From contig CAIQIZ010000020.1 of assembly GCA_903872035.1 (NCBI GenBank), positions 1 through 53,858 on the forward strand: 53,858 nucleotides of DNA, given 5' to 3'. Source of the stretch: an uncultured bacterium (lineage in GTDB: Bacteria; Patescibacteriota; Minisyncoccia; Phycocordibacterales; PALSA-1337). The position numbers and the translations under genes were made by a program. Positions 1 to 53,858 of the stretch are shown in pieces; the first letter of the stretch is position 1, and each line of letters starts with the position of its first letter. Under the pieces are notes generated by a model. It had not been told where the DNA came from. It did no database searches and was given only the letters and a program-made list of their open reading frames with translations.

Positions 1-62
1 CTGGCATTCAAAAGAATCGCTAGCTCGATCCTAGTATCTCTGTTAAATTGTGTATGCGACAT
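1..62 (-). CDS. IS30-family transposase, 5' fragment (cut by window edge)
   Basis: The minus strand from position 62 reads MSHTQFNRDTRIELAILLNA and runs off the left edge. It resembles the N-terminus of IS30-family transposases, where a short leader precedes a helix-turn-helix. AAGGAG lies directly before the ATG. The C-terminal end of a similar transposase sits at the other edge of the window in the same orientation. Only 20 residues are visible, so the family call leans on both ends together and on the matching terminal repeats. Confidence 0.65.
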   Translation of the reverse strand, partial: MSHTQFNRDTRIELAILLNA

Positions 63-119
63 CTCCTTAGCGTTAATGGCTGGTAATGGTATACCGCTAT
101 TCTACGCTAGGGAGGTGTT

Positions 120-135
120 GTGCTTCAGGCTAGAA
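120..135 (-). repeat. Candidate IS30 terminal inverted repeat (left copy)
   Basis: Read inward on the minus strand this is TTCTAGCCTGAAGCAC. The right-hand IS copy has TTCTAGTCTGAATCAC at 53726-53741, read inward on the plus strand, so 14 of 16 bases match. It lies about 60 bp upstream of the transposase start, as expected for an IS end. The exact outer edge is not visible, but the element should end near position 140-150. Confidence 0.55.
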
Positions 136-207
136 TTCAAGTTTTGCAAATTGACTAAATCATCCTACCAATGCATCATTAAACAAGACTTTAAAGTAAG
201 GATACGT

Positions 208-471
208 ATGAACATTGCTTCAACTCAAAATCAAACTCAAAAACAAGGAATAATCGACCGTGCCATCGCTGCTTATCAATCGTCGGCATTGAAGGCTATG
301 AAAGACAGGATCTTCGATCGTTTGAAGGCTCTGTGCTGCCTAGTCAAGATCTTGATCTTTATAGCGGCAGGGACTCTATCCTGGTTCTTTGGGGTCATGA
401 CACTGTTCGTTCTGCTCACTGCCATTGGCGTTTTCGTCCACATCGTTCGTTTGGTTCGCGATTTGGACTAG
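208..471 (+). CDS. Small two-helix membrane protein, unknown function
   Basis: An 87-residue protein. The first half is polar and Gln/Lys/Arg-rich (MNIASTQNQTQKQ). The second half has two hydrophobic segments at about residues 45-61 and 64-80 and ends in RLVRDLD. I chose the ATG at 208 over an upstream in-frame ATG at 76 because AAGGA precedes it at normal spacing and the extra upstream residues look non-coding. A strong terminator follows within 40 bp, so it is probably monocistronic. I do not recognise the family. It lies just inside the IS30 end. Confidence 0.55.
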   Translation: MNIASTQNQTQKQGIIDRAIAAYQSSALKAMKDRIFDRLKALCCLVKILIFIAAGTLSWFFGVMTLFVLLTAIGVFVHIVRLVRDLD

Positions 472-503
472 GAATCTCAACCGAAATCCGATCGAACGTA
501 TCG

Positions 504-527
504 AGAGCCGCCACCTGGCTCTTTTTT
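504..527 (+). terminator. Intrinsic terminator after the small membrane protein
   Basis: AGAGCC and GGCTCT pair around a 7-nt loop, followed at once by six T residues. It separates the small upstream gene from the pilus operon. Confidence 0.8.
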
Positions 528-560
528 GTTGCTTATGAACAATGCTCTAATGGTCTATAT

Positions 561-580
561 TTGATACAATATATGCAATA
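561..580 (+). promoter_or_regulatory. Extended -10 promoter of the pilus operon, near-leaderless
   Basis: TGATACAAT (TGn plus TACAAT at 565-570) ends 9 nt before the pilB ATG. Transcription would begin at about 577, giving a 0-3 nt leader. No Shine-Dalgarno sequence is present. No clear -35 box is visible. Confidence 0.55.
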
Positions 581-2328
581 TGTTCGTCGAAGACGCCCAG
601 CTCTACAAATTCATCCTCGACTCCGGTCTTGTCACCAAGGAGGAGCTTCTGAGTGCCAAGAAGGAAAGCGAAGCCAAGAATAAACGCTTGGGTGACATCT
701 TGGTCAAAGGTGGCAAGATAAACGCCGACAATCTGCGCCGTATGCAGGCTTATGTGTTGGGCATTCCATTTGTGGACTTGAAGAACAAGAAGGTCCCTTT
801 TGAGACGCTCTCGCTCATTCCAGAGCCGATCGCTCGTGGTCATAATATCGTGGCTTTCAAGAAGTCGGAGGTCTCTTTGGAAGTGGCTATGTTAGACGTC
901 AACGATCTTTCGGCCATCGATTTTATCAAGAAGAAGGTCAATTTGAAGATTTTGCCACGTCTCACCGATTCCGATTCAATCAAAGAAGCGTTGGTTCAGT
1001 ATCAAAAGAGTCTCAAGGCGGAATTCGGCGATATTATCCAGAAGGAGACAGAGACGCTGAAGATGCTTTCCGAAGAGAAGGGTGAAACGGCTTCCGAGGA
1101 GGATCTAAAGAAGATCGCCGAGGATCTTCCAGTTGTGCGTATCGTCGATACGTTGATCAAACATGCCATCTTACAAAATGCCTCCGATATCCATATCGAA
1201 CCAATGGAAGGTCAAGTCTTGGTCAGATACCGTATAGATGGCCTGCTTCATGATGCCATGGTCCTGCCTCGTCAGGCCGGACCTTCGGTGACGGCTCGTA
1301 TAAAAGTGCTCTCCAATCTGAAACTCGATGAAAAGCGTTTGCCCCAAGACGGGCGTTTCAAAGTAGATATGAGCAATGAGAAAGTCTCCTTCCGTGTCTC
1401 AATCCTGCCGACATATTATGGAGAAAAGATCGTCATGCGCCTTCTCCGTGAGAGCATCACTGGTTTTACTTTGGAATATTTATGTTTCCACGGCGAGAGC
1501 TTGGAGCGCATACACCAGGCTATGAAGCAGACTACTGGTCTCATATTGACCACTGGGCCGACAGGTTCAGGAAAGACTACTACGCTTTACACCATGTTGG
1601 ACAATCTGAATCAGCCTGACGTGAACATCTCTACCATCGAAGACCCGATCGAATATCAGATGGCGCGCATAAATCAGACGCAAGTCCGACCAGATATCGG
1701 TTTCTCTTTTGCCCAAGGGATCAGGACCCTGGTCCGTCAGGATCCGGACATAATCATGGTCGGTGAGATCAGAGATGATGAGACAGCGGCGCTCGCGGTG
1801 AACGCCGCCTTGACTGGTCACTTGGTCCTTTCGACTTTGCACACCAATTCCGCGGCCGGGGCGATGCCGCGTCTTCTTGATATGAAAGTTGAGTCGTTTC
1901 TTCTGGTTTCGACTCTGGACATCGTTATTGGCCAGCGTTTAGTCCGTCGTTTGACCCATTCCAAGCAACAATACAAGTTGTCTCGAGACGAATTCAGCGA
2001 ACTCCAAAAGCTAGTCGACCTTGACCACGTTCTCGAGGCTTTGAAGCACGAAAAGATCGTAAAACCGAACGAGACTTGGGATAAAATCCAATTCTGGAAG
2101 CCAGTGAAAGGCGTCGATGATGACGGTTTCAAGAGCCGGGTCGGTATTCATGAGGTGCTCAAGATGACACCATCGATAAAAGATCTGATCATGAAGAATT
2201 CCACATCTATTGAGATCGAAGCTCAGGCCAAGAAAGAGGGGATGCTGACCATGATCGAGGACGGTATATTCAAATGTGTGCAAGGGTTGACTACTATAGA
2301 AGAAGTGTTGAGAGTGGTTTCTGAATAA
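580..2328 (+). CDS. pilB: Type IV pilus assembly ATPase PilB (GspE family)
   Basis: The cytoplasmic hexameric ATPase that powers pilus extension (582 aa, normal length). The N-terminal GspE-N/MshE-like domain covers about residues 1-150. The ATPase core carries Walker A GPTGSGKTTTLYT at about 326-338, the Asp box around STIEDPIEYQ, Walker B IIMVGEIRDDETA and the His box LSTLHTNSA. The zinc-binding tetracysteine of typical PilB/GspE is absent: the segment between QRLVRRLTHS and SRVGIHEVL contains no Cys. It is the first gene of a five-gene pilus operon, with pilC 4 nt downstream. No PilT retraction ATPase is seen in the window. Confidence 0.95.
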   Translation: MFVEDAQLYKFILDSGLVTKEELLSAKKESEAKNKRLGDILVKGGKINADNLRRMQAYVLGIPFVDLKNKKVPFETLSLIPEPIARGHNIVAFKKSEVSLEVAMLDVNDLSAIDFIKKKVNLKILPRLTDSDSIKEALVQYQKSLKAEFGDIIQKETETLKMLSEEKGETASEEDLKKIAEDLPVVRIVDTLIKHAILQNASDIHIEPMEGQVLVRYRIDGLLHDAMVLPRQAGPSVTARIKVLSNLKLDEKRLPQDGRFKVDMSNEKVSFRVSILPTYYGEKIVMRLLRESITGFTLEYLCFHGESLERIHQAMKQTTGLILTTGPTGSGKTTTLYTMLDNLNQPDVNISTIEDPIEYQMARINQTQVRPDIGFSFAQGIRTLVRQDPDIIMVGEIRDDETAALAVNAALTGHLVLSTLHTNSAAGAMPRLLDMKVESFLLVSTLDIVIGQRLVRRLTHSKQQYKLSRDEFSELQKLVDLDHVLEALKHEKIVKPNETWDKIQFWKPVKGVDDDGFKSRVGIHEVLKMTPSIKDLIMKNSTSIEIEAQAKKEGMLTMIEDGIFKCVQGLTTIEEVLRVVSE

Positions 2329-2332
2329 GCAT

Positions 2333-3556
2333 ATGTCCCATTTCATTTTTAAAGCAAAAAAACCGAGCGGCGAAGTCTACTCTGCAGAGAAAGATGCGGC
2401 AGATCGATATGAGCTGTACCGGATGGTTCGTGAAACTGGCGACGAGATGGTCGAGTTCAAGGAGCATGCCTCGGGAGGCGGTTTTAAGGTAGACATCTCT
2501 CTTGGTTTTCTGACAAACCATGTCAAGGCTATGGAGAAGATAAATTTCGCTAGGAACCTAGGGGCTATGCTCCAAGCTGGTTTGGCATTATCACGAGCTT
2601 TGATGGTCATAGAACGCCAATCGCACAATCAGGCTCTCAAGAAGGTTATCACAACAGTCATTGGAGAGATCGACAAAGGCTCGGCATTTGCCGAAGCCTT
2701 GTCCAAGCACCCGAAAGTCTTCCCACCGTTGTTCATCTCCATGGTCCATGCCGGGGAACAGTCAGGAACTTTGGCTGATTCCCTAAAGGTGGTAGCCGCG
2801 CAGATGGAAAGCAGTTACGCTTTGGAGCGTCGGATCCGTGGCGCTCTCATGTACCCAGTGGTCATTGTTAGCGCCATGGTACTCATCGCTATTCTCATGT
2901 TTATCTTCGTGATACCGACCCTCCTCAAGACCTTCACTGATCTCAAAGTGGAGTTACCTCTGGCGACCAGAGTCGTCCTTTTCGTCAGTGATACGATACG
3001 CAATGACGGTCCTCTGGTTCTCATATTTTTTCTGCTGGTCGGCGGTTCTATCTACTGGTGGTCGCGCCGCCCATCCGGTAAGAGCGTATTACATGCGACA
3101 ATGTTGAAGATCCCTGTCATAGGTGGATTGGTACAGGAGGTCAATGCTGCTCGGACGTCGCGCACTCTCTCTTCGCTCCTGACATCCGGAGTGGATGTCG
3201 TTGAAGCGGTTTCAATAACGGCTAACGTTGTCCAGAACGTGCACTTCAGGGCAGTCTTGACTAGCGCCGCTGAAGCTATAAAAAAGGGCGACCTCATGTC
3301 CAAGATATTCGCTGAAAAGGGCGCTAAGCTATACCCGGTATTTTTTTCTGAGATGATGAGCGTAGGCGAAGAGACGGGGAAGACGGGGGAGATGCTTCTC
3401 GGGGTGGCTAAATACTACGAAGAAGACGTCGATCAAAAGACTAAAGATATGTCGACTATTATTGAGCCTATACTTATTCTAGTCATTGGGGCGGCGGTCG
3501 GGTTCTTTGCCGTGGCTATGATCCAGCCTATGTATTCATTGGTTAACGCGATGTGA
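2333..3556 (+). CDS. pilC: Type IV pilus inner-membrane platform protein PilC (GspF family)
   Basis: The 407-aa polytopic platform protein that couples PilB to pilin assembly in the inner membrane. Two GspF domains are visible. The first begins at about residue 70 (INFARNLGAMLQAGLALSRA) and the second at about residue 270 (TSRTLSSLLTSGVDVVEA). Three hydrophobic segments are present, near residues 170-195, 225-245 and at the C-terminus (ILILVIGAAVGFFAVAMIQP). It starts 4 nt after pilB, which suggests translational coupling. Confidence 0.95.
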   Translation: MSHFIFKAKKPSGEVYSAEKDAADRYELYRMVRETGDEMVEFKEHASGGGFKVDISLGFLTNHVKAMEKINFARNLGAMLQAGLALSRALMVIERQSHNQALKKVITTVIGEIDKGSAFAEALSKHPKVFPPLFISMVHAGEQSGTLADSLKVVAAQMESSYALERRIRGALMYPVVIVSAMVLIAILMFIFVIPTLLKTFTDLKVELPLATRVVLFVSDTIRNDGPLVLIFFLLVGGSIYWWSRRPSGKSVLHATMLKIPVIGGLVQEVNAARTSRTLSSLLTSGVDVVEAVSITANVVQNVHFRAVLTSAAEAIKKGDLMSKIFAEKGAKLYPVFFSEMMSVGEETGKTGEMLLGVAKYYEEDVDQKTKDMSTIIEPILILVIGAAVGFFAVAMIQPMYSLVNAM

Positions 3557-3559
3557 TCA

Positions 3560-3651
3560 AAAAGTTATCAAGTTAAAAAGTCCGTAAAGTTCGTAAAGCC
3601 ATCTCAACTTTCACCTTTCAAACTTGCAACTTTATTTACTTTATAAACTTC
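3560..3651 (+). repeat. AAAGTT/GTAAAG-type short repeat block
   Basis: The gap between pilC and the next prepilin gene is almost wholly degenerate 7-9 nt units (AAGTTAAAAAGTCCGTAAAG, then ACTTTAT, AACTTTC and similar). The first half carries AAAG/AAGTT units and the second half carries their complements, so the block can fold on itself. Related blocks lie before rpsL (19853-19931) and after fusA (25635-25673). Confidence 0.6.
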
Positions 3652-5433
3652 ATGAACTTTCAAACTTTAAGAACTAACAAAGGTTTCAGTTTGGTGGAAG
3701 TCCTGGTCGGGACGGCCATATTTCTGATTGTAGCAATGTCTGTTTACGGTGCCTTCACAAGCCTATTGAAGTTGGCAAACGGTAGTCAAGCTCGGACACT
3801 TGGTGTGGAATTGGCAGACGAACAATTCGAGATAATCCGAAATATGCCATATGTTTCGGTAGGTCTAACGAACGGTATACCCTTGGGAATTTTGCCGCAG
3901 ACACAGACTTTGACTCGTGGAGGTATCACCTTTACAGTCAGTTTGACCATAAGGAATATCAATTTTGCCACTTCTTCGTTACAGGCCAGCGACAAGCTCG
4001 TACAGGTTGAGGTGACTTGTCCGGGTTGCCAGGATTTCCAACCGATAGTCTTGACCGGACAAGTGTCGCCAGCCAATCTCCAGTCCGCGGCTTCCGGTGG
4101 AGCATTGGTTGTGCAAGCATTGAATGCTAGTGGCCAACCAGTGGAGGGGGCAACAGTCTATGTCCAGAGCTTGAGCACTAGTACAGTCCAAGATACCGAT
4201 GTTACCAACGATCAAGGGACACTGAACATTATCGGTGTGCCTCGAGGTACGAATATGTATCGGATAATAGTGTCCAAGGACGGATATTCCACGGCCAGCT
4301 CGTCGCGTCCGGGCAGCATGGGACTCTCTACTCCGGTCAATGCCGACGCTACGGTGTTGAATCAGCAAGTGACGACTGCCAGTTTTTCTATAGACCAATT
4401 GAGTTCGCTGCACATTTCCAGCGTGTCGCCTATTTGTGCGGTAGTGCCGAATATACATTTTTCTTTAACCGGAGCAAAGCTCATTGGTACTAGTCCGAGC
4501 GTTTTCAAATTTCCAACAGTTAATGTGTCGACAGGGTCAAGTGGGACTCTCAACCTCGTAAATATGGAGTGGGATACGTACACGTTGACACCTACGGACA
4601 GTTCCTATGATGTAGAAGGTGTGAATCCGTTCAGTCCATTCGCTCTGAATCCAAATAACTCCCAAAACGTCCAATTGGTCGTAGTTCCCAAAAGCTCCAA
4701 CAGTTTCATGGTGTCCGTGGCTGATCGAAGCAGCAAGTTGCCGATCTCCGGTGCGACCGTGACTCTCTCGGGGGGTTCATATACTGGTACCTATGTGACT
4801 GGACAAGGATATCTGTCGCAAACCGATTGGTCTGGAGGAAGCGGGCAAGTGAATTACACCAATCCCAACCAGTATTTTGCCGACAATGGCCGGGTCGATA
4901 CCTCGACTTCTTCGGGGAACATAGTGATGAGATCTTCTTTCGGGCTTTATTCCACTTCAGCCACATCTACTCTAGAATCTTCGACTTTTGATACTGGGTC
5001 GGCTAGCAATTATTACACTTTATCTTGGAATCCAGTGAGCCAACCTGTCTTGACCGGCACCAACAGCGTCAAGTTCCAGTTCGCCACCAATCCGTCTGCG
5101 ACTTCCACAGTCTGGACCTATCGAGGACCGGACGGTACATCCAATTCCTACTTCACAGTGCCCGGGTCACCGATCAATGTTGTGAGCAATGGCAATGAGT
5201 TTGCCAGGTACCTTGCTTACATGACGACTAAGACTGCGACTGTCACGCCCATGATATCAAACGTATCATTTGCTTATACGTCGAGTTGCGCTCCGCCCGG
5301 CCAAGTCATATTCCAAGGTCTATCGGCTGGAAGCTATACTCTGACTGTGTCCAAGAGCGGTTACACGACATATTCCGGTTCGGTGACGATAGGTAGCGGC
5401 TGGCAACAGCAGACGGTTAGTCTTGGTTCTTAG
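3652..5433 (+). CDS. Large PilV-like prepilin with carboxypeptidase-regulatory-like domains
   Basis: A 593-aa secreted pilin-like protein. The prepilin peptidase and methylation motif is at the N-terminus (KGFSLVEVLVGTAIFLIVA): cleavage is expected after G, with E at +5 of the mature protein. After the pilin helix come about 470 residues of Ser/Thr-rich beta domains. Carboxypeptidase-regulatory or PEGA-like modules are visible at about 145-200 (VVQALNASGQPVEGATVYVQ), at about 365-385 (SKLPISGATVTLSGGSY) and at the C-terminus (GLSAGSYTLTVSKSGYTTY). It probably forms a decorated minor pilin or tip protein. It is far longer than classical PilV and is cotranscribed with the next two genes. Confidence 0.8.
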   Translation: MNFQTLRTNKGFSLVEVLVGTAIFLIVAMSVYGAFTSLLKLANGSQARTLGVELADEQFEIIRNMPYVSVGLTNGIPLGILPQTQTLTRGGITFTVSLTIRNINFATSSLQASDKLVQVEVTCPGCQDFQPIVLTGQVSPANLQSAASGGALVVQALNASGQPVEGATVYVQSLSTSTVQDTDVTNDQGTLNIIGVPRGTNMYRIIVSKDGYSTASSSRPGSMGLSTPVNADATVLNQQVTTASFSIDQLSSLHISSVSPICAVVPNIHFSLTGAKLIGTSPSVFKFPTVNVSTGSSGTLNLVNMEWDTYTLTPTDSSYDVEGVNPFSPFALNPNNSQNVQLVVVPKSSNSFMVSVADRSSKLPISGATVTLSGGSYTGTYVTGQGYLSQTDWSGGSGQVNYTNPNQYFADNGRVDTSTSSGNIVMRSSFGLYSTSATSTLESSTFDTGSASNYYTLSWNPVSQPVLTGTNSVKFQFATNPSATSTVWTYRGPDGTSNSYFTVPGSPINVVSNGNEFARYLAYMTTKTATVTPMISNVSFAYTSSCAPPGQVIFQGLSAGSYTLTVSKSGYTTYSGSVTIGSGWQQQTVSLGS

Positions 5434-5442
5434 TAAATCTTT

Positions 5443-6084
5443 ATGCAAGAAATATTATTCACGAATAAAAAAATAGGTAGTGGAGGACGACGGGGTATGA
5501 CCCTCGTGGAAGTATTGATTGCTCTGGCAATCTTTGTGGTTGTAATCGTGGCGGTTGGGACATTCGAAGCTAACATTTTTAGATATCAAAGTTCTATATC
5601 AGGATCTTATCAGACCGCCCAAAGCGCCCAGATAATATTGAAGATTATGCTTCAACAGATCCGGGAAGCGGAGCCGGCCGCTAATGGCGCATATACTTTG
5701 GCAAATGCCGGCAGTACGACCATGACTTTCTATTCCGATCCTGATAATGACGGAACGGCCGAGCGGATCACCTATTCACTGATCGGCACGACCATATACC
5801 AGATCACGATACAACCATCTGGTATGCCACCTTCATACAATGTGGCCAGTCAATCTACCACGACTCTCTTGCGAAATGTCGTAAATAGCCTAAGCACTCC
5901 GGTCTTTCAATATTACGATACGAATTATAACGGAACTTCATCGCCTCTAGCTCAGCCAGTCACTACCACGGCCGTCAGATTAGTTAAGATAAACGCGACC
6001 CTAGATTTGGATTCCAATAGGTCTCCAGTTCCCATTACCTATACCGTCCAAGCCAGCTTCCGCAACTTAAAGACAAATCTATGA
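5443..6084 (+). CDS. Minor prepilin, PulJ/GspJ-like
   Basis: 213 aa with a clear prepilin motif, RRGMTLVEVLIALAIFVVVI, at residues 18-37. Cleavage is after G and E is at position +5. The mature part is a single pilin-like domain with a YSDPDNDG segment and a repeated TTTLLRNVVNS region, as in minor pseudopilins. It starts 9 nt after the large prepilin and overlaps the next gene by 4 nt (ATGA), so the three are translated together. Confidence 0.8.
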   Translation: MQEILFTNKKIGSGGRRGMTLVEVLIALAIFVVVIVAVGTFEANIFRYQSSISGSYQTAQSAQIILKIMLQQIREAEPAANGAYTLANAGSTTMTFYSDPDNDGTAERITYSLIGTTIYQITIQPSGMPPSYNVASQSTTTLLRNVVNSLSTPVFQYYDTNYNGTSSPLAQPVTTTAVRLVKINATLDLDSNRSPVPITYTVQASFRNLKTNL

Positions 6085-7601
6085 AGCACACACTACTTGT
6101 CAAATATGCTCGCGGAGACATCCTGCTAAGCGTCATCATCTTTGCGGCTATCGCGATCACTATGATCATTGGTTTGGTAAATTGGGGCGCTTCCCTATTA
6201 GGTAGCATCAGGAGCGTAGCAGCTCGTGAGCAGGCCTTTCAGATCGCAGAGGCTGGTGTCGACTATTACCAATGGCATCTTGCTCAAAGTCCTAACGATT
6301 ATAAGGATGGTACTACCACCCCGCAGCCGTATGTGCATAAATTCTATAACAAGGATGGAGATTTGCTCGGCAGTTATTCATTGACGATCGCTCCACCGCC
6401 GGTCGGTTCGACTTTGGTAAAGATAACTTCTGTAGGAACGCTGGCATCTTCGACAGTGAGCCGCTCAGTCCAAGAAACTCTTGCCATACCTTCATTGGCT
6501 CGTTTTGCAGTAGTAGCTAACGACAACATGAATTTCGGTTCCGGTACGACGGTCTATGGACCGATACAATCAAATGCTGGAATCCATTTTGATGGTGTGG
6601 CCAACAATCTGGTCTCGAGCGCCCTCACAACGTATACCGATCCAGATACCGGCCAGACCCAATGGGCAGTTTACACAACATCAGGCACTGACGACCCCCA
6701 GCCGAATACACCATTTAACAATAGACCTGATGTCTTTGTGGCAGGTAGACAAGTTGGGATTCCTTCATTTCCATTCGGAAGCCTGGCAGCTAATCTAAGC
6801 CAGTTGCAGGTCCTGGCCCAATCAGGTGGCAAGGAGTGGACATCTTCAAATGCGCAGGGTTATCACATCGTCTTTGAAGTCCCGAATTCGCAGAATGGTA
6901 ATGCGACAAGCTATTTCATGTATAAGGTCACAACGCTACAGGCAGCACCTAACGGGTGTGGCACTGATGGAACCGCCCAGAGCGAGAGCCAGTGGGGAAC
7001 GTGGACGATCAAGAATCTGACAGGCAGCAACAATAGCGGTAATAGCAATGAATCTCTGGTGAACGGGTCTAATGCTGACCATTCATGGCCTCTTCCAGGT
7101 AACGGAGTGATCTTTGTTGATGATGATGTTTGGGTGGACGGCACAGTGAAGAATGCCCGGGTTACTATCGCGGCAGGTATTATAGGGTCGAGCAATCCGG
7201 ATAATTACTCAAATATCACGGTCAATACAAATCTTAGATACACGAACACTGACGGTACCGATGTTATCGGTCTGATCGCGCAAGGCAATATCAATTCAGG
7301 TATGGTCAGTGACGATACGTACGAGATTGACGCGGCTCTCATCGCCGAAAATGGACGCGTCGGTAGATACTATTACAATAGCAATTGCAGCGTTAGTAGT
7401 ACGGATTATTCGACTAGAACCCAGCTTACTTTACTTGGAATGATCGCGACTGCTGTCCGTTACGGTTTTGCTTTCAGTGATAACACTGGCTATGCGATTC
7501 GAAACATCAATTATGATGCAAATCTGCTATATGCTCCGCCGCCGTCATTCCCGCAAGCGTCTTCGCAGTACCAGGTGATCTCTTGGCAACAGTTGAACTA
7601 G
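6081..7601 (+). CDS. PilX-like pilus assembly protein with large C-terminal domain
   Basis: 506 aa. The N-terminus has a positively charged stretch, then one membrane helix (GDILLSVIIFAAIAITMIIG), then the AAREQAFQIAEAGVDYYQWH segment typical of the PilX N-terminal family. The remainder is a long, mostly beta, extracellular domain (GTVKNARVTIAAGIIGSS, VIGLIAQGNI) like those seen in Gram-positive and CPR pilus-associated proteins. It shares an ATGA overlap with the upstream prepilin and closes the pilus operon. Confidence 0.75.
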   Translation: MKHTLLVKYARGDILLSVIIFAAIAITMIIGLVNWGASLLGSIRSVAAREQAFQIAEAGVDYYQWHLAQSPNDYKDGTTTPQPYVHKFYNKDGDLLGSYSLTIAPPPVGSTLVKITSVGTLASSTVSRSVQETLAIPSLARFAVVANDNMNFGSGTTVYGPIQSNAGIHFDGVANNLVSSALTTYTDPDTGQTQWAVYTTSGTDDPQPNTPFNNRPDVFVAGRQVGIPSFPFGSLAANLSQLQVLAQSGGKEWTSSNAQGYHIVFEVPNSQNGNATSYFMYKVTTLQAAPNGCGTDGTAQSESQWGTWTIKNLTGSNNSGNSNESLVNGSNADHSWPLPGNGVIFVDDDVWVDGTVKNARVTIAAGIIGSSNPDNYSNITVNTNLRYTNTDGTDVIGLIAQGNINSGMVSDDTYEIDAALIAENGRVGRYYYNSNCSVSSTDYSTRTQLTLLGMIATAVRYGFAFSDNTGYAIRNINYDANLLYAPPPSFPQASSQYQVISWQQLN

Positions 7602-7610
7602 GGGAGATTT

Positions 7611-7631
7611 AAGGTACAATGAATGCCAATA
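7611..7631 (+). promoter_or_regulatory. -10 box before tpiA that points to a leaderless start
   Basis: TACAAT at 7615-7620 ends 10 nt before the ATG at 7631 and overlaps an alternative in-frame ATG at 7619. With transcription starting about 7 nt after the box, the ATG at 7619 would lie upstream of the RNA, so 7631 is the better start. Confidence 0.45.
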
Positions 7632-8395
7632 TGAGCAATACAAAATTGGTCGTAGGCAATTGGAAGATGAATCCGGCAACTGGTGACGAAGCCAAACTCT
7701 TGGCCCGAAAGACGCGGCACGCCGCATCGTTGCTCGAGCATATATCGGTTGTAGTTTGCCCACCCTTTCCTTTCATTTCGGCCGCTGTGCCTGGCAAGAA
7801 ATCGCCACATTTTCATTTAGGAGCGCAGTCTGTATCTATCGAAGAGGGAGGTGCCCATACCGGAGAAGTCGGAGCGGCCATGTTGAAGGACCTTTGTGTC
7901 GAATATGTGATCGTTGGGCACTCGGAGATGAGGAGTCTTGGAGATTCTGACGAAATGGTCTCAAAGCGTCTCAAAGCTGTGCTCGACGCGGGCATGATGG
8001 CGATCCTTTGTGTCGGTGAAAAAGTCCGAGATGAGAGCGGATCACATTTTGATTTTGTAAGAGAGCAGATGAAGAAATCCTTGGCGAACATAACCAAGTC
8101 TCGAAGCAGTGGCGTGATCGTCGCCTATGAGCCGATCTGGGCTATCGGAGCCAAAGAAGCTATGAAACCTGAAGATGTCTGTGAGATGACGATTTTTGTT
8201 AGAAAGATATTCTCTGATATATTCGGAAACGACACCGCTCAAAAAGTCAGGGTGCTCTACGGCGGGTCGGTTAAATTTGAGAACGCTGCCGATATCATAA
8301 AAATCGGGCAAGTTGACGGCCTTCTAGTCGGCCGTGAAAGTGTTAATGTGGCAGGGTTCGTCGATCTATTAAAAGCGGTAGATGAAGTAAAATAA
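7631..8395 (+). CDS. tpiA: Triosephosphate isomerase
   Basis: Interconverts dihydroxyacetone phosphate and glyceraldehyde 3-phosphate in the cytoplasm. 254 aa from the chosen start, the normal length for a TIM barrel. Visible motifs are the substrate-binding NWKMN at residues 10-14, the catalytic His in VIVGHSEMR, the catalytic Glu in AYEPIWAIG with the mobile loop after it, and the phosphate-binding LYGGSV. An ATG 12 nt upstream (7619) would add four residues. I prefer 7631 because a -10 box overlaps the upstream codon. It is followed 3 nt later by pgk, forming a lower-glycolysis pair. Confidence 0.95.
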   Translation: MSNTKLVVGNWKMNPATGDEAKLLARKTRHAASLLEHISVVVCPPFPFISAAVPGKKSPHFHLGAQSVSIEEGGAHTGEVGAAMLKDLCVEYVIVGHSEMRSLGDSDEMVSKRLKAVLDAGMMAILCVGEKVRDESGSHFDFVREQMKKSLANITKSRSSGVIVAYEPIWAIGAKEAMKPEDVCEMTIFVRKIFSDIFGNDTAQKVRVLYGGSVKFENAADIIKIGQVDGLLVGRESVNVAGFVDLLKAVDEVK

Positions 8396-8398
8396 TTT

Positions 8399-9541
8399 AT
8401 GAAAACTCTTCGCGATATCCCAAATTTAGAAGGCGTCAAAGTTTTGGTACGTGCCGATTTCAATGTTCCAGTAGAGAATGGTGTGGTCGTCGATGATTTT
8501 CGCATAAGAGCGGCCTTGCCGACAGTAGACTTTTTGTTATCCAAAGGAGCGGTTGTGATCCTGATGAGTCACCTGGAAGACAATGATGGCGAAAATCTGA
8601 CATTGCAGCCGATCGCTGACCGATTACAGAAATTGGAACGACCAGTTACATTTATTAAAGATTACGCGAAGGCCTACGAGATTATCAACACGCCCGCTTC
8701 GCAGGGTAGTTGTTATCTATTAGAAAATCTCCGTTTCTTTGAAGGTGAGAAGAAGAATGATAAGAAATTCGCGCAGCAGCTGGCATCGCTTGCCGATATC
8801 TATGTGAATGACGCTTTTCCTGTTTGTCACAGGGAACACGCTTCAGTTGTTGGAGTGCCACAATATTTGCCGAGCTATGCCGGCCTTCAATTGGAGAAAG
8901 AAGTCGCCAATCTTTCCTTGGCATTCAAACCATCCCATCCATTCCTTTTTATCTTGGGCGGTGCCAAATTTGAGACAAAACTGCCATTACTTGCCAAATT
9001 CATTGAGATCGCTGACGAGATATTTGTCGGCGGAGCATTGGCTCATGATCTCTTTAAAGTTAAGGGGTATGAGATCGGTCAGTCTATTGTGTCTAAGACC
9101 GATGTCGATTTGAGCGCATTCATAAAAAGTCCAAAGCTTCTCATGCCTATCGACGTCGTTAATCAAGAAGGCGTTTCTAAAGCGGCCGATTCACTTGAAG
9201 CCACTGATCAAATTATGGATAGCGGCCCGAAGACAGTCTCGATGCTCAAAGAAAAGATCGAATCAGCAAAGTTCATTCTTTGGAATGGGCCGCTTGGTAA
9301 ATATGAAGGAGGTTTCAAGCAACCAACATTGGAGGTGGCAAAAATGATCGGTGAGGCCACCAAGAAGAGTTTGGGAAAAGTTATCTCGATAGTCGGCGGG
9401 GGAGATACTATAGCGGCTACCGAAGAGCTCAAGAATCAAAGCGATTTCACATTCGTCTCGACCGGTGGCGGTGCCATGCTCGATTTCCTGGCCAAAGGGA
9501 TATTGCCAGGTATTCAAGCTTTGGAGGATTCGAAGGCTTAG
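8399..9541 (+). CDS. pgk: Phosphoglycerate kinase
   Basis: Makes ATP from 1,3-bisphosphoglycerate in lower glycolysis. 380 aa, slightly shorter than the usual 390-420. Motifs are the N-terminal RADFNVP, the substrate-binding Arg/His region around LMSHLED, the hinge around GGAKFETKLPLL, and the nucleotide-binding GGGDTIAATEE and STGGGAMLDFLAKG near the C-terminus. It is cotranscribed with tpiA (3-nt gap) and converges on the HIT gene with a 1-nt gap. Confidence 0.96.
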   Translation: MKTLRDIPNLEGVKVLVRADFNVPVENGVVVDDFRIRAALPTVDFLLSKGAVVILMSHLEDNDGENLTLQPIADRLQKLERPVTFIKDYAKAYEIINTPASQGSCYLLENLRFFEGEKKNDKKFAQQLASLADIYVNDAFPVCHREHASVVGVPQYLPSYAGLQLEKEVANLSLAFKPSHPFLFILGGAKFETKLPLLAKFIEIADEIFVGGALAHDLFKVKGYEIGQSIVSKTDVDLSAFIKSPKLLMPIDVVNQEGVSKAADSLEATDQIMDSGPKTVSMLKEKIESAKFILWNGPLGKYEGGFKQPTLEVAKMIGEATKKSLGKVISIVGGGDTIAATEELKNQSDFTFVSTGGGAMLDFLAKGILPGIQALEDSKA

Positions 9542-9542
9542 A

Positions 9543-9905
9543 CTAAGCAAGTGCCGCGATTATCTTCTTCGTGTTTCCTTCGAAATCAGTTCGATTTGCT
9601 TTGACGTCAGAATTAGGGAACACCCAGATATGCGCGTGAGGGACTTCGTCACCGACAATTTTACTTAGTATCCAATCAGTATTGAAAGCTTTGCGCTGTG
9701 CCAGTGCTATCTTCTGCGCAATCTTGAAATAGTCACCAATATTCTCTATGTCCCAAACCCAACGGCAGTGTTTCTTTGGAATGACTTGGACATGTCCTGG
9801 TGTATGCGGATGAATATCAAGAAAGGCCATGAAGTCTTTGTCTTCATAGACTATATGTGCTGGGATCTCTTTATTTACGATCTTGCAGAAGACACAGTCT
9901 TTCAT
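9543..9905 (-). CDS. HIT-family nucleotide hydrolase, variant triad
   Basis: A 120-aa histidine-triad protein, probably a nucleotide monophosphate hydrolase or transferase. The N-terminal CVFCKIV pair and [13 protein letters not shown] are typical of HINT/Fhit-like HIT proteins. The triad reads PHAHIWVFP at residues 89-97. The first two histidines (H90 and the nucleophile position H92) are kept, but the third is Trp94. Activity could persist because the nucleophile remains. It lies tail to tail with pgk. Confidence 0.85.
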
Positions 9906-9946
9906 GGGTTTATTCTAATACATTCTCTCTTAAGATGAAATCTCCC

Positions 9947-9973
9947 AACAAAAAGACCCCGAGGATTGGGGTC
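9947..9973 (-). terminator. Intrinsic terminator of the minus-strand hypothetical gene
   Basis: On the minus strand GACCCC, a 7-nt loop and GGGGTC are followed by TTTTTG. It lies between the hypothetical gene at 10036 and the HIT gene and supports a real minus-strand transcript ending here. Confidence 0.75.
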
Positions 9974-10035
9974 AATAACGTTGGATGGTTGGCGTGAATA
10001 TGGATCTATTCCGTCATAGAACCATCTCGGCGGTT

Positions 10036-10446
10036 CTAGTAGAAAGGGAGGCCTTTGGTCGCGTCTGTCGTGGAGTGGATCACGGACTCTTGCACATATG
10101 AGCATTGAAGACAGGCGGCGAGGACACCCTCCATGAAACGCCATTGGTCGTGCCCATTGCCGCGACCGTTCATGGTCATGAGTATCAGGCAGGCTTTGTC
10201 GTTTTTTTTCACCTTTCGGGCAACGATGGCCAGCGCCCACATCTCCTTTGGATCGCGTATGAAGTGAACTCCTTCCATGGCAGTGTGACCGCGCACGCGG
10301 TCGTTGTATTTTTCCAAAGTTAGAACATGGATCTCGATTGGAGGGCATATTCTCTTGAGTTTGACTGGCATCATATTTTCGGCCTGTTTGACCAGTTCCT
10401 TCAAGGTTGCGCCACCGCCTCTCACAGTTATTATTTGTTTGTTCAT
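10036..10446 (-). CDS. Hypothetical protein, about 136 aa
   Basis: I do not recognise this protein. It is a compact, soluble-looking sequence beginning MNKQIITVRGGGATLKELV, with two Cys near the C-terminus (AACLQCSY) and no membrane segment. It is supported by a good promoter (TTGACA, 16 nt, TAATCT) whose -10 box ends 9 nt before the ATG, and by a strong downstream terminator. A longer overlapping reading frame on the same strand (9902-10483) has implausible composition and was rejected. Confidence 0.6.
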   Translation of the reverse strand: MNKQIITVRGGGATLKELVKQAENMMPVKLKRICPPIEIHVLTLEKYNDRVRGHTAMEGVHFIRDPKEMWALAIVARKVKKNDKACLILMTMNGRGNGHDQWRFMEGVLAACLQCSYVQESVIHSTTDATKGLPFY

Positions 10447-10455
10447 TCTGTCTGT

Positions 10456-10483
10456 AGATTACCTTCGGTGTGCTGTATGTCAA
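10456..10483 (-). promoter_or_regulatory. Sigma70-type promoter of the hypothetical gene
   Basis: On the minus strand TTGACA (10478-10483), a 16-nt spacer and TAATCT (10456-10461) lie 9 nt before the ATG at 10446. A TATAAT on the plus strand at 10495-10500 points the other way, towards recJ. Confidence 0.6.
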
Positions 10484-10546
10484 TATCTATCTGCTATAAT
10501 CGCTCCGCTCATATATCGTCTACGCTCGGATATTGTGGAATCAAGC

Positions 10547-10583
10547 TTCCACATATCCTCGCTTGCCGCTATACTTCGTCTTA
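10547..10583 (+). promoter_or_regulatory. Leaderless recJ promoter
   Basis: TTCCAC, a 17-nt spacer and TATACT (10570-10575) end 7 nt before the recJ ATG. The spacer sequence CCTCGCTTGCCGC is almost the same as that before the gene at 51679 (CCTCGCTTGTCGC then TATAAT). Confidence 0.6.
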
Positions 10584-12406
10584 TGCCATACCAAATCCGT
10601 CGACCGCTTTCTATTGCAGAGCAAGGAGAACTTGCCGGATATTCGCCTTTGCTGGCACATCTATTGTTTCATCGCGGCATTGTTAGTGGAATTGATGCCA
10701 AGGCCTTCATTTCGCCAGATTATGAATTGAGTAGCCATGACCCATTCCTGTTGAAAGGCGCGGAAAAGTCGGCGGAAAGGATCATTTCAGCGATTGAAAA
10801 GGACGAAAGGATAGCTATTTATGCTGACTATGATGCGGATGGCATCCCAGGTGCAGTTATTTGGGACGATTTCTTCAAGAGAATAGGTTTTACGAACTAT
10901 TCGATTTACATCCCACATCGCCACGATGAAGGGTTTGGGCTGAATAAAGAAGCGGTGGAACAATTGGCGGGTGAAGGAGTAAAGCTGTTGATCACTGTCG
11001 ACTGTGGCATTGCCGATATTTTGCCGGTGAATCGTGCTAACGAGTTGGGAATGATCGTAATCATCACTGATCATCATGAACCACCTCCGGAATTACCGCC
11101 TGCTTTTGCTATCGTTGACCATAAGCAGGTTGATTGTAGTTATCCTGATAAGAATATTTGCGGAGCAGCAGTCGGTTTCAAGCTGATTCAGGCAGTCATA
11201 AAGAAGGCGAAGGAGCAAGGAGTAGGGAGCAAGGAGCAAGGAAGCGCTGCGCTGCGCTGGCTACGAAATTTCAAAGAAGGCCATGAGAAGTGGTTCTTGG
11301 ATCTTGTCGGGATGGCCACTCTCTCGGACATGGTGCCCCTCACCGGTGAGAATAGGGCATTGGCATATTATGGATTGGCGGTGATGAGGAAGAGCCCGCG
11401 CAAAGGCATAATGCGGCTTCTGCATAAATTGAAGATAGCTCAAAGGCATATCACCGAGGATGACATTGCTTTTATGATAACGCCGAGAATCAATGCCGCC
11501 TCAAGGATGGGCGTTCCTATGGACGCATTCAAATTATTGGCAGCAGATAATGATACCGACGCCAATATCTGCGCAGATCATTTAGATAAGATCAATAACG
11601 AACGGAAAGGCGTGGTGGCCTCCTTGGTAAAAGAGGTAAAAAAGAAAGTTCATGAACGGCATGGCGCGTCTATTCCATCAGTCATAGTCCTCGGAAATCC
11701 GGAGTGGCGGCCATCGCTTCTTGGTCTGGCCGCCAATTCTTGTGCTGAAGAATTCGATCGCCCAGTGTTCTTGTGGGGAAGGGATGGTGATAATGTGATA
11801 AAGGGATCATGTCGTTCGGAAGGAAAGTCACATGTTGTAGAGTTGATGCGCGCCATGCCGATCGGCACACTCTCCCAATTTGGTGGCCACAAACATTCCG
11901 GGGGATTTGCTGTGGCCGAGGATGCCGTGCATTATTTGGAACAGAGATTGAATGAAGCCGCAGATAAAATTCGAAATTCGAATATTGAAATTCGAAACAA
12001 ATCAGAAAAACTAAACTCGAAATCAGAAACGACCGAGTTGATTGATTACGAGTCGGATTTCATCGACGCTGAATTATCATTGAATGAGATCACTTGGAGT
12101 CTTTACAATGATGTGGCCAAACTGGCACCATTCGGAATCGGAAATCCCAAGCCGGTCTTTCTCTTAAAGGAATTATTTATAGTCCAAGTGCGTCAATTTG
12201 GCAAAGGAAGCGAGCATGTCGAATTGGTTTTCAATAAACCGAATGGCGGAAAAATACCCGCCATCTCATTCTTTGGCGCGGAAAATGAATGGGCTAAGAC
12301 AGTAAAGGCTGGTTCAAAGATTGATTTGATTGCATCGCTTGAAAAATCTATGTTCAAAGGCACGCCGGAATTGCGCCTTAGAGTTATAGATGTGGTCAAT
12401 AAGTAA
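10583..12406 (+). CDS. recJ: Single-stranded-DNA-specific exonuclease RecJ
   Basis: A 5'-3' single-strand DNA exonuclease for recombination and repair, 607 aa from the ATG at 10583. That start is fixed by a -10 box 7 nt upstream; the open frame extends further but is not plausible. DHH-family motifs: IYADYDADGIPGAV (I), LLITVDCGIAD (II), VIITDHHEPPPELP (III) and LVGMATLSDMVPLTGENR (IV). The C-terminal OB-like part has KLAPFGIGNPKPVF. Two stretches look like in-frame repeat insertions: about residues 210-224 (KEQGVGSKEQG, Gly/Lys-rich) and 462-483 (KIRNSNIEIRNKSEK). Motif I has IPGA where many RecJ have ITSA. Confidence 0.92.
   Translation: MPYQIRRPLSIAEQGELAGYSPLLAHLLFHRGIVSGIDAKAFISPDYELSSHDPFLLKGAEKSAERIISAIEKDERIAIYADYDADGIPGAVIWDDFFKRIGFTNYSIYIPHRHDEGFGLNKEAVEQLAGEGVKLLITVDCGIADILPVNRANELGMIVIITDHHEPPPELPPAFAIVDHKQVDCSYPDKNICGAAVGFKLIQAVIKKAKEQGVGSKEQGSAALRWLRNFKEGHEKWFLDLVGMATLSDMVPLTGENRALAYYGLAVMRKSPRKGIMRLLHKLKIAQRHITEDDIAFMITPRINAASRMGVPMDAFKLLAADNDTDANICADHLDKINNERKGVVASLVKEVKKKVHERHGASIPSVIVLGNPEWRPSLLGLAANSCAEEFDRPVFLWGRDGDNVIKGSCRSEGKSHVVELMRAMPIGTLSQFGGHKHSGGFAVAEDAVHYLEQRLNEAADKIRNSNIEIRNKSEKLNSKSETTELIDYESDFIDAELSLNEITWSLYNDVAKLAPFGIGNPKPVFLLKELFIVQVRQFGKGSEHVELVFNKPNGGKIPAISFFGAENEWAKTVKAGSKIDLIASLEKSMFKGTPELRLRVIDVVNK
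11212..11253 (+). repeat. GGAGCAAGGAG repeat inside recJ
   Basis: About four tandem variants of GGAGCAA/GGAGTAG lie in frame within recJ. The same unit occurs in the next gene (12510-12546). Confidence 0.6.
11966..12030 (+). repeat. AAATTCGAA repeat inside recJ
   Basis: AAATTCGAAATTCGAATATT followed by AAATTCGAAAC and ACTCGAAATCAGAAAC: a degenerate 7-8 nt repeat in frame in the linker before the C-terminal domain of RecJ. Confidence 0.6.
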
Positions 12407-12418
12407 AATGGCGATCGC

Positions 12419-12435
12419 GTGATATTATATGGATA
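12419..12435 (+). promoter_or_regulatory. Extended -10 leaderless promoter of rnhA
   Basis: TGA plus TATTAT (12423-12428) ends 6 nt before the ATG at 12435, which would be the first transcribed codon. Confidence 0.5.
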
Positions 12436-13172
12436 TGATAACAATTTTCACCGATGGCTCATCACGAGGAAATCCTGGACCGGGAGGGTGGGGGGCAGTA
12501 ATCGCAATGAAGGAAGGAGCTAGGAGCAAGGAGATAGGAGAGGCGCAGACACAAATCACTGAATTGGGTGGAGGAGAAAAGATGACTACGAATAATCGCA
12601 TGGAATTGACGGCTTGCGTGCAGGGGCTGGTTAATACTCCAAAGGATTCGGAGGTGACGGTCCTTACGGATTCGTCATATGTCATTAATGGCATGACCAA
12701 GTGGATCCATGGCTGGAAGAGGAACGGCTGGAAGACAAAGACCAAAGACGATGTACTAAATAAGGACCTATGGATGGAGTTGGCGGATGAGATAAGCACG
12801 CGGCAGGTCCAGTGGAAACATGTCGGTGGTCATGTGGGGATTCTCGGTAATGAACGTTGTGATCATATAGCGACTGCATTTGCAGATGGTATGGATATCA
12901 AATTATATAAGGGATCGTTGGCGGATTATGATTTACCGGATGTTCTAGATGTTTCTTTGGATGCGAGCAAAGCCAAGGCGAAGAAATCATCCTCGGCACA
13001 TTCTCGAGCCAAGGCCTTTTCATATGTGAGTTCGGTGGGTGGCATTATTGAGACTCATCATACCTGGGCGGAATGCGAGAAAAGAGTGAAGGGTGCGAAG
13101 GGAGCCAAATTTAAGAAATCTATAAGCGTTGATAGTGAGCAAGAAATTATTGCTGAATTCGAGGCATTGTGA
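12435..13172 (+). CDS. rnhA: Ribonuclease HI with C-terminal hybrid-binding-like domain
   Basis: Degrades RNA in RNA-DNA hybrids. 245 aa against about 150 for the usual enzyme. Catalytic carboxylates lie in IFTDGSSRGNPGPGGWG, TTNNRMELTA, VLTDSSY and GNERCDHIA; HVGGHVGILGNE carries the conserved His. Residues 25-37 (MKEGARSKEIGEA) interrupt an early strand and derive from a GGAGCAAGGAG DNA repeat. The C-terminal part (about 193-228, YVSSVGGIIETHHTWAECEK then KGAKGAKFKK) looks like the viroplasmin/RNase H1 hybrid-binding domain, which is normally N-terminal. The start at 12435 is chosen over 12429 because the -10 box ends just before it. Confidence 0.9.
   Translation: MITIFTDGSSRGNPGPGGWGAVIAMKEGARSKEIGEAQTQITELGGGEKMTTNNRMELTACVQGLVNTPKDSEVTVLTDSSYVINGMTKWIHGWKRNGWKTKTKDDVLNKDLWMELADEISTRQVQWKHVGGHVGILGNERCDHIATAFADGMDIKLYKGSLADYDLPDVLDVSLDASKAKAKKSSSAHSRAKAFSYVSSVGGIIETHHTWAECEKRVKGAKGAKFKKSISVDSEQEIIAEFEAL
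12507..12546 (+). repeat. GGAGCAAGGAG repeat inside rnhA
   Basis: GGAAGGAGCTAGGAGCAAGG and GAGATAGGAG form a short tandem run in frame. It matches the run in recJ 1.3 kb upstream and encodes an extra loop absent from typical RNase HI. Confidence 0.55.
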
Positions 13173-13194
13173 TGTTTTGTGAGCGTTGTTTATT

Positions 13195-13260
13195 GCAAAG
13201 CGAACTCTGTTCTGTTTCAAACTGGCCCACAGTTCTGAAACAGAACAGAGTTCGCTTTGC
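13195..13260 (+). repeat. Long perfect hairpin, copy 1 (upstream of comEC)
   Basis: A 30-bp inverted repeat (13195-13224 with 13230-13260) has a 5-nt loop GCCCA and one bulged C at 13235. The inner part, CTGTTTCAAACTG, loop, CAGTTCTGAAACAG, is identical in copy 2 at 17468-17509. The outer arms differ in sequence between copies but keep pairing. It lies between rnhA and comEC and is not followed by a T run, so it is not an ordinary terminator. Confidence 0.85.
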
Positions 13261-13264
13261 TTTA

Positions 13265-13351
13265 AAATCTTCATAACTTCTTGAAACATTTTTTATCTGA
13301 TTTTGAACCTTTCTTCATAAGTTCTTCATTTGCGGAGCATACAATCACGAG
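13265..13351 (+). promoter_or_regulatory. comEC upstream block with leaderless -10 box
   Basis: A T-rich block (ATCTTCATAACTTCTTGAAA, TTTTTTATC, TTCTTCATTTGCGG) ends in TACAAT (13340-13345), 6 nt before the GTG start. It aligns base for base along most of its length with the block at 17527-17612. Transcription would start at the GTG itself. Confidence 0.65.
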
Positions 13352-14785
13352 GTGAGAAAAGGCGTCATCATCTTCTGGAGCATATTTGTAGCGGCTGCGA
13401 TTTTTCGTGTTTGGCAATCATTTGATGCAACGGCGCCGGATATAGGCGATTGTCTTAAGGAAACCATCACAGGTGTTGGCGCCATTGTAGTTGAGCCACA
13501 GAAGACGGGGACAGGACAAGTGTTGGTTGTGAAGGTGGAAAGAGCTGAGGAATCTTACGCTGTAGCTGATTACAATTCTCTTGATTCAAATCGATCATCG
13601 AATAAGAAATGTCCATCCGATATTCTTCTACGCATCAAGACCAAACTTTACCCCGAGTTTTCGTACAACGACAGAGTTACGTTTAAAGGAAAATTATTGG
13701 AGCCGATGAATTTTGGAAACGGCGGTAGCGGAAGGGAATTTGATTACAAAGGTTACTTGGCCAAAGATGATATATTTTACGAAATGAAGAGTGCTGTTGT
13801 GACGAAGGTCGACGAAGAAATCGCGCAAAAGCGGTCTGAGGCGGGCCCGATTTCAAATGTTACAAATAGAATCACTCTGTTTCTGTATTCTCTCAAATCA
13901 AAGTTCGTCGACAATCTGAATCGAACTTTAGGCGAACCGCATGCCGCTTTAGCTGCAGGTTTGGTGGTGGGTGAAAGGGCGGCCTTAGGTAAGGACCTTT
14001 TGAATGATTTTCGAACGGTCGGACTGATCCATATAGTAGTGCTTTCCGGATTCAACATCACTATTGTTGCCTATGCTATGCGACGCTTGCTCTCATTCTT
14101 GCCGCGAGTCTGGGGAATCCTGATCGGCGGAGTAGGCATCATCCTATTCGGAATTCTTGTTGGCGGTGGAGCCACGGTCGTGCGCTCATGCTTTATGGCT
14201 GGAATCGCCCTATCAGCGGATCTTCTGCGCCGCGATTACAGCGTGATTAGGGCGTTGGCTTTGGCAGCACTCCTCATGCTCATACAAAATCCTATGATTC
14301 TGCTTCATGATACGTCTTTCCAACTTTCATTTCTGGCGACTTTGGGTCTCTTGCTCCTGGCAAGCCCAATCGAGGGGCAGCTGAAATTCATCCCGGATAT
14401 TTTAGGAATTCGGGGAATAGTTGCGGCTACGGTTTCCACGCAGATATTTGTCTCACCGTTCATTCTTTACATAATGGGCCAGATTTCAATTATTGGCGTT
14501 GTCGTGAATATCCTAGTCTTGCCGAGCATTCCGCCCACTATGCTTTTTGTATTTCTCACCGGGGCCGGCGGCTTTGTTTGGATGCCGGCCGTAAAATTAT
14601 TCGGTTGGATCTCTCATATCTTTCTCTCATACGAGCTATTCATGGTGCAGAGTTTTGCTCGTCTACCATTTGCTTCGGCTCACGTATCGGCATTTTCCAT
14701 CTGGTGGGTCATCGGATTCTACGGAATATTTGCGATCACTTTTCTGATTATTAAATGGATAGATGCCGGGAAAAAGTTAAGATAG
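13352..14785 (+). CDS. comEC: ComEC/Rec2-type DNA uptake channel (lacks the metallo-beta-lactamase domain)
   Basis: The inner-membrane channel for uptake of transforming single-stranded DNA. 477 aa, where full ComEC is about 700-800 aa. Present: one N-terminal helix, an OB-like DUF4131 region at about residues 50-150 (DRVTFKGKLLEPMNFGNGG), and the polytopic competence domain from about 195 (AALAAGLVVGERAALGK, then IHIVVLSGFNITIVAYAMRR). The C-terminal metallo-beta-lactamase domain is missing and the protein ends in a membrane helix plus KWIDAGKKLR. A separate gene at 17613 encodes a ComEC-type beta-lactamase fold behind the same upstream block. GTG start, 6 nt after the -10 box. Confidence 0.88.
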   Translation: MRKGVIIFWSIFVAAAIFRVWQSFDATAPDIGDCLKETITGVGAIVVEPQKTGTGQVLVVKVERAEESYAVADYNSLDSNRSSNKKCPSDILLRIKTKLYPEFSYNDRVTFKGKLLEPMNFGNGGSGREFDYKGYLAKDDIFYEMKSAVVTKVDEEIAQKRSEAGPISNVTNRITLFLYSLKSKFVDNLNRTLGEPHAALAAGLVVGERAALGKDLLNDFRTVGLIHIVVLSGFNITIVAYAMRRLLSFLPRVWGILIGGVGIILFGILVGGGATVVRSCFMAGIALSADLLRRDYSVIRALALAALLMLIQNPMILLHDTSFQLSFLATLGLLLLASPIEGQLKFIPDILGIRGIVAATVSTQIFVSPFILYIMGQISIIGVVVNILVLPSIPPTMLFVFLTGAGGFVWMPAVKLFGWISHIFLSYELFMVQSFARLPFASAHVSAFSIWWVIGFYGIFAITFLIIKWIDAGKKLR

Positions 14786-14792
14786 GGTGCTT

Positions 14793-15488
14793 TTACTTCT
14801 GTAGGGTTGCCACTATCACCAATCTCTTATCATACGTTCTTTGATCTCCGACCCAGTTTCCTTCGCAGGTTATGAGTACCAGTCGTGAATCTGTTGATCT
14901 CATGATATCTGTTAGGGGAACTTGTTGGTAATTATAGGAGTTGACGCTGGATACTAAGAAATCAAGATTCGTTCCTTCTTCAGTCGTGATATATACATGA
15001 TCGCCGACGTTGATATTTGAAAGATGTTTGAAGACTCCTGGTAATCCTAGGCCATTGTCTACGTGACCGTCGATGAGGGCGCTGCCGGAAAGGCCTGGTG
15101 TGGCGCTATTCTCATACCAACCTACATCTGTAAAGTTGCTCGGTGAGCCGATCGTTCCTTTGGCTGTTATGCCTACATATTGGACCTTGGCATTTATTCC
15201 CAGGCTTGGAATAGAGAATCTTAGTGGATATGTTGGTGGGATGACGACGATCTTTTTGAGAAAGCCTGGATCGGTAGGGGAGGCTGCTGTAAGAGCCGGC
15301 GTTGCCAGAGGAGTTTGTGATGCTGCAAGAGATTCAGGTGTTATAGATTCAGATGTAACAGCAGCGCTGGCTGGCTCGTAAGATGGAAAAGAATAACCTA
15401 TGACAGCGCCAGTGTATGTGCGCACAAACACAACCGCCGCGATTGCGGCGATTGTGGTCGGCACAAAGTAAGAAAGGAAGCGTTTCAT
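14793..15488 (-). CDS. Class F-like sortase
   Basis: A cell-surface transpeptidase, 231 aa. It has one N-terminal anchor helix (about 8-30), a Thr/Ala/Ser-rich linker, then a sortase barrel from about residue 85. Catalytic residues are visible: H142 in LIDGHVDN, C208 in LITCEG and R222 in DKRLVIV. It lies 15 nt downstream of a gene whose product carries a VPNTG sorting-type signal, so the pair is probably a dedicated sortase and substrate. It converges with comEC (7-nt gap). Confidence 0.85.
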   Translation of the reverse strand: MKRFLSYFVPTTIAAIAAVVFVRTYTGAVIGYSFPSYEPASAAVTSESITPESLAASQTPLATPALTAASPTDPGFLKKIVVIPPTYPLRFSIPSLGINAKVQYVGITAKGTIGSPSNFTDVGWYENSATPGLSGSALIDGHVDNGLGLPGVFKHLSNINVGDHVYITTEEGTNLDFLVSSVNSYNYQQVPLTDIMRSTDSRLVLITCEGNWVGDQRTYDKRLVIVATLQK

Positions 15489-15503
15489 ACTTTTTTACTT
15501 TGA

Positions 15504-15968
15504 TTACGAGGTCGATACAGTGATACGGCTATCCATATAGGCTTTGCGGCTTATGTATACAACACTACCGACAAGAGCTAATGTTGCGACAGACAAGACG
15601 ATCCAATTGGTAGTCGCCATGCCTCCTGCTCCGGTATTGGGGACACCGGGTGTGACTGGTTGAGAATAGTTCAACGTGACTCCAGCTGTGCCGTTAGGAT
15701 CGCTGACGCCTCCACCATATGTCATGGTTGTTGCGTTATAGAAGGTACCATTGCCGTAGTAATATACCTGTTGTCCGCCCTGTGATGGCCCGGCATTGAC
15801 GTAGTAATATCCTGCCGCAAGCGGTCCAGCTCCCGAATTGACGGACATTCCAGACTGATTGTAGAGGACTGGCATGGTCGCGTATGTCTGCCCGAAGGCT
15901 ACGAAAGGCGTGACTGCCATAGCGGCGACAAGCACTGCGCTCGAAGCTATGTATGATAATTTTTTCAT
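15504..15968 (-). CDS. Small surface protein with VPNTG sortase signal
   Basis: 154 aa. A signal peptide (about 1-26, ending FVAFGQ) is followed by a Gly/Tyr/Asn-rich region (AAGYYYVNAG, VYYYGNGTFYN). The C-terminus carries VPNTG at 109-113, a hydrophobic helix at about 120-140 and the basic tail ISRKAYMDSR. This is the classic LPXTG-like sorting architecture with V in place of L. It is the first gene of a two-gene operon with the sortase at 14793. The binding partner or role of the mature domain is unknown. Confidence 0.75.
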   Translation of the reverse strand: MKKLSYIASSAVLVAAMAVTPFVAFGQTYATMPVLYNQSGMSVNSGAGPLAAGYYYVNAGPSQGGQQVYYYGNGTFYNATTMTYGGGVSDPNGTAGVTLNYSQPVTPGVPNTGAGGMATTNWIVLSVATLALVGSVVYISRKAYMDSRITVSTS

Positions 15969-16126
15969 TAGATTTTAGACGATTAATCTATAGTAATAAT
16001 TCGACATACATCATGACGAACCATTATGAGAAGTATTACAATTGCAATCGGCAATCTTGTAATGTCGTGACAAAGAGCTATTCGGGAATGCTGTGTTAAA
16101 GAGCGATAGAGATGACCTTTATGATA

Positions 16127-16705
16127 TTAAAGATACGAGATCAATCGTGAGGTTGGTGCAATCGTGAAGTTTTCCGGCTGGAGGATAGCTGTCACAACTA
16201 GGCGTTGGTCATAAGTCTTTTTGGAAGCAATGAATTTGCCATGGCAAGTGATGATCTTGAGAAGCGCGCCGCTGTAATCATTGAAGATCTGTTTGCTCGG
16301 AAAATTATCCGTTTTGTAAGCGTCGATTCGGCTTACAACAAAGTGTAGGATTTGACCGCCAGCATTCTTCACATCTATCGTGTCTCCGATATTCACTTTT
16401 TTCAATTGTTTGAATGGTCCGGGAATGCTCGCGCCATTATCAACATGGCCATCTATGATGGCGCTCCCGATCTGGCCAGGTGCAACGCCGTTCTTATACC
16501 AACCGGCTTGGACAAAGTTTGGAGGAGTATCTAGATTGCCTTTGGGAGTCACGCCTACGGGTATGATTGGAGCATCGATTTTTGCTGCAGGAATGACTAT
16601 ACGTACCGGCGGCAATTGCTGTGCCGCAGCAGTCTTATATGAAAAAGCTCCGACAAAAATCGAGGCGATGAGCAATATTTGCGCGACCATCCTGTTCCGA
16701 GACAT
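16127..16705 (-). CDS. Second class F-like sortase
   Basis: 192 aa from the ATG at 16705. It has an N-terminal hydrophobic anchor (about 6-29) and a sortase barrel from about residue 34. Catalytic residues are H87 in IIDGHVDN, C154 in IITCHG and R168 in DQRLVV. It is a paralogue of the sortase at 14793 but lacks the long Thr/Ala linker. A GTG at 16726 is in frame, but an extended -10 box (TGA plus TATTAT) lies between it and the ATG, so I chose the ATG. No substrate lies directly beside it. Confidence 0.82.
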   Translation of the reverse strand: MSRNRMVAQILLIASIFVGAFSYKTAAAQQLPPVRIVIPAAKIDAPIIPVGVTPKGNLDTPPNFVQAGWYKNGVAPGQIGSAIIDGHVDNGASIPGPFKQLKKVNIGDTIDVKNAGGQILHFVVSRIDAYKTDNFPSKQIFNDYSGALLKIITCHGKFIASKKTYDQRLVVTAILQPENFTIAPTSRLISYL

Positions 16706-16716
16706 CTTGGTGAAGA

Positions 16717-16725
16717 ATAATATCA
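16717..16725 (-). promoter_or_regulatory. Extended -10 box of the second sortase
   Basis: On the minus strand TGATATTAT ends 11 nt before the ATG at 16705, giving a leader of about 5 nt. It decides the start codon against the upstream GTG. Confidence 0.45.
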
Positions 16726-16755
16726 CCTGTGTCGTATGTGACTAGTGTTTTATGG

Positions 16756-17367
16756 CTAAATGCGTGGTGTAATGCTTGCTTTCCCGTAATTCTCTTCCAT
16801 CACCTCCCAATTTAAATTCGCGAAGAAATCTTCGACATATTGCTTCTTGCCGGACGGTTGATAGTCAGCTACGTAAGAGTGTTCCCACATATCGAGGCCG
16901 AGGATCATGACGCAGCCATTCAAAAGCCCTAGATGCTGCTCGTCGATCCATGAGCAATGCAGATCACCAGTCCTAGGATCGCACCACAGAGTGGCCCAAC
17001 CGATACCGCGAGTGGTGGCTGCGAAATTCTTGAATCCTTGGAGCCAACCATCAAACGATTGCCATGTTTCATTGATTTTCTTCTTCAAAGGGCTTGAATC
17101 CGTGAGTGTCTTCGAACCTCCTTCCAGAGAAGAAAAATAGACTTCATGGTTGCGTATACCGTTGTATTCAAAGCTGAAGCGGCGGAGGAATTCGTTTATC
17201 GAGTAAGCATTTGCTTCAGCATCTTTGGCATAGACGTCCATCTTTTCATGGATGAGGTTGAGATTCTTCACGTATCCCTGGTAAAGCTTCAGATGTTCCT
17301 CGATGGTTTTCTCAGAGATCCCTTTAAGTTTAGGAATCTTAAAAGTTTTGGCAGCGAATGGGGTCAT
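16756..17367 (-). CDS. sod: Iron/manganese superoxide dismutase
   Basis: Removes superoxide; 203 aa, normal length. The N-terminal hairpin has EEHLKLYQGYVKNLN, the second ligand region is NHEVYFSSL, and the C-terminal domain has the signature DMWEHSYV with the last two metal ligands. The N-terminal region differs from E. coli-type enzymes: the KHH gateway segment is replaced by KLY, so ligand assignment there needs alignment. Metal choice (Fe or Mn) cannot be read reliably. It sits between a sortase and the ComEC-type beta-lactamase gene and is divergent from the latter. Confidence 0.88.
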   Translation of the reverse strand: MTPFAAKTFKIPKLKGISEKTIEEHLKLYQGYVKNLNLIHEKMDVYAKDAEANAYSINEFLRRFSFEYNGIRNHEVYFSSLEGGSKTLTDSSPLKKKINETWQSFDGWLQGFKNFAATTRGIGWATLWCDPRTGDLHCSWIDEQHLGLLNGCVMILGLDMWEHSYVADYQPSGKKQYVEDFFANLNWEVMEENYGKASITPRI

Positions 17368-17455
17368 ATGATTGGTTTTTTATGATGATAATTGGTTAAT
17401 TATACATTGAATCATACGAAGTATGGCGGTTGGCTGGTTCAGAAGCTAACGTTTT

Positions 17456-17516
17456 GCGAGGCAACCTATGTCCTGTTTCAAACTGGCCCACAGTTCTGAA
17501 ACAGGACATGAGCTGT
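17456..17516 (+). repeat. Long hairpin, copy 2 (upstream of the ComEC-type beta-lactamase gene)
   Basis: ATGTCCTGTTTCAAACTG (17468-17485), loop GCCCA, CAGTT, a bulged C, then TGAAACAGGACAT (17497-17509). The outer GCGAG/CTCGC also pair. The loop, the bulge and the inner 14 bp are identical to copy 1 at 13195-13260, while the outer arms have changed with pairing kept. Confidence 0.85.
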
Positions 17517-17526
17517 CTCGCCTAAG

Positions 17527-17612
17527 TATCTTCATGACTTCTTGATACTTTTTTTATCGTTTTTTTAAACTTTTTTCATCATATCTTCATTTCGGTTGGG
17601 TAGACTTGGAGC
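17527..17612 (+). promoter_or_regulatory. Upstream block with leaderless -10 box, shared with comEC
   Basis: ATCTTCATGACTTCTTGATA, a T-rich run, ATCTTCATTTCGG, then TAGACT (17601-17606) 6 nt before the ATG. The order and spacing of these boxes match the block upstream of comEC, so the two genes are probably coregulated. Confidence 0.65.
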
Positions 17613-18602
17613 ATGGCAATCAAGTTTGCTTCAAGACCGTTCATCATAGTCGCCGCAGCAGGCGCAATGGCTTTGGGCATGGGCGGGTACTTCTGGAAAG
17701 AGGAGAACCGGCCGAAGGTACTGGATATTTACATTTTCAATCTGTCGAGCGGGCGGTCGATGTTCATCCGGACACCTGATGATTACCGCGTGCTCATCGA
17801 CGGAGGTTCAAACCCCGATGTCATTCAGGAATTGACGAAAATTCTTCCGTTCTATTCACGTCGAATAGACGCGATCATCGCCACGAATACCGACGGGAAG
17901 AATGTTGCAGGATTGATCGATGTCCTCGATAGATATGAAGTAGATGATGTCTATCTTCCGGCCGTGACTCTTCAATCTCTCGGATTGGTCAGCGCCAGCG
18001 ATCCAACTTACGAGTCGTTGTTGCAGGAAATCGAAAGCCAGCAGGCCATTGCACGGACTATTGCAAGAGGGAATATCATCTTATTGGGCGACGAAGTCAG
18101 AGCCGACGTACATTTCCCGTCAAAGCCGGAAAGTTTTGCTTATTCGCTGGCCAGTTCGCCAGAAGTCCTATTCACATTGAGGTACGACAATACTTCTGTG
18201 ACATTTCTGGGCAACGCTTCACACAAGGTGCAGGAATTTCTAGCGTCTACTTCTGCCGTTTCGGCCAAGTCTTCCGATTCCGCTGCTTCTTCAACAACTT
18301 CTACAAATGTGATTCAAACTGACGCCGCGATTGTTTCGAATAGCGCTTTGCCAGCAAATATTTCAGCCAATCTCATGAGTCAATTAGTGCCCAAGTACTT
18401 TATCTATTCGAGACAGCCGCAATCTTCAAGTAGTGGCGGACCATCACTTCCAAAATCGACACCCTCAAAGACTTCCAAGAAAAAGCCAGCAAAAATTCCA
18501 CCTGATCCATTTGCATTGATTCCAATCGATCATCGTTTCAATATAAAAGAAACCGGCACCATTCATTTGGTGTCAGATGGGGAGAGTTTGGTTGTTAGAT
18601 GA
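17613..18602 (+). CDS. ComEC-type metallo-beta-lactamase protein with lost metal site
   Basis: 329 aa. An N-terminal hydrophobic segment (about 9-27) is followed by a beta-lactamase fold like the ComEC C-terminal domain: LDIYIFNLSSGRSMFIRTP, VLIDGG (60-65), FYSRRIDAIIATNTDGKNVAGL. The usual ligand motif THPDADH is replaced by TNTDGKN (91-97), the GD after the next strand is lost (FLGNASHKVQ), and the final SHHGS region is a Ser-rich linker. Hydrolysis is therefore unlikely. The C-terminal third is Ser/Thr/Lys-rich. It shares its promoter block with comEC, which suggests it is a structural partner of the channel. It overlaps rpmB tail to tail by 8 bp. Confidence 0.75.
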   Translation: MAIKFASRPFIIVAAAGAMALGMGGYFWKEENRPKVLDIYIFNLSSGRSMFIRTPDDYRVLIDGGSNPDVIQELTKILPFYSRRIDAIIATNTDGKNVAGLIDVLDRYEVDDVYLPAVTLQSLGLVSASDPTYESLLQEIESQQAIARTIARGNIILLGDEVRADVHFPSKPESFAYSLASSPEVLFTLRYDNTSVTFLGNASHKVQEFLASTSAVSAKSSDSAASSTTSTNVIQTDAAIVSNSALPANISANLMSQLVPKYFIYSRQPQSSSSGGPSLPKSTPSKTSKKKPAKIPPDPFALIPIDHRFNIKETGTIHLVSDGESLVVR

Positions 18603-18837
18603 GTCCAGCTTTCTTCAGGGTGCGGTAAGCGCCGTTCTTTTGAATAGTGCGGAGAGCGCGAGTGGAGATCTTTAAAACCACTGACTTTTTGAGTTCAGGG
18701 ACATATATCCGCTTTTTCTGCAGGTTTGGGTAGCGGCGAACGGCGCCAGAAGGGTTGAATTGCGTGGCACGGGTCCTGTTCGAATAGCGTCCTCCGACGA
18801 CAGAGCCTACTTTGGTGATTTGGCAGATGTTAGCCAT
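18595..18837 (-). CDS. rpmB: 50S ribosomal protein bL28
   Basis: 80 aa, a component of the large subunit. NICQITKVGSVVGGRYSN matches the CQ(V/I)TGK-type N-terminus without the second zinc Cys pair. FNPSGAVRRYPNLQKKRIYV and LKISTRALRTIQKNG are typical of bL28. It is a single gene divergent from the M50 protease, and its 3' end overlaps the beta-lactamase gene by 8 bp. Confidence 0.92.
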   Translation of the reverse strand: MANICQITKVGSVVGGRYSNRTRATQFNPSGAVRRYPNLQKKRIYVPELKKSVVLKISTRALRTIQKNGAYRTLKKAGLI

Positions 18838-18884
18838 AATGATTGGTGAGCTCGTATGGTATCATAAGTCAGGTAAATTGCAAA

Positions 18885-19499
18885 ATGCTTATCATCTTAT
18901 CCATCATTATCCTCATATTCTCGGTCATATTCCATGAAGTTTCTCACGGATATATGGCTGATTTGCTGGGCGATCCCACGGCGCGTTTGCAGGGCAGATT
19001 GACGTTGAATCCCCTCAAACATATAGATCCGATAGGCTCTATCATTGTTCCGTTCATTACGTATATCACGGCCGGATTTGCTTTCGGTTGGGCCAAGCCA
19101 GTTGTTTACAATCCTTACAATTTGAAGAACAAACGCCAAGGCGAATTCCTTATCGCCGTCGCCGGTCCGGCGTCCAATCTAGGTATCGCTATAATATTTA
19201 GTCTGATCATAAGGTTGGTTGCCTCCGGATCCACGACCATGACTCCGTTCTTGGAGATTGCCACATATATAGTGCTCATCAATATCGTCCTTGCTGTTTT
19301 TAATTTGATTCCATTGCCGCCCCTCGACGGATCGAAACTGCTGTTGGCATTTTTGCCGAATCAATATGGCAAGCTTCGTTCTTCTCTGGAACGTTTTGGA
19401 CCAATCTTCGTGCTTCTAGCAGTATTCTTTCTTTGGCAGATAGTGGCGCCGATCGTACCTTGGGTGTTTCAATTGTTCACTGGAATACATTTGCATTGA
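18885..19499 (+). CDS. Site-2-type membrane metalloprotease (M50 family)
   Basis: An intramembrane zinc protease of the RseP/SpoIVFB superfamily in its minimal form, 204 aa. HEVSHGY at residues 17-23 supplies two zinc ligands and the catalytic Glu. NLIPLPPLDGSKLLLAFLP near the C-terminus carries the third ligand (Asp). At least four hydrophobic helices are visible and no PDZ domain. An upstream in-frame TTG (18843) is possible, but the ATG at 18885 starts directly in the first helix as in relatives. The substrate is unknown. Confidence 0.88.
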   Translation: MLIILSIIILIFSVIFHEVSHGYMADLLGDPTARLQGRLTLNPLKHIDPIGSIIVPFITYITAGFAFGWAKPVVYNPYNLKNKRQGEFLIAVAGPASNLGIAIIFSLIIRLVASGSTTMTPFLEIATYIVLINIVLAVFNLIPLPPLDGSKLLLAFLPNQYGKLRSSLERFGPIFVLLAVFFLWQIVAPIVPWVFQLFTGIHLH

Positions 19500-19563
19500 T
19501 CGTTGTGTTGACACTAAATACGGTGGGGTATAGCATGGCGTTTAGTAAGCTCCTAAACTTACG

Positions 19564-19602
19564 CCCGACACACGGTTCCGAGATATCTCATCGTCGGGTT
19601 TT
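19564..19602 (+). terminator. Possible terminator after the M50 protease
   Basis: CCCGAC (19564-19569) pairs with GTCGGG (19593-19598), followed by TTTTG. The long loop contains the palindrome GAGATATCTC, so the inner part can also pair. Confidence 0.45.
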
Positions 19603-19684
19603 GTTCCATCGTACCCCCTACTGATGGAGCAGCCAATAAATCATAGAAGGAACGGTCGTTTCATTGGTTTGGCGATTCGTTCCA

Positions 19685-19720
19685 GGGCGATGCTGTCACA
19701 CGACAGCGTCGCCCTAATTT
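19685..19720 (+). terminator. Strong hairpin with weak T-run
   Basis: GGGCGATGCTGTC, loop ACAC, GACAGCGTCGCCC: 13 bp with one G-U pair, followed by TAATTT. It could be a terminator or a leader hairpin; the T-run is poor. Confidence 0.5.
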
Positions 19721-19852
19721 ATTGCTTGTATTTATATATTATGGTAAGGTATTGCCACTGCCATTTGGGCAACAATCGAATTACCAATCCGGATGAGTAA
19801 TCGTTCAGGTTCGCTCGAACCGAAAACGGTGAAAAAATCAGACGGAAACAAA

Positions 19853-19931
19853 GTTAAAAGTTCCTAAAGTTCGAAAGTTCATAAAGCCGGACTTTACGAA
19901 CTTGAAAAACTTTTAAACTTTCTAACTAATC
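19853..19931 (+). repeat. AAAGTTC/GTAAAG repeat block before rpsL
   Basis: AAGTTAAAAGTTCCTAAAGT, CGAAAGTTCATAAAG, then CTTTACGAACTTG and AACTTTTAAACTTTC. The two halves are near-complementary (AAGTTCATAAAG against CTTTACGAACTT), so the RNA forms a hairpin ending just before the rpsL start. Confidence 0.6.
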
Positions 19932-19934
19932 ATC

Positions 19935-20354
19935 ATGCCAACCATAAATCAGCTGACAAAATCGAATAGAGCCAGGTTCAAGAGGAAGTCAAAGTCCATA
20001 GCTTTGACTCGCACTTTCAATAGCATCAAGAATCGCCCTATTTTCTTCCCGGCTCCTTTCAAGCGTGGAGTTTGTGTAAAAGTTACTACCAAGACTCCGA
20101 AGAAGCCTAACTCGGCCATCCGCAAGATCGCTCGCGTTCGTCTGTCTAATGGAATGGAAGTCACTGCCTATATTCCGGGCATGGGTCACAATCTTCAGGA
20201 ACACGCCGTAGTTTTGCTCCGCGGCGGTCGCGTCAAGGACGTCGGTCTCCGTTATTCAGTTGTTCGTGGCGTATTAGACTGTGCCGGTGTCGAAGCACGT
20301 CGTAAGGGTCGCAGCCAGTATGGCAACAAGAGGCCGAAAGCAGCGAAAGCTTAA
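19935..20354 (+). CDS. rpsL: 30S ribosomal protein uS12
   Basis: 139 aa, lines the decoding centre. [28 protein letters not shown] and [19 protein letters not shown] are canonical. Unusually, the universally conserved KDLPGVRY loop reads KDVGLRY (Asp at residue 102). One residue is deleted and the Pro is gone, at the site where streptomycin-resistance and error-modulating changes map in E. coli. The rest of the protein is normal, so a pseudogene is unlikely. rpsG follows after 14 nt. Confidence 0.95.
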
Positions 20355-20368
20355 TCTCATAAACTATC

Positions 20369-20839
20369 ATGCGACGCAAAATCAAAATCAAGCGCGATCT
20401 CAAGCCGGATATAAACTATCAGTCTTTGAAATTGGCCAAATTTACTAACTACATCATGGAGTCTGGCAAGAAGAACATCGCCAGGGCCATCGTAGCCGAC
20501 TGTATGACTGTCATCAAAGAAAAAGCCAAGGTGGAAAGTCCTCTGGAACTCTTTGAATTGGCACTGAAGAACACCATGCCAGCCATGGAAGTCCGTTCCC
20601 GCCGTGTCGGTGGCGCCAACTATCAGGTTCCGCGCGAAGTCCGACCGGAGCGCAAGCTCGCTTTGTGTATGAAATGGATCATCGAGGCTGCTCGTTCCAA
20701 GAAAGGCGCTCCTATTCATGAAAAGCTGGCGGATGAAATCATTGCTGCCTCCAAGAATGAAGGTGAAGCAGTCAAGAAGCGTGAGAACGTCCACAAGATG
20801 GCCGAAGCCAACAAGGCTTTTGCTCACTTCGCTTGGTAA
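20369..20839 (+). CDS. rpsG: 30S ribosomal protein uS7
   Basis: 156 aa, the primary 16S rRNA 3'-domain binder. Canonical segments: MRRKIKIKRDLKPD, KFTNYIMESGKKNIA, MPAMEVRSRRVGGANYQVPREV and RENVHKMAEANKAFAHFAW. It is cotranscribed with rpsL and closed by a strong terminator. fusA, normally next, lies 2.6 kb downstream behind five accessory genes. Confidence 0.96.
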   Translation: MRRKIKIKRDLKPDINYQSLKLAKFTNYIMESGKKNIARAIVADCMTVIKEKAKVESPLELFELALKNTMPAMEVRSRRVGGANYQVPREVRPERKLALCMKWIIEAARSKKGAPIHEKLADEIIAASKNEGEAVKKRENVHKMAEANKAFAHFAW

Positions 20840-20861
20840 CATAACTTAATCTTTGAACAAG

Positions 20862-20889
20862 AAAGCGCAGCTGCAAGGCTGCGCTTTTG
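20862..20889 (+). terminator. Bidirectional terminator after rpsG
   Basis: AAAGCGCAGC, loop TGCAAG, GCTGCGCTTTT. The A-run on the left also gives a T-run on the minus strand, so it can serve the convergent gene at 20892. Confidence 0.85.
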
Positions 20890-20891
20890 CG

Positions 20892-21320
20892 TTAGGGAAC
20901 TGTGATGGAAATATCGTATGGAATGGTGTGTCTGCCGTCTGGCGCGGTGGTTAGGGGTTCTCTGATCCAACATTTTCCTATCTCAATTTTATGGGTGTTG
21001 ATCACAGACACCTCTTTCCATTCTCCGAGGATACAAACCTGACCAGTGCTTATGTGTTTGGCGGCTTCTTCGCTGATGAAACCAATGATCGAAAGGTCGA
21101 ATTGGTCACGGCCGTGTTCTTTGATACACAAGACGCATGGTACTGGCGACATGTTGGGATCGTAAAGACAGAAAACGTCTCCAAGATGGAAGATGATACC
21201 ATCGAAATATTGCATACCGCCTTTTTCAGGCTTCTCGTCTGTGGGAAAATGAGTCCAGGTCGCTTGCGCCATTCTATCAATGACGCCCGGCACACCGTAG
21301 TAGATATGTTCGCATGTCAT
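20892..21320 (-). CDS. Hypothetical protein, 142 aa
   Basis: I do not recognise this protein. It is soluble, has no signal peptide, is Cys- and His-containing (CEHIYYG, CLYDPN, CVLCIKEHGRDQ) and ends in ISITVP. The CVLC pair could bind metal, but no second pair is obvious. The gene ends right at the bidirectional terminator of rpsG, which supports this strand over the long opposing frame (20991-21365). It is the first of five accessory genes between rpsG and fusA. Confidence 0.55.
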   Translation of the reverse strand: MTCEHIYYGVPGVIDRMAQATWTHFPTDEKPEKGGMQYFDGIIFHLGDVFCLYDPNMSPVPCVLCIKEHGRDQFDLSIIGFISEEAAKHISTGQVCILGEWKEVSVINTHKIEIGKCWIREPLTTAPDGRHTIPYDISITVP

Positions 21321-21414
21321 AAAATTTTAAGAGCTTTAACTTCTGGTTCAATTGTAGAACAATAATGGTGGGATTTCACGCACCTTTGCAGGTATTCCAG
21401 TCGTAAACTATTCA

Positions 21415-21660
21415 ATGTATTACTCATCTGCTTCGACAAAGCCAGAATATCCTCACCCGAGCACGCTTCTAGTTCAAAAATGGACAGTTTTTCTTAAGTG
21501 TATTCACTGTGGAAAGAAAAAACGCGAGATAAGGTCAAGCGACGACCCGGGTTCTTACAGCTCGACTGACTTTTGGTTGTGTCAGGAATGTTCCAATGAA
21601 AATCCATTGGATGAGGTACTGAAGAGATTGAAGAGAAGGTTGTTGGCCGGTCGAGATTAG
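21415..21660 (+). CDS. Small zinc-ribbon-like protein
   Basis: 81 aa with two CxxC pairs, LKCIHCGKKK at about residues 28-37 and WLCQECSNE at about 53-61, spaced like a zinc ribbon. The C-terminus is basic (LKRLKRRLLAGRD). It may bind nucleic acid or protein; I cannot assign a function. A -10-like TAAACT (21404-21409) ends 5 nt before the ATG. Confidence 0.55.
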   Translation: MYYSSASTKPEYPHPSTLLVQKWTVFLKCIHCGKKKREIRSSDDPGSYSSTDFWLCQECSNENPLDEVLKRLKRRLLAGRD

Positions 21661-21751
21661 CTTGCGTGGCAACTTATCAGAGAGTAAAATTGCAACGTGG
21701 TTCGGCAAGGCCGCGCCATTTTTAATTGATTATTAATTAACACATTTTCAT

Positions 21752-22327
21752 ATGAATAAATCACAAGAAACTAGTTTGATCGTACCAGTAACGCCAGAGT
21801 TCATTGAACGAAGGATACTATTAGTACGTGGCCAGAAAGTCATGATCGATAACGATTTAGCTGAATTATATCAAGTCCAGACGAAAGTCTTAAACCAGGC
21901 GGTTCAACGCAATATTAGTAGGTTCCCAAACGACTTTATATTCAAATTGTCTGTCAACGAAGCCACTTGTTTGAAGTCACAAATTGTGACTTCAAAGGCT
22001 GGTCGAGGAGGTCGGCGCAAATTACCATATGCTTTTACAGAACTTGGAGTAGCCATGCTTTCGTCGGTTCTCAAAAGTGAGCGAGCGGTACAGATGAATG
22101 TCTATATCATGCGCGCGTTCGTGGAACTTCGTAAAATGATCGCGACTCATTCTGATTTGGCTCGCAAGATCAACTATTTGGAAAAAGGACAAAAGGAGAA
22201 CACCGATAATCTCGTTGTCATCTCCATCGCACTCAACAAATTGAGAGATTCCCATAACAAGTTAGATAATAAGATCAAGAAAGCTCACAGAAAGCTGAAA
22301 CCGGTGATCGGTTTTGAGATGAATTAG
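21752..22327 (+). CDS. ORF6N-domain DNA-binding protein
   Basis: 191 aa. The ORF6N domain covers about residues 15-105: IERRILLVRGQKVMIDNDLAELY, VLNQAVQRNISRFPNDFIFKLS, and the C-terminal LPYAFTELGVAMLSSVLKSE. A coiled coil follows (about 125-180). This family is phage-derived and often acts as an antirepressor or regulator. It is common in small bacterial genomes as a stand-alone gene. It lies in the accessory block between rpsG and fusA. No other phage gene is seen nearby. Confidence 0.85.
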   Translation: MNKSQETSLIVPVTPEFIERRILLVRGQKVMIDNDLAELYQVQTKVLNQAVQRNISRFPNDFIFKLSVNEATCLKSQIVTSKAGRGGRRKLPYAFTELGVAMLSSVLKSERAVQMNVYIMRAFVELRKMIATHSDLARKINYLEKGQKENTDNLVVISIALNKLRDSHNKLDNKIKKAHRKLKPVIGFEMN

Positions 22328-22397
22328 AGTCTCGTTGGACACCTATCGTTAGAAAGCTCAACAATATTTAGCAGACAAATGACTTTTAAGTTCTAAT

Positions 22398-22414
22398 CTG
22401 ATAGAATTTTGTTA
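22398..22414 (+). promoter_or_regulatory. Extended -10 leaderless promoter
   Basis: TGA plus TAGAAT (22402-22407) ends 6 nt before the ATG at 22414, so that codon is the likely transcription start. Confidence 0.5.
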
Positions 22415-22818
22415 TGGAAAAAATGAATAGCCCACAAGAAGATTCACTCGATTCTTTTGAAGCTTTGCCAAATGTCGAAAAGACGATTATTCGTGATTTG
22501 AACAATGTCTTCTCAAAATACATGTTTTCAGAAGAGATCAAAGCAGTTAAAGATTGGAATTATCGATTACCACAGTTAGACAACGCTATTTTAGTGATTC
22601 GTGCTCAGCTAACTGATGAGGGTGGCCGACTCGATATACAGCTTTGGGATAAAGATGGAGAACCGTTAGTTGATTCACTAAAAATCATCAGTGACAAAGG
22701 CATGGTTGGGGACCTTTCAAATGGTCGTATCCGAATTTACCCTGAAGATATAGAGAAAGGATTTAACGTTGAGAGAAACGGAACTCCAATAGCGCTTGTT
22801 GAGGATAATGATCTATAG
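22414..22818 (+). CDS. Hypothetical acidic protein, 134 aa
   Basis: Not recognised. Soluble and acidic, without a signal peptide or Cys. The middle part (AILVIRAQLTDEGGRLDIQLWDKDGEPL) looks like beta strands and the end is VEDNDL. It has its own leaderless-type promoter. It is one of the AT-rich accessory genes between rpsG and fusA. Confidence 0.55.
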   Translation: MEKMNSPQEDSLDSFEALPNVEKTIIRDLNNVFSKYMFSEEIKAVKDWNYRLPQLDNAILVIRAQLTDEGGRLDIQLWDKDGEPLVDSLKIISDKGMVGDLSNGRIRIYPEDIEKGFNVERNGTPIALVEDNDL

Positions 22819-22885
22819 CAATAATTGGAATAGAGATACTCGCATCATTTCTTATCTCGAAAACAGTTTTAATCCTAAAGGACTG

Positions 22886-22915
22886 CGATTTGCACAAACT
22901 TCGTTTGGCAAATCG
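22886..22915 (+). repeat. Intergenic hairpin
   Basis: CGATTTGC and GCAAATCG flank CAAA-CTTCG-TTTG, giving a 12-bp stem with one bulged A. It is followed by the smaller GGAG/CTCC hairpin and no T-run. Role unknown. Confidence 0.5.
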
Positions 22916-22934
22916 GGAGCATTCTCCGCAATGA

Positions 22935-22960
22935 CCCAAATTTGATTATTTGAGGGTTTT
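22935..22960 (+). repeat. 26-bp direct repeat, copy 1 (terminator-like)
   Basis: CCCAAATTTGATTATTTGAG followed by GGTTTT. CCC-AAAT can pair with ATTT-GA-GGG ahead of TTTT. An identical copy lies at 23350-23375, so the pair brackets the small membrane gene between them. Confidence 0.7.
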
Positions 22961-22971
22961 GCAGTTTAGAC

Positions 22972-22988
22972 GTGATATACTTTGGGTA
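22972..22988 (+). promoter_or_regulatory. Extended -10 leaderless promoter
   Basis: TGA plus TATACT (22976-22981) ends 6 nt before the ATG at 22988. It also argues against the in-frame TTG at 22982 as start. Confidence 0.55.
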
Positions 22989-23284
22989 TGAAAAAATTCT
23001 TTAAACCGACAATATCCATAGTTGTTATATTTATAGTTCTTCTTGTATTAACATGTTTCCTACCTCATACAGGAAAAGTTTGTAGCAATAGCCCAGTCGG
23101 TATTTCATGCTCGACTATTTCGACGATTGGTATGGGTTATCCTGTTTTTTACGGAGAATTTTTCGACGGCGATTATGGGCAAATGTCCTTCAGTCCGCTA
23201 TCTCTTGTTGTGAATATCGTAGTTTATTATGTCGCGTCCTCTCTTATTGTCTTTTCGTTCAGCAGATTGAGAGGTAGGCAATAA
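22988..23284 (+). CDS. Small membrane protein, 98 aa
   Basis: Not recognised. Starts MKKFFKPTISIVVIFIVLLV: an N-terminal helix (about 9-26), a short external-looking loop with two or three Cys (GKVCSNSPVGISCS), and a second helix near the C-terminus (VVNIVVYYVASSLIVFSF). The topology suggests both ends are inside with a possible disulfide in the loop. The gene is bracketed by a perfect 26-bp direct repeat. Confidence 0.55.
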   Translation: MKKFFKPTISIVVIFIVLLVLTCFLPHTGKVCSNSPVGISCSTISTIGMGYPVFYGEFFDGDYGQMSFSPLSLVVNIVVYYVASSLIVFSFSRLRGRQ

Positions 23285-23349
23285 TTGTAATATACACCGA
23301 TACTTTATTATTCTTCCCAAATTCAGTTATGTAAACCTGTGTGGCGGCT

Positions 23350-23375
23350 CCCAAATTTGATTATTTGAGGGTTTT
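23350..23375 (+). repeat. 26-bp direct repeat, copy 2 (terminator-like)
   Basis: Identical to 22935-22960. Here it lies between the small membrane gene and fusA and can act as terminator of the former. Confidence 0.7.
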
Positions 23376-23416
23376 CCTGTATCGTAAAGCCATTAAGCGA
23401 CCGCGCTTTTTTATTA

Positions 23417-23461
23417 TTCGTAATTTGTAGCATTCGGATCTATTCGTAGATTCGCATTAAA
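23417..23461 (+). repeat. TTCGTAATTTGTAG repeat block before fusA
   Basis: ATTCGTAATTTGTAGCATTC, then TTCGTAGATTCGCATTAAAT ending 5 nt before the fusA ATG. It closely resembles the right arm of the hairpin before rplC (34682-34718), including the final ATT(C/T)GCATTAAAT. Confidence 0.6.
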
Positions 23462-23466
23462 TCATT

Positions 23467-25632
23467 ATGAACCGCGACTATCCACTTCAATCAGTACGTA
23501 ACTTCGGTATCATCGCCCACATCGATGCCGGCAAAACGACTACATCGGAAAGAATCCTGTACTACACAGGCATGACCCACAAGATCGGGGAAGTGCACGA
23601 AGGCGATACAGTCACGGACTGGATGGAACAAGAGCGCGAGCGCGGTATCACTATCACAGCGGCTGCTATCACTTGTTTCTGGAATCCGACATACATGAAG
23701 GGTGTCACTGGCGCTGATGGAAAACCTGATGTTTCCAAGAAAGTTCGATTCAATATCATCGATACACCAGGACATATCGACTTCACTGTAGAAGTGAAGC
23801 GTTCTCTACGCGTTCTAGACGGTGCCGTCGTCGTATTTGATGGCGTGGCCGGTGTTGAACCTCAATCAGAGACGAACTGGCGCTATGCTGATGATGGAAA
23901 AGTTCCTCGTCTTTGCTTCATCAACAAAATGGATCGCATGGGTGCTTCTTTTGAACGTTCATACAAGTCGATCCTAGAAAGACTCAATAAGAAAGCCGTC
24001 AGATTCCAAATGCCGATCGGTCTCGAAGGCGAACATAGCGGTGTTATTGACCTCCTCCAGATGAAGGCGTACAAATTCGAAGGAGAAATGGGCGATAAAA
24101 TAGTGGAAATTGAAATTCCAGCTGATTTGGCAGAAGAAGCCAAGAAACATCATGCAGAACTCATTGAGAAGATCGTCGAACATGATGATGCGGCTATGAC
24201 GTCGTATCTCGAAGGGAAGATTCCTTCAATACCTGAGCTTAAAGCTATCACCAGAAAAGCTGTTCTTACTAACGAAATGTTCCCAGTCTTTACCGGTTCC
24301 GCTCTGAAGAACATCGGTGTTCAATTGGTTCTCGATGCTGTCGTTGATTATCTACCATCACCGCTCGATATTCCGCCGATAAAAGGAATTGATCCGAGAA
24401 CTGGCGATGAAGTCATACGCCACGCTGATGATAGCGAGCCTTTCTGTGCCTTGGCATTCAAATTACAAAACGATCCTTTCGTTGGTGCTTTGACCTTCTT
24501 CCGGGTCTATTCTGGAAAGATCGAAGCTGGTACCTATATATACAACTCAAGCACCGGAAAGCGTGAACGCCTAGGCCGTATCGTTAGACTTCAGGCCGAC
24601 AAGCGCGAAGAAGTGAAAACAGTATTTTCCGGAGAAATTGCCGCGGCTGTAGGACTCAAGGACGCTCTCACGTCTCACACTTTCTGTGATGAAGAAAATC
24701 CGATCGTTTTGGAAGTCATCAAATTCATGGAACCAGTCGTATCTCTACGCATCGAACCGAAGACCAAGGCTGACCAGGAAAAGATGGGTATGGCTCTACG
24801 TAAGCTCGGAAACGAAGATCCAACTTTCAAGGTTACTTCTAACCAAGAAACTGGCGAAACTATCATCTCTGGTATGGGAGAATTGCATTTGGAGATCATG
24901 GTTGACCGTATGAAACGCGAATTTACCGTTGAAGCCAATGTCGGAGAACCTCAAGTGGCATATCGCGAGACTATCTTGGGTACTGCCGAAGCTGAACACA
25001 AGTACATCAAACAGACTGGAGGTAAAGGTCAGTACGGTCACGTTCGTCTCAATCTAAAGCCGCTCGAACCATGGCCAGAAGGGGAGAAGATCCCAAAGAC
25101 TGTGCATCGTTTCGATGATTTCGAATTCGTTAACTCTATCAAGGGTGGTGTTATTCCAAATGAATTCATTCCAGCAGTAGAAAAAGGTGTTCATGAAGCT
25201 ATGGATCGCGGTATTGTGGCTGGTTACAAGATGGTCAATATATCTTGTGAGCTAACATTCGGTTCATATCACGATGTCGACTCGTCTGAAATCGCCTACA
25301 AGATCGCTGCTTCCCAGGCTTTCCAAGATGCCTGTAAGCGCGCCAAGCCGGTCATTCTCGAACCGATCATGAAACTAGAAGTCGTCTGTCCGGAGAAATA
25401 CATCGGTGACGTGAACGGTTCTGTTGCCTCAAAGCGTGGCCTCATTGAGGGCCAGAATCAAAAAGGCGTTAATGTCTCTATCATTGCCAAGGTTCCTCTT
25501 GCTGAAATGTTCGGTTATACCACTCAATTACGTTCTATGACGTCTGGTCAGGGCTCAGCTATGATGGAATTCGATCACTATGAAGTTGTTCCGAATAACG
25601 TTGCGGAGGCGATCAAGGAAAAGAGGAAGTAG
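23467..25632 (+). CDS. fusA: Elongation factor G
   Basis: The ribosomal translocase GTPase, 721 aa (usual about 690-710). G1 AHIDAGKTTTSERIL, switch I with an intact RGITI (RERGITITAA), G3 DTPGHIDFT, G4 NKMDRMGASFERSY. Domains II-V follow, with YRETI and GKGQYGHVRL in domain IV. A short insertion (KGVTGADGKPDVSKK) lies between G2 and G3. It is separated from rpsG by accessory genes and followed by a repeat-linked terminator, so it is probably transcribed alone. Confidence 0.97.
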   Translation: MNRDYPLQSVRNFGIIAHIDAGKTTTSERILYYTGMTHKIGEVHEGDTVTDWMEQERERGITITAAAITCFWNPTYMKGVTGADGKPDVSKKVRFNIIDTPGHIDFTVEVKRSLRVLDGAVVVFDGVAGVEPQSETNWRYADDGKVPRLCFINKMDRMGASFERSYKSILERLNKKAVRFQMPIGLEGEHSGVIDLLQMKAYKFEGEMGDKIVEIEIPADLAEEAKKHHAELIEKIVEHDDAAMTSYLEGKIPSIPELKAITRKAVLTNEMFPVFTGSALKNIGVQLVLDAVVDYLPSPLDIPPIKGIDPRTGDEVIRHADDSEPFCALAFKLQNDPFVGALTFFRVYSGKIEAGTYIYNSSTGKRERLGRIVRLQADKREEVKTVFSGEIAAAVGLKDALTSHTFCDEENPIVLEVIKFMEPVVSLRIEPKTKADQEKMGMALRKLGNEDPTFKVTSNQETGETIISGMGELHLEIMVDRMKREFTVEANVGEPQVAYRETILGTAEAEHKYIKQTGGKGQYGHVRLNLKPLEPWPEGEKIPKTVHRFDDFEFVNSIKGGVIPNEFIPAVEKGVHEAMDRGIVAGYKMVNISCELTFGSYHDVDSSEIAYKIAASQAFQDACKRAKPVILEPIMKLEVVCPEKYIGDVNGSVASKRGLIEGQNQKGVNVSIIAKVPLAEMFGYTTQLRSMTSGQGSAMMEFDHYEVVPNNVAEAIKEKRK

Positions 25633-25634
25633 GA

Positions 25635-25697
25635 AGTCTTTAAAGCTTATAAAGTCCATAAAGTCGTAAAGTCTCACACAGATTTTACGATTTTTTG
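25635..25697 (+). terminator. AAAGTC/GTAAAG repeat block ending in the fusA terminator
   Basis: AAGTCTTTAAAGCTTATAAA and GTCCATAAAG are units of the AAAGTT-type repeat family. The last part forms CGTAAAGTC, loop TCACACA, GATTTTACG, then ATTTTTTG: a usable intrinsic terminator built from the repeat. Confidence 0.65.
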
Positions 25698-25837
25698 TTG
25701 GCTGGCCGACGAATTTTCCTGTGGATAGTATGCAGGGCGCAGGAAAGAGAATTGGCGTATACTAATATCAGTCAATACTGAATCCGAATCAACGGATCCG
25801 GGATATTCAATTGCTATTATTTACTAATTCTATCTTA

Positions 25838-28234
25838 ATGAAAAAATGTAATTTCTCTCAAGGAAGAGCGCTGATGGTAGTCGTAATATTCAGTGTCATA
25901 GTCTTTTCGATATATCATTTCACAAATGCCCAGACTGGAAGCGTTCCGCTTTCGAGCATAACAAGCTCGCATACCTCGATGGTGCTTTTCCAAAGCGGTG
26001 ATTTCGCCATTTTTACATTAGCGACACAAAGTACGCCGGGATCATTCCTCTACATTGATCCACATGGACATGCTGTTTACGCCACTAGTCCTTATATTTG
26101 TAGTAAGCAAACATATATGTGTACGCCGTATGTAGCCCCAACGGGTTGTCCTTCGGGAAGTTTTTGTATACCGACTGGATCTGCCACAACGGGGGGCACA
26201 TCTGTTGGGTCTGGCCACACAACTACAGGTTCGGGTTATACGCTTACGACAATAATAACACCATCCACCGGAAGCGGTTCAACAGGAACATCGAATAATA
26301 GCTCGTCAAAACATATAGTCATCTCAAATCCAGATGCAAATACGGCCATTCCTTACGGTACAACGATGATCCCATTTACTTGGGCAGCAAATTATAAAGT
26401 GATAAATCCTGGTTACGGCGTATGGAACAAGTCAAATCCTAACGACGTTCGTGAACCGGTCCTGTATATTGAGCTCTTTGATAAAACTGATCCATTAAAT
26501 GCGATTTTTGGGGCATATGGCGCTGAAGACACTATTGTATCAAGCTCAACAGGAGGGACGTATCATATGTATTTGTCAAAATATTTTCCTCCAGGACAGT
26601 ACAAAATTAGGCTTACAGATTTTCAATCCCCGTATGTTCATGGAATAGGATATCCTCGCGCTGAGAGTCCGTATTTTACTGTCTCCAACACGTCGGCTAG
26701 TGGTCAGCCTTATGTAAAACCCGCACTTACTATTACGTCACCGAGTTCGGGCACGAGCTTTCCCTCTGGTACGACGAATATTCCCGTAACGTGGAGTTCA
26801 AATTACGTTCCAAATCAAGTCAATTTTACATTAGTCAAGAATGATATTTACGGAATAGCTGGAAATGGTACTGCAATAACCGGACCGTCGGCGGTTGGCG
26901 GTACTAAAACAGTTTATACTCATACAGCGACTGGTGGAACTGTTGACTTCGCTCCAATGACGCCGATATATCCTTTGACTCAACCAAATCCGATTCCAGC
27001 TGGTCAATACAAAATATGGATAAATGACACTTCGGGCGATATTAATTATTATACCGCCTACTTCACTGTAAGAGCTTCTTCCAATCAAACTGGTGTTACA
27101 AATACGACACCAACTACAGTTACTGTGCCTTCTGTTCCTACCAACCTAGCGGCTTCTCTAACTTCTCCAACCCAAGCCAGATTGAGTTGGACCGTATCGA
27201 CACGTGGAACAAATCCTATTTCTGGCTACAAGATATGGAACGGAGATTCTCTTCTAGGGACTTCGCAGACAAATAGCTATTCAATGACAGTAACTCCTGG
27301 TTCTACTTATAATTTCCGCGTTAGTGCCTATGATAATGCAAATGTTCCTAACGCGTCGCAAAAATCATCGCTGGTGACATTTAATGTTCCTCAAACTGTG
27401 GTCACTACTGTTGCTCCATCAATCACCGTCACAAGCCCGAATGGGGGATCGTTCGATACGAATTCGACGTTGAGTGTCAGTTTCTCTACTACCGGTCTAT
27501 CAGGGAAGGTGGCAAACGTGTTCTTAGTAAATACGGATACCAATAAGAGTTACCAACTGGCCACCAGCATATCCCTCACAGATTCGACGGTATCTTTCAG
27601 CACCCCTGTGCCATATTATGTTCTTGCCGACAATCAATCCGTCAGTCCCTTGAATAGTACTTATAATGGAGGACATTATAAGCTGCGTGTTGAAGCTTTC
27701 GATTATTCAGGAAATACGCTTGCGACAGGTATGAGTGGCAATACTATCACGATAACAAAGGCCAGTTCGGTTGCACCGCCGATCAGCACTGTAACTCTCG
27801 AAGTTAACAAGGCCGTTGGTGCTACGCATGTTAAATCCATTACTTTAGGTGATGACGAAGACGCTTATTTCTTCTGGAAAGTCAGCTCTCCAACTGGTTG
27901 TAAATTCACGGTAACTAGCAACTATGCGGATAATGTGACTCGTATCCAGCGTGATGTCATAGACTACTACAAGCTCAATACTGATACGATAACCAGTTTC
28001 CCAACTTGGACTACAGAAGGTAGGATATCTACTACGGCTACAGTTTGGCCCGGAACGAGTGCTACAATAACGCTTACATGCCCTTATGGTCATGATTCCG
28101 TAACGATCACACGTACCATGATAGGTGCCATGAATAATCCAACGGAAACAAATATGTCAGCAAATGTTTTGGGTGCCATTTGGTCTAACATTACTTCGTG
28201 CTATAACAACAAGAATTCGTGTTATGGGTTTTAG
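25838..28234 (+). CDS. Large secreted surface protein with Ig-like and FN3 domains and CYGF C-terminus
   Basis: 798 aa from the ATG at 25838 (an earlier in-frame TTG was rejected). A signal or anchor segment (GRALMVVVIFSVIVFSIYHF) is followed by CPSGSFC, Ser/Thr/Gly-rich linkers, two Ig-like repeats of the Kre9/KNH type (ITSPSSGTSFPSGTTNIPVT), a fibronectin type III domain (VPTNLAASLTSPTQARLSW), and an SPNGG domain closely related to one in the next protein (KVANVFLVNTDTNKSYQL). The C-terminus is WSNITSCYNNKNSCYGF. It is the first of three surface-protein genes between fusA and tuf; the next starts 42 nt downstream. Confidence 0.75.
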   Translation: MKKCNFSQGRALMVVVIFSVIVFSIYHFTNAQTGSVPLSSITSSHTSMVLFQSGDFAIFTLATQSTPGSFLYIDPHGHAVYATSPYICSKQTYMCTPYVAPTGCPSGSFCIPTGSATTGGTSVGSGHTTTGSGYTLTTIITPSTGSGSTGTSNNSSSKHIVISNPDANTAIPYGTTMIPFTWAANYKVINPGYGVWNKSNPNDVREPVLYIELFDKTDPLNAIFGAYGAEDTIVSSSTGGTYHMYLSKYFPPGQYKIRLTDFQSPYVHGIGYPRAESPYFTVSNTSASGQPYVKPALTITSPSSGTSFPSGTTNIPVTWSSNYVPNQVNFTLVKNDIYGIAGNGTAITGPSAVGGTKTVYTHTATGGTVDFAPMTPIYPLTQPNPIPAGQYKIWINDTSGDINYYTAYFTVRASSNQTGVTNTTPTTVTVPSVPTNLAASLTSPTQARLSWTVSTRGTNPISGYKIWNGDSLLGTSQTNSYSMTVTPGSTYNFRVSAYDNANVPNASQKSSLVTFNVPQTVVTTVAPSITVTSPNGGSFDTNSTLSVSFSTTGLSGKVANVFLVNTDTNKSYQLATSISLTDSTVSFSTPVPYYVLADNQSVSPLNSTYNGGHYKLRVEAFDYSGNTLATGMSGNTITITKASSVAPPISTVTLEVNKAVGATHVKSITLGDDEDAYFFWKVSSPTGCKFTVTSNYADNVTRIQRDVIDYYKLNTDTITSFPTWTTEGRISTTATVWPGTSATITLTCPYGHDSVTITRTMIGAMNNPTETNMSANVLGAIWSNITSCYNNKNSCYGF

Positions 28235-28276
28235 CCAGTTATTTACTAATTATTATTAATAGGTTAATTATTCTAA

Positions 28277-30361
28277 ATGAAAAAAGCATATCTTGTTTTA
28301 GTGATACCGCTCTGCATTCTGACTGTGGCAACGTGTGGTGTCTTGTATACGCAAGCATCATTCGCTCCACCAGTACTCTGTCCTACCGGTTACACTTGTA
28401 CACTAAAGGTGGTAAATCAGACACCGACCCCAACCCCTTATTATAGCTCGAGTCCAGCGGCTACACCGTCACCGACCATTGATAGTCCGTCTATTACAGT
28501 TTTGAGTCCGAAAGGGGGAGAGGTTTTTAGCCAAAATTCCACAATAAATGTGAATTTTTCAACCGTAGGTTTGAATGGTAAGAAAGCTAACGTGTTTGTG
28601 TACGATGTGGAAAAAGACACGGGTTATCAACTGGTGACTAATGTCGATTTGTCTAGTACGAATGTGTATTACCAAAGACCTTTGCCGTACATGATTCCGG
28701 TAGGCACCCATTACAAACTCCGCGTTGAAGCATTTGATCCAGCAACAGGTTCAGGTGTGCTTGCTCTCGGTCTAAGTAGTAATTACTTCACTATTACCAC
28801 TCCAACCCCGACTCCGACCTATAGTGCAAGTGTAAGTCCAACGCCTGGCCCTTCCATTACCGTTTTGAGCCCTAATGGGGGAGAGAGCTATTATGTTGGA
28901 GGGACAATGACAGTAAGATGGACGTCTACCAACGCTTCAAGGATCTATCTGGCGCTTTCGGATCAATATGGAAATGAACTTGTCAAAAATCTCATAAATA
29001 TCGATGGAAATCCTGGCTATGCCGGTTTCACTATTCCTAGTTACATCAATCCTGGAGTGTATTGGCTCAAGGCCGGTGTATGTGTTCCGAATAATGATTT
29101 CAATTCATGTGACGATAGGACTGGAAACCATACTCTGCTAGCTAGCGATCTCAGTGATTCATATTTCAAGATCTATTCAGTGAATGGTCAGTATCCTACG
29201 CCTACCGCCTACCCGACGCCTTATACGTCTCCGACGCCAACACCTATATACTATCCTACGTATTCCCCGACCTATTCTCCAATATCTAATTATCCAACAA
29301 AATCGAGCATCGAACAGCTGTATGTCTCGCTCCAGTGCCGCGAACCGGATCCTCAAGGATGGGATTATTGGAGTTCATATCCAGCCGATTTAGGTACGAT
29401 CAAGCAGGGAATGATGTCTGGGATAGAATACCAAGTCAAACAACAAATCACCCAGGTCTTTCAACAGACTGCAGGACGTGCCCCGAGTTGTGTCATTCCG
29501 AGTGGTGGCTTGAGCGAACTACAAGGATGGTATGAGAAAGTCTACAATACGACTACTGGCGACATTAATCTCGATATTGTAAGGGTTGGTTTGGGTGGAA
29601 GTCCAAGCCCGACGCCGTATCCTAGCTATAGCCCGACCCCGACTTCATATCCTAGTCCAACTTATAGCCCGAGTCCGACATATTCGCCGAATCCATCTTC
29701 TGTGACAGTAATAGGTCCCAATGGAGGAGAGGTTGTCGGTGTGAATCAGGCAATGCCCGTAATGTATTCGGTTCCATCGTCAAATCAGCGCGTCTACATA
29801 AATCTCGTAGATGCGAATAATGCCGGTTATGACCTGATCTCTTATAACAATTATTATCATCACAATATTACTGATCCGTATATTGTCACTACGAATGGTA
29901 AGCAGATGGAGTCTCTATATTTGCCGAAAGATTGGGTATCAACTCATGGTTCGATGTATAAAATCGAGATTTGTTCACTGAATCAATGCGATAGAAGCGA
30001 CAACTACTTTACAGTTGGATCGTCAATCTATCCGACCCCGACTTCATATCCTAGTCCGACCTATAGCCCTACGACGACCCCATACCCGACTCCGACAGTT
30101 ACTCCGAACCCAAGCGTAACTCTGATTCCGAGCGCGACTCGGTTCCGGGCGACAGAGGTAAGATGCCCGGTTGGCTATAGATGCGTCCGGATAAAGCCGC
30201 CTATCCCGGTTGTGACAAATATTCCGAATCCAAGCGTAACGCCGACTCCTACCGTAACACCGACACCATCGCCAATACTTGAAACTTCTTCAGTCTTCGA
30301 CGCTATCCGTTCAAATATAAGTTATTGTCTGAGCGGACAAGGCTTGTGTTACGGATTTTAG
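28277..30361 (+). CDS. Secreted Pro/Thr/Ser-rich surface protein with DUF4214-like domain and CYGF C-terminus
   Basis: 694 aa. Signal peptide (about 1-27), CPTGYTC, then three SPNGGE Ig-like domains (SPKGGEVFSQNSTINVNFS, SPNGGESYYVGGTMTVRW, GPNGGEVVGVNQ) joined by repetitive YSPTPTSYPSP linkers. A DUF4214-like module lies at about 340-440 (IEQLYVSLQCREPDPQGWDYW). Near the C-terminus are CPVGYRC and then RSNISYCLSGQGLCYGF. Its first SPKGGE domain is a close paralogue of the last one in the preceding protein. The linkers give many direct DNA repeats at 29205-29280, 29608-29695 and 30030-30100. Likely a cell-surface adhesin or S-layer-associated protein. Confidence 0.75.
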   Translation: MKKAYLVLVIPLCILTVATCGVLYTQASFAPPVLCPTGYTCTLKVVNQTPTPTPYYSSSPAATPSPTIDSPSITVLSPKGGEVFSQNSTINVNFSTVGLNGKKANVFVYDVEKDTGYQLVTNVDLSSTNVYYQRPLPYMIPVGTHYKLRVEAFDPATGSGVLALGLSSNYFTITTPTPTPTYSASVSPTPGPSITVLSPNGGESYYVGGTMTVRWTSTNASRIYLALSDQYGNELVKNLINIDGNPGYAGFTIPSYINPGVYWLKAGVCVPNNDFNSCDDRTGNHTLLASDLSDSYFKIYSVNGQYPTPTAYPTPYTSPTPTPIYYPTYSPTYSPISNYPTKSSIEQLYVSLQCREPDPQGWDYWSSYPADLGTIKQGMMSGIEYQVKQQITQVFQQTAGRAPSCVIPSGGLSELQGWYEKVYNTTTGDINLDIVRVGLGGSPSPTPYPSYSPTPTSYPSPTYSPSPTYSPNPSSVTVIGPNGGEVVGVNQAMPVMYSVPSSNQRVYINLVDANNAGYDLISYNNYYHHNITDPYIVTTNGKQMESLYLPKDWVSTHGSMYKIEICSLNQCDRSDNYFTVGSSIYPTPTSYPSPTYSPTTTPYPTPTVTPNPSVTLIPSATRFRATEVRCPVGYRCVRIKPPIPVVTNIPNPSVTPTPTVTPTPSPILETSSVFDAIRSNISYCLSGQGLCYGF

Positions 30362-30388
30362 ATTCTTGAAGTGAGCGTTTAGTCTTCG

Positions 30389-30420
30389 AAAACTCCGCCT
30401 TGTGGCGGAGTTTTGGTTTT
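30389..30420 (+). terminator. Intrinsic terminator after the second surface protein
   Basis: AAAACTCCGCC, loop TTGT, GGCGGAGTTTT, then GGTTTT. It ends the transcript of the two CYGF proteins and leaves the third surface protein as a separate unit. Confidence 0.85.
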
Positions 30421-30511
30421 ATACAGAATATGATGTCTCATGGATTCTCATTGGTATAAGATGTAAGATATGTGACAGGTCCGCGTCATTATCGGTATAT
30501 AACCAATAAAC

Positions 30512-32290
30512 ATGAATAAATATCTCATTATTTCGACTATTGCTGTTATCTCTGCTTTTGCGGCTGCAATGAATGTATCAGCGCAGAACTATACATTTAA
30601 TAGTGACTTGACTGTCGGTTCTTCGGGGCAGGATGTTGTTAATCTTCAGTCTTGGCTCATCGCCAACGGCTACAGCATTCCTTCTGTCTCTTCAGGCGCT
30701 ACTCCTAAAGGATATTTTGGTTCGCAGACTCAATCAGCTGTGTCGGCGTATCAAAGATCTGTCGGTCTGCCGGCTTACGGTTATTTCGGTTCGATGACAC
30801 GTGGAAGGATCAGTTCTGACTCTAAAGTATTCGGTAGCGATCTTCGAGTAATCTTACCCAACGGCGGCGAAACTTGGCAGAAGGGATCGACACGGAATAT
30901 TACATGGAACGGTCCGTCGGCTATGATAAGTCAAACTGGAGATATAAGGTTGGAATTTGCTATGCCTGCTTGCGCGGCGGCGACTGCCAATCCTCGCTGT
31001 ATGATCGCGGTGAGAGCTCCGCTGACTATTGCCACAGGAGTTAATCTGGATTCAGGAACATATTCGTGGGTCGTTGGTAATTACAACCCTGGCATTGTGC
31101 CTGGCTATGTAGTTGAGCCGATTGTAATTCAAGACGGCCAATACAAGATTCAAATCTGCACAACGAATGGCTCACAGTGCGATGATAGCGACAATTACTT
31201 TACAATGTCTTCAAACGGAACGGTTACGAGTAACACGCCAGTTATTAATGGTATCGACGCACCGACGACACTTACGGTTGGTCAAACTGGGACGTGGACT
31301 ATCTACGCCAAGGATCCACAAAATTTGGCGTTGTATTACCGTGTCGATTGGGGAGATTCCGTCGCGCTTCCAGTCGGTTGGGTCGGAAATGCAATGGAGC
31401 CAGTCGCGTTCTCTCAGGCAGCTACATTAACCCACGTCTATTCAATCGCTGGCACGTATACTCCAAAATTTACAGTCGTTAATTCTGCAAATCAGACTGC
31501 GGTTACGAGTGCCACGGTTCAGGTTACGAATTCTTCGACAGCCGGCCCCTTGAAGATCATCAGTCCCAACGGTGGTGAAACCTGGCAGAAGGGAACGATA
31601 CAAAGCATCACGTGGACATCGCCGGCATATTTCAGGGCAACAAACGCCGATTTGAAACTTTTAGCAAAAGGACCAAGTTGTACTACGAATGGTTCGACGT
31701 CGCTATGTCCGATGTATATGATAGCGCCATACACCATTGCTACGAATATTCAAATTAACCAGAATTCATATAGCTGGATTGTTGGTAATGCATTGCCGTT
31801 TTCGCCGCTAAATTCGTCAACTGTAGTCGTCCCAGATGGTCAATACACTGTGCAGATCTGTGAATCTGGCACGAATAATTGTGATACGAGTGATGCTTAC
31901 TTCGCGATAGCACCTACTCAAACGTCTGGTGTGCCAGATATCAACATCGTCTCACCGAATGGGGGAGAGACCTGGGACCAAGGATTGTTCCACAATGTCC
32001 AAGTTAATGTTACAGGTGATACCGCTAAAATAGGTAATATGATCTATGTGTATCTTGTTGATTCCGGCAACCGACAGATATTCCTGACTTCGCTTACGAA
32101 TATAACGCCTGGAATAAACAATATCTCTGTTCAACCAGGTCCGGCTGCTTACGCAGGGACGTATAGGGTATTTGTGACTCTCAACAACAATTCAGCTATG
32201 CAAGCCTACGATTATAGCGACGGTTATATAACTGTGACCACTGCACCACCTTGCCCATTTGGTTACAGCTGTGCCCCAATTGTTAACTAG
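30512..32290 (+). CDS. Secreted protein with peptidoglycan-binding domain, SPNGGE Ig-like repeats and PKD-like domain
   Basis: 592 aa. Signal peptide (about 1-25, ending NVSAQ). A peptidoglycan-binding-type domain lies at about 30-95 (LTVGSSGQDVVNLQSWL, GYFGSQTQSAVSAYQRSVGL). Three Ig-like domains follow (LPNGGETWQKGSTRNITW, SPNGGETWQKGTIQSITW, SPNGGETWDQGLFHNVQV), with a PKD-like segment between the first two (GTYTPKFTVVNSANQTA). It ends CPFGYSCAPIVN without the CYGF tag. It probably anchors to the wall through the first domain. Confidence 0.8.
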   Translation: MNKYLIISTIAVISAFAAAMNVSAQNYTFNSDLTVGSSGQDVVNLQSWLIANGYSIPSVSSGATPKGYFGSQTQSAVSAYQRSVGLPAYGYFGSMTRGRISSDSKVFGSDLRVILPNGGETWQKGSTRNITWNGPSAMISQTGDIRLEFAMPACAAATANPRCMIAVRAPLTIATGVNLDSGTYSWVVGNYNPGIVPGYVVEPIVIQDGQYKIQICTTNGSQCDDSDNYFTMSSNGTVTSNTPVINGIDAPTTLTVGQTGTWTIYAKDPQNLALYYRVDWGDSVALPVGWVGNAMEPVAFSQAATLTHVYSIAGTYTPKFTVVNSANQTAVTSATVQVTNSSTAGPLKIISPNGGETWQKGTIQSITWTSPAYFRATNADLKLLAKGPSCTTNGSTSLCPMYMIAPYTIATNIQINQNSYSWIVGNALPFSPLNSSTVVVPDGQYTVQICESGTNNCDTSDAYFAIAPTQTSGVPDINIVSPNGGETWDQGLFHNVQVNVTGDTAKIGNMIYVYLVDSGNRQIFLTSLTNITPGINNISVQPGPAAYAGTYRVFVTLNNNSAMQAYDYSDGYITVTTAPPCPFGYSCAPIVN

Positions 32291-32349
32291 GATCTGTTCC
32301 AAACGCCAATATTTGCGCGAATCTTGACGTTATGTTAAGCTGCTTTCTA

Positions 32350-32368
32350 CGCGCCATCTGGCGTTTTA
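32350..32368 (+). terminator. Short GC hairpin before tuf
   Basis: CGCC-ATCT-GGCG followed by TTTTAAT. Short, but in a position to end the surface-protein transcript. Confidence 0.45.
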
Positions 32369-32455
32369 ATAGACTATTAACAATTTATCTCGGCTCTTCC
32401 TTTCAACCTGGTTCACGTGTTGAAAAAAGGGGCTGAGCACTAAATCAATAATAAT

Positions 32456-33643
32456 ATGGCAGCAGAATTTAATCGTACCAAGCCGCACGTTAACGTCGGC
32501 ACCATCGGTCACATCGACCACGGCAAGTCCACATTGACGGCTTCTATTTTGGTCGTTCAAGCCAAGAAGGGGTTGGCCAAGGAAAAGGCTTACTCCGATA
32601 TTACCAAGGGAGGAACGGTCCGCGATGCTACAAAGACCGTCACTATCTCGCTCTCGCACGTCGAGTATGAGAGCCCAAAGCGTCACTACGCTCACATCGA
32701 CTGTCCAGGACACGCCGACTTCGTCAAGAACATGATCACCGGCGCCGCCCAAATGGACGGAGCTATCCTCGTCGTTTCCGCTACTGATGGCGTTATGCCG
32801 CAGACTCGCGAACACGTTCTCTTGGCTTACCAAGTCGGTGTGCCGAAGATCGTGGTCTTCTTGAACAAGTGCGATCTCGTCCCAGAGACTGACCTTATCG
32901 ATCTGGTCGAAGAGGAAGTACGTGAACTTTTGACCAAGAATAAGTTCGATGGCAAGAATGTCCCGGTCATCCGCGGTTCAGCCACAAAGGCCATAGAAGG
33001 CGATCCGGCTTATGTTGCCAAGATCGACGAGCTCATGACCGCTCTTGATACCTATATTCCTGACCCGGTTCGCGAAGTCGACAAGCCGTTCCTTATGCCG
33101 ATCGAAGACATCTTCTCGATCGAAGGCCGTGGAACCGTTGTTACAGGCCGTATTGAAAGAGGGAAGATCAATATCAACGAGGAAGTCGAGATCGTCGGAT
33201 TCAAGGATACAGCCAAGACGGTCGTTACCGGTATAGAGATGTTCAATAAGTCATTAAAGGAGGGTTTGGCTGGAGACAATGCTGGATTGCTTCTTCGTGG
33301 TATCGCCAAGGATGACGTTTCTCGCGGCCAAGTCTTGGCCAAGACCGGTTCCGTCAAGCCTCATACCGAATTCGAATCAGAAGTTTACGTTTTGAAGAAA
33401 GAGGAAGGTGGCCGTCATACTCCGTTCTTCACAGGATACAAGCCTCAGTTCTATATCCGCACCACTGACGTGACCGGAGAAGTGACTCTTCCGGAAAAGG
33501 TAGAGATGGTCATGCCAGGAGATACAGTAACGTTCAAGGTCAAGCTGGTCGCCCCAGTCGCCTTGGAAGACAAGCAGAGGTTTGCCGTCCGCGAGGGTGG
33601 AAAGACTGTGGGAGCAGGAGTCGTGACCAAGGTCATCGCGTAA
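32456..33643 (+). CDS. tuf: Elongation factor Tu with unusual switch I
   Basis: The GTPase that delivers aminoacyl-tRNA to the ribosome; 395 aa, normal length. G1 [10 protein letters not shown]3 [13 protein letters not shown]4 FLNKCDLV, G5 GSATKA, and domains II/III ([28 protein letters not shown]) are canonical. Switch I is not: where EF-Tu normally has EERARGITI, this has the segment [14 protein letters not shown] (51-64), keeping the Mg-binding Thr (T63) but losing the RG of RGITI. Reading frame and flanks are intact, so this is a real variant rather than a frameshift. It follows the surface-protein block and is 9 nt before a membrane-anchored protein gene. Confidence 0.96.
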
Positions 33644-33652
33644 TATTCATCT

Positions 33653-34213
33653 ATGAAGAAGAATTATCAAAAAGGTTCCGTTGCAGTTTGGATTACAATT
33701 ATTATGATTGTTTTGATTGCAGGCGGAATTTACTTCTACTCTGTTCAAAATCACAAGATTGGACCTGGTTTGCCAAGCAGTCAAGAAGTAGCAAATCAAA
33801 TACCCGCAGTTCAATCAACTACACCTACTTCAGAATCTTTAGTTTCAGGAAATGAATTGATTAAAATTTATTCTCCTAAATCTAACAGCAGAGTAAATGC
33901 TAGCCAGCCTATTGTAATTTCAGGTCAGGCTAGGAAAGTTTACGAATTAGGAGGCGAGTTTACGATTGATGCCTACTATACGAAGGATAATGCCACGTTC
34001 GGGATAAATACTGCTGTTGCACGGTGTGTTGTATCCGCTAAAGGATGTAATGATCTCACTGATAATTTTGTAGATTTTACTGCAACGTTGGATGTTTCAC
34101 AGTCGCCAGTCTGTAGTGTTATTCTGAAATTTTATCCTTATAACCGCATCACAAAGACACAACCATTCTTCACATTACCATTACAGCTTTATGGAAATTC
34201 CAATTGCAAATAG
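33653..34213 (+). CDS. Membrane-anchored protein with Gmad2-like domain, inserted between tuf and rpsJ
   Basis: 186 aa. One N-terminal helix (about 11-30, VAVWITIIMIVLIAGGIYFY), a Ser/Thr/Pro-rich linker, then an Ig-like domain at about 68-180 that resembles Gmad2 (IKIYSPKSNSRVNASQPIVI then SGQAR). Two Cys pairs are possible (ARCVVSAKGC; SPVCSVILK with the C-terminal NSNCK). The gene is clearly more A/T-rich than tuf and rpsJ on either side, which suggests acquisition. It probably faces outside the membrane. Confidence 0.65.
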   Translation: MKKNYQKGSVAVWITIIMIVLIAGGIYFYSVQNHKIGPGLPSSQEVANQIPAVQSTTPTSESLVSGNELIKIYSPKSNSRVNASQPIVISGQARKVYELGGEFTIDAYYTKDNATFGINTAVARCVVSAKGCNDLTDNFVDFTATLDVSQSPVCSVILKFYPYNRITKTQPFFTLPLQLYGNSNCK

Positions 34214-34234
34214 AAACCAGATTTAATAATCACC

Positions 34235-34627
34235 ATGGCAACCGAAAAATCAACAATTAAAAATGAAGCAAAGCCAAAGGCTGCGCCTCGGGTCCGCAAG
34301 GCTAAGAAGGCAGAAGGGGAGATACCACATCTGCGAATCAGGGTCCGAGCCTACGAGCACAAGATCCTGGATGCTTCACTGAAGCAGATCATGGATACGG
34401 CGGCTAGGTATGATGCAGAGATCCACGGTCCGGTCCCATTGCCAACGGAGATAAAGAAGTATACAGTCAATCGCGCCTCATTCATCGACAAGAATTCACG
34501 GGAGCAGTTCGAGATGAGGGTCCACAAGCGCTTGATAGATATCATCAACCCGAATCCGAAAGTGATCGAAGCCCTTACCAACTTGAGTTTGCCGTCCGGA
34601 GTGAATATAGATGTGAAGATGATGTGA
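34235..34627 (+). CDS. rpsJ: 30S ribosomal protein uS10 with N-terminal extension
   Basis: 130 aa against about 103 for typical S10. The core begins at about residue 29: LRIRVRAYEHKILDASLKQI, GPVPLPTEIKKYTVNRA, EQFEMRVHKRLIDI. The first 28 residues are a Lys/Ala-rich tail (KNEAKPKAAPRVRKAKKAE). It starts the S10-type cluster rpsJ-rplC-rplD-rplW-rplB; a long hairpin separates it from rplC. Confidence 0.94.
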   Translation: MATEKSTIKNEAKPKAAPRVRKAKKAEGEIPHLRIRVRAYEHKILDASLKQIMDTAARYDAEIHGPVPLPTEIKKYTVNRASFIDKNSREQFEMRVHKRLIDIINPNPKVIEALTNLSLPSGVNIDVKMM

Positions 34628-34635
34628 TTGAAATA

Positions 34636-34712
34636 CGAATCTACGAATTATGCGAATGCTACAAATGTCGCTCGCAGTCCGATTTGTAGTATTCGCATAA
34701 TTTGTAGATTTG
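34636..34712 (+). repeat. 29-31 bp hairpin between rpsJ and rplC
   Basis: 34638-34666 pairs with 34682-34710 over 29 bp, with two G-U pairs and no gaps; loop of 15 nt. The right arm ends ATTTGCATTAAAT just before the rplC start, like the block before fusA. It is not followed by a T-run. It could tune or partly stop transcription within the ribosomal operon, or be a mobile palindromic repeat. Confidence 0.8.
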
Positions 34713-34722
34713 CATTAAATAT

Positions 34723-35355
34723 ATGAAATTCATACTAGGAAGAAAGCTGAATATGACGCAGATCTTCGACGCCAAAGGCGCCGCTGTTCCGGTAACGGCT
34801 GTGGCTGTCCGGGCGAACGTGGTCACCCAGATCCGCACCAAAGACAATGATGGCTATGAAGCTGTTCAGATCGGAGAGGGCACGAGGAACGCCAATCGCA
34901 TCAATAAGCCGTTGAAAGGACATATCAAGGATTTGGGCAATTTCGCCTGTCTCCGAGAATTCCGCCTCGATGTGCAGTCAGACGGGACCATCGCCACTTC
35001 GGTCGCCAAAGTCGGCGACAAAGTCGAGATATCGCAATTCAAGGAAGGCGACACAGTCATGGTCAGCGCTACTTCAAAGGGTAAAGGCTTTCAAGGCGTG
35101 GTGAAGAGGCACGGATTCCATGGAGGCCCTCGCTCTCATGGTCAGAAGCACTCTGAACGCGAACCAGGTTCCATTGGTGGAGGTTTGCGTACGCACGTCC
35201 CAGTAGGCATGAGAATGGCCGGTAGGATGGGTAGCGATCGTGTAACCGTCAGGAACCTCATAGTCACCCATATTGACCCGGAGGAGAGCATCATGTATGT
35301 TTCCGGAGCGATACCGGGACGCCGTGGCACGTTAGTCGAGATAGTCGGACAATAA
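34723..35355 (+). CDS. rplC: 50S ribosomal protein uL3
   Basis: 210 aa. MKFILGRKLNMTQIFDAKGA, then TSKGKGFQGVVKRHGFHGGPRSHGQKH split across the conserved loop that reaches the peptidyl transferase centre, GSIGGGLRTHVPVGMRMAGRMG, and IPGRRGTLVEI at the end. Normal length. rplD follows after 8 nt. Confidence 0.96.
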   Translation: MKFILGRKLNMTQIFDAKGAAVPVTAVAVRANVVTQIRTKDNDGYEAVQIGEGTRNANRINKPLKGHIKDLGNFACLREFRLDVQSDGTIATSVAKVGDKVEISQFKEGDTVMVSATSKGKGFQGVVKRHGFHGGPRSHGQKHSEREPGSIGGGLRTHVPVGMRMAGRMGSDRVTVRNLIVTHIDPEESIMYVSGAIPGRRGTLVEIVGQ

Positions 35356-35363
35356 AACTGAAC

Positions 35364-36074
35364 ATGGAAACAACTATTTACAATCAAGAAGGCAAATCAG
35401 CAGGGAAGATATCCATCCCAGAGAGCGTTTTCGGTTTGCCTTGGAATGCTGACCTGGTACACGAGGTCGTGCGTTTGATGAACTCCAATTCTCGTACCAA
35501 TGTGGCTCATACCAAGACTCGTGGTGAAGTCCGCGGTGGCGGCAAGAAGCCTTGGCAGCAGAAGGGAACCGGCCGTGCCCGTCACGGTTCTACACGTTCA
35601 CCGATATGGGTCGGAGGCGGTGTGGCTCATGGTCCTCGAAATGACAAGAATTTTGATCGCAAGATCAACAAGAAGGCCAAGACCAAAGCTTTTTATACGA
35701 TCCTATCCAAGAAATTCAAAGAAGGCGAGATTCTTTTTGTCGATTCAGTGAATATGAAATCACCGAAGGCTGCAGATGCCAAGAAGATCTTGACCGCTTT
35801 GTCTTCTATCAAAGGATACGAAAGGTTGGCGACCAAGAAGGCCAATGCTGCTATCATCGCCATGGACAAGAAGACAGTAACGGTCGAAAAGAGTTTCGGT
35901 AATTTCGGCAACGTCGATGTTGAGGAATTCCGCAATATCAATCCGGTTTCAGTGCTGAATCACACCTTCCTCATCGTCGCCAATCCGGCCGAAGCAATGA
36001 AGTCTTTGATCGAAAAGGCTGATTCGAATGCTACGAAAGTCGAGTTGAAGCCAGCGGCTAAATCAGTCAAATAA
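35364..36074 (+). CDS. rplD: 50S ribosomal protein uL4
   Basis: 236 aa, slightly longer than usual because of an Ala/Lys-rich C-terminal tail (SNATKVELKPAAKSVK). The exit-tunnel loop is canonical: TRGEVRGGGKKPWQQKGTGR followed by ARHGSTRSPIWVGGG. No oddities in the conserved core. It sits between rplC and rplW with short gaps. Confidence 0.96.
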   Translation: METTIYNQEGKSAGKISIPESVFGLPWNADLVHEVVRLMNSNSRTNVAHTKTRGEVRGGGKKPWQQKGTGRARHGSTRSPIWVGGGVAHGPRNDKNFDRKINKKAKTKAFYTILSKKFKEGEILFVDSVNMKSPKAADAKKILTALSSIKGYERLATKKANAAIIAMDKKTVTVEKSFGNFGNVDVEEFRNINPVSVLNHTFLIVANPAEAMKSLIEKADSNATKVELKPAAKSVK

Positions 36075-36091
36075 TTTCTAATTTAACTATC

Positions 36092-36592
36092 ATGCCATTA
36101 TTCGGATTCAGAAAAGACAAAAAGCACGAGCAGAGTCATATCCAGGCACAAGCTGGTCTAGCAAAGAATGCGGCTGCAGCTGATAAGAAGAAAGATAGGA
36201 AAGCTGGCGCAGGGAAGATCAAGTCCTCGGTCAAACCAGAGAAGATCTCAAATAAGGTCGTAACAAAGGATTCTGGCTCAGTAAAAGCTGCTCCGACCAT
36301 GCCAGTGGGAACATTCACTAGCGCCACCGATTCGATCATCAGACCGCGCGTTACGGAAAAGTCTGGACTCCTCAGTCAAAATGGCATATATACGTTCGAA
36401 GTGACCAGGAATTCCAATAAGGCCATGATAGCCAAGGCTGTGAAGGCTTTGTACAAGGTCAACCCGGTTAAGATCGCGATCATCAACACGCCTATGAAGA
36501 ATGTCTTCGTCAAAGGCCGCAGAGGCACAGTGTCTGGAATGAAGAAGGCCATTATAACCGTGAAGAAAGGAGAGAAGATCGATTTTGTATAA
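36092..36592 (+). CDS. rplW: 50S ribosomal protein uL23 with long N-terminal extension
   Basis: 166 aa against about 95-100 typical. The L23 core starts near residue 80 (IIRPRVTEKSGLLSQNGIYT, KAVKALYKVNPVKIAIINTP, KGRRGTVSGMKKAIITVKKG). The first 75 residues are Lys/Ala-rich and low-complexity (KNAAAADKKKDRKAGAGK), probably disordered and possibly reaching rRNA or the tunnel exit surface, where uL23 docks targeting factors. Confidence 0.93.
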   Translation: MPLFGFRKDKKHEQSHIQAQAGLAKNAAAADKKKDRKAGAGKIKSSVKPEKISNKVVTKDSGSVKAAPTMPVGTFTSATDSIIRPRVTEKSGLLSQNGIYTFEVTRNSNKAMIAKAVKALYKVNPVKIAIINTPMKNVFVKGRRGTVSGMKKAIITVKKGEKIDFV

Positions 36593-36607
36593 ACTTAATA
36601 TATTCCT

Positions 36608-37462
36608 ATGAAAACCTACCGCCCAACATCAGATTCGCGCCGACATATGACGGTTTTGCCGTTCAAGGAGTATTTGACGGCCTCGGAACCTTATAAGCCG
36701 CTGACCTCTGGATTCAAGCGCGACATGGGACGCAATGCTTTTGGTCGCATCACGGTCCGCCATAAGGGGGGAGGGCACAAGAAGCTTTATCGCGAGATAG
36801 ATTTCATGTATGACAAGAAGGACATCATCGCTACCGTGAAGACTGTAGAATATGATCCTTTCCGTACCGGATACATTGGCATCGTCAATTACAAGGATGG
36901 TACCAAGCGTTATGTCCTTTTGCCAAAGACCATGAAAGTCGGCAATTCATTCATCGTTTCAGAAAATGCGCCTATCGAAACAGGTAACCGTTTACCTTTG
37001 AAGAAGATTCCAGTTGGAACATTCATTTTCAATGTCGAAGTCAAACCGGGTTCTGGAGCCAAACTTGTCCGTTCAGCTGGTTCGTTCGCTCAAGTAGTCG
37101 CTAACGATGCAGGTTATACGCATATCAAGATGCCTTCCACAGAAGTACGCAAGATCCACGAGAATGCTTGGGCGTCTATCGGAGCAGTTTCTAATGAAGA
37201 GTCACGCTTGGTCAATGTCGGCAAAGCTGGCCGTTCGCGCTGGATGGGTATCCGCCCGACAGTTCGCGGTACTGCTCAAAACCCAGTCGACCATCCATAC
37301 GGTGGAGGTGAACAGCGTTCAGGTCGCGGATTGCGCCGTTTGAAGACCCGTTGGGGCAAGCCGGCCGGCAAGGGCCAGAAGACGCGCCGTTCCAAGAAAT
37401 ATTCAAATGTATATGTCGTCTCTCGCCGCGAACCTGGCAAGAACATGAGAGCGGCCAGCTAA
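36608..37462 (+). CDS. rplB: 50S ribosomal protein uL2
   Basis: 284 aa, normal. KRDMGRNAFGRITVRHKGGG, HKKLYREIDF, AGRSRWMGIRPTVRGTAQNP, and the peptidyl-transferase-proximal HPYGGGEQRSGRGL with its conserved His. It is the last recognisable gene of the S10-type cluster here; rpsS, rplV and rpsC do not follow, although they do in most bacteria. Confidence 0.96.
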   Translation: MKTYRPTSDSRRHMTVLPFKEYLTASEPYKPLTSGFKRDMGRNAFGRITVRHKGGGHKKLYREIDFMYDKKDIIATVKTVEYDPFRTGYIGIVNYKDGTKRYVLLPKTMKVGNSFIVSENAPIETGNRLPLKKIPVGTFIFNVEVKPGSGAKLVRSAGSFAQVVANDAGYTHIKMPSTEVRKIHENAWASIGAVSNEESRLVNVGKAGRSRWMGIRPTVRGTAQNPVDHPYGGGEQRSGRGLRRLKTRWGKPAGKGQKTRRSKKYSNVYVVSRREPGKNMRAAS

Positions 37463-37483
37463 ACCCCAGTATCAAGTATAAAA

Positions 37484-37561
37484 ATGTTCAGATTTGTAGT
37501 TGAAAAAACCAAAAAGTTCATAGACGAGATCATGTTGAGGATCATCGGGAAGTACAACTGA
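37484..37561 (+). CDS. Candidate 25-aa small protein after rplB
   Basis: The ATG at 37484, 21 nt after rplB, opens MFRFVVEKTKKFIDEIMLRI and ends IGKYN. It is a short amphipathic, basic peptide and its stop codon overlaps a TGATCC/GGATCA hairpin. There is no Shine-Dalgarno site. It may be a real small protein or a remnant at the broken end of the ribosomal cluster. Confidence 0.3.
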   Translation: MFRFVVEKTKKFIDEIMLRIIGKYN

Positions 37562-37577
37562 TCCTATTTAGGGATCA
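37559..37577 (+). terminator. Weak hairpin at the end of the ribosomal cluster
   Basis: TGATCC, loop TATTTAG, GGATCA, with CTAGCTTTT after it. Short stem and delayed T-run; it may work for either of the convergent transcripts. Confidence 0.35.
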
Positions 37578-38282
37578 CTAGCTTTTCAGGCCCTGATCCA
37601 CGAATGCGTACCCGAAGTTCTTATCTTGGAGTAGTTTTTTCGCATGGATATTCGCTCCATGTGTAGCTCCTATTATGCTAATGATCGGTTTAGTTGTCTC
37701 GCCAAGATAGTGGAGCATCGTTTCGACCATTTGCTTATCCCTGAACGGCACGACGATTTCCGAATGGATCGTTGCTTGAAAATCTGGATCGTCTAGTTTG
37801 ACCACCCGTTCTAATTTGTAGTTGTATCTGTACTCGAGAGGATTTTCTCGAGTGATTGTCTTTTCGATGACTTTTAACTCCTCGGAGGTGATGTCGCATC
37901 CGACGATGGTAAATCCTATTTTATCTGCAGCTTCCATTATAGGCTTATCCGGCTTGTTATCATGAGTGTCTAAGTCATCGAGGTTGAATCTTCTGTTGGC
38001 CTGTTTTCTGAATTCTCTGGCTTTCGGGTCGTAGATAAGACCCTTCAATGATTCATAAAGCACGTATTCCGGCTTGATCAATTCGATCAATTCAACTTGT
38101 TTGGCTTGAGCTCCCGGAGCTCCGGAATCATGGTGTCCCTCTCCGAGCATGATAACGGAATAGGTTTCACCATACGTTTCGATGGAGAAGTTGTTAGTAT
38201 TCCATGAACGTAAGAGCTCCTCGGGAATTTCTTCTCGAAAACTCGGTGGCTGTGTGGCAGATGGCTCGTATCCTTCTTTCAT
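37578..38282 (-). CDS. TraB/ChaN-like superfamily protein
   Basis: 234 aa, soluble, no signal peptide. VIMLGEGHHDSGAPGAQAKQ near residue 45 followed by LIELIKPEYVLYESLKG fits the 'GE.H' opening and Glu-containing second motif of the EreA/ChaN/TraB-type fold, and ISIIGATHGANIHAKKLL near the C-terminus matches its closing 'G..H' motif. Members include peptidases, heme-binding proteins and pheromone-shutdown proteins, so the reaction cannot be named. It lies 18 nt downstream of the histidine kinase gene and may be cotranscribed with it. Confidence 0.5.
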   Translation of the reverse strand: MKEGYEPSATQPPSFREEIPEELLRSWNTNNFSIETYGETYSVIMLGEGHHDSGAPGAQAKQVELIELIKPEYVLYESLKGLIYDPKAREFRKQANRRFNLDDLDTHDNKPDKPIMEAADKIGFTIVGCDITSEELKVIEKTITRENPLEYRYNYKLERVVKLDDPDFQATIHSEIVVPFRDKQMVETMLHYLGETTKPIISIIGATHGANIHAKKLLQDKNFGYAFVDQGLKS

Positions 38283-38300
38283 TTTATTAGTGAGTTGCTT

Positions 38301-39125
38301 CTACTTCCTTACGCTCGGCAATGTCAGAGTAAACGTGGAGCCTTGGTTGATCCCGGCCGAATAGACGACCATATGGCCGTGATGTCTTCTGACTATGGAT
38401 TTGGCCAAGAATAAGCCGACCCCAATGCCCTCGGTATCAGCCCGACGAGCGTTTTCAGTGCGGAAGAATTTACTAAAAATCTTTGGAAGATCACTGTTGT
38501 CGATGCCGATGCCGTTATCTGTGACGGAGAGAACTGCTTTGCGGCCTTTCCGGACGACGGTCACGTCGACATTCTTTCCTGTCGGAGTGTAATTACAAGA
38601 ATTCTCGAAGAGCGTTTGTAGGACGAATTCCATCCGTGAACGGTCTATCGTCACCAGAAGGTCTGGGTCGGAACATTGCAAGCTTATGAAGATGTTCTTC
38701 TCATGGAAAGCGTTTTTGTATTGGTCAAATACTGACCTGACGAAATCACAGAAGGGGATCGTTTCCCAGGAATATAGGGACTTAGTCTGATTGTCGAGAT
38801 CAGTGAGCTCGACCATGGTACCAGTCAGGGCGATAAGTTTTTCATTGGAAGTCACCAAGTCTGACAGATTTTCCTTTTTTTGAGGGTCGATCTCCGAGGA
38901 AACCATGCTTTCCAAGAGCCATTTGATCGAGGTGAGCGGGGTACGGAACTTGTGGGCGATCATAGTAATGAATTCATAGCGCATAGCTTCGCCTTGGCGG
39001 ATGCGGCGTAACAAGAGGCCAGCCATAACTACCAAGATGACTAGTGCTAGAACGATGATAATGGTGGCTGTCCAGACGTTTCCGGATAGAACGGTAGAAT
39101 CGTTGATGATGAGCTGGTAGTTCAT
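38301..39125 (-). CDS. Orphan sensor histidine kinase
   Basis: 274 aa. One N-terminal membrane helix (about 20-39) with almost no extracellular domain, then HisKA with the phospho-acceptor H58 in AHKFRTPLTSIKWLLESM. The HATPase domain has the N box LFENSCNYTP, G1 DNGIGID, F box FSKFFR and G2 GVGLFLAKSIVRRHHG. The usual HE after the H box is HK. No response regulator is adjacent in the window, so the partner is encoded elsewhere. With so little sensory domain it may sense the membrane or a partner protein. Confidence 0.9.
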   Translation of the reverse strand: MNYQLIINDSTVLSGNVWTATIIIVLALVILVVMAGLLLRRIRQGEAMRYEFITMIAHKFRTPLTSIKWLLESMVSSEIDPQKKENLSDLVTSNEKLIALTGTMVELTDLDNQTKSLYSWETIPFCDFVRSVFDQYKNAFHEKNIFISLQCSDPDLLVTIDRSRMEFVLQTLFENSCNYTPTGKNVDVTVVRKGRKAVLSVTDNGIGIDNSDLPKIFSKFFRTENARRADTEGIGVGLFLAKSIVRRHHGHMVVYSAGINQGSTFTLTLPSVRK

Positions 39126-39162
39126 GAAGTGTAGGTATCAATTATAAGGCTATTTAGAATGT

Positions 39163-39183
39163 GATACAATGTTACATGTCATA
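39163..39183 (+). promoter_or_regulatory. Extended -10 box of the HlyD-family gene
   Basis: TGA plus TACAAT (39165-39170) ends 12 nt before the ATG, giving a leader of about 6 nt. It is divergent from the histidine kinase. Confidence 0.5.
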
Positions 39184-40724
39184 TGAGAAAAGCTCTTAAG
39201 CGTATTTTTTTCCGCTGGTATGTGATCACTACTCTAGTGATCCTCGTCATCGTCGGCCTCTATTATTTTACCCATCGTCCCAAGGCCCCGAGCTTTGAAA
39301 CGGCAGTAGCAGCCATCGGCAATGTCGTGGAGAAAGTCAGCGTCACTGGACAGATCTTGCCCCAAAGCAAAGCCGACCTGGCTTTCGAAAAGAGTGGGGT
39401 CATCACTGTTCTCAATATCAAAGTTGGCGACACAGTCAAGAAAGGAGATCTTATCGCAAAACTTGATGATGCTGGCGATGTTGCAGCGTTGGCGTCGGCG
39501 CAGGCTAAACTGGATGACCTGGCACGTGGTTTGCGTCCAGAAGAATTGGCTGCAAATCAGGCCAAAGTCGAGTCGGCCTCGGTGGCTCTCACCAATGCCA
39601 AACAGGATGCTATAAATACAGTGAGATCATCATTCATTCAAGCCCAATCAGCGGTCGTTAACTACGCCGATTCACTGTTCACCAATCCGCAAAGCGCCAA
39701 TCCTAATATCACGATTCACACCGACTCACAGACTCGTCAGAATTCCATAAACAGCGAACGTGTATCTGTGTCTGATACCTTGGTAGCCTGGAAGGCTGAG
39801 ATAGATACTTTGACGCAAAAAGGTGATACGAATGGGGCCATTGCCGGAGCCACAGCTTATGTAAACACGATCAAAAGCTTTTTGAGTGACCTCTCAGGGA
39901 TCGTCAACGGATTGAGTCCAGGCAATTCCGGTTTAAATCAACAAGCCATCGATGCTGCTCTTACCGCTATGAACTCAGCTTTGTCGACGATCAATCAATC
40001 AGTCTCTTCGCTTACGGCGGCGAATTCCGAATTCAATAACGCGTCGGCGGCTTATGCCCAGGCGAACAATGATTTCAATGTGGCCAAGGCTGGATCATCG
40101 GCGCAATCCATCCGGGCGGCCAAAGCCACAGTGGCGACATATCAGGCTGAATCGGACAAAGATCGGTTGTTCTCACCTATTGATGGCATAATAACCAAAG
40201 TTGATCCGTCGGTCGGTGAGTTTGTGGCGGCCGGAAATTCGGCCTTCACGGTCCAAAGCAGCGGACAGTATAAGATTGAAGCTTATGTTCCTGAAGCAGA
40301 TGTGGCCAAAATCGTTTTGACGGATAGCGCCGATATAACATTGGATGCGTACAGTTCTGACACTCATTTTTCTGCCGCGGTCACTGCTATCGATCCGGCT
40401 GAAACAGTTCTCGAGGGCGTGCCGACTTACAAGGTCACTTTGCTTTTCAATCAACCAGATAGCCGTATCCGTTCCGGTATGACCGCCAATACAGAGATCA
40501 TGACTCATGAGAAGGATAATGTCGTTGAAGTTCCGACCAGAGCAATCATTGAAGATCCGACTGCTGGTGCCGTGGCTGGTTCCAAAGCAGTGCGCATATT
40601 GAGCGCTGATGGAAAATCATTCGTCACGATTCCAGTCAAAGTCGGGCTTAAAGGGTCGGATGGAACGACGGAAATCATTTCTGGGGTGACAGCTGGTCAA
40701 AAGATAGTTACTTATGTCAAATAG
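39183..40724 (+). CDS. HlyD/MacA-type membrane fusion protein
   Basis: 513 aa periplasmic or extracellular adaptor of an ABC export system. N-terminal anchor helix (about 12-29). The first half of the lipoyl domain is GNVVEKVSVTGQILPQSKAD followed by VLNIKVGDTVKKGDLIAKLD. A long Ala-rich coiled-coil hairpin (about 95-330) follows, then the second lipoyl half (SPIDGIITKVDPSVGEFVAAG) and beta-barrel and membrane-proximal domains. The coiled coil is longer than in MacA and rich in Ser/Asn. A MacB-type ATPase lies two genes downstream with a glycosidase-like gene between them. Confidence 0.87.
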   Translation: MRKALKRIFFRWYVITTLVILVIVGLYYFTHRPKAPSFETAVAAIGNVVEKVSVTGQILPQSKADLAFEKSGVITVLNIKVGDTVKKGDLIAKLDDAGDVAALASAQAKLDDLARGLRPEELAANQAKVESASVALTNAKQDAINTVRSSFIQAQSAVVNYADSLFTNPQSANPNITIHTDSQTRQNSINSERVSVSDTLVAWKAEIDTLTQKGDTNGAIAGATAYVNTIKSFLSDLSGIVNGLSPGNSGLNQQAIDAALTAMNSALSTINQSVSSLTAANSEFNNASAAYAQANNDFNVAKAGSSAQSIRAAKATVATYQAESDKDRLFSPIDGIITKVDPSVGEFVAAGNSAFTVQSSGQYKIEAYVPEADVAKIVLTDSADITLDAYSSDTHFSAAVTAIDPAETVLEGVPTYKVTLLFNQPDSRIRSGMTANTEIMTHEKDNVVEVPTRAIIEDPTAGAVAGSKAVRILSADGKSFVTIPVKVGLKGSDGTTEIISGVTAGQKIVTYVK

Positions 40725-40748
40725 CAATTTAACCGACTGGGTGAAGCT

Positions 40749-41759
40749 ATGCCTTTAGCCTACAAACAACATTCTGGCAAAGCCGTCGAGACAAACGGCA
40801 TTTTCAAGCATGTTATGGCTATAGCTTTGGATCCGACCGCTTCATTTAAGAGAGGTATTGTTCGTTGTATCGTCAGTAGAGAAGGGGATGTGAGCAAGGC
40901 AGGATATGTCGATCGGAGCGAGATACACTATCTAGCAGGTGATACGCTAGAGCATTTTACTGTAGGAAATGAAATCAAGATTGCTGGCGCGGAAGAAATA
41001 ATAAGGAAGCTATCAAATGATGATCTTGATTTCATCGGCTTAGAAGACCCGGATATCTTTGTTGATGAGATTGCCGGTCTTAAACATGTCTATTTCACTA
41101 TGCCATTTCTACATAAAAGGAAACGCGGGGCACTCATTCATTTAGGGCATGCGTTCGGAAAAGATTTGGATTCGCTCGAGATGGTTATGCCGGTACTTCG
41201 GGAGACAGTCAAGACTGAAGCGGCAAAAGAGCTATCGATAGCGCCCATAAATTCAAAGGGTATGAGATTGAATTTGTTCGAATCTGGTAAAAAGGAGATA
41301 GACTTTGATTATTCGGTTGTGCGTGTCGCCATAGCCAAAGGCATGAGCGGTCCGTGGGAATTTGGCGACATCGTCTTTCATCCCAAGGAACACGGGATCC
41401 CATGGATCGCCGGACATGCCTCTCCTGGACCGTTACTTCCTAAGTCGTTCATAGATATTGGTGAAAAAAAATTGTTGGGCATCATGAATGGTCGCGAAGC
41501 CAATCAACGAGTCGGTAAAGAAATCAAGTATGGAATATTTTCAGTGGGCTTATTTATATATGATTATGAAGTTGGTAAGATAGATTGGGTATCGCCTGAA
41601 CCGCTTATTCGCGACACAGAAGCAGTGACGATCACCTTTGCCAGTCAATTCGTGGAGACAGGAAAGGGCGAGGGGATACTCTATGCTCATGTGGATGATT
41701 CGTTTGTGCGGGCGTATACTTTATACGCTGACGGTCTGAAAACGATGTTACCGAAATGA
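40749..41759 (+). CDS. GH130/GH43-like five-bladed propeller protein
   Basis: 336 aa, cytoplasmic-looking. The repeated short beta segments and the motif FIGLEDPDIFVDEIAG resemble the 'EDPR' blade of GH130 mannoside phosphorylases. GHASPGPLLPKSF, LGIMNGREANQR and FASQFVETGKGEGILYAHVD match later blades. The family cleaves or phosphorolyses beta-mannosides, but the substrate here is unknown, and Arg of the EDPR motif is Asp. It starts 24 nt after the adaptor gene and is probably in the same operon. Confidence 0.6.
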   Translation: MPLAYKQHSGKAVETNGIFKHVMAIALDPTASFKRGIVRCIVSREGDVSKAGYVDRSEIHYLAGDTLEHFTVGNEIKIAGAEEIIRKLSNDDLDFIGLEDPDIFVDEIAGLKHVYFTMPFLHKRKRGALIHLGHAFGKDLDSLEMVMPVLRETVKTEAAKELSIAPINSKGMRLNLFESGKKEIDFDYSVVRVAIAKGMSGPWEFGDIVFHPKEHGIPWIAGHASPGPLLPKSFIDIGEKKLLGIMNGREANQRVGKEIKYGIFSVGLFIYDYEVGKIDWVSPEPLIRDTEAVTITFASQFVETGKGEGILYAHVDDSFVRAYTLYADGLKTMLPK

Positions 41760-41805
41760 TGAATGATTTTTAATTTCTTATTTATAATTTCTAATTTCAA
41801 TATTA

Positions 41806-42540
41806 ATGCCTGCCGCCCCCAACATAATCGAAGTAAAGAATCTTCACAAAGCTTACGAAGATGGGGGAGAGGCGGCCACGGTGGCTCTGAATAAGGTAAC
41901 ATTCAATGTGCGCAAAGGGGAATTCCTAGCCATCATGGGACCATCGGGTTCCGGCAAATCGACATTGCTTCATTTGCTGGGTTTGTTGGACGAGCCGACC
42001 TCGGGTTCATATCATCTGAACGGCAAGAGCATCAAATCTTTTACATCGAATGAACTAGCGCTTTTGCGGAATCGTGAGTTGGGTTTTGTATTCCAGGCCT
42101 TCAATTTGCTCTCGCGGACGTCGGTCTTGGAGAATGTGAAATTGCCTCTCTATTATTCGAAGATTCCAGAACATGAATGGGACAAGCGAGCTCGTGAAGC
42201 AGTGGAATCGGTCGGTTTGGCCAGTCGCATGCATCATAGCCAGTCCGAGTTATCAGGTGGGGAGAAGCAGCGCGTGGCTATCGCTAGGGCACTAGTGACT
42301 GATCCGGAAGTCATCTTCGCTGACGAGCCTACAGGCAACCTCGATTCCAAATCTGGCAAGAATGTCATGGCCATTATTCAGAACCTGAATGAGAAGCATG
42401 GCAAGACCATCGTCCTCATCACTCACGAGACTTCTACGGCTGACCACGCTGAGCGCATCATCCATCTCATGGACGGGGAGATAGAAAGCGACGTTCGAGT
42501 CCGCAACAGGCTGACGGCGGAGGATGAGTTCGTGAAATAG
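41806..42540 (+). CDS. MacB/LolD-type ABC transporter ATPase
   Basis: 244 aa stand-alone ATPase. Walker [18 protein letters not shown]-loop [10 protein letters not shown], signature [16 protein letters not shown], Walker [13 protein letters not shown], and H-loop [16 protein letters not shown]. The sequence is typical of ATPases that drive MacB or LolCE-like mechanotransmission permeases. No permease gene follows: the next gene is on the other strand. It probably works with the adaptor at 39183 and a permease encoded elsewhere. Confidence 0.9.
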
Positions 42541-42550
42541 CGATTTAGAT

Positions 42551-42578
42551 ACAAAAATGCCGACCGGAGGCGGTCGGC
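42551..42578 (-). terminator. Terminator of the minus-strand gene at 42588
   Basis: GCCGACC and GGTCGGC pair around a 6-nt loop. On the minus strand ATTTTTGT follows directly. On the plus strand there is no T-run. Confidence 0.7.
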
Positions 42579-42587
42579 AGGCAGAGA

Positions 42588-42980
42588 TCAGCATTTCTCT
42601 AGGCGGAGAATCTCATCTTGGAATACTACGAATATCGGATCAATTTTGAATTTCGTACCAATCAGATCGGCCAGACCGGTCAATGCGCCTGTGACGATGG
42701 CGTCGGTAAGGTCTGCGTACGTGATCGGATCGACGAAACCTTCGTAAGTAGCCCAGGGCTCCTGGATAGCGATGCTTTCACGAATGTCTTGTTTTGGCGC
42801 AGAAGACCATGTGCCGGGCAAAAATATATGTCCGGCGACCTTTGAATCATGTAGCCACTTCCTGCTAGTCTCTTCAACTTCGCAGAGCGGGACGTGCTGA
42901 TGCACACCGGAGTTCACGACCAAGCTGAACATTATTTGGAAGGGACGATAGGTGACGACTTGATTTGTTATTCTTAGCAT
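42588..42980 (-). CDS. Hypothetical protein, 130 aa
   Basis: Not recognised. Soluble, with strands suggested by YRPFQIMFSLVVNSGVHQHV and a charged middle (CEVEETSRKWLHDSKVAGHI). It ends IFVVFQDEILRLEKC. The intact frame and the strong terminator just after it support a real gene. It stands alone between the ATPase and another minus-strand hypothetical gene. Confidence 0.5.
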   Translation of the reverse strand: MLRITNQVVTYRPFQIMFSLVVNSGVHQHVPLCEVEETSRKWLHDSKVAGHIFLPGTWSSAPKQDIRESIAIQEPWATYEGFVDPITYADLTDAIVTGALTGLADLIGTKFKIDPIFVVFQDEILRLEKC

Positions 42981-43059
42981 ATAACGTACCTCTGTCTAAC
43001 AGACTACGGATATTGTTGGTGAATAGCAAGGTGATAGGAGCTGCTAATCATTTGTCGAC

Positions 43060-43093
43060 AAAAAAACCGCATAATCTCTGGAAGATTTTGCGG
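43060..43093 (-). terminator. Terminator of the minus-strand gene at 43128
   Basis: On the minus strand CCGCAAAATCT, loop TCC, AGAGATTATGCGG with one mismatch, then seven T residues. Confidence 0.75.
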
Positions 43094-43127
43094 ATGTTTT
43101 CCTGTTGCGGAGAAAAATTAAAGTTGC

Positions 43128-43463
43128 TCACTTGGCTGAATAGGCGGGCTTCTCGTGCTTGCGAGCCCAATTGATCCAGGTACTAGTAGGCTCAAATATT
43201 TCTGGCCTATCGGAAGCCTCGATAGCTTCACCAATATCGCGCAGAGCACATCTCCAAGCTGTTTCAATGACTGGGTCTAAAGCGATCGATTCGGAGAGAT
43301 GATCGGCGATGGCTGCCAGAACGGAGGCTTCTCGCTTCTTGAGCTCTTGCATGGCGCTAGATCGACGCCTACGAGGGAGGAAGCCGTATTGGTCGTGGCC
43401 CATCTCTTTTTCATAAAGAGCGATGAGTTCATCAGTCTCCAAGCGGGAAGTGTTGTGCTGCAT
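43128..43463 (-). CDS. Hypothetical protein, 111 aa
   Basis: Not recognised. Mostly helical and charged: MQHNTSRLETDELIALYEKE, GFLPRRRRSSAMQELKKREA, and a Trp-rich end (STWINWARKHEKP). No membrane segment. It has its own terminator and is divergent from the ABC-F gene, from which it is separated by 108 bp. Confidence 0.5.
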   Translation of the reverse strand: MQHNTSRLETDELIALYEKEMGHDQYGFLPRRRRSSAMQELKKREASVLAAIADHLSESIALDPVIETAWRCALRDIGEAIEASDRPEIFEPTSTWINWARKHEKPAYSAK

Positions 43464-43571
43464 AAATCGGTTTTGTTGGGAACTTTCTACTTCCGCTACA
43501 CTACCACCGGACTGATCTTAAATCAACGTCAAACTAGCCATAACCTCGAAAATGACGTATTGTGTACATTC

Positions 43572-45248
43572 ATGTCAAAATCAAACAAACAGTCGAAGTT
43601 CGGCCAGAATGAATTTGCCGGCGACACGATCATTCGCTTCGAGGGCGTATCTTTCGAATACGGGCATAATAAGCCGATCCTAGACGAGGCTAGCTTCACT
43701 GTGCGCCAAGGGACGAAGATAACTCTCATGGGCCAGAACGGAGCGGGCAAGACGACCATATTTGGATTGGTTTTGGGTGCTGGCGGCCAAGAAGGGTACA
43801 AGCCGGAAAGCGGGGAGATCCACATAACGAATGAAGCGACCATAGCCACAGCCAAGCAGGTGATCCCGCGGGCAGACTTGGAATTGACAGTCAGGGAATT
43901 TTTCGCCAAAGCAATGGAGAGCGGTGGCAGGTCTAAGGTATATGATCTGGATGTGCGTATTAGTGAGGTCTTAGAAGTTGTGAACTTGAAAGTTGGCCAT
44001 GGATTGAAGATGGGGGGCGGAGAGTCTTTTTCTCAACATAGTAAAAGTGGCGGAAAATCCGCCACTTTCACAAAGGTGTCTGAGGGAGATGTGTCGGAAG
44101 CGGGCCACTCAAAATCGGCGCCCCTGCATGGCGACAAATTAGACCGTCTCATGAAGACATTTTCCGGCGGACAACAGGCTCGGCTCCTCTTGGCGTCAGC
44201 CTTGATCCAAGATCCAGATATCCTGCTTCTCGACGAGCCGACCAACAATCTCGACAAAGCTGGCATAGAGCACTTGACCAAGTTCCTGATCGATTATCAA
44301 AAAACTTGCATAGTGATTTCTCACGACGCGGACTTTCTAAATGCATTCACGCATGGCGTTCTCTACTTGGATGTGCACACACGCAAGGTTGAGCAATACG
44401 TCGGTGACTACAAGGATGTAGTCGAGGAGATCTCGGCGCGCATCGAAAAGGAGAATATGGAGAATGCACGACTGGAAAAAGAGATCGAAGCCAAAAAGTA
44501 CCAAGCCGGAGTCTTCGCTCAGAAGGGCGGTCAGATGCGTCTAGTGGCCAAGCGGATGCGTGAGAAGGCGGAGGAGCTTTCGGAGGAGATCGTGGATGTG
44601 CGTAAGGAAGATAAGACTATAAAGCAGTTCACCATTCCGGCCCAGCCGGATATCATCGGCGATGTTATCAGTATCGATTCGTATAGCATGATCAGTCCGA
44701 CGAAGCACAAGCCGGTGAATGTGGCTTGTCATGTGAAGCTCCGCAAGAAACAGCATTTGCTAATAACTGGACCAAATGGGATAGGAAAGTCGACGCTTCT
44801 CGAGAAGATTGTGGCGGCGCAGGAGAAGGATATTTCCATCGCTCCGGGAATCCGGGTCGGCTATTATCGCCAAGATTTCTCCATGATGGATTTCAATGAC
44901 ACGGTCTACGAATCGTTGGAGAAGATCGTCAGGGCTACGGAAGGCCGCTTGATCGAGACAGAACTGAGAGCCACGGCGGCTAGCTTCCTCATAGGTGCTG
45001 ATGCTATCCATACGAAGATCGGTTCGCTTTCGGAAGGTCAGAAAGGCTTGGTAGCTTTCGCTCGCTTGGTCCTGCAGAAACCTGGACTGCTCATTCTCGA
45101 CGAACCAACCAACCACATCAATTTCCGTCACTTACCAGTCATTGCCAAAGCTCTCGATGCTTACGAGGGCGCGATGATCCTTGTCAGTCACGTGCCGACA
45201 TTCGTGGAGCAGATAAGGATAGATGAGGTTCTTCAGATGGGGAAGTGA
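43572..45248 (+). CDS. ABC-F family ATPase (ribosome-associated type)
   Basis: 558 aa, two ABC domains on one chain and no membrane segment. First domain: MGQNGAGKTTIFGLV, signature TFSGGQQARLLLASAL, Walker B ILLLDEPTNNLD. Linker: charged helices (EISARIEKENMENARLEKEI) as in ABC-F P-site-tRNA interaction motifs. Second domain: TGPNGIGKSTLLEKI, SLSEGQKGLVAFARLVL, LLILDEPTNHIN. An extra loop of about 35 residues before the first signature (SKSGGKSATFTKVSEGDVSE) contains a palindromic DNA insertion. The open frame runs further upstream, but the ATG at 43572 fits the family and a -10-like TATTGT lies 8 nt before it. Confidence 0.88.
   Translation: MSKSNKQSKFGQNEFAGDTIIRFEGVSFEYGHNKPILDEASFTVRQGTKITLMGQNGAGKTTIFGLVLGAGGQEGYKPESGEIHITNEATIATAKQVIPRADLELTVREFFAKAMESGGRSKVYDLDVRISEVLEVVNLKVGHGLKMGGGESFSQHSKSGGKSATFTKVSEGDVSEAGHSKSAPLHGDKLDRLMKTFSGGQQARLLLASALIQDPDILLLDEPTNNLDKAGIEHLTKFLIDYQKTCIVISHDADFLNAFTHGVLYLDVHTRKVEQYVGDYKDVVEEISARIEKENMENARLEKEIEAKKYQAGVFAQKGGQMRLVAKRMREKAEELSEEIVDVRKEDKTIKQFTIPAQPDIIGDVISIDSYSMISPTKHKPVNVACHVKLRKKQHLLITGPNGIGKSTLLEKIVAAQEKDISIAPGIRVGYYRQDFSMMDFNDTVYESLEKIVRATEGRLIETELRATAASFLIGADAIHTKIGSLSEGQKGLVAFARLVLQKPGLLILDEPTNHINFRHLPVIAKALDAYEGAMILVSHVPTFVEQIRIDEVLQMGK
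44044..44068 (+). repeat. Perfect palindrome inside the ABC-F coding sequence
   Basis: AAAGTGGCGGA, AAA, TCCGCCACTTT: an 11-bp perfect inverted repeat that looks like an intergenic hairpin but is in frame, encoding KSGGKSATF in a non-conserved loop (about residues 158-166). Confidence 0.75.
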
Positions 45249-45296
45249 TTCTCGGCCGTTTTACAAATGTGAAAAGAATGGTATTGTGAGTGAAGA

Positions 45297-45803
45297 ATGA
45301 AAATTAAATACCCTGAGATAGCAGCTGCGATCATGGCCATGGTCAAAATCGACCAGAAGGTCAGGTTCAAGAACAACAAGGATGGAAAGGTGTGGAATAG
45401 GCAAATCGATATCCGTAACACCAAAAATCTCGCAAAGGTCATTCGATCAATCGGTTGGCCGACTCGTTCGAAGGTTGGTAAGAGAGCGTCTCATGGAGCC
45501 TGGCTCCTTGCACAACACGCTGATCTGGATAGGCACTTCCAGCATTTATGCTTCCTTTCGATGAAGTCTGAAAAACCGCCGGAAGTCGAACGTAGAGATG
45601 TTGCTCATCTGGAAGATCGAGTTAGGCGGGGTTTTGGCCTTCGTCAGACGTACGGAACGGAGTTCACTCAAATAGACGGAAAGCATGTCCCACTACCGAT
45701 CGAAGATTCCGCCAATGTGAGCCGCCGTCGCAAGACTATGGGGCTCGATACTTTGCGTCAGAACATTGCCAGGATGTACAAGAAATTTCCAATTAAGAAG
45801 TGA
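45297..45803 (+). CDS. DUF6624-like protein
   Basis: 168 aa, cytoplasmic. The pattern IIRSIGWPTRSKVG (here VIRSIGWPTRSKVGKRASHG), AWLLAQHADLDRHFQ, and LEDRVRRGFGLRQTYGTEF matches the DUF6624 family, which has conserved Trp, His-Ala-Asp and Asp-Arg/Gly-Gln-Tyr-Gly positions. The biochemical role of the family is not known to me. -10-like TATTGT ends 9 nt before the ATG. A strong terminator follows. Confidence 0.7.
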   Translation: MKIKYPEIAAAIMAMVKIDQKVRFKNNKDGKVWNRQIDIRNTKNLAKVIRSIGWPTRSKVGKRASHGAWLLAQHADLDRHFQHLCFLSMKSEKPPEVERRDVAHLEDRVRRGFGLRQTYGTEFTQIDGKHVPLPIEDSANVSRRRKTMGLDTLRQNIARMYKKFPIKK

Positions 45804-45826
45804 CGTCAGTTTCAAATTTAGTACAC

Positions 45827-45856
45827 GGTCTGCTTTCAGTAAGCAGGCCATTTTTG
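45827..45856 (+). terminator. Intrinsic terminator after the DUF6624-like gene
   Basis: GGTCTGCTT, loop TCAGT, AAGCAGGCC with one G-U pair, then ATTTTTG. Confidence 0.8.
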
Positions 45857-45913
45857 TTTATATCATTATATGAAACGTATCCACTGCTTATGGTGCCTAA
45901 GTCAAGGATGTGC

Positions 45914-45928
45914 GATATGATTCAAATA
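45914..45928 (+). promoter_or_regulatory. -10 box that fixes the Pif1 start, leaderless
   Basis: TATGAT (45916-45921) ends 6 nt before the ATG at 45928. A GTG at 45910 in the same frame lies upstream of this box and is less likely. Confidence 0.5.
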
Positions 45929-47523
45929 TGAAAGCTTCGCCTACCACCAAATCCCCCCTAACTTGGAGTCCGGAAGCTATGGAAGCACTGCGGATCATGA
46001 ATGAGACCGGCGAGGATCTATTCTTGACCGGAAGGGCGGGGACGGGGAAGTCGACACTGCTCACGGAATTCCGCAGGCAGACCAAGAAGCGTGTGGCGGT
46101 GCTGGCGCCGACAGGAGTGGCGGCGGTCAATGTGGGCGGGCAGACCATACATTCATTCTGCGGATTCAAGCCAGATATCACTCTGAAGAAAGTTAAAAAG
46201 CTCGGCGCTGACAGCAAGAAGGCCAAGGTCCTCGATAGGCTCGACACCATCATTGTCGATGAGATATCCATGACACGGGCGGACATCTTGGATTGCTTCG
46301 AGAAATTCTTGCGCGTAAATAGGAGGGGCAAAGACGGCGGTCCCGGCCGGCCCTTCGGCGGCATACAGATGATCTTCATCGGCGATCTCTACCAATTGCC
46401 ACCGGTCGTCGCATCGTCGGAGAAGCAGGCATTCGAGACGCTTTACAAGAGCCCGTATTTCTTCGACGCCAAATCTTTCGATCATGGCAAATTCCATTTC
46501 ATCGAGCTGGAGAAAGTCTATCGCCAGTCAGATGGGAATTTCATCCGTCTCTTGAATTCCATCAGGAACAATAGTGTGGGCGATGCGGAGTTCGCGGAAT
46601 TGAATGTGAGATATGAGGCGGGCAGCAAAAGCAGGGGCATGAAAAGTGCTGCTAAGGGGAAGATCAAAGTCTGTCTGACATCCACCAACGCCAAAGCCAC
46701 AGAGATAAACGAAGCCAAACTGGACGAATTGCCGGGCAATGAAATCGTCTTTACTGCCACAGTATCAGGGAGATTCGAGCGTTCGCACATGCCGACTGAC
46801 GAAGTCTTACGACTCAAAGAAGGAGCACAAGTCATGCTTCTCAACAATGACGCTGAAGGCAGATGGGTCAACGGGACAATGGGAGTCGTCGAGGGAATAG
46901 ATGAATTCGAGGGAATAACTGTAAAGTTGGAGACTGGCGATAGCTATGTCGTCACCGAGAATGAGTGGGACGTCTTCGAATACCGCGTGGAAGGAGGAGA
47001 TCTGCGGACATCGACAGTCGGCTCATTTACCCAGTATCCATTGAAGCTGGCTTGGGCGCTGACCATCCACAAGAGCCAAGGTAAGACTTTCGACGAAGTG
47101 GTCATAGACTTGGGCCGGGGGACATTCGCTCACGGACAGCTGTATGTGGCGCTCTCCAGATGCCGAACTTTAGGCGGGATAACTCTCCGTCAGCCGCTCC
47201 GCAAGCAACATGTCATCATGGATTGGCGGGTAGTGCGCTTCGTCACATCGCTCCAATACGCCAAGTCTGAAGAGATATGCTCCATAGACGAGCGCATCGG
47301 CATGATTGAAAAGGCCATCGCTACCGGCTCGGCCCTCGCGATCACTTACCTCAAGAACAATGACGAGAAATCGCGTCGAGTCATCGAACCGCAAAAGATC
47401 GGCGAGATGGAATTCAAAGGAGAGAAGTATTTGGGAGTTGAGGCATATTGCCGCTTGCGTAAGTCGGTCAGAGTCTTCCGGGTAGATAGGATGGTGGAGA
47501 TGAGGGAAGTAACAACGCATTGA
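45928..47523 (+). CDS. Pif1-like DNA helicase with C-terminal WYL-like domain
   Basis: 531 aa SF1B 5'-3' helicase. Motif I LTGRAGTGKSTLL, Ia VAVLAPTGVAAVNVGGQTIH, II IIVDEISMTRAD, III FIGDLYQLPPV, IV VYRQSD, and V/VI ALTIHKSQGKTFDEVVIDLG with YVALSRCRTLGGI. After the helicase core, residues 469-531 (ITYLKNNDEKSRRVIEPQKI, GEKYLGVEAYCRLRKSVRVF, RVDRM) match the strand pattern of a WYL domain, a ligand-binding module found in regulators and defence genes. The helicase may thus respond to a nucleic-acid or nucleotide ligand. Confidence 0.88.
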   Translation: MKASPTTKSPLTWSPEAMEALRIMNETGEDLFLTGRAGTGKSTLLTEFRRQTKKRVAVLAPTGVAAVNVGGQTIHSFCGFKPDITLKKVKKLGADSKKAKVLDRLDTIIVDEISMTRADILDCFEKFLRVNRRGKDGGPGRPFGGIQMIFIGDLYQLPPVVASSEKQAFETLYKSPYFFDAKSFDHGKFHFIELEKVYRQSDGNFIRLLNSIRNNSVGDAEFAELNVRYEAGSKSRGMKSAAKGKIKVCLTSTNAKATEINEAKLDELPGNEIVFTATVSGRFERSHMPTDEVLRLKEGAQVMLLNNDAEGRWVNGTMGVVEGIDEFEGITVKLETGDSYVVTENEWDVFEYRVEGGDLRTSTVGSFTQYPLKLAWALTIHKSQGKTFDEVVIDLGRGTFAHGQLYVALSRCRTLGGITLRQPLRKQHVIMDWRVVRFVTSLQYAKSEEICSIDERIGMIEKAIATGSALAITYLKNNDEKSRRVIEPQKIGEMEFKGEKYLGVEAYCRLRKSVRVFRVDRMVEMREVTTH

Positions 47524-47549
47524 CTTTGAGCTCATTTGGGCCATATAAT
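47520..47549 (+). promoter_or_regulatory. Consensus-like promoter of the candidate small RNA
   Basis: TTGACT, an 18-nt spacer and TATAAT (47544-47549). The -35 box overlaps the Pif1 stop codon. The predicted start, seven bases after TATAAT, is G47556, the first base of the RNA's closing stem. It is one of the best matches to a sigma70 promoter in the window. Confidence 0.65.
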
Positions 47550-47555
47550 ACTGGC

Positions 47556-47629
47556 GTGTCCGTGGGCGCAAGCCCCTTTCGATCAAATCGTGACGGACAC
47601 ATCAAAGAGCCTCTGAAAAGGGGTTTTTT
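47556..47629 (+). ncRNA. Candidate structured small RNA, about 74 nt
   Basis: The sequence folds into a three-way junction: P1 GTGTCCGT (47556-47563) with ACGGACAC (47593-47600); P2 GGGC-GCAA-GCCC (47564-47575), a GNRA tetraloop; P3 CGAT-CAA-ATCG (47580-47590). A terminator-like CCTC-TGAAAA-GGGG and six T residues follow. CCCCTTT (47573-47579) can also pair with AAAGGGG (47617-47623), which would break P2 and the terminator, so a switch is possible. The downstream gene is on the other strand, so this is a free-standing RNA or the 3' end of the helicase mRNA. It matches no RNA family I recognise. Confidence 0.5.
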
Positions 47630-47634
47630 GATGT

Positions 47635-48018
47635 CTACTTTACATTCATGACGCTCCAGAAGTGCATTTTGCCATTACCGATCCGTCGGACGATGACTCT
47701 TATTTTGAGAGTACCTTTGCCTATAGTAGCGCATAGTGCCCAGTATTCGCTCTTATCGATCTTCCTATGACTCTCGATCATTGATGCTTTAATAAGAACA
47801 GTCCTAACATGAGGCAGAAAGTTGAGCTTATGTACCTGTTCTGCCTGTGTTCGTGCTTTGTGCTCCAAATGAAAACGCAAGTGGTTGAATCCGTCGGTAG
47901 TGAATGAGATCGTCTCATTCAAGCAGGGACAAAAAAGCGGAGTAAATCTTTTATACTCCGCCCGGCGCTTCTTAAGTAATTTATAATACTGGTCAGGTGG
48001 CAATTTATTTTGTATCAA
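47635..48018 (-). CDS. Possible BECR-fold (barnase/EndoU/RelE-like) nuclease
   Basis: 127 aa, basic. The pattern FTTDGFNHLRFHLEHKARTQ, EQVHKLNFLPHVRTVL, YWALCATIG and IRVIVRRIGNGKMHFWSVMN recalls small phage-type barnase-EndoU-ColicinE5/D-RelE-like nuclease domains, with candidate catalytic His in FNHL, Arg in VRRIG and His in MHFWSV. No antitoxin gene is adjacent. The family assignment is from memory of the pattern and needs a profile search; otherwise it is a hypothetical protein. Confidence 0.4.
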   Translation of the reverse strand: MIQNKLPPDQYYKLLKKRRAEYKRFTPLFCPCLNETISFTTDGFNHLRFHLEHKARTQAEQVHKLNFLPHVRTVLIKASMIESHRKIDKSEYWALCATIGKGTLKIRVIVRRIGNGKMHFWSVMNVK

Positions 48019-48083
48019 AAAACACCGCGGTGCGATGTCCTTTGAGGAAAATTATATACCTATAGATGATTGGGTCAAGAAGA

Positions 48084-48100
48084 ATGATATACTTTCCCTA
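48084..48100 (+). promoter_or_regulatory. Extended -10 leaderless promoter
   Basis: TGA plus TATACT (48088-48093) ends 6 nt before the ATG at 48100. It is nearly the same box as that before the gene at 22988. Confidence 0.55.
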
Positions 48101-48636
48101 TGGACCAGGATTCTCCACAGACAGACGTTCCACAACCGGATAACACAACACCGATCGAACCACCGGTGGCGGCAGTCGCGTCTGATTCGGATACGCCGAC
48201 GGACGCTTCGATTTCCGCTCCAATTGATTCCGACCAAACTTCTTCGGTTCCCACCGCTGCTCCCGTCGCTAATCCTGCCGATGTTCCCGTGGCCGCGCCG
48301 ATTGTAACGCCGGATCCATCTCCCATAACGACGCCCGCGCCAGTTCCAGCGGCGAGATCTTCGCAGTCAGTTCTCGGAAATAAAGCATCGACCATAGACA
48401 AAGAAACATTCATTAGGCTCGGCCATGAGGGACGACGGAAAAAGAAGGAAGCCAAGTTGGAGCGCATCATGAAGGAAGCGGCCAAAAGGGGACATTTGAA
48501 TAGCCGGGAAGCGGCAGTGGCAGCGGAGATCTCATTGCGGACAGCGGAATGTTATCTAAATGACCTGGTCGCGGCCGGGCGATTGGTTCGGCATAGTGCG
48601 GGGAATGAGACGGAGTATGTAGTCGGAATTAATTAA
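48100..48636 (+). CDS. Protein with disordered Pro/Ala/Thr tail and C-terminal winged-helix-like domain
   Basis: 178 aa. The first 85 residues are acidic and Pro/Ala/Thr/Ser-rich (PQPDNTTPIEPPVAAVASDS), surely disordered. After a basic helix (HEGRRKKKEAKLERIMKEAA) comes a helix-turn-helix-like segment, LNSREAAVAAEISLRTAECY, then LNDLVAAGRLVRHSAGN and a wing (ETEYVVGIN). It is probably a DNA-binding or scaffolding protein; the target is unknown. Its start codon is its probable transcription start. Confidence 0.6.
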   Translation: MDQDSPQTDVPQPDNTTPIEPPVAAVASDSDTPTDASISAPIDSDQTSSVPTAAPVANPADVPVAAPIVTPDPSPITTPAPVPAARSSQSVLGNKASTIDKETFIRLGHEGRRKKKEAKLERIMKEAAKRGHLNSREAAVAAEISLRTAECYLNDLVAAGRLVRHSAGNETEYVVGIN

Positions 48637-48650
48637 AAGTTGTGGTGATA

Positions 48651-48668
48651 GTGCTATAATCCTCGTTA
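48651..48668 (+). promoter_or_regulatory. Extended -10 leaderless promoter
   Basis: TGC plus TATAAT (48655-48660) ends 7 nt before the ATG at 48668. Confidence 0.6.
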
Positions 48669-49510
48669 TGAAAAAACTATATATTGCTCTTATTATCATC
48701 GTGGTCCTAGCCATCGCGGTCATCGTCGGTCTCAAATATTATCATCCTACCGAAGCAGTGAAGAGATACACGGACTCGACCGGAACATTTTCATTCGAAT
48801 ATCCAGCGTACTTGTCGGTGGCCGAACAAGGCGGCACAGTTGCGTTATATATGGGCACTTCTACAGCTTGGAAACAATTGGCTGTGGTTGCGGCAGCGTA
48901 TCAAGCTAATTTTCTGCCATCTGTGAAGGATTCTCTGAAAGCATCCGTTATGAAAGTAAAGATTGGCAGTGATGTCGCATACAAAATCGCAGTCTCAGGA
49001 CCATATCAATCTCCTTTATTCGGTTTCGTATTTCCTCTGGATGATGCAGACAACCCTTCAGAAATGATGGTTGTTCTAAAGACAGGCGATGAGAAGTCCG
49101 GCCTGACAGAGAAGCAAGTCGAAGCGATGGCTAAGTCGCTCCATTTCGATAAGGCCAAAGCGCTTGCCTTGGCGAACTCGCGTTTGATGACTGCCCGTGT
49201 AAAAGGAGCGGATGCCCGCATAGAGGCAGAAATAGCACAACTAAGGGCCGGTGCCGAGGTGTATTTCACGGATGCTAGAGGATATACGGGTTTGTGCACG
49301 CCCAAAGTCGGGGTAGCCAATACGCAGGCCCTCAGATCCTTATTCGCGGACATCGCTTCAACGACAGGTGCTGCTAATATAGCTTGTTATAGCCAGAAGG
49401 CGTCATATGCTGTCTCAGTGAAGCTTCCGTCAGGTCCTATCTTCTGTGTTGACTCGTCAGGATTTTTTGGAAGTACCACGGCGATGATAAAGGGACTATC
49501 TTGTAAATAA
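48668..49510 (+). CDS. Membrane-anchored protein with pilin-like C-terminal domain
   Basis: 280 aa. An N-terminal helix (about 3-22) without a prepilin GFTLxE site is followed by a beta domain at about 35-165 (SFEYPAYLSVAEQGGTVALY). The C-terminal part begins ADARIEAEIAQLRAGAEVYF, continues YTGLCTPKVG and IACYSQKASYAV, and ends FCVDSSGFFGSTT. That helix-strand-Cys arrangement is typical of the globular end of type IV pilins in these bacteria. It may be a pilus-associated lipoprotein-like factor. It has its own leaderless promoter. Confidence 0.6.
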   Translation: MKKLYIALIIIVVLAIAVIVGLKYYHPTEAVKRYTDSTGTFSFEYPAYLSVAEQGGTVALYMGTSTAWKQLAVVAAAYQANFLPSVKDSLKASVMKVKIGSDVAYKIAVSGPYQSPLFGFVFPLDDADNPSEMMVVLKTGDEKSGLTEKQVEAMAKSLHFDKAKALALANSRLMTARVKGADARIEAEIAQLRAGAEVYFTDARGYTGLCTPKVGVANTQALRSLFADIASTTGAANIACYSQKASYAVSVKLPSGPIFCVDSSGFFGSTTAMIKGLSCK

Positions 49511-49530
49511 AGGGTATTAATATCCTTTCT

Positions 49531-49591
49531 TCCGTCTTCGCTCGCGCGTCATGCCTACCTACGGTAGTCACGACGCCGCTCGCTAGACGGA
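49531..49591 (+). repeat. Imperfect palindromic element
   Basis: Nested pairs TCCGTCT/AGACGGA, GCGTC/GACGC and CTACC/GGTAG around TAC, with unpaired TCGCTCGC-type repeats between them: a 61-bp imperfect hairpin between two convergent genes. Confidence 0.5.
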
Positions 49592-49592
49592 A

Positions 49593-49623
49593 TAAAAATC
49601 GCGCCAACTTGAGGCTGGCGCGA
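49593..49623 (-). terminator. Terminator of the ABC exporter gene
   Basis: On the minus strand TCGCGCCA, a 9-nt loop and TGGCGCGA are followed by TTTTTATT. Confidence 0.8.
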
Positions 49624-49642
49624 CGTGAAATGTGGGGGACTA

Positions 49643-51502
49643 TTATGCTTCTTCTTCCTCTTCAACCAATGACTCGGCGTATTCCTTGTAGGCGGAGATC
49701 TCGCCGCGGTCTTGGAGGACTGCTTTGATCGAACCATCCTCAAAGATGATGACTTCGTCGAAGAGTTCGAGGTAGGTTGGATCGTGAGCGATGACAACGA
49801 TGGTTTTCCCAGCAAAGGTGGACTTGTCTGTGATGGTCCGGTAGAACCGCTTCTTTGTCTTCGGGTCGCAGTTCGACATCGGCTCATCGAAGAGACCGAT
49901 CCTGACACGCGGATCCATCATACGATACATGGTAGCTGCAAGCATGAGACGCTGCTCTTGGCCGCCGGAGAAATCGACCCCGTCCGGCCAATCGGATCCG
50001 ATCTGTGTTTGGTACGCAAGGGGAAGGGTCTCGACGAATTCGTTGACGCCGGCGATGCGTGCCGCAGCCTTGAGGCGCTCGATGCTTAGCTGGTCGTCAT
50101 TCTGGTAAGTCAGGGCCAGCGCGATTTTGAGGTCGCCGACACTGAAGTGTTGATCCATACAGGCCAGATGCGTTATCCAGCTTCGATGAGTGATTTCCGA
50201 GAGAGGCATGCCGCTCACGCGTACAGCGCCTTTGTCTGGCACATACATCTTGATGAGCAATTTCATAGCAGTGCTCTTACCTGAACCATTTGGTCCGACT
50301 ATAGCGACGACTTTGCCCGGAGCGATATTGAAACTGCAGTTCTGGAGGACGATCTTGTGCGTTCCATCTTCGCGTGGGTAGCTGAAGAGCACATCTTTGA
50401 ACGTCATTGAAGGTGTTTGTGAGAAGGTTATCTCCCGGGAAGAGGTCTCATCGATGACCGGCTTCTGGGCCATGAACGTTTCGTGGTACTCATACTCTTT
50501 TTGTGAGGCGTACATCTCGACCAGATGGTTGACTGTGTTATCAGCCGACCAACGGAACGAGCGCAGCATGCCGAAGAGGGTATATAGTCCACCAACGGTC
50601 ATGGTGCCTAATAGCACGCCTTTGGACATATAGATGAAGCCGGTGATGAGGCAGAGAGCCGACAAGCCGGCCAAATAGAGGCGAGAGATCAGTGAATAGG
50701 TTTGTTCGCGCTGGAACGTGCTTTTCAGCTTATTCTGGTGGGTCAGATACTTTTCCATCATGATGCCGACGCCTTCGAAGAGTTTCGTCTGCGTCAGCTT
50801 GGTGATACGGGTCAAAAATTCCCGATACAGCCGATGATATCGTCTGTCGATATGCTCCCAGTCCCAGAGCTCACGTTCACGCTTCCGGATCCGCATGGTA
50901 TTCATGACTTGTGGAATTATCGGCATGAAGGCGATGAGGAGAAGGAAGCTATCGAGTTTCAGGATGATGGCGAAGCTGGAGATAGCCACGATGACTGCGC
51001 CAGTCCATTGAAGCTGGAAGTCCCAGATCTCGATGATAGCGTCACGGCCTTTACCTTCGGCGTTATCGCGGATCTTCTCGAATCCGGGCAAACGCAAGCG
51101 AGCCAAGTCGAGAGTAGGCATATGCTCGGCATATATGCGGTCAAGGGTGATGCGGAATTGTTGTCGTGTCATCTGCCGCCGGAAATTTTCCAGAGCCCCC
51201 AGAACTTCACGGAGGACTGATTGGCTGACCAGGATGATCCCTGCCAAGATGATGAGTCCGGAGGAGATATCAGTTGAAGACTTCATTCCGTTAGCGAACT
51301 TCTGAAGGCCATAGCCTAGGGCACCGATAGAGCCGACCTCCAGAACAGCGTTTGTGAGGACGCAGATCCAGGAGATGATCAGGAATTTCTTGCTGATCGT
51401 GAGCACTATGCCGTGTGTTTCCCGCATAGCCCGCACGAACGAACTGATCGTACGGCAGAAGAGAGCCAGACGGCCCTCTTTTTTGGTTTTCGTACTATTC
51501 AT
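49643..51502 (-). CDS. ABC exporter half-transporter (membrane domain plus ATPase)
   Basis: 619 aa. Membrane domain about 35-330 with five or six helices (FLIISWICVLTNAVLEVGSI, GLIILAGIILVSQSVL, AVIVAISSFAIILKL, LAGLSALCLITGFIYMS). ATPase: Walker A IVGPNGSGKSTAMKLL, signature DFSGGQEQRLMLAATM, Walker B IGLFDEPMSNCDP, H-loop VVIAHDPTYLELF. The D-loop has SNCD in place of SALD. It resembles multidrug or lipid exporters and presumably acts as a homodimer. The start is preceded by AAAGGA, one of the few Shine-Dalgarno-like sites here. The C-terminus is acidic (SLVEEEEEA). Confidence 0.9.
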   Translation of the reverse strand: MNSTKTKKEGRLALFCRTISSFVRAMRETHGIVLTISKKFLIISWICVLTNAVLEVGSIGALGYGLQKFANGMKSSTDISSGLIILAGIILVSQSVLREVLGALENFRRQMTRQQFRITLDRIYAEHMPTLDLARLRLPGFEKIRDNAEGKGRDAIIEIWDFQLQWTGAVIVAISSFAIILKLDSFLLLIAFMPIIPQVMNTMRIRKRERELWDWEHIDRRYHRLYREFLTRITKLTQTKLFEGVGIMMEKYLTHQNKLKSTFQREQTYSLISRLYLAGLSALCLITGFIYMSKGVLLGTMTVGGLYTLFGMLRSFRWSADNTVNHLVEMYASQKEYEYHETFMAQKPVIDETSSREITFSQTPSMTFKDVLFSYPREDGTHKIVLQNCSFNIAPGKVVAIVGPNGSGKSTAMKLLIKMYVPDKGAVRVSGMPLSEITHRSWITHLACMDQHFSVGDLKIALALTYQNDDQLSIERLKAAARIAGVNEFVETLPLAYQTQIGSDWPDGVDFSGGQEQRLMLAATMYRMMDPRVRIGLFDEPMSNCDPKTKKRFYRTITDKSTFAGKTIVVIAHDPTYLELFDEVIIFEDGSIKAVLQDRGEISAYKEYAESLVEEEEEA

Positions 51503-51643
51503 TTTTCGAGGTCCTTTCTTTCTTGAGTTTATTGTTTGACTGTATTACTGACGCTATTTTATCACGAAATTTGTATATGTCAAATGATGCGTGTTGTTCA
51601 AATATTTATATCAACTGCGCTCGAGTCTGCTGATAGCTTCTCT

Positions 51644-51679
51644 TTCCCAAATCCTCGCTTGTCGCTATAATATCGCGCA
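51644..51679 (+). promoter_or_regulatory. Leaderless promoter similar to that of recJ
   Basis: CCTCGCTTGTCGC followed by TATAAT (51666-51671) ends 7 nt before the ATG. The 19-nt core differs from the recJ promoter at only two positions. Confidence 0.6.
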
Positions 51680-52212
51680 TGAAGCTCAACTATTGGAAAC
51701 TGGCAGTAACCGCATTATTGGCCTGGTATTTCATCTCATATGCGGTGGGGGATCCGATGCATACGCTTGCGAATTGGAATCTGTTCGACTATGCGGATCT
51801 GATCTTTCACGAAGCCGGTCACATCGCCTTCATGGCCATGGGGGATTTTATGCGTGTTCTGGGCGGATCTTTATTTCAGATATTCATTCCACTTCTATTT
51901 CTCGGCTATTTCTTGTTCTTTCGTCGCGAAGTGTTCTCGAGCGCCGTGGTCCTCTACTGGTTAGGCGAGAACCTGATAAGCATTTCCACATACATGGGAG
52001 ATGCAGTCACACAGCAGCTGCCGCTATTGGGAGGGGAGTCGGTCATACATGACTGGACTTATCTCCTCACTGCTATTGGGCAACTTAGAAATGCGGAAAG
52101 CCTTTCACATACAGTCTACATTTTGGGTTTTACAACGATCATCGCAGCGACGATATTCTGTATCCTCGGCTCGATTGAAAGGAGGAAGAGGAACGTCATC
52201 ATTGATATTTAG
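51679..52212 (+). CDS. Membrane protein with HExGH metalloprotease motif
   Basis: 177 aa, about four helices (LAVTALLAWYFISYAV; LFQIFIPLLFLGYFLFF; VVLYWLGENLISIS; YILGFTTIIAATIFCILG). FHEAGHIAFMAMGD at about residues 43-56 carries an HExxH zinc motif directly before the second helix, as in M50B-type proteins. The usual NxxPxxxLDG third-ligand motif is not obvious, so activity is uncertain; DW in IHDWTYLL may serve. Single gene with its own promoter. Confidence 0.6.
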   Translation: MKLNYWKLAVTALLAWYFISYAVGDPMHTLANWNLFDYADLIFHEAGHIAFMAMGDFMRVLGGSLFQIFIPLLFLGYFLFFRREVFSSAVVLYWLGENLISISTYMGDAVTQQLPLLGGESVIHDWTYLLTAIGQLRNAESLSHTVYILGFTTIIAATIFCILGSIERRKRNVIIDI

Positions 52213-52229
52213 ATATGGAAGGACAGATC

Positions 52230-52751
52230 CTATTTTCCTAAATACGCTTTCTTCAATTCGGCTATATCGAACTTGGTCATGCCGAGCATAGCTTGCATGG
52301 CACGAGCTGCGCCCTTGGGGTCCTTGCCGCCGATATATTTGGATAGGGAAGATGGAACGATCTGCCACGTGATCCCGAACTTGTCGTGATTTATCCATCC
52401 GCATTGTCCTGTCTCGCCGCTGTCGCCGAGCTTATCCCAGAAATAATCGATCTCTTTTTGGGTCTTGCATTCGACGACGAAGGAGATCGCGTTTGTCAGG
52501 TTGGTTTCGAAACCTTCCGGTTTGCCGCCATTCAGGGCTGTGAAGTCCTGACCTTCGAGTGTGAAGGCGATAGTCAGGACGCTTCCTTCCGGTTGGCCGG
52601 ATGCTTTGGCAGCATTTTTGTCATATCTCAGGACTGCACCTATCTTAGACCTCTTCTTACGGCCTGGGTTACCATTGAAGAGATCCACGTAGAACATTGC
52701 CGCATCCTCGGCTTGAAAGTCGAACCAGAAAAATGGGGAGATTTTATTCAT
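52230..52751 (-). CDS. VOC-superfamily protein, PhnB/3-dmu-9_3-mt type
   Basis: 173 aa from the ATG at 52751; the longer open frame upstream was rejected because MNKISPFFWFDFQAEDAAMF is the usual family N-terminus. FTLEGQDFTALNGG, YFWDKLGDSGETGQCGWINH, KFGITWQIVPSSL and the C-terminal AMQAMLGMTKFDIAELKKAY are typical. Members of this subgroup are of uncertain enzymology. It lies 37 nt downstream of another VOC gene and is probably cotranscribed with it. Confidence 0.85.
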   Translation of the reverse strand: MNKISPFFWFDFQAEDAAMFYVDLFNGNPGRKKRSKIGAVLRYDKNAAKASGQPEGSVLTIAFTLEGQDFTALNGGKPEGFETNLTNAISFVVECKTQKEIDYFWDKLGDSGETGQCGWINHDKFGITWQIVPSSLSKYIGGKDPKGAARAMQAMLGMTKFDIAELKKAYLGK

Positions 52752-52788
52752 GATGAAATTTTGTATTAGGCGCTTTTTCACGGAAACT

Positions 52789-53211
52789 TTACATCTCAGC
52801 TTTCTCCCACAGACCGATCTCGTTTCCACCAGGGTCACTGAACTCGGCCATGAAACCCCATTTACCTATAGGGTGCTTGGGAGTGGTGGTCTTGCCACCA
52901 GCTTTGGTTATCTTCTTAAGAGTATCGTCGATGGAATCTGTCTCGACCACGATCGATGGTTGCTCGCTTTTTTTGGTGCGCATATAGAAGCCGCCGTTGA
53001 TGCCGCCCATTTCTGTCGGCATACCTTCGTCATCGGAATCGGTCGTCATAGCCATCAGGTATTCCGGTTCTGCGCTGTCCTCGTCTCCTTTTTCTTCGTT
53101 ATCATCTTCCATAGAATTGAGTTTCCAATCAAAAACTTTCTCGTAAAAGGCCTTGGCTTCTTTGAAGTCATCAGCCGGGATTTCGAAATGTACTACTTTG
53201 TTTTTTGACAT
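52789..53211 (-). CDS. Glyoxalase/VOC-family protein
   Basis: 140 aa. VVHFEIPADDFKEAKAFYEK followed by VFDWKL is the classic VOC first module, and FMAEFSDPGGNEIGLWEKA is the second with the metal-site Glu. A Glu/Asp-rich loop (EDDNEEKGDEDSAEPE) is inserted after the first helix. Known relatives bind or detoxify small electrophiles. It is the first gene of a two-gene VOC operon. Confidence 0.85.
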   Translation of the reverse strand: MSKNKVVHFEIPADDFKEAKAFYEKVFDWKLNSMEDDNEEKGDEDSAEPEYLMAMTTDSDDEGMPTEMGGINGGFYMRTKKSEQPSIVVETDSIDDTLKKITKAGGKTTTPKHPIGKWGFMAEFSDPGGNEIGLWEKAEM

Positions 53212-53365
53212 GATATTTAAATGGTTAGATTGATAATTGGAACAATTGCACAGGTATTTTTTAGTACGGAAGAGGGTGCGATTTGGGTGCTCTCCAAAAA
53301 TCTAAAAATCATGTTACAATTTGTCCGGACGCATCGCTTTATTCAATATCTAATCAAACATTAAA

Positions 53366-53707
53366 ATGAATCCAGATCTAAATAAGACTCCGGAGATTGC
53401 TCCGACTCCAGCGCATAGAATGGTCTTTGGTATACTTTCCTATCTTGGTATCCTTGTCATCGTCTCTTTTATCTTTAGCAAGAACGATTCTTTTGTGAAG
53501 TTTCATATCAAACAAGGCTTGGTCATCTTTTGTATTGATCTGGTCGTCTGGATCATCGGCTTGGTAGCTTGGCAATTGTGGCCGATCCTGAATGTCATCA
53601 ACCTGGTAACTTTCATCTTTGCCGTCATCGGGATAGTCAACGTGGTCCAGAAGAAGGAGAAGGAGCTGCCTTGGATAGGGCAGTTCTCGAAGTATTTTAC
53701 GTTTTAA
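53366..53707 (+). CDS. DUF4870/Tic20-like small membrane protein
   Basis: 113 aa. Three hydrophobic segments (about 21-38, 49-69 and 73-91). FGILSYLGILVIVSFIFSK, SFVKFHIKQGLVIFCIDLVV and LPWIGQFSKYF fit the DUF4870-type pattern 'y.a.l.yl..' with FH.kQgl at the start of the second helix. Function unknown. It lies beside the IS30 end. Confidence 0.75.
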   Translation: MNPDLNKTPEIAPTPAHRMVFGILSYLGILVIVSFIFSKNDSFVKFHIKQGLVIFCIDLVVWIIGLVAWQLWPILNVINLVTFIFAVIGIVNVVQKKEKELPWIGQFSKYFTF

Positions 53708-53725
53708 GGCGTTTACCAGCGCAAG

Positions 53726-53741
53726 TTCTAGTCTGAATCAC
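53726..53741 (+). repeat. Candidate IS30 terminal inverted repeat (right copy)
   Basis: TTCTAGTCTGAATCAC, read inward, matches the inward-read repeat at 120-135 in 14 of 16 bases. It overlaps the transposase stop codon. Confidence 0.55.
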
Positions 53742-53858
53742 TACATCCTTTAAACACTTCCCTGGGCGTTGAATAGTTTAGCCGTTTTCTCGGCCGATCG
53801 TTCAAAAGCTGGACGGCTTTGTTGATCTGGTATTGTGTAACAGTAGCAAAGAACATTC
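53728..53858 (-). CDS. IS30-family transposase, 3' fragment (cut by window edge)
   Basis: The minus strand from the right edge reads MFFATVTQYQINKAVQLLND then RPRKRLNYSTPREVF and stops at 53728. 'LN.RPRK.L.Y.TP.EVF' is the well-known C-terminal end of IS30-type DDE transposases. About 43 residues are visible and the rest lies outside. Same orientation as the 5' fragment at 1-62. Confidence 0.8.
   Translation of the reverse strand, partial: MFFATVTQYQINKAVQLLNDRPRKRLNYSTPREVFKGCSDSD

Follow-up and report, generated by a model that had tools for sequence, protein, structure and literature searches.

Does the DNA at positions 47520-47632 of a 53,858-nt contig from an uncultured member of the Patescibacteriota (the window) encode a structured RNA, and if so, with what does that RNA act? 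A first-pass annotation of the sequence had pointed to a new small RNA with its own promoter and terminator, and had named an Rfam search and the detection of homologues with compensatory stem changes as checks. All of the proposed elements are present (Table 1): the near-consensus promoter, the 8-bp closing stem (P1) that begins at the predicted RNA start seven bases past the -10 box, two inner hairpins (P2 and P3), one of them capped by GCAA, and a terminator hairpin ending in a T6 run. The 113-nt region has a folding z-score of -4.7, which was equalled by none of 200 shuffled sequences, and covariance model R1 matches 47556-47609 with 55.5 bits, the window sequence itself being part of the seed. 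Simple scans were uninformative on their own, returning 2 promoters against 2.0 expected and missing the terminator. No family in Rfam 15 matches the RNA even at E<=5 or any other part of the window, and the same search of 17 loci from relatives returned tRNAs and one sub-threshold match overlapping tRNAs. A tRNA or tmRNA identity was rejected, since none was detected in the window.

Table 1 Features of the RNA and of its partner gene, in window positions.
Feature	Position	Strand	Remarks
RNA promoter TTGACT-18 nt-TATAAT	47520..47549 (TTGACT 47520-47525; TATAAT 47544-47549)	+	11/12 consensus matches
Structured RNA, three-way junction and terminator	47556..47632	+	predicted start 47556
P1 5' strand GTGTCCGT	47556..47563	+	partner strand 47593-47600; compensatory changes in 5/8 pairs
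P2 hairpin GGGC-GCAA-GCCC	47564..47575	+	compensatory changes in 3/4 pairs
P3 hairpin CGAT-CAA-ATCG	47580..47590	+	compensatory changes in 3/4 pairs
P1 3' strand ACGGACAC	47593..47600	+	partner strand 47556-47563
Terminator-like hairpin with T6 (47624-47629)	47601..47632	+	T-run hairpins 3' of the RNA in homologues too
Gene of the 127-aa partner protein, a putative RNase toxin resembling LPD3/BECR	47635..48018	-	TTG start uncertain
Promoter-like site of partner gene TTGACC-16 nt-TATAAT	48051..48078	-	11/12 consensus matches only

A DNA search of 60 relatives yielded the first homologue as a single 38-nt match. This locus contains the same RNA, with P1 and P3 altered yet still pairing, and a convergent gene just past the RNA that is a homologue of the opposite-strand open reading frame in the window; it was the reading of this locus that led to the recognition of the partner protein. 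Homologues of the RNA occur in many Patescibacteria (CPR), and, when subfamilies were aligned separately, each of the three stems showed compensatory changes. In the first nine RNAs, 99% of the cells in the alignment are paired and 11 of 16 pairs show compensatory changes, a result matched by none of 500 shuffles. A second subfamily consisted of 26 RNAs from outside the seed; RNAalifold again gave a three-way junction of this kind, and 11 of its 16 pairs were compensatory. A third set of 20 RNAs displayed 10 of 12. The second set was excised by fitting to a pairing pattern and the third by visual inspection, both of which favour pairing at the ends. With no match in Rfam and covariation in three subfamilies, the proposal of a new structured small RNA is strongly supported.

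Over the three alignments, 91 cells are G-U and 3 are A-C, indicating that the strand read from the promoter is the functional one. The promoter scores above threshold in 52 of 76 homologous loci, compared with 6% in a shuffled null, and its placement is shared by most of them: in 41 of the 52 promoter-bearing loci, 14-15 nt separate the end of the -10 box from P2, so that transcription is predicted to begin with the first base of P1.

The pairing of the RNA with the convergent gene is near-obligate. About 105 of 110 family genes face an RNA tail-to-tail, an approximate figure that includes calls made by eye. A protein-only search of named genomes, blind to the RNA, gave 26 loci, and R1 found an RNA in all 26; because the query subfamily is the closest to the R1 seed and two of the loci lie on the same contigs as seed loci, this result tests linkage rather than the sensitivity of the model. 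At one of the 26 (L108), the gene is broken and its position with respect to the RNA has been rearranged. At class- and phylum-level loci, R1 detected the RNA in 35 of 45. The three-way-junction pattern fits 80 of the 110 gene 3' flanks, a few of these fits being misplaced and excluded from later analyses, against 8% of shuffles, 14% of opposite strands and 8% of upstream regions; the remaining flanks, read by eye, contain the RNA in all but a few cases. In genome G043, the RNA is clearly upstream of the gene and divergent at two loci (L018 and L081), with a partial resemblance at a third (L082), indicating that the RNA can act in trans. The first-pass annotation had correctly placed a minus-strand neighbour downstream, but it used this gene merely to argue that the RNA is not a leader and missed its role as a constant partner.

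The partner belongs to an unnamed family of proteins of 120-190 aa. Homologues of the 127-aa protein were found in 33 of 119 genomes searched, often several per genome, and a profile search gave about 50 distinct members. Residues G43, H46 and R56 are invariant, while Y22, F120 and S122 are nearly so. The window protein has no Pfam match, but 17 of 46 family members match LPD3 (PF18798) at E<=0.1, the best at 7.7e-8; an LPD3 profile scan of 116 genomes gave nothing above the curated cut-off. PADLOC, PHROGs, NCBIfam and PDB sequences contained no convincing match for the family, and PBECR4 was not found in the phylum. Confident AlphaFold models (mean pLDDT 89 and 90) consist of helices and then four strands; the conserved His (H46) sits at a short helix and the Ser (S122) in the last strand. 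In a structure search against viral proteins, the top matches included LPD3 domains of phages (probability 1.00, TMq ~0.6, E 0.014), and Foldseek against the PDB gave no significant structural match. BECR RNases are described as having a helix-plus-four-strand layout with a His in the helix and a Ser in strand 4 (PMC5512222), a description that the modelled family matches as a pattern alone. In sequence, fold and His/Ser placement, the family resembles the LPD3 domain and the PBECR RNases found in polyvalent proteins of phages (PMC5512222); unlike them, it stands alone on the chromosome and is partnered by an RNA. This remote similarity suggests that the partner protein may be an RNase. The protein profile also matches G212:C11:2331-2678, within a 1772-aa open frame that is possibly a large polyvalent protein.

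RNA and protein vary together. Over 74 loci, RNA and protein distances are correlated with a Mantel rho of 0.63 (permutation maximum 0.15), to which shared host ancestry may contribute in part, although different subtypes co-occur within one genome, as seen for the window copy and the copy on C17. Loss is asymmetric. Among 31 strong R1 matches in relatives, 12 lack an intact family gene, and one of the 12 keeps a remnant; these counts depend on a model whose training set came mainly from a single subfamily. Several genes beside RNAs are truncated or frameshifted, and family genes without any RNA were hardly seen. RNAs without genes, but hardly genes without RNAs, are what is expected of an antitoxin, which can outlive its toxin, while the reverse does not hold.

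We consider it reasonably probable that the structured RNA and the small LPD3/BECR-like protein constitute a two-component module in which an RNA antitoxin binds and inhibits an RNase-like toxin; the RNA is probably the antidote, and the pair would represent a new kind of RNA-protein toxin-antitoxin system. In such a module, an RNA of ~77 nt and the protein gene would be arranged tail-to-tail with separate promoters. The strong promoter would drive synthesis of the RNA, which would adopt the compact P1-P2-P3 three-way junction and end at its own terminator. The RNA would then bind the protein directly and in trans, blocking an RNA-binding or RNA-cleaving face. A drop in RNA synthesis, upon loss of the locus, stress or takeover of transcription by a phage, would free the putative toxin and arrest the cell.

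An unlikely alternative is that the protein needs the RNA as a cofactor or guide and forms an active ribonucleoprotein with it, for example a defence effector. Near-obligate co-occurrence and co-variation fit this reading equally well, and an RNA needed as a cofactor would give much the same pattern as an antitoxin RNA. However, the persistence of RNAs without the gene in 12 of 31 cases is not expected of a cofactor, and the alignments display no obvious variable guide segment in the loops or junctions.

Less probable still is control of a type I-like antisense kind, in which the RNA would pair with the mRNA of the gene and block its translation or destabilise it. The convergent layout, with RNA and gene on opposite strands as in type I systems, is compatible with such control, and overlap between the terminator hairpin and the mRNA 3' end is possible. 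However, comparison of the RNA core with the start of its own gene at 37 loci revealed no preferential pairing (mean z -0.02), the conserved feature is structure rather than complementarity, and the upstream, divergent RNA of G043 excludes overlap there. The absence of cognate pairing in start regions and the divergent layout make antisense control unlikely. The protein, folded and 120-190 aa long, is also unlike the small membrane peptides of type I systems.

That the RNA is a free-standing housekeeping or regulatory RNA which adjoins the gene family by chance is very improbable. Orphan RNAs do exist (the 12 of 31 above), but the finding of an RNA at all 26 protein-selected loci, in differing surroundings, comes near to refuting this explanation, and the helicase that adjoins the module in the window has no module downstream in two relatives. 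Least credible of all is the two-state leader or attenuator implied by the alternative states of the first-pass annotation: the CCCCTTT/AAAGGGG complement does exist in the window, but its pairing is not conserved among relatives (full 7-nt match in 0 of 74 loci in the register tested, where the window reaches 6/7 and the relatives listed reach 4/7), and the RNA has its own promoter and terminator with the next same-strand gene starting only at ~48100, grounds on which a riboswitch or leader identity was likewise rejected.

The favoured toxin-antitoxin reading invites comparison with type III systems, in which a folded RNA binds and neutralises a toxin protein (PMC5086642). There, the RNA gene lies upstream of the toxin gene in one operon with a terminator between them, the antitoxin RNA consists of tandem repeats, and the toxins belong to the ToxN, CptN and TenpN families (PMC5086642). 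The present module resembles ToxIN, CptIN and TenpIN in combining a small putative endoribonuclease gene with a structured RNA, in that RNA types follow protein types, and in that a few loci contain two units per transcript. In contrast, the RNA here lies on the opposite strand with its own promoter, tail-to-tail in nearly all loci (divergent in G043); it is mostly a single unit, with two-unit transcripts only at L009 and L066 and two separate RNAs at L051; it forms a three-way junction, for which the model neither sought nor required a pseudoknot; and the putative toxin is LPD3/BECR-like rather than ToxN. No match between the partner protein and the ToxN, CptN or TenpN families was found in Pfam, NCBIfam, PADLOC or PDB. 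By analogy, the module would work like a type III system, yet it departs from that type in gene order, repeats and toxin family.

The AvcID system (PMC10511110), in which RNA AvcI is paired with the deoxycytidylate deaminase AvcD, offers a precedent for an RNA antitoxin with a protein partner that is not ToxN-like; in this comparison of the protein partners, the protein type is unrelated to that described here.

We lean slightly towards regarding these modules as a new class of RNA-protein toxin-antitoxin (or defence) systems in Patescibacteria, unrelated to type III, that combines three-way-junction RNA antitoxins with LPD3/BECR-type RNase toxins in a tail-to-tail arrangement and occurs in about one in ten of the genomes sampled across the phylum. 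Wider sampling recovered the protein family from 39 of 286 class-level genomes and from 30 of the 287 taken across the phylum, and named contigs with the family are mostly of the Parcubacteria group (Taylorbacteria, Nomurabacteria, Yonathbacteria, Wolfebacteria and Staskawiczbacteria). The RNA is an uncatalogued family with strong covariation that is spread over the Patescibacteria, nearly all of which are uncultured and have very small genomes, and its constant protein partner makes its function testable with two short genes. If the proposed mechanism is true, protein-binding RNA antitoxins would have arisen with a different toxin fold and in a different gene layout, and the phage LPD3 domains, to which PMC5512222 assigns no function, would gain a likely one. 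A literature search whose scope lay outside subscription papers and preprints found nothing on an RNA-protein pair of this kind in CPR.

With regard to the genomic surroundings, the helicase in the window (45910-47523) is PIF1-like with a C-terminal WYL domain and has matches in just two further genomes of the genus at E<=1e-60; membership of the RNA in a helicase operon was rejected on the two relatives mentioned above. Carriage as phage or plasmid cargo was also rejected, as the proteins queried gave no matches in IMG/VR, PLSDB or INPHARED. Three loci with the module (L092, L093 and L101) are on contigs labelled Rhodospirillales, Deltaproteobacteria and Thermoanaerobaculum, which may be mis-binned CPR or cases of transfer.

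Several loci differ in the number of RNAs. At L009 and L066, a single promoter and a single terminator enclose two tandem RNA units, which converge on a family gene; those of L066 (region 1853-2000, G000:C17) are in the same genome as the window. At L051 (1266-1572), two successive RNAs, each with its own promoter and terminator, lie opposite one family gene. The genome of the window contains an extra RNA at L064 2057-2126 (G000:C25:14556-14625), with no recognisable family gene alongside. At L052, an orphan RNA (1501-1569) is convergent with two small genes at 1628-2254 that appear HicA/HicB-like by eye, and Pfam gives one weak UPF0150-like (HicB-type) match, to one of the two genes.
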